DNA from: a virus
Reading direction: 5' to 3' (one strand)
IMG/VR virus record: IMGVR_UViG_3300032288_000233
Coordinates: 1 to 21,072 of that record
DNA length: 21,072 nucleotides
The notes under the pieces: generated by a model
What the model was told of the DNA's origin: nothing
The model's database searches: none
What the model saw: the letters and a program-made list of their open reading frames with translations, nothing else
Made by a program: the position numbers and the translations under genes
Shown here: positions 1-21,072 of the stretch, piece after piece
Layout of the letters: each line of letters starts with the position of its first letter
Position numbering within the stretch: the stretch's first letter is position 1

Positions 1-101
1 GAGACATTCTCATCATGCTTGCCCTTGAAGTAACCACTCCCAAAAGAAATGGTTACAGACAAGACAAACCCCAAGATTACCCAAGGGTTAAAGATACTCA
101 T
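1..101 (-). CDS. Partial membrane protein, Rz-like i-spanin candidate (3' end outside window)
   Basis: The first 33 codons of a gene run off the left edge. It starts at an ATG whose bases overlap the TGA of the upstream holin-like gene (ATGA), so translational coupling is likely; no strong SD is visible. The visible peptide begins MSIFNPWVILGFVLSVTISF and continues with a glycine/tyrosine step and then a charged stretch (KGKHDEN). This is one N-terminal transmembrane segment of about 18 residues followed by a hydrophilic start. Such a layout, directly after a two-helix membrane protein at the end of a late region, is typical of Rz-type inner-membrane spanins, which link to an outer-membrane lipoprotein and disrupt the envelope. 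Only the N-terminus is visible, so another small membrane protein or a signal-anchor endolysin is equally possible. Confidence 0.6.
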   Translation of the reverse strand, partial: MSIFNPWVILGFVLSVTISFGSGYFKGKHDENV

Positions 102-421
102 GGCGTAGGTGGCTCATCGTTGTCAGTGGCTTCAGCCTTAGCACTGGCATTGGCAATAGCCTTTACACCAGAACGACCTGCTACACCACCCAAGACACCA
201 GTGATAAATACCATGATGGTGCTGATCTGTTGCGTGTAAACCTTGTCAATTGCCGCCATAGCACCATTCATAGGCTGAGTGACAAAGGAGACTGAGTACA
301 AGAACATACCCATAGAAGCCAACAGAATAGTCACCAAGACCACGATAACGAATGCCCATACCCTGACCTCGATCTCGTCTGCGGTCAAACGGTTGTTTTG
401 CTTGTATCCAATGGTTGCCAT
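98..421 (-). CDS. Two-transmembrane holin-like protein
   Basis: A 107-residue protein with two hydrophobic segments, at about residues 22-44 (FVIVVLVTILLASMGMF core) and 65-82 (STIMVFITGVLGGVAG core). They are separated by a short loop, and a hydrophilic, acidic, proline-containing C-terminus ends in EPPTP. Size and two-helix layout match class II-type holins, which permeabilise the inner membrane to time lysis. Neighbours fit this: a lipoprotein gene is immediately upstream (TAATG one-base overlap) and a single-helix membrane protein immediately downstream (ATGA overlap). No homology search was possible, so the holin role rests on topology and context. It could instead be a general phage membrane protein. 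The start is fixed by the overlap with the preceding stop, with an AG-rich stretch upstream. Confidence 0.7.
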   Translation of the reverse strand: MATIGYKQNNRLTADEIEVRVWAFVIVVLVTILLASMGMFLYSVSFVTQPMNGAMAAIDKVYTQQISTIMVFITGVLGGVAGRSGVKAIANASAKAEATDNDEPPTP

Positions 422-606
422 TACTTTTTCTCCTCTGGTTTAACTAACATCTCTGGGCAAGTACCTGTAGCGGTACAAATCGGTGGCTTACATTCATCTT
501 TTCCCCAATTCAGTGGGTCTTGGCAAGGATAGCGAAATCTATCAGAACACCCTGTCAAAAACAGGATTGTCGCTAATAGCATCAGGCTCTTTACGATTTT
601 TATCAC
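421..606 (-). CDS. Outer-membrane lipoprotein, Rz1-like o-spanin candidate
   Basis: A 61-residue protein with a lysine-containing N-terminus, a hydrophobic stretch and a lipobox L17-T18-G19-C20, followed directly by S21-D22. It should be cleaved before C20 and lipidated. The mature part is about 42 residues and is rich in Cys (28, 39, 44, 50) and Pro. I place the start at the GTG at 606 because AAAGGA lies six bases upstream; a longer reading from a TTG at 633 lacks this spacing. Its first 65 bases overlap, in a different frame, the 3' end of the upstream transmembrane/coiled-coil gene, the arrangement seen for lambda Rz/Rz1. A small lipidated protein in a lysis region is most simply an o-spanin. 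Disulphides or another envelope role are possible, since classical Rz1 is proline-rich rather than cysteine-rich. Confidence 0.75.
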   Translation of the reverse strand: MIKIVKSLMLLATILFLTGCSDRFRYPCQDPLNWGKDECKPPICTATGTCPEMLVKPEEKK

Positions 607-754
607 GCTCTTTCCTTTCAATGCGTTGTTCAATCTTCTCTAACTTCTGCAAAGCACGTTTAGCTTCATGCTTTGTCTCCAAGATGTCCCAGTACAGCAT
701 TCCACCCATAGGGAGCAATAGGGCGATAAGTACGCAACAAGCAACCCACCCCAT
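542..754 (-). CDS. Small transmembrane/coiled-coil protein, possible i-spanin
   Basis: A 70-residue protein. Residues 3-21 form one hydrophobic segment (core VACCVLIALLLPMGGM). Residues about 25-57 form a highly charged helix with coiled-coil spacing (KLEKIEQRIERKERDKNRK). I chose the ATG at 754 because AGGAGAGGA precedes it; a longer reading from 877 would run through the upstream gene and has a low-complexity N-terminus. The 3' end overlaps the lipoprotein gene by 65 bases in another frame. N-terminal anchor plus coiled coil plus overlapping lipoprotein is the Rz/Rz1 layout, but the periplasmic part is short for Rz. The strongly basic tail could also keep the C-terminus in the cytoplasm by the positive-inside rule, so the spanin call is tentative. 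Confidence 0.7.
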   Translation of the reverse strand: MGWVACCVLIALLLPMGGMLYWDILETKHEAKRALQKLEKIEQRIERKERDKNRKEPDAISDNPVFDRVF

Positions 755-765
755 GATTTCCTCTC

Positions 766-1452
766 CTATCTCTTGACGAACAGAAACCACATCCATATGT
801 AAAGGAGGAGAATTGCCGTTCCCACTAGGTACGCTTCTTTTAGCATTAGGTTTCGTTTTGCTTCCCGCCGCCGCCATTGCTTGTACCTCTCTTTGGACTC
901 CTCTATCAGTCTGGCTTCTTCTTGCTCCTTTTTGATGATGTCACGCATCTCAAAGACTGAACTGTACAAAGCGCCCATCTCAGGAGGGCTGTGGTAAACC
1001 ATAGTCTCCCTGATTTGGACAATCAACCTGTCCATCTCCTGTTGAGCCATCACTCGTTTGAGTGCCGCCTCCATGTGGTTTTGATCTGGGTCGTAAACTG
1101 TTTTAGACTTTTCTTCTTCTTCTCTAATGTGAGCTTCCAACTGTTCTTGAAGTTTGAAGAACTCAGTGAGGTTTTTAACGATGTCAACTTTGACTTGAGT
1201 TTCGTTAACAGCAACATAGTCAGACTTTTTAGTGTTTGCAACAGGCTTAACAGCTTTAGGCTTGGGACTAGAGCCAAAGAAACTGCTAAGTTTCGACCAG
1301 AAACCTTGAACCTCTCTACCAATAGCGATAACTTCATCAGCAGTGGCTTTGATCTCGACAAAAGACTCTTTAGCTTGCTTGTAAAGGTCACAGCCAGCTT
1401 GGATGTTCTTGACAAGGCCAGCAGCAAGTAGGCATAGACTGATTGGGTCAAT
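766..1452 (-). CDS. C-terminally membrane-anchored helical phage protein with probable AUU start
   Basis: The frame ending at 766 stays open up to an in-frame TAG at 1458. It has no ATG, GTG or TTG until a TTG at 1140. An ATT codon at 1452 lies six bases after AAGGAG, so I annotate a 228-residue product starting there: (M)DPISLCLLAAGLVKNIQ. The residues between 1452 and 1140 look like normal protein (FVEIKATADEV, FWSKLSSFFG), so the upstream part is coding. Residues 1-60 are amphipathic, 60-80 a Lys/Pro linker, and 85-200 charged helix (EMRDIIKKEQEEARLIEESK). Residues 203-225 form a hydrophobic C-terminal anchor (AYLVGTAILLLYIWMWFLF) closed by VKR. It follows the last ejection protein and precedes the lysis-type genes. 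Function is unknown; envelope or lysis-related membrane roles are inference from position only. Confidence 0.75.
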   Translation of the reverse strand: MDPISLCLLAAGLVKNIQAGCDLYKQAKESFVEIKATADEVIAIGREVQGFWSKLSSFFGSSPKPKAVKPVANTKKSDYVAVNETQVKVDIVKNLTEFFKLQEQLEAHIREEEEKSKTVYDPDQNHMEAALKRVMAQQEMDRLIVQIRETMVYHSPPEMGALYSSVFEMRDIIKKEQEEARLIEESKERYKQWRRREAKRNLMLKEAYLVGTAILLLYIWMWFLFVKR

Positions 1453-1458
1453 GGTCTA

Positions 1459-1464
1459 CTCCTT
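1459..1464 (-). promoter_or_regulatory. Shine-Dalgarno that places an AUU start
   Basis: On the minus strand AAGGAG overlaps the TAA stop of the large ejection protein gene (TAAGGAG). It sits six bases before ATT at 1452-1450. No canonical start codon in any plausible coding frame follows at a better distance. The TTG one base later (1451) opens a frame with leucine/serine/lysine-biased, shadow-like content. Confidence 0.65.
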
Positions 1465-4231
1465 ATTGAGGGGTGAATTGATAGTAAGGCTCTGTGTTTG
1501 GCTCAACAACTTGGCTCGGACTTATGGCAGTAGAACCACCAAAATATCCTGACCGTAATGCACCCATACCCAATGCCTGACCAAAATCAGATAAATCCTC
1601 TGGTTTGACAAATGACTTCAAATCAACTTCTTCGCCTTTTTTGCTCAAAATTTTGGTTGATGTATTCAGGATTTTGTCTACACCATTCTCATCAAGAAAC
1701 AGCTTTCTATGGGCTTCTCTTGTTGACTCATCAATATTGCTCTTGCCAATCAAAGCCATAATCCTGAAAGCCTTATTGAACACGCTAGAAATTTGATTGA
1801 CTGCAATACCAGAGATTTGTTGTGGACTTACACCACCAGTAGCCCTTTCTATAATTGATGTTTCTTTTACAGCGGCAGCACGAATATTCAAATTGTCAAC
1901 ATTCACCTTGTTTGCCAAACGAGCAACATCAGCCAATGACATCAAGTTGTTAACGTGCTTTTCACCAAAAACCTGAGTGAAAGTATCTTTATTTGCATCA
2001 AGATATTTCATAGGATTTTCGGCAGAAAGCATTTTGCCAACTAAACCATTTTTAACGGCAAGTTTGACGTTTGTTTGCTCATCAGAAGACAACTTTTTAA
2101 GGTCAACAAAAAACTTGTTTCTGTAGCCCTTTCCTGTAGAGCCAGTCATCTTTGAAACAATGGTGTCAACACCACCAGCATCGTAGTCTGACAAGAAACT
2201 TTGACCCAAACGAGTCCTTGTTTCTTTGGCGGCATCATCTATAGCCACCTTCTCAGAAGACAGATATTGACTCTTGATTGTTGCATCGTTAAGTCTTTGT
2301 TTCAGGGCAGGCAGTTGATCTACTATGTCGCTGTAACCGCCATTGTTGCTTGTCTTGCTTAACAATGATTGGAGTTTTGCAGGGTCAACATAACCATTCT
2401 TGTCTAATGATTGGTTATACATCTTAGACATAACAGCCTTTTCAGCCAAACCAGTTCCTTCTTCTCCAGCAACACGCAAAAACTGTGTCATGGCAGTTGG
2501 ACTTGTGGCAATCAACGGCGCAATCTTTTCAGAGTAATCAAGAGAACTGATTTTCTTAACGGCTTCAGCATTTCTAAAAGGAATGCCAACTTTATTGAAA
2601 TAATCATTGTCTAAGTTAGACATTGCTTCACCAAAAGGCATTTTTTCACCTCTCAGATCAACCTGAATATCGCCACTTGAGTTTTGTACCTTGTTTAATG
2701 CTTCATCAACATTGGTCTGCAAAAGGCGCAATTTATCTTGTCTATTAGGGTCACGAGTCTCCCTAATATCTTGAGCAACACGCCTTTTTAAGGAATCAAG
2801 ACTAGTGATGTCCATGCCCATAGTCAAGTCTGGTGCAGTTGTAGCTGGCAACATTGTTCCAGCTTCTGTTGGTGTAGCCTGTCTACGCATTGCCTTGAAT
2901 TTAGAAGATTGTTCACGAACCAACTTCAACAATGGAGCTTGTTTAGCCCAAGGGTCGCCTTGAAACAAATCTTCTGCTGTACGCAACAAATTTTGAGTGT
3001 CTTGTGCTGATAACAAAGCACCTTGATTAGATGCCTGACTCAAGATTGAATCGTATTCAGGTGAAAGTGCGGCTCGTGCGGCTTTCTCTTTGGTTAAAAC
3101 AAGATTTTGGATAGATGTACCAATTTCTGATGGCTTGGTAGCACCAGTAACATCAAGATTTGATGTAATCTTGTCTAATTGATTGTTGATAAACTTAATG
3201 CGCTGATCGAGATCAACCTCTTTTTCTGCAATCTTTGCTTTGCCAGAAGGTATTTCTGCGCTAGGAGCGGGATACAACTCAGAAGATTTTTTGCCAACAG
3301 CAATCTTTAAATCAGCATACAGCTTCTGTAGTTCAGCCGCAAATCCAACATCATTTCTTGCAATATCTTCTAACTTTGTTCTGAGGGCAAGATTGTCTAA
3401 TCCAGTAACTGCCGCAGCGCCTTTTTCTCCAGTTACAAAAACAACCCTATCCTGAATAGATTTAAGTCTTTGTTGTAGATTTGGGTCTGCTTCTAAAGCT
3501 CTTTCAACAAGGTCTTTAGCTCTAGATGCGCCTTCTACATCTGCCAAGTCTTGAACATCAAAGTCTTTAGGGTTAAACCTTGCTTGAGCCTTGTCAAACA
3601 ATACTTGACCAACTTTTGAAGTTAAGCCTCCAAAAAGCAAAGCAGAACTTATCCCGACTATTACTTGACCTGTAAGACCGCCAACTTGACCACCAACCTC
3701 ACCACCAGCTTCACCAGCCACACCAGCCACACCAGCAGTTCCAGTAGAAAACAGCGTTCTTCCAGCTAATCCAAGGGCTGATTTAGCGCCACCTAAACCA
3801 AACAAATTTAATGGGTCTGCCGCAGCCTCAACACCAGCACCAATGTATCTTTGCAAACCAGTGGCAGGACGCAAGTTTGGATTTATACCAAAAGTTCTTT
3901 GAATAGACTCTGGCGTTGTTGCCTCTAGCTCTGGTTGAGAAGGAAATGCACCAGCAAATGTCCCTGTTTGCATTGCGCTACCAGAACCAAGCAAAGAACC
4001 AATATTGGTCAACCCTATTTGAGCACGATTTAACAAATACTCTGACATTGTTGGTGGAGTCGGCTCATCACCAATCATTTGCAATGGTGGTGGTATTTCT
4101 TCCGCAGGAGTTGTTGGAAACGCATTTGTACGCATAGATTGAGCTATTTCTGCCAATCTACGAGCGTCATCTGCATTTCCAGAGGCATCGGCATTACGCA
4201 ATGCTTCAATAACTTCGTTATAAGTTGCCAT
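1463..4231 (-). CDS. Large ejection/internal virion protein (T7 gp16-like by position)
   Basis: A 922-residue protein, the largest of three consecutive genes in the position of T7 gp14-gp15-gp16. Those enter the host with the DNA and form a channel across the envelope. The N-terminus (EVIEALRNADASGNADDARR) is a short helical repeat common in phage internal proteins. Residues about 145-205 are a glycine/alanine-rich hydrophobic stretch (VAGVAGEAGGEVGGQVGG) that could insert into membranes. The remaining roughly 700 residues are mainly charged helix with no recognisable enzyme motif, and I see no lysozyme or transglycosylase signature. The ATG at 4231 follows TGAGGTAATT, whose GAGG overlaps the upstream stop. 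The assignment rests on length, composition and order. A generic structural protein is the alternative. Confidence 0.7.
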   Translation of the reverse strand: MATYNEVIEALRNADASGNADDARRLAEIAQSMRTNAFPTTPAEEIPPPLQMIGDEPTPPTMSEYLLNRAQIGLTNIGSLLGSGSAMQTGTFAGAFPSQPELEATTPESIQRTFGINPNLRPATGLQRYIGAGVEAAADPLNLFGLGGAKSALGLAGRTLFSTGTAGVAGVAGEAGGEVGGQVGGLTGQVIVGISSALLFGGLTSKVGQVLFDKAQARFNPKDFDVQDLADVEGASRAKDLVERALEADPNLQQRLKSIQDRVVFVTGEKGAAAVTGLDNLALRTKLEDIARNDVGFAAELQKLYADLKIAVGKKSSELYPAPSAEIPSGKAKIAEKEVDLDQRIKFINNQLDKITSNLDVTGATKPSEIGTSIQNLVLTKEKAARAALSPEYDSILSQASNQGALLSAQDTQNLLRTAEDLFQGDPWAKQAPLLKLVREQSSKFKAMRRQATPTEAGTMLPATTAPDLTMGMDITSLDSLKRRVAQDIRETRDPNRQDKLRLLQTNVDEALNKVQNSSGDIQVDLRGEKMPFGEAMSNLDNDYFNKVGIPFRNAEAVKKISSLDYSEKIAPLIATSPTAMTQFLRVAGEEGTGLAEKAVMSKMYNQSLDKNGYVDPAKLQSLLSKTSNNGGYSDIVDQLPALKQRLNDATIKSQYLSSEKVAIDDAAKETRTRLGQSFLSDYDAGGVDTIVSKMTGSTGKGYRNKFFVDLKKLSSDEQTNVKLAVKNGLVGKMLSAENPMKYLDANKDTFTQVFGEKHVNNLMSLADVARLANKVNVDNLNIRAAAVKETSIIERATGGVSPQQISGIAVNQISSVFNKAFRIMALIGKSNIDESTREAHRKLFLDENGVDKILNTSTKILSKKGEEVDLKSFVKPEDLSDFGQALGMGALRSGYFGGSTAISPSQVVEPNTEPYYQFTPQ

Positions 4232-4238
4232 AATTACC

Positions 4239-5450
4239 TCAAGGTTTTGGTTTCAAGTACTTGTTTATCAAATCATCATCTGAAGATTTTGCAGTTGGAA
4301 CTGGTGTCTTACCGCCTTGTGGATTTACTAATTTAAATTGAGACAACTTTTTATCTAGTTGTTGAATGCTTGTTTGATAATTTGGCGATTTATCGTAACC
4401 AAGTTGTGCAGCTTGATCTTCAATAAATTTCTTTCTTTCTATCAATGCGCCACGATACAAAGCAACAGCAAATTGTTCTGCTTGTTGTTTCGTAACATCA
4501 GTTTTCTTGCCTGTAAAGAATCCAACAACATCTTGCGACAATCTGTCGGTTAATCCACCAGTTCTGGCATAACGAGCAATGTCCTGATTAGACATATTCT
4601 TACCCTCGCCAGTCAACTTTGCAATTGCAGCGGGTAAAGATGCGGCAGAAAAGCTGTTTTGAGTAGAGCTTCTAATTGTCTCGATTGCTGTTGGGGCATC
4701 AGAAATAATTGTAGATGTTCTATCCATCACAGGGTCTTTGCTGATGTATTCGCTAAATTTCAACCAATCTTTAGGTTCTACTGGTTGACCAGGCAAAATC
4801 ATTGCACCAGCTTTTGCTTTAGCTTGTTCAGATGCTTCAACAGCCTGATCAACTTTTCCAGCTTCTTCTGGAGTTAAATCGGCATAAGCTTTGCCATACA
4901 TTGTCTTAGATTTTCTTTCTGCTTCTGTACCAAAAGCAATATTTCTTTCTTTTATTGGTTTTTCAATTAACTCCAAATCTGCAACATTTCCAGATGTTTT
5001 GTATACACTCAAACTAGCAGGTGTGTATTTACCAGTGCGAACAAGTTGTTCAAATGGTTCAGCACCTTGTTTTTCTCTTAATCTTTGCTGTACAAGAGCC
5101 ATTTCACTCATTGCACTACGACCAGCATCAGCAATAGCTATTGCAAATTCTTGGTCGCCAGCATCAGCAGCCATCTTTGCTACTTGCATATAAGAATTAG
5201 GATTGCTAGGGTCTAACTGACCCGCCAAAGCCTGTCTACGAGCAATCTTCTGTAACTGTGGGTCTTGACCACCCATAGCACCACCAATGCCACCACCCAA
5301 TTGATAACCAGCTTGGCGCATACCAATAGCCGCTTGTTGGAAAGGATTCAACTGAACTTCATTAGCCGCCTGTTGACGGAACTGAGCCATCTGGTTAGCC
5401 TGATACTGTTCAGGAGATGTAAACAACCCTAAGATTTGACTTGTTGCCAT
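4239..5450 (-). CDS. Ejection/internal virion protein (middle of trio, T7 gp15-like by position)
   Basis: A 403-residue, glutamine- and alanine-rich protein. Residues 1-60 are Q/A-rich helix (YQANQMAQFRQQAANEVQ) with a short glycine patch (LGGGIGGAMGG) at about 50-60. Residues about 65-125 hold helical, tetratricopeptide-like spacing (ADAGDQEFAIAIADAGRSAM), and a long charged helical middle follows. The C-terminus is Lys/Pro-rich and ends LKPKP. It is preceded by AAGGGGAAACAAA before the ATG and lies between two other ejection candidates, with a 7-base gap downstream and an 11-base gap upstream. In podoviruses a Q/A-rich internal protein in this place forms part of the core that is ejected. 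There is no catalytic motif. The call is by gene order and composition. Confidence 0.65.
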   Translation of the reverse strand: MATSQILGLFTSPEQYQANQMAQFRQQAANEVQLNPFQQAAIGMRQAGYQLGGGIGGAMGGQDPQLQKIARRQALAGQLDPSNPNSYMQVAKMAADAGDQEFAIAIADAGRSAMSEMALVQQRLREKQGAEPFEQLVRTGKYTPASLSVYKTSGNVADLELIEKPIKERNIAFGTEAERKSKTMYGKAYADLTPEEAGKVDQAVEASEQAKAKAGAMILPGQPVEPKDWLKFSEYISKDPVMDRTSTIISDAPTAIETIRSSTQNSFSAASLPAAIAKLTGEGKNMSNQDIARYARTGGLTDRLSQDVVGFFTGKKTDVTKQQAEQFAVALYRGALIERKKFIEDQAAQLGYDKSPNYQTSIQQLDKKLSQFKLVNPQGGKTPVPTAKSSDDDLINKYLKPKP

Positions 5451-5461
5451 TTTGTTTCCCC

Positions 5462-6886
5462 TTAAGCCACTTGAACAAGTTGACCATTGATGATTTGATA
5501 CTTAGGTGCTGACGATTGAACACCAAACGCATTGTTAATCGCACCAGTAACCATTGGATTCTGAGCAATACCAGACAGCAAGTTACCAGAAGCAGAGTAA
5601 GCATTTGGTGCAGCCATTGTTTGTGCCGCACTAGTAATGCCTGAACTCAACAAGCTACCAGACAAAGTGTTAGCAGCAGTTGTTCTTTCGCCAATCGAAG
5701 TACCTAAATTCATTGGTTGTTGTGCCAAACCTTCAAGTTTTGTAGTTGTGTCCATAGCGGTAGCAAATGGAGCATATGCCGCAGTCTGACCAGAATAGTA
5801 TTTGCCTTGCAAACCAGCACCAGTGTCAAACAGTCCAGCACCGTAAGTAATGCGGTTTCTAGCCTCTTGGTCAGCTTGTGCAGACAAAGCCAAGTTACTT
5901 TGAGCAATCGAGTTGTAGTAAGCCGCCATCTCAGGATTGGTAGCCATCAGGTTACCGCCTTGAGCCGTAGCCGCACCAGTACGACCTTGTTGGAACAACT
6001 TGTTCTGCAACAGTGCTAACTGATTCTCTTGGCTAGGAGCAAGCAAAGCCTGTTGTTTAGTGATGTAGTCTTGTGCCGCTTGTTCAGGAGACTTGGCAAG
6101 ATAACCTTGGCCCAAACTAAACAGGCTCTGTGCCGCACCAGTCAAAGGCTGATAGGCAGTAGCGGCTTGTTCTGCTTGGGTCAAACCCTGACCAGCCAAT
6201 GTAGACAGACGATTCTGATAGCCTTGAATCTCAGGGCTTGCAGAGTAACCAGCGCCAATCACATTGCCCTGTGCATCAGTAGCAAAGGCTGATTGACCAA
6301 AACGAGTGGTTACGCCAACAGGACGGAACTTAGCGGCATCAGCGGCAATCTGAGCAGCACGAACTTGAGCATCAGCTTGTGTTTGAGCCGCTTCTCTACC
6401 CTGACTTGCAATTTGACTAGAACCAGCACTACTGAGCAATGCCTGAACACCCGCAGAACCTAGTTTTCCAAGGGTATCTGTACTCAGGCCAGTAAAGTTA
6501 GAAACAGAAGATAGGACGCTAGGAATCAAGCCTTGTGAGGCCACAGTCGCAGATAATTGAGAAGGAGAAACAGCGGAATAGTTACCAGAAATTGCAGTTG
6601 TTGGAGTGGTAGTACCCCCAAACAAACCACTTCCTGAGACAGCTTGCGTAGCACCAGCAACTAAACCACCAAGAGCCGCATTTTGTAAGACTTCCGATGG
6701 TTTATCACCCGCAACTACACTTGCCGCCCCACTAAGAGCCGCCGCACCTACAACCGCCGCAGTAGCCGCACTAGCGCCAAGAGCAGAGCCAATTGCAGGG
6801 GCTAAAGGAGGAAAGACAATTGCCGCAACTGCCGCAATAGGCTTAATATTCTTCTTTAACCAATTACCAAATTTTTTCAGTCCCAT
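5462..6886 (-). CDS. Ejection/internal virion protein with hydrophobic N-terminus (T7 gp14-like by position)
   Basis: A 474-residue protein that starts MGLKKFGNWLKKNIKP, a basic amphipathic head. An Ala/Gly-rich hydrophobic stretch follows to about residue 60 (AATAAVVGAAALSGAASVVA). The rest is rich in Ala, Gln, Ser and Gly, including an extended Q/A helical part (QTQADAQVRAAQIAADAAKF) around residues 165-185. Such first-of-three proteins (T7 gp14, P22 gp7 analogues) are small, hydrophobic and thought to sit in the outer membrane during DNA entry. The ATG at 6886 lies just after the TGA of the upstream gene, with GGAG seven to ten bases away. Many side-tail and ejection proteins of environmental podoviruses have this composition. 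The exact role is not proved. Confidence 0.7.
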   Translation of the reverse strand: MGLKKFGNWLKKNIKPIAAVAAIVFPPLAPAIGSALGASAATAAVVGAAALSGAASVVAGDKPSEVLQNAALGGLVAGATQAVSGSGLFGGTTTPTTAISGNYSAVSPSQLSATVASQGLIPSVLSSVSNFTGLSTDTLGKLGSAGVQALLSSAGSSQIASQGREAAQTQADAQVRAAQIAADAAKFRPVGVTTRFGQSAFATDAQGNVIGAGYSASPEIQGYQNRLSTLAGQGLTQAEQAATAYQPLTGAAQSLFSLGQGYLAKSPEQAAQDYITKQQALLAPSQENQLALLQNKLFQQGRTGAATAQGGNLMATNPEMAAYYNSIAQSNLALSAQADQEARNRITYGAGLFDTGAGLQGKYYSGQTAAYAPFATAMDTTTKLEGLAQQPMNLGTSIGERTTAANTLSGSLLSSGITSAAQTMAAPNAYSASGNLLSGIAQNPMVTGAINNAFGVQSSAPKYQIINGQLVQVA

Positions 6887-6887
6887 A

Positions 6888-7169
6888 TCATGCTCCTAAT
6901 TCGCCAGATGCAAGCATTTCCTTGACCATCTCACCAGCGGCAATAAATACACCAACGACTTGGTAATCAATCTCTCCAGACATATCTGCTTCTTCAGCCA
7001 AGCCACTGTCAACAACAGCTTGTAAGAACTGAGGATACATAGCCTTGTCTTCCAAAACAGCTTTAGCCATCTCTCCAAGACGTACAAAGATATTAGGGTC
7101 TAGTCCTTCTTCAAGGATAGACTCCTTAACCATCTGCTTAACTTCAGCTACTTGTTGTGATGTTGCCAT
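6888..7169 (-). CDS. Small acidic helical protein of unknown function
   Basis: A 93-residue acidic, helical protein. It starts MATSQQVAEVKQMVKESILE and has repeated amphipathic helices up to a C-terminal EMVKEMLASGELGA. I take the ATG at 7169, which overlaps the TAA of the upstream gene (TAATG) and follows GGGGGAA. A longer reading to 7256 would overlap that gene by 88 bases with a cysteine-rich, shadow-like peptide. It sits between the tail-fibre-assembly-like gene and the first ejection protein. Possible roles are a chaperone or minor core component of the ejection proteins, suggested by its small size, acidity and position. I do not recognise a named family. Confidence 0.7.
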   Translation of the reverse strand: MATSQQVAEVKQMVKESILEEGLDPNIFVRLGEMAKAVLEDKAMYPQFLQAVVDSGLAEEADMSGEIDYQVVGVFIAAGEMVKEMLASGELGA

Positions 7170-7639
7170 TATTCCCCCCAATTCTGAGTAGTTACAACTG
7201 TAATCAAAGATGGTACATCTGTACATCCTGTAATTGCAGTTACAAGCCTTGTGCATTCTGTGATGACTGATGCCCGATAAGTGACCGTATCTTCTGGAAT
7301 ATTCACGTTACGCTCAACCTTGCGGATAATCATCCAGTCAGACTGAGCCAACAGCTTGTTTGCAGTGTCCTTAACCTGTGCAATCCACTGATGTTTTAGA
7401 CCATGCTGAACGTATGGCTCGCCTTCTTCTGGAGTAACAGTGATGTCGTCCAGTTGTTTAGGATTGTCTACGCCCCAATAGAAACGGTCGTCCCATGTTT
7501 CAGGGTCTGCCACCTCTGTGATGCCGATAGCGTTCTTTTCCTCAATAGAAGTCAGACGCAACCAGTTCTGTGGATAGGTTGTGCCATTGACCTCAAACTG
7601 AGTGTCTATTGGGAGTGGATTGCCGTTAAGTAAAAACAT
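7169..7639 (-). CDS. Tail fibre assembly/tail chaperone-like protein
   Basis: A 156-residue protein. The N-terminal part (FEVNGTTYPQNWLRLTSIEE, residues about 15-34) combines a Y-P-x-N-W-L-R-L-T-S-x-E-E pattern with DDRFYWG near residue 50. I associate this with small phage tail-fibre-assembly or tail-chaperone proteins. The C-terminal half carries a helical piece (SDWMIIRKVERNV) followed by EDTVTYRASVITECTRLV. The last part resembles the conserved DW-x-x-x-R region of tail assembly chaperone domains (Phage_tail_APC-like). It follows the fibre, spike and HNH genes, the usual place for a fibre-folding helper. The SD GCGAGG lies within the last codons of the upstream HNH gene. The assignment is by motif memory without a search. 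Confidence 0.6.
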   Translation of the reverse strand: MFLLNGNPLPIDTQFEVNGTTYPQNWLRLTSIEEKNAIGITEVADPETWDDRFYWGVDNPKQLDDITVTPEEGEPYVQHGLKHQWIAQVKDTANKLLAQSDWMIIRKVERNVNIPEDTVTYRASVITECTRLVTAITGCTDVPSLITVVTTQNWGE

Positions 7640-7642
7640 GGA

Positions 7643-8170
7643 TTACCTCGCTAAAGAATTCTTGGTTAAGTATTGAATGGCTTTTTCTAGCAATTCTGTA
7701 TTGTCCCGCATCAAGCCTAAAGCACGATTACAGCAGTCACAAAGCAAGCCACGAACTTTGCTTGTTGTATGGCAATGGTCTATGTTTAATCTGGTCTTAT
7801 GCTGGTCTTTAGGTGGCTCTGCTTTACAAATAGCGCACTTGCCATCTTGAGCAAACAGCATTTCTTCATATTGTTTAAAGTCCATTCCATAACTGCGCTT
7901 CATGTGCAATTCAAGGTCATATTCTTTTGTTTGACTACGACCATGCTTGTATGCTGGAGCATCTTTACCTTTACGTAATTGCAAACAACCACATGACTTT
8001 GCTCTACCCATTGTCATTTGGCTAAAACCAACTATTTTTTTTGTTCCGCAATCACACATAACACGGTATTTGAAACTACCGTTTTTTGTACGCATATCAG
8101 TTTTTTCTAATAGCGTAAGCATCGCTATTTTTGTTCCTGATTGGTCTTGATGAAAGCGTCCTTGTGGCAT
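7643..8170 (-). CDS. Endonuclease VII-type HNH nuclease, possible free-standing homing endonuclease
   Basis: A 175-residue protein with two parts. Residues 35-65 hold a zinc-knuckle-like segment with C39-x-C41 and C60-x-C62 (VMCDCGTKK, SCGCLQ), as in the DNA-binding arm of many phage HNH proteins. Residues about 93-170 match the recombination endonuclease VII family. They comprise Y-G-M-x-x-x-x-Y-E-E-M-L, C112-x-x-C115, the D131-H132-C-H134 catalytic patch, V-R-G-L-L-C144-D-C146-C147-N148 and LGLMRDN. T4 endonuclease VII resolves branched DNA, but many members inserted between phage structural genes act as mobile homing-type nucleases. The ATG at 8170 follows GAGG with suitable spacing; a TTG at 8182 would overlap the spike stop. 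It interrupts an otherwise all-structural tail block. All metal ligands and the catalytic H and N look intact. Confidence 0.88.
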   Translation of the reverse strand: MPQGRFHQDQSGTKIAMLTLLEKTDMRTKNGSFKYRVMCDCGTKKIVGFSQMTMGRAKSCGCLQLRKGKDAPAYKHGRSQTKEYDLELHMKRSYGMDFKQYEEMLFAQDGKCAICKAEPPKDQHKTRLNIDHCHTTSKVRGLLCDCCNRALGLMRDNTELLEKAIQYLTKNSLAR

Positions 8171-8178
8171 GGTAGTCC

Positions 8179-10539
8179 TCAACGGGCGAGGGCAAATTTT
8201 GTTGGGTTTTCTGCAAAGGCCATGTAAATGTAAGTTTGTCCAGATGTATTTGCATAACCAAATGTGTTTCGTATTTTGAATCCATTGCTCAAAATGTCAA
8301 AGTTATAAGCCGCATTGGTATCTTCTGCGGCGCTAATGTTTGCGCCAAGCAATGAATTAGTTGAGTTAGACAAATTTCTTGATGTGTCAAGCAACTTCCA
8401 ATCTTGAACAGAAGTAGCTGATTTCACCATAATAAACCTTGGCCTAAACCCGCAGAACACAAAAGGCCCATCAGCACTTCCATTGCCTGTGTAACTACCA
8501 AACTTGGAATAGCCTGCGACTTCTGAGAAGCAATAGGCGACTACTGTGTCAGCAGAAGCTGTTGAAACACCAACTGTTTGTCCAAAAGTAGTTGACGTAA
8601 TTCCAGCTCCCCAGATGCCAGCAGAAGTAAGAGTTGCGCCAGTACTATTTAATTCTAAAAATTGTGATGTATCGTTTGATAAAGAACGATGCCATGTAGG
8701 CCATGTTGTTGATGCTCTGTTACGAACTTTTTGGATAACTAAAGATGGTCTGACACCTAAACCATGTCCAACGGTATATGCACCAGATGCGGGTGATGTA
8801 TAAGTCACCACGCTAAAGCCAGCAGTGGCATTCACGCTTACAGTTGATGTGATAGAGCCAGCAGTGTTGGATGAGGATGTTGTGCCAGCAAGCCACTGCC
8901 AACCAATATAGGTAGCCGCATTGGTGTTCATCTTTGCCAATGCACCAACAGTAAATCCTGTACTACCAAAAGCCGTTAAGCCTGTTGCTTGCGTAGTTTC
9001 TGCGGCTGTACTGTTACTTACTAAATCTTTTGTTGTGCCTCGCACAGAGTCATAAAGCGCATGGTCAGTAGCACCACTTCTGCCTTTAACCCAAACAAAG
9101 TCAGGCTGGAACGAAATGCCATTAACAGTGTTTGCAATAGTTAATGCCGACCCTGTACCTGTGTAAGTAGTAGCCGCCATGTAATTAGCACCATTGCTAA
9201 TAGTAGGCGTTGGCAGATTTTGGGTGTTCAGTGCAACAAAGCCTGTGGGTGGTGTGTAGGTAAATGGGCGTTGACCAAAGTTGACCGACATTGCGGTTGA
9301 ACCAAATGGGCTTGTAGTATTGAATGTAATGTCAAATTGTGCTGAATTTGTTGGTATGTTGATTGAGCCTTGCGATGTGTTGTTCTTATAAAAAGTTACT
9401 GTTCCAGCATCCCTATCAACAGCAACCCCAATCACATCATTAGTAGTCCATGATGAACCATAAGCAGTTGTAGAACCGCCGACCTCTTTATTGCCATTAC
9501 TGTAATAACGAACATCAGTTGATGATGTTGAATAACTTCTAATCCCTACAATTACAGTATTAGTGATTGTTGTGTAAACAGTTTCCCAATACCATTTCCC
9601 ACTTTGCGGCACTTGGAAAGTGCAAGAAAAGACGCTTACGCCATAGGTTGTGCCCGAAGCGTTTAGATTTCCATTAGTTAATGAACCGTTCAACGAAATC
9701 GTATCTGGGTTTAGCGGATTCATCACGCAGTAATTACCCCGCCCATTCCCACCATCAGCAAACAGCGTAGGCACATCCAACATGGAGTCATACGTTGCAC
9801 CAGCAGTCACGCTGATGTTGTTGGGTGTCCAGTTGTTACCGTTTCCTGAGTAGTCCTTGCCAATGGTTGTAGCAGTGTTGTTGCTGTTGTCGCTGAAGTT
9901 CAGATAGAAGCCGTTAGTGCCGTATGTACCTGTGTATTTCAAAGGTTGCCATACACCAGTAACAGTGTTTGTTTGACCAAACGATGATGGTGTCAGGGCT
10001 TGACCGTCAATGAAGTTGACTTCGGTTAGGTAGCCGTCAAGATAGGCTGTACCGTTTCCAAGTCTTCCAATGCTGTGAGAAACGGCAGTATTGACATTTG
10101 TGCTTAAATTTAATGGGCAATTTGTTCCTGTATATGAATAGGAAATTCCATTTACATAAATAATTACTCTATTAGTTGCTGTGGCTTGTGTAGTATCAAC
10201 ATATATAACAATGTGATACCAAGCTGAAGGGTCACGATATACCGCTGTTGTTACAACATCTAAAACCCAAGAAGTCCCATCATTGTAAGCAACATTAATA
10301 GCATTACTGCTTGTTCCAATCTGAAATCTTGCAGAAGGTGCGACATTTGTAGAAAACAGCGTAATGTTGGACGCTAGAGTTCCAAGTTTTACCCAAGAAG
10401 ACCAAGTAAATTTTTGTTGATTTCCTGCAACGCTTGGTGTTCGATTGAAATAAGCACTTGCACTTGAACGCAGACGCACACTGCGGCTAATTTGATAGCC
10501 ACTAGGCTTAGAAAAGAATAAGTCTTTGGATGCAAACAT
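8179..10539 (-). CDS. Tail spike/receptor-binding protein with lectin-like domains
   Basis: A 786-residue protein. Residues about 43-190 form a LamG/concanavalin A-like fold candidate (FTWSSWVKLG, AWYHIVIYVD, RVIIYVNG, DGYLTEVNFIDGQAL). Residues about 305-430 resemble a SPRY-like beta sandwich (GKWYWET, DVIGVAVDRDAGTVTFYKNN). Residues about 455-786 contain three diverged copies of a module beginning Y-T-x-x-x-S/G and holding PxF/LVxxK (FQPDFVWVKGRSG, VRPSLVIQKVRNR, FRPRFIMVKSATS). The end is NPTKFALAR. Lectin-type folds in phage spikes usually bind surface glycans. No pectate-lyase-type catalytic motif is visible, so degradation of the glycan is not supported. It overlaps the upstream fibre gene by one base (TAATG), suggesting the two are coupled and assemble together. 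Confidence 0.8.
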   Translation of the reverse strand: MFASKDLFFSKPSGYQISRSVRLRSSASAYFNRTPSVAGNQQKFTWSSWVKLGTLASNITLFSTNVAPSARFQIGTSSNAINVAYNDGTSWVLDVVTTAVYRDPSAWYHIVIYVDTTQATATNRVIIYVNGISYSYTGTNCPLNLSTNVNTAVSHSIGRLGNGTAYLDGYLTEVNFIDGQALTPSSFGQTNTVTGVWQPLKYTGTYGTNGFYLNFSDNSNNTATTIGKDYSGNGNNWTPNNISVTAGATYDSMLDVPTLFADGGNGRGNYCVMNPLNPDTISLNGSLTNGNLNASGTTYGVSVFSCTFQVPQSGKWYWETVYTTITNTVIVGIRSYSTSSTDVRYYSNGNKEVGGSTTAYGSSWTTNDVIGVAVDRDAGTVTFYKNNTSQGSINIPTNSAQFDITFNTTSPFGSTAMSVNFGQRPFTYTPPTGFVALNTQNLPTPTISNGANYMAATTYTGTGSALTIANTVNGISFQPDFVWVKGRSGATDHALYDSVRGTTKDLVSNSTAAETTQATGLTAFGSTGFTVGALAKMNTNAATYIGWQWLAGTTSSSNTAGSITSTVSVNATAGFSVVTYTSPASGAYTVGHGLGVRPSLVIQKVRNRASTTWPTWHRSLSNDTSQFLELNSTGATLTSAGIWGAGITSTTFGQTVGVSTASADTVVAYCFSEVAGYSKFGSYTGNGSADGPFVFCGFRPRFIMVKSATSVQDWKLLDTSRNLSNSTNSLLGANISAAEDTNAAYNFDILSNGFKIRNTFGYANTSGQTYIYMAFAENPTKFALAR

Positions 10540-11387
10540 TATTGGAACGCCTGTGCAAATGTGCCGTACCAGTTTGTGCCATCAGCAAAGAACGTCAGGA
10601 TGTCCCATCTGCTTGCTGTTGTGGTCAGTGTAGGTGCGCCATTGTTAGGCCACTTCACACTTGTAAACGTACCTGTAAAGCCGCCTGCACCACTACTGAC
10701 AATCAACACAAACGACTTGCCAGCCGTTGCTGTGGGCATCGTAAACGTACAGTTACCAGTCATTGTGACGGTCTGCACAGTACCGTTAGTCAAGGCCAAG
10801 GTTTGAGATGTACCTGAGTTGCCAATAGCAACCACACTTTCAACATAGTTGGTAACTGTCGGGTTGGTCAATGTTTTGTTGGTAAATGCCTCAGAACCCG
10901 CCAATGTTGCCAAAGTACCAGTAGTCGGTAATGTGACGTTGGTTGCCGCAGTGCTAGTCAAAGTCAGTGAGTAAGCACCAGAAGTCACCAAACTAGCGCC
11001 ATCAGCAATGGTCAAGGTGGCTGACGTTGCGGGGGCTGTCACTGCCACTTTGTTAACGCTAGTAGCAGTAGCAACACCCAAAACAGGAGTCACCAGTGTA
11101 GGACTTGTATCCAACACCATCTTGCCTGTACCAGTAACCGCCGCTGTTAAGGTCACACCGCCATAAGTAATGGTTGTTCCAAACGTGGAAGCGCCAGTTA
11201 CTGACAGTATTGGAGTGGTTACAGTTCCAGTGAATGTTGGAGATGCCGTATCAGACTTAGAGTTGACAGCAGTAGCAATGTTGTCAAACTCAGTATTGAT
11301 CTCAGTACCTTTGACAATCTTTAAAGGGTCGCCAGATGTCAGCGTGTCCTTAGTCGCAAAGTTGGTTGATTTTGTATAGTTTGTCAT
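10539..11387 (-). CDS. Tail fibre protein with T7-fibre-like N-terminus
   Basis: A 282-residue Thr/Ser/Ala/Gly-rich protein. The first 45 residues (TKSTNFATKDTLTSGDPLKI, then KGTEINTEFDNIATAVNSK) look like the conserved tail-docking start of podovirus fibres. The middle is beta-rich and repetitive (LTNPTVTNYVESVVAIGNSG). The last about 65 residues form a compact beta domain (VKWPNNGAPTLTTTASRWDI then LTFFADGTNWYGTFAQAFQ), a recurring fibre end. It probably docks at the nozzle or adaptor and carries or pairs with the spike encoded directly downstream. The ATG follows AAGGGATACAA. It could be an adaptor fibre rather than the receptor-binding tip. Confidence 0.8.
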   Translation of the reverse strand: MTNYTKSTNFATKDTLTSGDPLKIVKGTEINTEFDNIATAVNSKSDTASPTFTGTVTTPILSVTGASTFGTTITYGGVTLTAAVTGTGKMVLDTSPTLVTPVLGVATATSVNKVAVTAPATSATLTIADGASLVTSGAYSLTLTSTAATNVTLPTTGTLATLAGSEAFTNKTLTNPTVTNYVESVVAIGNSGTSQTLALTNGTVQTVTMTGNCTFTMPTATAGKSFVLIVSSGAGGFTGTFTSVKWPNNGAPTLTTTASRWDILTFFADGTNWYGTFAQAFQ

Positions 11388-11396
11388 TTGTATCCC

Positions 11397-12956
11397 TTAA
11401 GTCAATCGACCATGCTTAGATTGAATCTCAATCTTTTGAATAGACAACTGAGAACCGTTGATGTCCATCTCATATCCAGTTTGAACAATCTTCCCAGAAC
11501 CACCGCCATTGGCAACCAATGTCTGCAATGAAACACCCTCAGAATAGTATGCAACAACAGTAGCATTTGCACCATATTCAGCAATTCCATACTCAGATAC
11601 ACCTTGCGCTGGAATCAACACATTTTCAGACAAGTAGTTTGTCAGGAAGTCATATCCCCACTTGATCGTCACATACTGATTACTGCCGCCAATAATGATG
11701 ACAGAAATCTTCTTAATGATTGATGTAATAGATGCGCTTCCAAGGTCAGCATGGTTGGTGTAATACGCCATACGATATGTAGCCGTATCGTCTTTATACC
11801 CTGCATATTGAGCAACGTAACCAGTCTTTCCAATCAAAACGTCACCATTGCGTTTAGACAAGAAAGACTTAGGAAGGATTGAATCCCATGTTGTCACACG
11901 ATAAGAACCGTCTTGCAAAGCTACTTTTGTATCAAAGCAATAGACTTGCTGATTGATAGGCAAAGACAACAAATAAAACGCTTCTTTTTCTGAATGTACA
12001 GCCTTGATGTTTGCTAATACTTCGCTAGAAAGTTTCTTAGACAAGTCATTGCGAACATTCTTAGAAAAGTCACGCTCTGGTGCAGACTTCTCTTGAATTG
12101 TCCTCATCAAAGAACGAACACCACTGTTAGACAAGAATACAACGTCTGTACTTGTGTTCTGAATTGTGTCTCTAGCAATGCAACCAATGCTCTCAACAGT
12201 GTCACTCAATATCATGGTTGATGGGGAAGTTGCACCTGAATAGATCAGAATTTGACGCTTGCCAAAGATGAACAAGAATCCATTGTGTGCAGCCAAACCA
12301 GTTACTTCATCAGCACCATTAGGCCAAATATTGTTCACATTCAAACTACCCGAACTACCAGTAGCCCAAACATGACCCGCAATCAAATCACTGTAGTACA
12401 CAGTAGCATTATTGCTAGTGGTGTTAGCTGCCCACAAACGTCCATAAGCTGAAATGCAGATGTTGGCGTTAGGAACAGTAGCCACATAACCTGTCTTCTC
12501 TGAAACACGGCGGTAAGTGGTTGTGGATACAGCAGGGTCAAAGATCAGTGGGTCGTGACCAGACTGGAAAAAGTAAGTGATTCCATTCAAGGAAGCACAT
12601 TGCCAGTTATTAGCCGTGATGGTAGGAGCAGACCCCCCTCCCCCATAGGTCAACTCAGTAACAGCATTGCTTGCACCAAGTTTGAACAACTTCAAGTTAC
12701 CAGCAAACAATACAGTCAAAGTACCGTCAGCTTGCACCAACTCGTGCATAACAGTTACGTCATTTGAGCCAAGGTTGCCAGTAGAGGGATTAAGTGGAGT
12801 CCACCCTTTGCGAGAACCAACACGACCATACTGGTCAATAATGCAATTTGATGCGATCAGGGCAAAACCTTGAGACAAATCCAATGGACTGTCCTGAGTG
12901 TTTAGCCCATAAAACCCTGGGGCTGAAATACTTGCTATTTCAAGTCCTGTTGCCAT
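11397..12956 (-). CDS. Tail nozzle protein (T7 gp12-like / SU10-type nozzle)
   Basis: A 519-residue beta-rich protein. It begins MATGLEIASISAPGFYGLNT. The stretch NCIIDQYGRVGSRKGW at residues 37-52 is the N-x-x-x-D-x-x-G-x-x-x-x-R-x-G signature I associate with podovirus nozzle or tail tubular B proteins. Later segments (LAAHNGFLFIFGKRQILIYS, RDTIQNTSTDVVFLSNSGVR) look like beta-propeller blades. In podoviruses six copies form the tip of the short tail through which DNA leaves. The gene directly follows the adaptor gene with a TAATG overlap, the expected order. The length suits the family, though T7 gp12 itself is longer. Confidence 0.8.
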   Translation of the reverse strand: MATGLEIASISAPGFYGLNTQDSPLDLSQGFALIASNCIIDQYGRVGSRKGWTPLNPSTGNLGSNDVTVMHELVQADGTLTVLFAGNLKLFKLGASNAVTELTYGGGGSAPTITANNWQCASLNGITYFFQSGHDPLIFDPAVSTTTYRRVSEKTGYVATVPNANICISAYGRLWAANTTSNNATVYYSDLIAGHVWATGSSGSLNVNNIWPNGADEVTGLAAHNGFLFIFGKRQILIYSGATSPSTMILSDTVESIGCIARDTIQNTSTDVVFLSNSGVRSLMRTIQEKSAPERDFSKNVRNDLSKKLSSEVLANIKAVHSEKEAFYLLSLPINQQVYCFDTKVALQDGSYRVTTWDSILPKSFLSKRNGDVLIGKTGYVAQYAGYKDDTATYRMAYYTNHADLGSASITSIIKKISVIIIGGSNQYVTIKWGYDFLTNYLSENVLIPAQGVSEYGIAEYGANATVVAYYSEGVSLQTLVANGGGSGKIVQTGYEMDINGSQLSIQKIEIQSKHGRLT

Positions 12957-13603
12957 TACACCGCCAAAAATTCTTGATTTTCAGGATAACGAGTGCCTTC
13001 CAAAGCAATGTAATCAGACAACATTGTTTTGTACAACGCATGAGCCTCAGAAGAACTCAATCCACCATCTTCACCACGCTCAACCAAGGCACGAGAGTAA
13101 GCATTCTGAGCCACCAACACATCAGGAACAGCGATAACAGTAGCGTCACTAGACAATGTTGCCTGTGGCACTGTCAGGCTAAAAGGGATGCTGTAAACGC
13201 CATCAGGACGAGGATACAGAGTTACCTTGGTGTCATAGCTACCATCTACGCCATCAAAGGCGTAATAGGCGGGAATTCCATTAACAGGGGTAGAGAAGTT
13301 CTGATAGCGATTCATCGTAGCAAAGTCCACATTTCTCATGCGGATGTTGCTAGTGACGTTCAATACATCAAGCACTTGAAACTTCTGACCAGCGCCAGTT
13401 AAAGCATAAGAGTATGTGCTTGAATTTGTAGATAGGGTAATGGTAGTGCCAAGCACATTCCACGCAAAAGCATCTTCGACTTGACGTTTTGCATCATTAA
13501 CAAACTTGCCAATCAAAGATGAGTAAGCTGTTTGGGTGACGGTTGAAACGGTTGTTTCACGCAACCTTACCAACACATCATTAACAAGTTCTAGATAAGT
13601 CAT
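12956..13603 (-). CDS. Head-tail adaptor protein (SU10-adaptor/T7 gp11-like)
   Basis: A 215-residue protein. It starts MTYLELVNDVLVRLRE, a helical N-terminus typical of short-tailed phage adaptors. A second helix follows (LIGKFVNDAKRQVEDAFAWN), then a beta-rich middle (TTITLSTNSSTYSYALTG) and a C-terminal helical part (LVAQNAYSRALVERGEDGG). Adaptors of this type form a twelve-membered ring under the portal and hold the nozzle. The ATG overlaps the stop of the DUF6321-like gene (ATGA), and the nozzle gene starts within its own stop. The nozzle gene immediately downstream strongly supports the call. The family assignment is from memory of the motif. Confidence 0.8.
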   Translation of the reverse strand: MTYLELVNDVLVRLRETTVSTVTQTAYSSLIGKFVNDAKRQVEDAFAWNVLGTTITLSTNSSTYSYALTGAGQKFQVLDVLNVTSNIRMRNVDFATMNRYQNFSTPVNGIPAYYAFDGVDGSYDTKVTLYPRPDGVYSIPFSLTVPQATLSSDATVIAVPDVLVAQNAYSRALVERGEDGGLSSSEAHALYKTMLSDYIALEGTRYPENQEFLAV

Positions 13604-13908
13604 CTGCTTTTCGCCTTTGCTTTGTTCCTTGCGGATATAGCTTGAGCTTTTGCCTTTGCATCAGCTTTGGAGTTAGCACCCCAAGCCTTTAGCGAAAGAA
13701 GCAGTCTTGTCGGTTCACCATCCTTGTACTCTGCACCAGCCATGTTGCCCATGCGAGCCAAGAAACTTGCTCTGCGGGGATTATCCCCTGTTTTCACTGG
13801 AGGCTTCAGATTGCCACCAGTTTCTGCATTATAAGAGGCTCTGCCCTTGGCATTCAAGCCGCCAGATTTGCTTTGACCAGCTTTTGTCTGCCAAGTTGGA
13901 GATTTCAT
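13600..13908 (-). CDS. Small basic phage protein, resembles DUF6321
   Basis: A 102-residue basic protein. The N-terminal half (SPTWQTKAGQSKSGGLNAKG, then RASYNAETGGNLKPPVK) and the following RRASFLARMGNM resemble the SPAW...GGLNAKGR...ETGGNLKAPV...RRKSFCARMG pattern that I recall as DUF6321, a family found in phages and their relatives. The C-terminus is Lys/Ala-rich (ADAKAKAQAISARNKAKAKSR). The ATG at 13908 is two bases beyond the stop of the preceding gene, with an AAGAAGA element before it. Function is unknown. The basic charge would allow binding to DNA or acidic capsid surfaces. It lies among other lysine-rich mini-proteins and just before the adaptor gene. Confidence 0.75.
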   Translation of the reverse strand: MKSPTWQTKAGQSKSGGLNAKGRASYNAETGGNLKPPVKTGDNPRRASFLARMGNMAGAEYKDGEPTRLLLSLKAWGANSKADAKAKAQAISARNKAKAKSR

Positions 13909-13909
13909 A

Positions 13910-14077
13910 TTACATCTTCTTTGGTTTTTTCTTGACCTTACCAGCCTCACTCAAAGCAATCGCAATAGCCTGTTTTTGGCTTTTGACGACAGGGCCACCC
14001 TTACCAGAGTGCAAAGTACCTTCTTTGTATTCGTTGTATACCTTGCTAATTTTCTTCTCAGCCTTGGTCTTTTTCAT
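13910..14077 (-). CDS. Lysine-rich mini-protein, resembles DUF6496
   Basis: A 55-residue protein, about one quarter lysine. The middle (VYNEYKEGTLHSGKGGPVV then KSQKQAIAIALSEAG) matches the pattern EYK-x-G-x-L-x-S-G ... V-K-x-x-x-Q-A-I-A-I-A-L-S-E-A that I recall as DUF6496, a small family in phages and bacteria. I use the ATG at 14077, preceded by AAGGAGAAACCCT. The reading from 14128 would overlap the upstream gene and lacks an SD. The C-terminus is KVKKKPKKM. Role is unknown; a nucleic-acid-binding virion component is a guess based on charge. Confidence 0.75.
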   Translation of the reverse strand: MKKTKAEKKISKVYNEYKEGTLHSGKGGPVVKSQKQAIAIALSEAGKVKKKPKKM

Positions 14078-14088
14078 AGGGTTTCTCC

Positions 14089-14373
14089 TTAGTACAGGAT
14101 TTTGGCAGTGATTGAGCCTGAAGTCCAAGCAGTCACGTTTGCACGAAGATACTTAGGAGCATTAGCCAAAGTGACAAAGCCATCAGCGGTCAAGGCAGTG
14201 CCTACAGTGCTGAAAGTTGTTCCATCAAGACTGCCTTGAAGGGCAACAGTGGCAGTTGTGATGCCTGATACATGGAGAATTGCTGGCATACCAGCATCTA
14301 CCTGAACAGCTTTAGATGCACCTGTAGCGCCGACAGCACTGAGTAAGGTGACAGGAGTGGTTAAAGATGCCAT
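14089..14373 (-). CDS. Small beta-rich structural protein
   Basis: A 94-residue protein rich in Thr, Ala, Val and Gly with no Cys and few charges. Its pattern (VQVDAGMPAILHVSGITTAT, then VALQGSLDGTTFSTVG) looks like a single beta sandwich. Phages often use such small domains as capsid decoration, head-completion or fibre-associated proteins. The ALQGSLDGTTF segment resembles a motif seen in small structural phage proteins. The ATG overlaps the TAA of the preceding lysine-rich gene (TAATG). Placement between head genes and the adaptor suits a head-surface or neck role. The exact function cannot be told. Confidence 0.65.
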   Translation of the reverse strand: MASLTTPVTLLSAVGATGASKAVQVDAGMPAILHVSGITTATVALQGSLDGTTFSTVGTALTADGFVTLANAPKYLRANVTAWTSGSITAKILY

Positions 14374-14561
14374 TATTTACCTCTTGAAGATTTTTTCATC
14401 ATGTTGGTAGCGGTACGACCACCACGCATAGGCATCGCCTTCTTTGGCTTACCAATAGCAACCATGATAGTTACAGGGATACCCTTTTTCTTGCCGTACT
14501 CTTTGGCCTCGTTCTCGCCTTTTTCAGAGTAGGGAAACTTCTTTTTTCCGACCATAGGCAT
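14373..14561 (-). CDS. Lysine-rich mini-protein of unknown function
   Basis: A 62-residue basic protein. It begins MPMVGKKKFPYSEKGENEAK, then EYGKKKGIPVTIMVAIGK, and ends TNMMKKSSRGK. The ATG at 14561 has AAGGAG six bases upstream, so the longer reading from 14591, which would overlap the neighbouring gene, is rejected. FPYSEKGENEAKEYGKKKG looks like a conserved small phage motif, but I cannot name the family. The sequence has glycine, proline and methionine turns and no membrane segment. It lies with two other lysine-rich mini-proteins between head and adaptor genes. Confidence 0.7.
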   Translation of the reverse strand: MPMVGKKKFPYSEKGENEAKEYGKKKGIPVTIMVAIGKPKKAMPMRGGRTATNMMKKSSRGK

Positions 14562-14571
14562 AGTTTTCTCC

Positions 14572-14775
14572 TTATTTCCAGACTCGATCAATGATGAATG
14601 TAATCAGGCCACCAACAGCAGAAGCGACCATCATGCCGCCCCAGAAGCCCCCTTTACCCTTGTTGGCAAGTTCCAACAGGGATTTAACATCAGCACTCAA
14701 TTGGTGCATCTCCTTCTGGAGAGCCTCGACTTGAGCTTCTAATTTGCCGAAATCTCTGGCATCAATATCAGACAT
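14572..14775 (-). CDS. Coiled-coil plus C-terminal transmembrane protein (XhlA-like topology)
   Basis: A 67-residue protein. Residues about 8-38 (FGKLEAQVEALQKEMHQLSA then DVKSLLEL) form a heptad coiled coil. A glycine/lysine turn follows (NKGKGG), then a C-terminal hydrophobic segment at about 44-63 (FWGGMMVASAVGGLITFIID) and RVWK. N-terminal coil plus C-terminal membrane span is the topology of hemolysin XhlA-like holin helpers and of DUF-type phage coiled-coil anchors. It lies among head genes, far from the apparent lysis cassette, so it may be a second membrane component or a virion protein. It overlaps the upstream gene by eight bases. Confidence 0.7.
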   Translation of the reverse strand: MSDIDARDFGKLEAQVEALQKEMHQLSADVKSLLELANKGKGGFWGGMMVASAVGGLITFIIDRVWK

Positions 14776-14986
14776 TTGCTACCTTTCGGGGTCTACCCAT
14801 GCGTTTGATTGTTGGGATGACAGGCGCACGAAAGGCGGTATCTGTACGCACAGAATCATGAGACTCTATGGTTACTTCTGGCTCGTCTAACCGCACATAA
14901 CCTTGATGACCCTTCATAGAATCAATGTCATGTTGCAAGGTGAAAGTCACGGTATTACCTGACTGGAGACAACGAAAAGTAGCCAT
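14768..14986 (-). CDS. Small conserved-looking protein with GRPRK C-terminal motif
   Basis: A 72-residue protein, MATFRCLQSGNTVTFTLQHD onward, with a mid-part VRLDEPEVTIES and a basic end (IKRMGRPRKVANV). The GRPRK near the C-terminus resembles the core of an AT-hook, which binds the minor groove of AT-rich DNA, but one such motif alone is weak evidence. I use the ATG at 14986, preceded by GAGGGGTTTT; the GTG/TTG-type reading from 15016 lies inside the terminator-like hairpin. Function is unknown. It lies just downstream of that hairpin, between decoration-type and coiled-coil genes. Confidence 0.65.
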   Translation of the reverse strand: MATFRCLQSGNTVTFTLQHDIDSMKGHQGYVRLDEPEVTIESHDSVRTDTAFRAPVIPTIKRMGRPRKVANV

Positions 14987-15005
14987 AAAACCCCTCAAAT
15001 GAGAA

Positions 15006-15024
15006 AGGGGGAACAAGTCCCCCT
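15006..15024 (-). terminator. Terminator-like hairpin after the decoration-type gene
   Basis: The minus strand reads AGGGGGA-CTTGT-TCCCCCT, a perfect 7-base-pair stem with a 5-base loop, followed by TTCTCATTT. It begins five bases past the stop of the 15029-15352 gene. The tail is only partly T-rich, so it may be a leaky terminator or an RNA stabiliser. Confidence 0.55.
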
Positions 15025-15028
15025 ATCC

Positions 15029-15352
15029 TTACACCATGCGAACAACAACGATACGCAAGGTAGAAGATGCCAAGTCCACTGTAGAACCTGACTCGTTTTG
15101 AATGCGGAACTTGACGGTATTAGCGGCTGAGACATAACCTGTCACAGTCAAACCAACAATATCCACACCTAAAGATGCGCCAATAACCATGTCACCCAAG
15201 GCGACACCAGCCACTGTTACATCATCTGTTTCACCAGCGCCATCAACTAGGTTGCCAGCGTCAAGGGTTGCTGTGACTGCCCAAGTGTCGGAGAACAAAC
15301 CCCGAAACTGGTCATTACCACGGCGTGTTACTACTGCTGAAGCGGTTGCCAT
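15029..15352 (-). CDS. Small structural protein, probable capsid decoration protein
   Basis: A 107-residue, Val/Ala/Thr/Asp-rich protein (MATASAVVTRRGNDQFRGLF, then SDTWAVTATLDAGNLVDGAG). It has alternating beta-strand patterns through DVTVAGVALGDMVIGASLGV and ends RIVVVRMV. Its place directly after the major capsid gene, its small size, absence of Cys and beta-rich pattern fit a head decoration or cement protein, or a minor virion component of this type of environmental phage. The ATG follows AGGAGAAATCAAA. It is flanked on both sides by terminator-like hairpins, which may set its level relative to the capsid protein. A tail role cannot be excluded. Confidence 0.7.
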   Translation of the reverse strand: MATASAVVTRRGNDQFRGLFSDTWAVTATLDAGNLVDGAGETDDVTVAGVALGDMVIGASLGVDIVGLTVTGYVSAANTVKFRIQNESGSTVDLASSTLRIVVVRMV

Positions 15353-15362
15353 TTTGATTTCT

Positions 15363-15372
15363 CCTAATTAGG
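15363..15372. repeat. 10-bp perfect palindrome upstream of decoration gene
   Basis: CCTAATTAGG lies between the capsid-gene terminator and the decoration gene. On the minus strand it overlaps the AGGAG used to start that gene. It is too short to make a stable hairpin (three pairs around AATT). It could be a protein-binding site or chance. Confidence 0.3.
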
Positions 15373-15374
15373 TT

Positions 15375-15405
15375 AAAAAAGTCCCCCCACCACTAGGGCG
15401 AGGGG
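15375..15405 (-). terminator. Rho-independent terminator after the major capsid gene
   Basis: The minus strand reads CCCCTCGCC-CTAGT-GGTGGGGGG-AC-TTTTTT. It is a 9-pair GC-rich stem (two G-U wobbles) with a 5-base loop, then a run of six T. It begins 12 bases beyond the capsid stop codon. This is the clearest terminator in the window. Some readthrough is needed to express the downstream genes unless another promoter exists. Confidence 0.8.
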
Positions 15406-15416
15406 CGCAACTGCAA

Positions 15417-16400
15417 TTAAGTAGGAACAACCAAAGCGAACATGGATGAAGACTTGGCTGCACCCACAGAAGCGGCATCACGCAAAGCGGCAACACCGTA
15501 CAAAGTGTCAGAAGTAAACAGAGTAGCCAAATACTCTTGTTTGTACTGAACTTGTGAACGAACACCAACTTGCTCAACCAGAACCATAGAGTCCTTGTGA
15601 CCCATCAAGCAGACACGAGCAATTGAAGTACCGCTTGCGGGGTAGGCAGCAGTAGCAGAAGCATGGTCAGCATTGCTAGAAGTGAACACAGGGATACCGT
15701 ACAGATTACCGATTTCACCGTTGCGGATGGCATCGCCGTTACCGATAAATGCTTGTTCGGTGTAACGAGCCAGACCCATCAAAGTGTTGCGACTTGATGG
15801 AGGAATGACGAAGAAACGACCATCCATAGGAGTGTCATTGTCATCCAAACGCTGAATAGTGCGGCGAATAGCGGCATCAGTCAGAGCAGAGGCGTTACCA
15901 GTGTTGGTATTGGCTGTGTAGTCAAAAGTGGTTGTACCGTCACCGCCAATGAAGGCAGAACCGTAACGAGCACCAGTAGAACCACCGTTAGCCAAACGAC
16001 CCAACTGAATCAAGTCGGTATCAACTTGACGAGCCAAGGCGTAGCCAGCGTCACCAGTGTAGAACTGGCGCATAGAGTTCAGAGCTTGGGCTTCCACGAT
16101 GTCTTCGATCAAGCGGCTATATTCATAATGCTTGTTAATAGACACGTTGACTTCAGACTCATTAGCAGCAATCAAAGTAACTGCTGTTTCAGCGGCCTTG
16201 GCAGAAGCAGAACCACGAGTAGGTGCGGGAATGTGAATTGAATCACCTTTCTTGCCCTTGAAGTTCATCTTCATAACAAGGTTAGCAAGAACCAAGTTTT
16301 TCTTATAGGCGGCTACGATTTCATCTGACCAAATCTCAGGAATGAAAGTTGCGGCACTGCTGGTAGTCACCGAATTGGTGGGGGAAAATGATGTTGCCAT
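15417..16400 (-). CDS. Major capsid protein
   Basis: A 327-residue protein. It starts MATSFSPTNSVTTSSAATFI with PEIWSDEIVAAYKKNLVLAN, a pattern typical of major capsid proteins of environmental podoviruses (HK97 fold). GDSIHIPAPTRGSA and YEYSRLIEDIVEAQALNSMR resemble E-loop and spine-helix regions. DGRFFVIPPSSRNTLMGLAR and NLYGIPVFTSSNAD resemble the A-domain (FVI/V-P-P ... L-x-G-x-P-V) part. It directly follows the scaffold gene and is followed by a strong terminator, as befits the most abundant virion protein. The ATG is preceded by CTGGAGATACAAC. No protease gene is in the window, so maturation by cleavage is unknown. The fold is inferred, not computed. Confidence 0.9.
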   Translation of the reverse strand: MATSFSPTNSVTTSSAATFIPEIWSDEIVAAYKKNLVLANLVMKMNFKGKKGDSIHIPAPTRGSASAKAAETAVTLIAANESEVNVSINKHYEYSRLIEDIVEAQALNSMRQFYTGDAGYALARQVDTDLIQLGRLANGGSTGARYGSAFIGGDGTTTFDYTANTNTGNASALTDAAIRRTIQRLDDNDTPMDGRFFVIPPSSRNTLMGLARYTEQAFIGNGDAIRNGEIGNLYGIPVFTSSNADHASATAAYPASGTSIARVCLMGHKDSMVLVEQVGVRSQVQYKQEYLATLFTSDTLYGVAALRDAASVGAAKSSSMFALVVPT

Positions 16401-16430
16401 GTTGTATCTCCAGTTAAATCAAAAGTTAAG

Positions 16431-17192
16431 TTATTTGACCCTACCCTCAGCATATGCTTGCATGATCTCGTCACTCAAAGCATCGTACCGATTCGGGTCT
16501 TGCATCTTCAGCCGAATAAGGTCAGCCCTTCGATAGACTTTCTTTCCAGATTCACCAGTACCACCAACATCTACAGATGCGGCTTTGAGATTAGTTTTAC
16601 GCTGAGTTTCCCCTGCGTCACTTGTCTGTTTAGCCTTAACACCCTTCAATTGCTTGTATGTACTCAGCAGTTCGTTTGCACTGTCATAGTCATATTCACC
16701 ATCAGCTTTGGCGTACAAACCAAGGCGAATTGGAGAAGATTTCACCCAATTCACAAAGTCTGTATCTTGAACAATCTGACCAAAATCAGGGTGTTCAGCC
16801 GCCAGCTTTTGCTGAATCTGCATCTTTTTGAACTCTAAAGCCGCTTGGCGACCCGCAAGAACATCAGGATGGTTATCAACAGTCTTACGAACAGCCGCCT
16901 GTGGATTCTCAAAGAAATCTACTTCTGGCTCGTCCTCTTTAACAGGTTGAGGTTTACCCGCAAGGTTTTGCTTAATGAGTTCATCCGCTAATTTGCGTAC
17001 TTCCCCCACTTCTTGAGCCTGCTTGCCAATCAGCTTTTCTGCCTCTTGGTGCATCTTGATAATGTCTGACAGTTCTTTACCCCGATATTTATCAGGAATG
17101 TCATCACTAGCTTGCTCAACTGTGGAATGAAGTTGTTGCTTTTCAACGACTTCTAACTCACTTTGCGTCTCATCTGGGTTATCTATCAACAT
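16431..17192 (-). CDS. Capsid scaffold protein
   Basis: A 253-residue acidic and charged protein. The N-terminus (MLIDNPDETQSELEVVEKQQ) is acidic. DKYRGKELSDIIKMHQEAEK and LIGKQAQEVGEVRKLADELI form a coiled coil at about residues 32-72. A charged linker with EDEPEVDFFENPQAAVRKTV follows, and a basic helical C-terminus (VYRRADLIRLKMQDPNRYDA) would bind the capsid protein. This is the usual scaffold pattern, and the gene lies directly before the major capsid gene. I chose the ATG at 17192, preceded by AGGAAAAAGGA; a GTG at 17234 would add 14 residues without an SD. A role as a transient internal core for capsid assembly is inferred from pattern and order. Confidence 0.85.
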   Translation of the reverse strand: MLIDNPDETQSELEVVEKQQLHSTVEQASDDIPDKYRGKELSDIIKMHQEAEKLIGKQAQEVGEVRKLADELIKQNLAGKPQPVKEDEPEVDFFENPQAAVRKTVDNHPDVLAGRQAALEFKKMQIQQKLAAEHPDFGQIVQDTDFVNWVKSSPIRLGLYAKADGEYDYDSANELLSTYKQLKGVKAKQTSDAGETQRKTNLKAASVDVGGTGESGKKVYRRADLIRLKMQDPNRYDALSDEIMQAYAEGRVK

Positions 17193-17231
17193 TGTTTTTC
17201 CTTTTTCCTGCCACTTTTGGGTTCTAGGAGA

Positions 17232-17258
17232 CACAACGGCATAAATGCTTATGTTGTG
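17232..17258 (-). other. Imperfect hairpin overlapping a stop codon
   Basis: CACAAC/GTTGTG (six pairs) and ATAA/TTAT (four pairs) form an interrupted stem with a three-base bulge and a GCAT loop. It lies across the stop of the zinc-ribbon-like gene and 40 bases before the scaffold start. There is no T run, so a terminator is not supported. It may be an mRNA-processing or spacing structure, or chance. Confidence 0.3.
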
Positions 17259-17476
17259 GTTTTGCGTTCAGCATCCAACTTTTCACGGTGTTTGCGGTTG
17301 AATTTCATTGCCGCCCCAGGGAAACTCCCTGACCACCCTTCCAAGTTAATGCTTGGCGCTGAGATTGTGCGATTGGCTAAACCACCGCACTCACACTGAA
17401 CAGATTGCATCTCATAAACACAATACCGTTCAATCTTGTGTCCGTTTTCACAGACAAAATCATACATTCTTTTCAT
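17249..17476 (-). CDS. Small zinc-ribbon-like protein (FmdB-like pattern)
   Basis: A 75-residue protein. The N-terminus MKRMYDFVCENGHKIERYC carries C9 and H13 (C-x-x-x-H). VQCECGG follows, with C28 and C30, then the conserved-looking NRTISAPSINLEGWSGSFPG and a basic tail (KFNRKHREKLDAERK). The start Y-D/E-F-x-C, the second Cys pair with GG and the following R-T-I-S-A-P resemble FmdB-type small zinc ribbons, but the ligand set is altered (C-x3-H, C-x-C). Function in the virion module is unknown; DNA or protein binding is inference. The ATG follows CGAGGAATTGA and overlaps the upstream gene by 17 bases. Confidence 0.7.
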   Translation of the reverse strand: MKRMYDFVCENGHKIERYCVYEMQSVQCECGGLANRTISAPSINLEGWSGSFPGAAMKFNRKHREKLDAERKTTT

Positions 17477-17699
17477 TCAATTCCTCGTAGGCTCGTTCGC
17501 TGACCTCTTTTAAGGTTTTCAGCCAAGTCAGGATGGAAAGTTCTCCCTTACGGAACATCAAGGTCTTTTCATCAGGAATAACGCTTATATTATTTAGTGA
17601 CTCTATCATATTGTCAATGTCAATAGTTAAGTCCTTCCAACCATCTGTTCCCATCATGGAAAAGCGTTCTTCGTAATACTTTTGTAGTTCAGGAGTCAT
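17460..17699 (-). CDS. Small acidic phage protein of unknown function
   Basis: A 79-residue acidic protein. MTPELQKYYEERFSMMGTDG is followed by WKDLTIDIDNMIESLNN and a C-terminal helix (LTWLKTLKEVSERAYEELNE). The compact layout, with one W in WKDL and one near the end, suggests a helical folded protein. I recall similar small proteins beside portal and scaffold genes in environmental phages, but I cannot name a family. Its ATG overlaps the TAA of the fibre gene (TAATG), and its 3' end overlaps the zinc-ribbon-like gene by 17 bases. Confidence 0.65.
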   Translation of the reverse strand: MTPELQKYYEERFSMMGTDGWKDLTIDIDNMIESLNNISVIPDEKTLMFRKGELSILTWLKTLKEVSERAYEELNEKNV

Positions 17700-20680
17700 T
17701 ACACCAATCTTTCTAAGATCATCACACTTGAGGTTTGCAAAGTTACCGCAGACGCATTAACTTCGGTAGCAAACCTGACTTGAAAATTGCCAGCATTTGC
17801 GCCATTGGTAATGATTCCTGAAATCCTTGCTGTGTGATTACTGTTGATAGCGGTCACGCCAGTTCCCAATACGTTACCTGTGTTGGTTGCCGCCGCATTA
17901 GGAAAAGTAGTTCTTAACTGAGTTGCCGCCGCCGTACTAGTAATTGGAACAACCACTTCCACTGAGCAAACACACCCTGTTGGAGATGTAAAACCAAGGT
18001 TTAAACCTGTGGTGGTTGCCGCACTTTGGAATGTTACAAAGCAATCAACCCTATATGTAGCGTTTGCTACCAAAGCCTCAACCAACTGAGTGACATCAGC
18101 TAAAGCAGTAGAGGTCGATTGTTGTGTTGACGTTAGCCTATCAATAGTTGGGGTAAAACCACCGCCGCCAGTGGCATTTATCGTAATTGCCGCAGAACCG
18201 TTGTAGGTCGTACCCGAACTGAATGTGATGTTTGTGCCAGCGGTCAAAGCATTGGCTACAGAGCCAGAAGAACCAGTTGTGTTTTGATTAAGTGTTGGTA
18301 CATCAGCGACTTGGATGGTAGACATGACCACATCTGTGCCATTGCCACGCAAATAAGAGCCACTTGTTGTAGCCCCCGCCAACGCATCCATTGCCGCTTG
18401 TCTTGTAGTCTCGCCTGTGCCACCATTGGCAAAAGCAACTGTTCCAGTCACATTGGCAGCATTGCCAGCAATATCGCCACTAACAGCACCGCCGCTAATA
18501 GCAATAGAGGTGTTTGTGACTGAGGTGACTTGTCCTTGGGCGTTTGTTGTGAGGACTGGGACTGCCGATGCCGAGCCATATGTGCCAGCCGTTCCTGTGT
18601 TGGTAATCGAAAACTGATTAGCAGTTAATGTAAGCCCTGTACCCGCCGTATACGATGACCCACCAGCCGCAAATTGCACAAAAACAATTGCCGTTGTACC
18701 AACAGTAATAGGCAATGGTGTCTGCTGAACCCATGATGTATTGGCAAGTGTTGAGCCAGCGATGACGTAAATAAAGTCACCAGCATCAATTTGGTCAACT
18801 CCAGCGCCTGAAGAATCAAAATCTACTGCTCTGGTTAATTGATATGCAGTGCTTCCATTGCCAACAACCGTAACTGTATAAATACCATTATTTGCTTGTG
18901 TTGACTCGTTTTTAACAAGAATACGCTGTCCGACAACTGGTGTCACCCCATCAATGGATAAAGCACCTACTGAATTGCCAGTCAATGTTGCACCTACCCC
19001 GCTTGTGCCGTTGTTATAGGTATTGGCGGCTAATGCTGCTGTCGTTGCGTACTGAGCCGCAGTGTGAAAGTTAACTCCACCAGCGATAGAGTCAGCATAT
19101 GCCTTATTCACAATGTCTGACGATGAAGATGGCGCAGTAGATATTGTGCCTGTTGTCAGCGCCACAGATGTCAGGTTGGTATTTGCCCCACTTGTTGCAA
19201 ATCCAGTGATTGCGCCACCCAAAGTTAAGTTTCCTGAACTTGTGACCGTACCACTTAAAGTCAATCCACTGACTGTTCCTGTGCCACCAACTGATGTCAC
19301 TGTTCCTGTATAGGCATCATTTGATGTGACGGTGAAATTGGGGTATGTGCCTGTAATTGCGGTAGTACCAGCGCCAGTCAATGCAACAGTCTGATCTGGT
19401 GAACTGTTGGTGATAGTGAAGTTGGGGTATGTTCCGCTAGTGGTTATGCCTGTGCCACCAGTTAGGGCAACAGTCTGGTCAGGGGCAGAATTGGTAATAG
19501 TTACATCACCAGTAGCACCTGAAACAGAGATTCCTGTACCCGCAACAGCAGAATTAACACCGCTATTCGTAATGGTGATGCTTCCAGCACCCTCAGAAAT
19601 GGTTATACCTGTTCCATCAGTTAGTGTGTTCTTTTCCCACAAGTCTGTTGATTCGTTGTAAATCAGGACTTGCCCATTAGTAGCATTCTGAGCCGACACA
19701 TTGTGCAACTCATCCATCTCATAGCCGTTTTGTACTTTTACGAACAATTCGCCATGTACAGGATGTGCATATTCAACAACAGCAATATAGACCAAATGAT
19801 TGGGCGCATAAGGCTTTGTGGCTGTCAATGCACCCGCCGTTGTTGGACTCAAATATAGTTGTTGTCCATCAGTAAAGGCAGAAGTATCTACATCAATAAC
19901 AAGGCCAATGATTGTGACAAAGCCATTTGAGTTATTTGCCAAGTCATCTTTCATCACGCCAAGAGTCTGGGCAGATGTTGCGTCTCCAGTAGCAATGGCT
20001 TTTGTAACAGTTGGATGTTGACCAATAGCGCCATTGATATAAACAACTGTACCCTTGGTAAGTGTTGCGCCAGTCGCATTCCTCACAAGACAGACAACAT
20101 TGGTTGTTGCGGGTACTGATAAATCAACATCACCGCTCATAGTGCTGACAATTACAGTTCCATCAGCAGATGCAACTGAAGTAATAGCACCACCGCCACC
20201 ACCGCCGTTTACCCATTCTGTGTCGTAATCTGCATTGCTATTTTTGGCAAGAACCTGACCAGTAGTGCCGCCTGTAGGAACACCTACGCCATTAAGACCA
20301 GTGTTTCCATCACGACCTGAGTCTCCCTTTTCGCCCTTTACTTCGCCAACATTGATTTCTTTGCCGTTTGACAAGCTAATAACTAGCGTGTCATCAAAAT
20401 CTACTTTGGCATTGACTACTGAAATGCCATCGTCACCATCTTTACCGTCTTTTCCAGTAGGGCCATCTTTGCCATCACGACCGTCTTTGCCATCCTTACC
20501 GTCTTTACCCTTATCGCCTTTGTCTCCCTTTAAACCACGCTCACCTTGCTTACCCTCAAGTTTCTTAACAGTTTGAACTTGTTCGGTAAGTTTGGGTAGT
20601 TCTTTGTCTAAAAGAATAGCAATAGCAGAGACTTTCGCCTCTGTGGACGCATCTGAAAGGATAACTTTTTTAAGATTCAT
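17699..20680 (-). CDS. Collagen-like fibre protein
   Basis: A 993-residue protein. Residues 1-42 are a charged helical head (MNLKKVILSDASTEAKVSAI). Residues 43-85 are about 14 Gly-X-Y triplets (mainly GKD, GDK, GRD) and residues 116-131 add five more triplets. PTGGTTGQVLAKNSNADYDT then introduces a Gly/Thr/Ser/Asn-rich beta-structured shaft with 28-residue repeats at 396-451 (SPDQTVALTG...TYPNFT). A C-terminal jelly-roll-like domain at about 850-993 includes YRVDCFVTFQSAATTTGLNL. Triple-helical collagen-like parts in phages occur in fibres and trimerise. The gene lies between portal and scaffold, so a head-fibre is as likely as a tail-fibre. Its TAA overlaps the next start, and its ATG overlaps the portal stop (ATGA). 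Receptor binding is inferred. Confidence 0.8.
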   Translation of the reverse strand: MNLKKVILSDASTEAKVSAIAILLDKELPKLTEQVQTVKKLEGKQGERGLKGDKGDKGKDGKDGKDGRDGKDGPTGKDGKDGDDGISVVNAKVDFDDTLVISLSNGKEINVGEVKGEKGDSGRDGNTGLNGVGVPTGGTTGQVLAKNSNADYDTEWVNGGGGGGAITSVASADGTVIVSTMSGDVDLSVPATTNVVCLVRNATGATLTKGTVVYINGAIGQHPTVTKAIATGDATSAQTLGVMKDDLANNSNGFVTIIGLVIDVDTSAFTDGQQLYLSPTTAGALTATKPYAPNHLVYIAVVEYAHPVHGELFVKVQNGYEMDELHNVSAQNATNGQVLIYNESTDLWEKNTLTDGTGITISEGAGSITITNSGVNSAVAGTGISVSGATGDVTITNSAPDQTVALTGGTGITTSGTYPNFTITNSSPDQTVALTGAGTTAITGTYPNFTVTSNDAYTGTVTSVGGTGTVSGLTLSGTVTSSGNLTLGGAITGFATSGANTNLTSVALTTGTISTAPSSSSDIVNKAYADSIAGGVNFHTAAQYATTAALAANTYNNGTSGVGATLTGNSVGALSIDGVTPVVGQRILVKNESTQANNGIYTVTVVGNGSTAYQLTRAVDFDSSGAGVDQIDAGDFIYVIAGSTLANTSWVQQTPLPITVGTTAIVFVQFAAGGSSYTAGTGLTLTANQFSITNTGTAGTYGSASAVPVLTTNAQGQVTSVTNTSIAISGGAVSGDIAGNAANVTGTVAFANGGTGETTRQAAMDALAGATTSGSYLRGNGTDVVMSTIQVADVPTLNQNTTGSSGSVANALTAGTNITFSSGTTYNGSAAITINATGGGGFTPTIDRLTSTQQSTSTALADVTQLVEALVANATYRVDCFVTFQSAATTTGLNLGFTSPTGCVCSVEVVVPITSTAAATQLRTTFPNAAATNTGNVLGTGVTAINSNHTARISGIITNGANAGNFQVRFATEVNASAVTLQTSSVMILERLV
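19328..19495 (-). repeat. Two tandem copies of an 84-bp (28-residue) repeat in the fibre gene
   Basis: Copies at 19412-19495 and 19328-19411 each encode TNS-x-PDQTVALTG-x-G...TYPNFT. Both hold GGGGTATG (plus strand) near the end of the copy, 84 bases apart. Such in-frame shaft repeats can expand or contract by recombination. Confidence 0.75.
20426..20554 (-). repeat. Collagen-type Gly-X-Y codon repeat
   Basis: Fourteen consecutive triplets beginning GKQ-GER-GLK and dominated by GKD, GDK and GRD are encoded here, with near-repeated 9-base units (GGTAAAGAC-like on the minus strand). Lysine and aspartate alternate, as in charge-stabilised bacterial and phage collagen helices. Confidence 0.85.
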
Positions 20681-21072
20681 TGCTCACCAATGATGCTTTT
20701 TAAGAAATCATTGTCCTTTTGGGACTGATTTTGTTTGTCCATCATCTGCATTTCAACAATCTTTGCCTTGTTTTGGATGTCAGATTCTTTCAAAATCAAC
20801 TCAGCAAGTTTGACTCTCTTATCAAACTCACGAGAAGCAGCGTCATCTTCATTAGGCAAGTTCTTAGTAGTTGCACCCAAAACCTTGGCTTGAACTTCTT
20901 GAGGCATCAACTGTGCTTCCATAGACAGTTTTACAGCATTTGCCTTGTTTTCTTCAGCCTGAGTCGTGTTGACAGCAATCTGAGCCTGTGCCGCTTGCAT
21001 AGCCAACTGAGCTTGCATTTGCTCCATCTCTTGTGCTTGAGGGTTAGGCTTGCTCATCTCATCCAAAGCCGC
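20677..21072 (-). CDS. Portal protein, C-terminal part (5' end outside window)
   Basis: An open frame enters from the right edge (A-A-L-D-E-M-S-K...) and ends at 20677, giving about 131 residues. It is glutamine- and alanine-rich helix (NPQAQEMEQMQAQLAMQAAQ), then QEVQAKVLGATTKNLPNEDD and a charged helix ending DFLKSIIGEQ. Long Q/A-rich C-terminal helices with low-complexity ends are typical of the barrel/C-terminal extension of podovirus portal proteins. The following gene order (fibre, scaffold, capsid) supports portal. A TTG at 21066 is not taken as the start because the frame continues to the edge. Without the core domain this is context-based. Other Q-rich internal proteins are possible but less fitting here. 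Confidence 0.65.
   Translation of the reverse strand, partial: AALDEMSKPNPQAQEMEQMQAQLAMQAAQAQIAVNTTQAEENKANAVKLSMEAQLMPQEVQAKVLGATTKNLPNEDDAASREFDKRVKLAELILKESDIQNKAKIVEMQMMDKQNQSQKDNDFLKSIIGEQ

Follow-up and report, generated by a model that had tools for sequence, protein, structure and literature searches.

A probable AUU start, exchanged for GUG but not for AUG, in a phage gene family at the head of a putative lysis cassette

Introduction

Initiation of translation at AUU is already known from infC, pcnB and cvfC1 of Staphylococcus aureus. Gene 26 of phage T4, studied by Nivinskas et al. in 1992, reportedly has an internal AUU start from which a shorter second product is made. The infC gene, which codes for IF3, begins with AUU in E. 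coli and with ATC in Streptomyces (PMC5472188). Non-canonical starts are repressed by IF3, and the GTC start of Streptomyces sigR is one of those repressed (PMC5472188). In S. aureus, cvfC1 uses AUU and ccpN/citZ use AUA; non-canonical starts with an extended Shine-Dalgarno (SD) sequence, AUU included, gave about 10% of the expression of the AUG version in reporters assayed in poor medium (PMC13009471). As summarized in that paper, the AUU of E. coli pcnB limits its expression (Binns and Masters 2002, via PMC13009471). Re-initiation without an SD is also inhibited by IF3 in E. coli (PMC2268962). The literature searched yielded no paper on an AUU-started phage gene family.

Here, we analyzed a stretch of 21,072 bases from the IMG/VR record IMGVR_UViG_3300032288_000233 of an uncultured virus, referred to below as the window.

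Results

The start site

A preliminary description, made from the letters of the window, had proposed an AUU start for a 228-residue frame lacking ATG, GTG or TTG before a TTG 312 bases further on. All its coordinates were confirmed: no such codon lies in frame before the TTG at 1140, which is 312 nt, or 104 codons, past the ATT. The AAGGAG that it placed six bases ahead of the ATT was found exactly there (AAGGAG 1464-1459, spacer TAGACC 1458-1453, ATT 1452-1450, minus strand). At -8.8 kcal/mol, the SD duplex of this gene ranks with the strongest in the window, where -7 is reached by 2% of random sites. The TTG at 1451-1449 on the minus strand belongs to the +1 frame relative to the ATT. The features of the region are collected in Table 1. 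Elsewhere in the window, capsid, tail and virion-protein genes were recognized with PHROG, and the best capsid relatives among the matches listed come from the cyanobacterial phages CHP58 and A-4L (~34% identity). No Rfam elements or tRNA were detected in the window.

Table 1. Features around the AUU-started gene (window coordinates).
Feature	Position	Strand	Evidence
Probable AUU (ATT) initiation codon	1450..1452	-	homologous codon ATT/GTG/ATC in listed loci, ATA in L094
Shine-Dalgarno AAGGAG, 6-nt spacer to ATT	1459..1464	-	sequence; anti-SD duplex -8.8 kcal/mol
In-frame TAG closing the frame just 5′ of ATT	1456..1458	-	sequence
228-codon AUU-started gene, stop TAG 768-766	766..1452	-	pN/pS; AlphaFold2 model all-helical, with C-terminal transmembrane helix
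TTG, first canonical in-frame codon 3′ of ATT; rejected as start	1138..1140	-	position not common to relatives
922-aa gene, probably structural; its TAA 1465-1463 overlaps the SD	1463..4231	-	sequence
111-aa gene, one TM helix, ATG, SD -9.1 kcal/mol; overlaps 3′ end of AUU gene; internal control	542..877	-	ATG in 141/146 loci
Small lipoprotein-like gene, LTGC lipobox motif, lysis region	421..633	-	sequence
107-aa TM protein, holin-like position, ATG and strong SD	98..421	-	phrog_25359, E 6e-10; ATG in 117/117 loci

Start codons of the relatives

Searching viral contigs with the protein yielded 499 related stretches. The homologous codon was ATT in 70 and GTG in 10 of the best 80 of these 499, which have 69-96% identity. 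When a divergent member served as the query of a second search, a clade with mostly GTG was reached; at the same site, these divergent relatives have GTG in 31 cases, ATT in 7 and ATA in one (L094). In a clade more distant again (25-31% identity), the proteins begin with M-L-D-P or M-F-D-P, mostly from GTG, one codon upstream. In one member of it, L289, the start at this upstream position is ATG, and in L084 an ATG stands directly 5′ of the ATT. Because of these two loci, AUG cannot be regarded as forbidden throughout the wider family.

We also performed a blind scan for the motif DPI..C..AAG.VK just after the start, leaving the start codon itself unconstrained. Among the matches listed, 175 distinct loci carried ATT (160), GTG (14) or ATC (1) and none carried ATG; these loci are a sample, to be read as at least that many, and part of them came from the earlier protein searches. 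Since ATT recurs in 160 of the 175 listed loci, which were found blind to the start codon, it is neither chance nor a sequencing error, the latter having been named in the preliminary description as one way in which the proposal could fail. The other way, homologues starting only at the position of the TTG at 1140, is not seen in any set of relatives. They begin with M-D-P-I at the proposed site, mostly from ATT, ATA or ATC and otherwise from GTG, and in none of them is the codon at this site ATG. Between the ATT and the upstream stop there is no canonical in-frame codon in any of the 160 ATT loci (matches listed), and the stop abuts the ATT directly in 24 of them. On these comparative grounds, we consider with high confidence that the AUU start is real.

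In the loci in hand, ATG was found at the site in 0 of 231 copies. The genes that follow in the cassette start with ATG in 141/146, 117/117, 110/114 and 97/106 copies (92-100%), and part of the non-ATG cases in these control counts are probably alignment shifts. A start-codon tree of 161 proteins was built by a quick method and has some long branches; its loci are not independent, many being close relatives. The well-supported branches of this tree require at least 10 changes involving ATT and at least 8 involving GTG. Such repeated turnover between ATT and GTG without ATG is not expected from drift among start codons. Inside the gene, isoleucine is encoded by ATT 577, ATC 539 and ATA 255 times, and the start in the same rows is ATT 102 times and ATC once; relatedness inflates this contrast, so we use it merely as support.

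No homologues of the AUU gene were detected in a search of cellular genome contigs. Among the 25 largest ORF groups inspected in the same loci, no further gene showed the pattern of an isoleucine start codon plus SD. Other ORFs lacking early canonical starts were considered as AUU genes and rejected, as in these 25 groups they looked like non-coding shadow frames.

The expectation that standard gene callers would truncate the protein was borne out by shortened homologues in a viral-structure library and in GenBank. Those in the library have 162 and 191 aa, the former labelled a fragment, and the GenBank homologue, from MW202484, has its annotated start at an ATG seven codons past the conserved GTG. 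Gene callers thus miss or shorten a whole phage family because its start is non-canonical.

Sequence context of initiation

The mean anti-SD energy was -6.4 kcal/mol for the ATT class (n=106), compared with -1.8 for the GTG class (n=40) and -2.0 for random sites. The ATT class, including the gene in the window, thus joins a strong SD to a weak codon, and the weak codon is partly offset by the strong SD. As exceptions, the SD is weak in seven forms with an isoleucine codon and fair in four with GTG. When corrected for the tree, the test of whether AUU goes with a strong SD was left with 8 independent pairs, about 5 for and 0.5 against such an association, and was not significant (median p 0.125).

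The upstream stop ends between 24 nt ahead of the start and 5 nt past it, and in nearly all relatives within about 10 nt of it. For ATT starts, this stop falls mostly within the SD or the spacer, and in 26 of 40 GTG starts the GTG lies 1 nt past it. In the window, the overlap of the upstream stop with the SD suggests that the 922-aa gene and the AUU gene are likely to be translationally coupled. No match to the 922-aa gene was obtained in a PHROG and Pfam family search.

Two further observations concern this region. In 34 of 38 GTG relatives (L082-L124), the start reads ATGTG (e.g., L082:5999-6003), with an out-of-frame ATG two bases 5′ that often overlaps the upstream stop (TGATGTG). The +1 frame opened by this ATG is not conserved, and the ATG may be a decoy start. 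The second observation is that near-identical gene copies (L001-L080) have sharply different sequences 5′ of the ATT; the break lies near the SD or the start codon, which suggests that structural and lysis modules meet there at a recombination boundary.

The 228-aa protein and its neighbors

The AlphaFold2 model, computed from an alignment without two GenBank rows, has four helices, a long C-terminal one ending in a hydrophobic stretch, and a mean pLDDT of 72. The protein matched neither Pfam nor any known lysis family, and its PHROG matches were weak and uninformative. A fold search returned no solved structure and solely uncharacterized phage proteins. When examined as a holin or antiholin, the protein showed one predicted C-terminal TM helix and no family match. 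The idea that the product is IF3 itself (infC) was dropped, as there was no Pfam match. From its position, a low-dose lysis regulator would be a reasonable guess; it could equally be the last virion protein.

The gene contents of the relatives place the AUU gene at the head of what appears to be an Rz-spanin/endolysin lysis cassette. In the longer relative L407, TM proteins, an Rz-like spanin (phrog_1327) and an M15 endolysin (phrog_894) stand behind the homologue of the AUU gene; the spanin and endolysin neighbors are found in relatives, and the window stops short of both genes. By inspection, other clades have a cassette of the same kind, with the gene order kept in several and frequently including a lipoprotein gene and an endolysin of another kind, and genes resembling the lipoprotein-like gene at 421..633 occur in L066, L013, L154 and L124. 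The type of endolysin seems to vary by clade (L013, L066, L101, L154 and L275, judged from sequence alone; M15 in L407). In addition, a proline-rich lipoprotein frame is nested in the putative Rz spanin gene (L066:5356-5841 and 5564-5827; also L013, L034 and L154). The nesting resembles that of classical embedded Rz/Rz1 pairs.

Selection on the reading frame and alternative explanations

In the frame of the ATT, pN/pS is 0.14 over codons 2-15 and stays between 0.14 and 0.36 as far as codon 200, and the other two frames give 1.4 and 2.0 over codons 2-48. The purifying selection estimated from these alignments is strong, acts in frame 0 only and begins at codon 2. Together with the ATT in 160 of the 175 listed loci, selection right after the codon argues for a true start other than AUG, GUG or UUG. 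If translation instead began at a downstream canonical codon, which in the window is the TTG at 1140, codons 1-104 would be untranslated or decayed. This TTG is the first in-frame ATG, GTG or TTG and is what standard gene callers would choose. We regard such a start as very unlikely, as purifying selection acts on codons 2-104 in this frame (pN/pS 0.14-0.36), the TTG lies inside a helix predicted to run unbroken from 84 to 118, and no alternative start is common to the relatives, whose first canonical codon can be as early as codon 5 or as late as codon 126. A start in the +1 frame (TTG 1451, or the ATG of ATGTG in the GTG class), followed by a shift or yielding an overlapping +1 protein of its own, has in its favor that nearly all relatives have a canonical +1 codon there and that the +1 frame is open for 86-133 codons in many. 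However, a +1 TTG is the automatic outcome of ATT followed by an Asp codon, and L094, with ATAG, has no +1 start. Nor is the +1 frame conserved as a protein (pN/pS 1.4 in the ATT clade and 1.3 in the GTG clade), and in some relatives it closes after 3-62 codons. The early codons vary at third positions, and the alignment points to the absence of a conserved slippery site. We consider a +1 start hardly credible.

The proximity of the upstream stop, within about 10 nt of the start in nearly all relatives, would also suit readthrough of that stop, or a frameshift, joining the N-terminus to the preceding gene. Relatives nevertheless differ in the sequence ahead of the ATT and in the frame of that sequence with respect to it, the stop ending between 24 nt ahead of the start and 5 nt past it, and in the window an in-frame TAG separates the 922-aa gene from the AUU gene. 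Readthrough or frameshifting is disfavored because no single event fits all relatives and initiation at AUU or GUG does; we consider a fusion extremely unlikely. A different objection accepts AUU as the start and holds that the avoidance of AUG is historical, arising from few origins and copies made by recombination, with no role in dosage. It draws on the mosaic upstream sequence, in which the SD and start may have been swapped as one block, and on the many loci that are close relatives. Against it stand the ATA and ATC forms and the exchange of ATT and GTG on at least 8-10 occasions, with ATG never at the site, although ATG is one mutation away from each of ATT, ATC, ATA and GTG; the neighboring genes in the same genomes keep ATG. 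A purely historical origin is thus improbable in our judgement.

Discussion

Comparison of the sequences shows where the gene starts, that a codon other than AUG is conserved there, that AUG itself is missing from this position in the loci compared, and that AUU goes with a strong SD. These features suggest that the output of the AUU gene is deliberately held low, and control of the gene by dosage and by IF3 is what we infer foremost. The initiator tRNA would read the AUU at 1452-1450 as formyl-methionine, with the strong SD positioning the ribosome, to give a product beginning M-D-P-I-S. The weak codon would keep the first protein of the lysis cassette well below the co-transcribed AUG-started genes behind it, and it would render synthesis sensitive to IF3. 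An AUU start with this SD placement, taken jointly with low output and IF3 sensitivity, is very probably the right explanation. The GUG relatives apparently arrive at this result differently, having no SD and presumably re-initiating right past the upstream stop, a class of event inhibited by IF3 in E. coli. By analogy with the bacterial systems, we infer that both classes, ATT with a strong SD and GTG without an SD, would give weak and IF3-sensitive initiation. It is a tentative and rather doubtful step further to propose that the family conserves gating by IF3 and not the codon, so that AUU, AUA or AUC with a strong SD would be interchangeable with SD-less GUG re-initiation. If this were true, the translational state of the host, that is, the balance of IF3 to ribosomes, would set the dose of the protein and perhaps the time of lysis.

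What is new, as judged from the loci compared, is that the family lacks AUG at this position. Among the genes of the cassette, only the first one keeps AUU or GUG and avoids AUG at its site, and the family offers natural data for studying selection against AUG. AUU starts are otherwise known from a handful of bacterial genes, and here they belong to a whole phage gene family.

Several of the known systems resemble this one in part. The infC gene has an isoleucine-type non-canonical start in several bacteria and is a known target of IF3 discrimination. However, its product, IF3, regulates itself, whereas the phage product is an unrelated, helical membrane protein (as predicted) with no evident feedback loop. 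The pcnB gene is kept at low expression by AUU, as the phage gene may be, although it is a host gene for an unrelated protein. In sigR, a weak start codon sets the stoichiometry with respect to a co-transcribed partner, which might also hold in the phage; sigR differs in its codon, in being a cellular gene and in that a re-initiation alternative is not known for it. As in Rz/Rz1 cassettes, the genes that directly follow this one in relatives code for a TM protein, a lipoprotein, an Rz-type spanin containing a nested lipoprotein frame, and an endolysin, but the AUU-started protein itself has no known lysis-family match. The cvfC1 and ccpN genes likewise pair an isoleucine-type start with a conserved, strong and extended SD; cvfC1 and ccpN/citZ are cellular genes, and the phage family also alternates with SD-less GUG. 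Gene 26 of T4 shares with the present gene an AUU start in a phage, but there the start is reportedly internal and described from one phage, whereas here the AUU/GUG site would be the sole start of an entire gene family.
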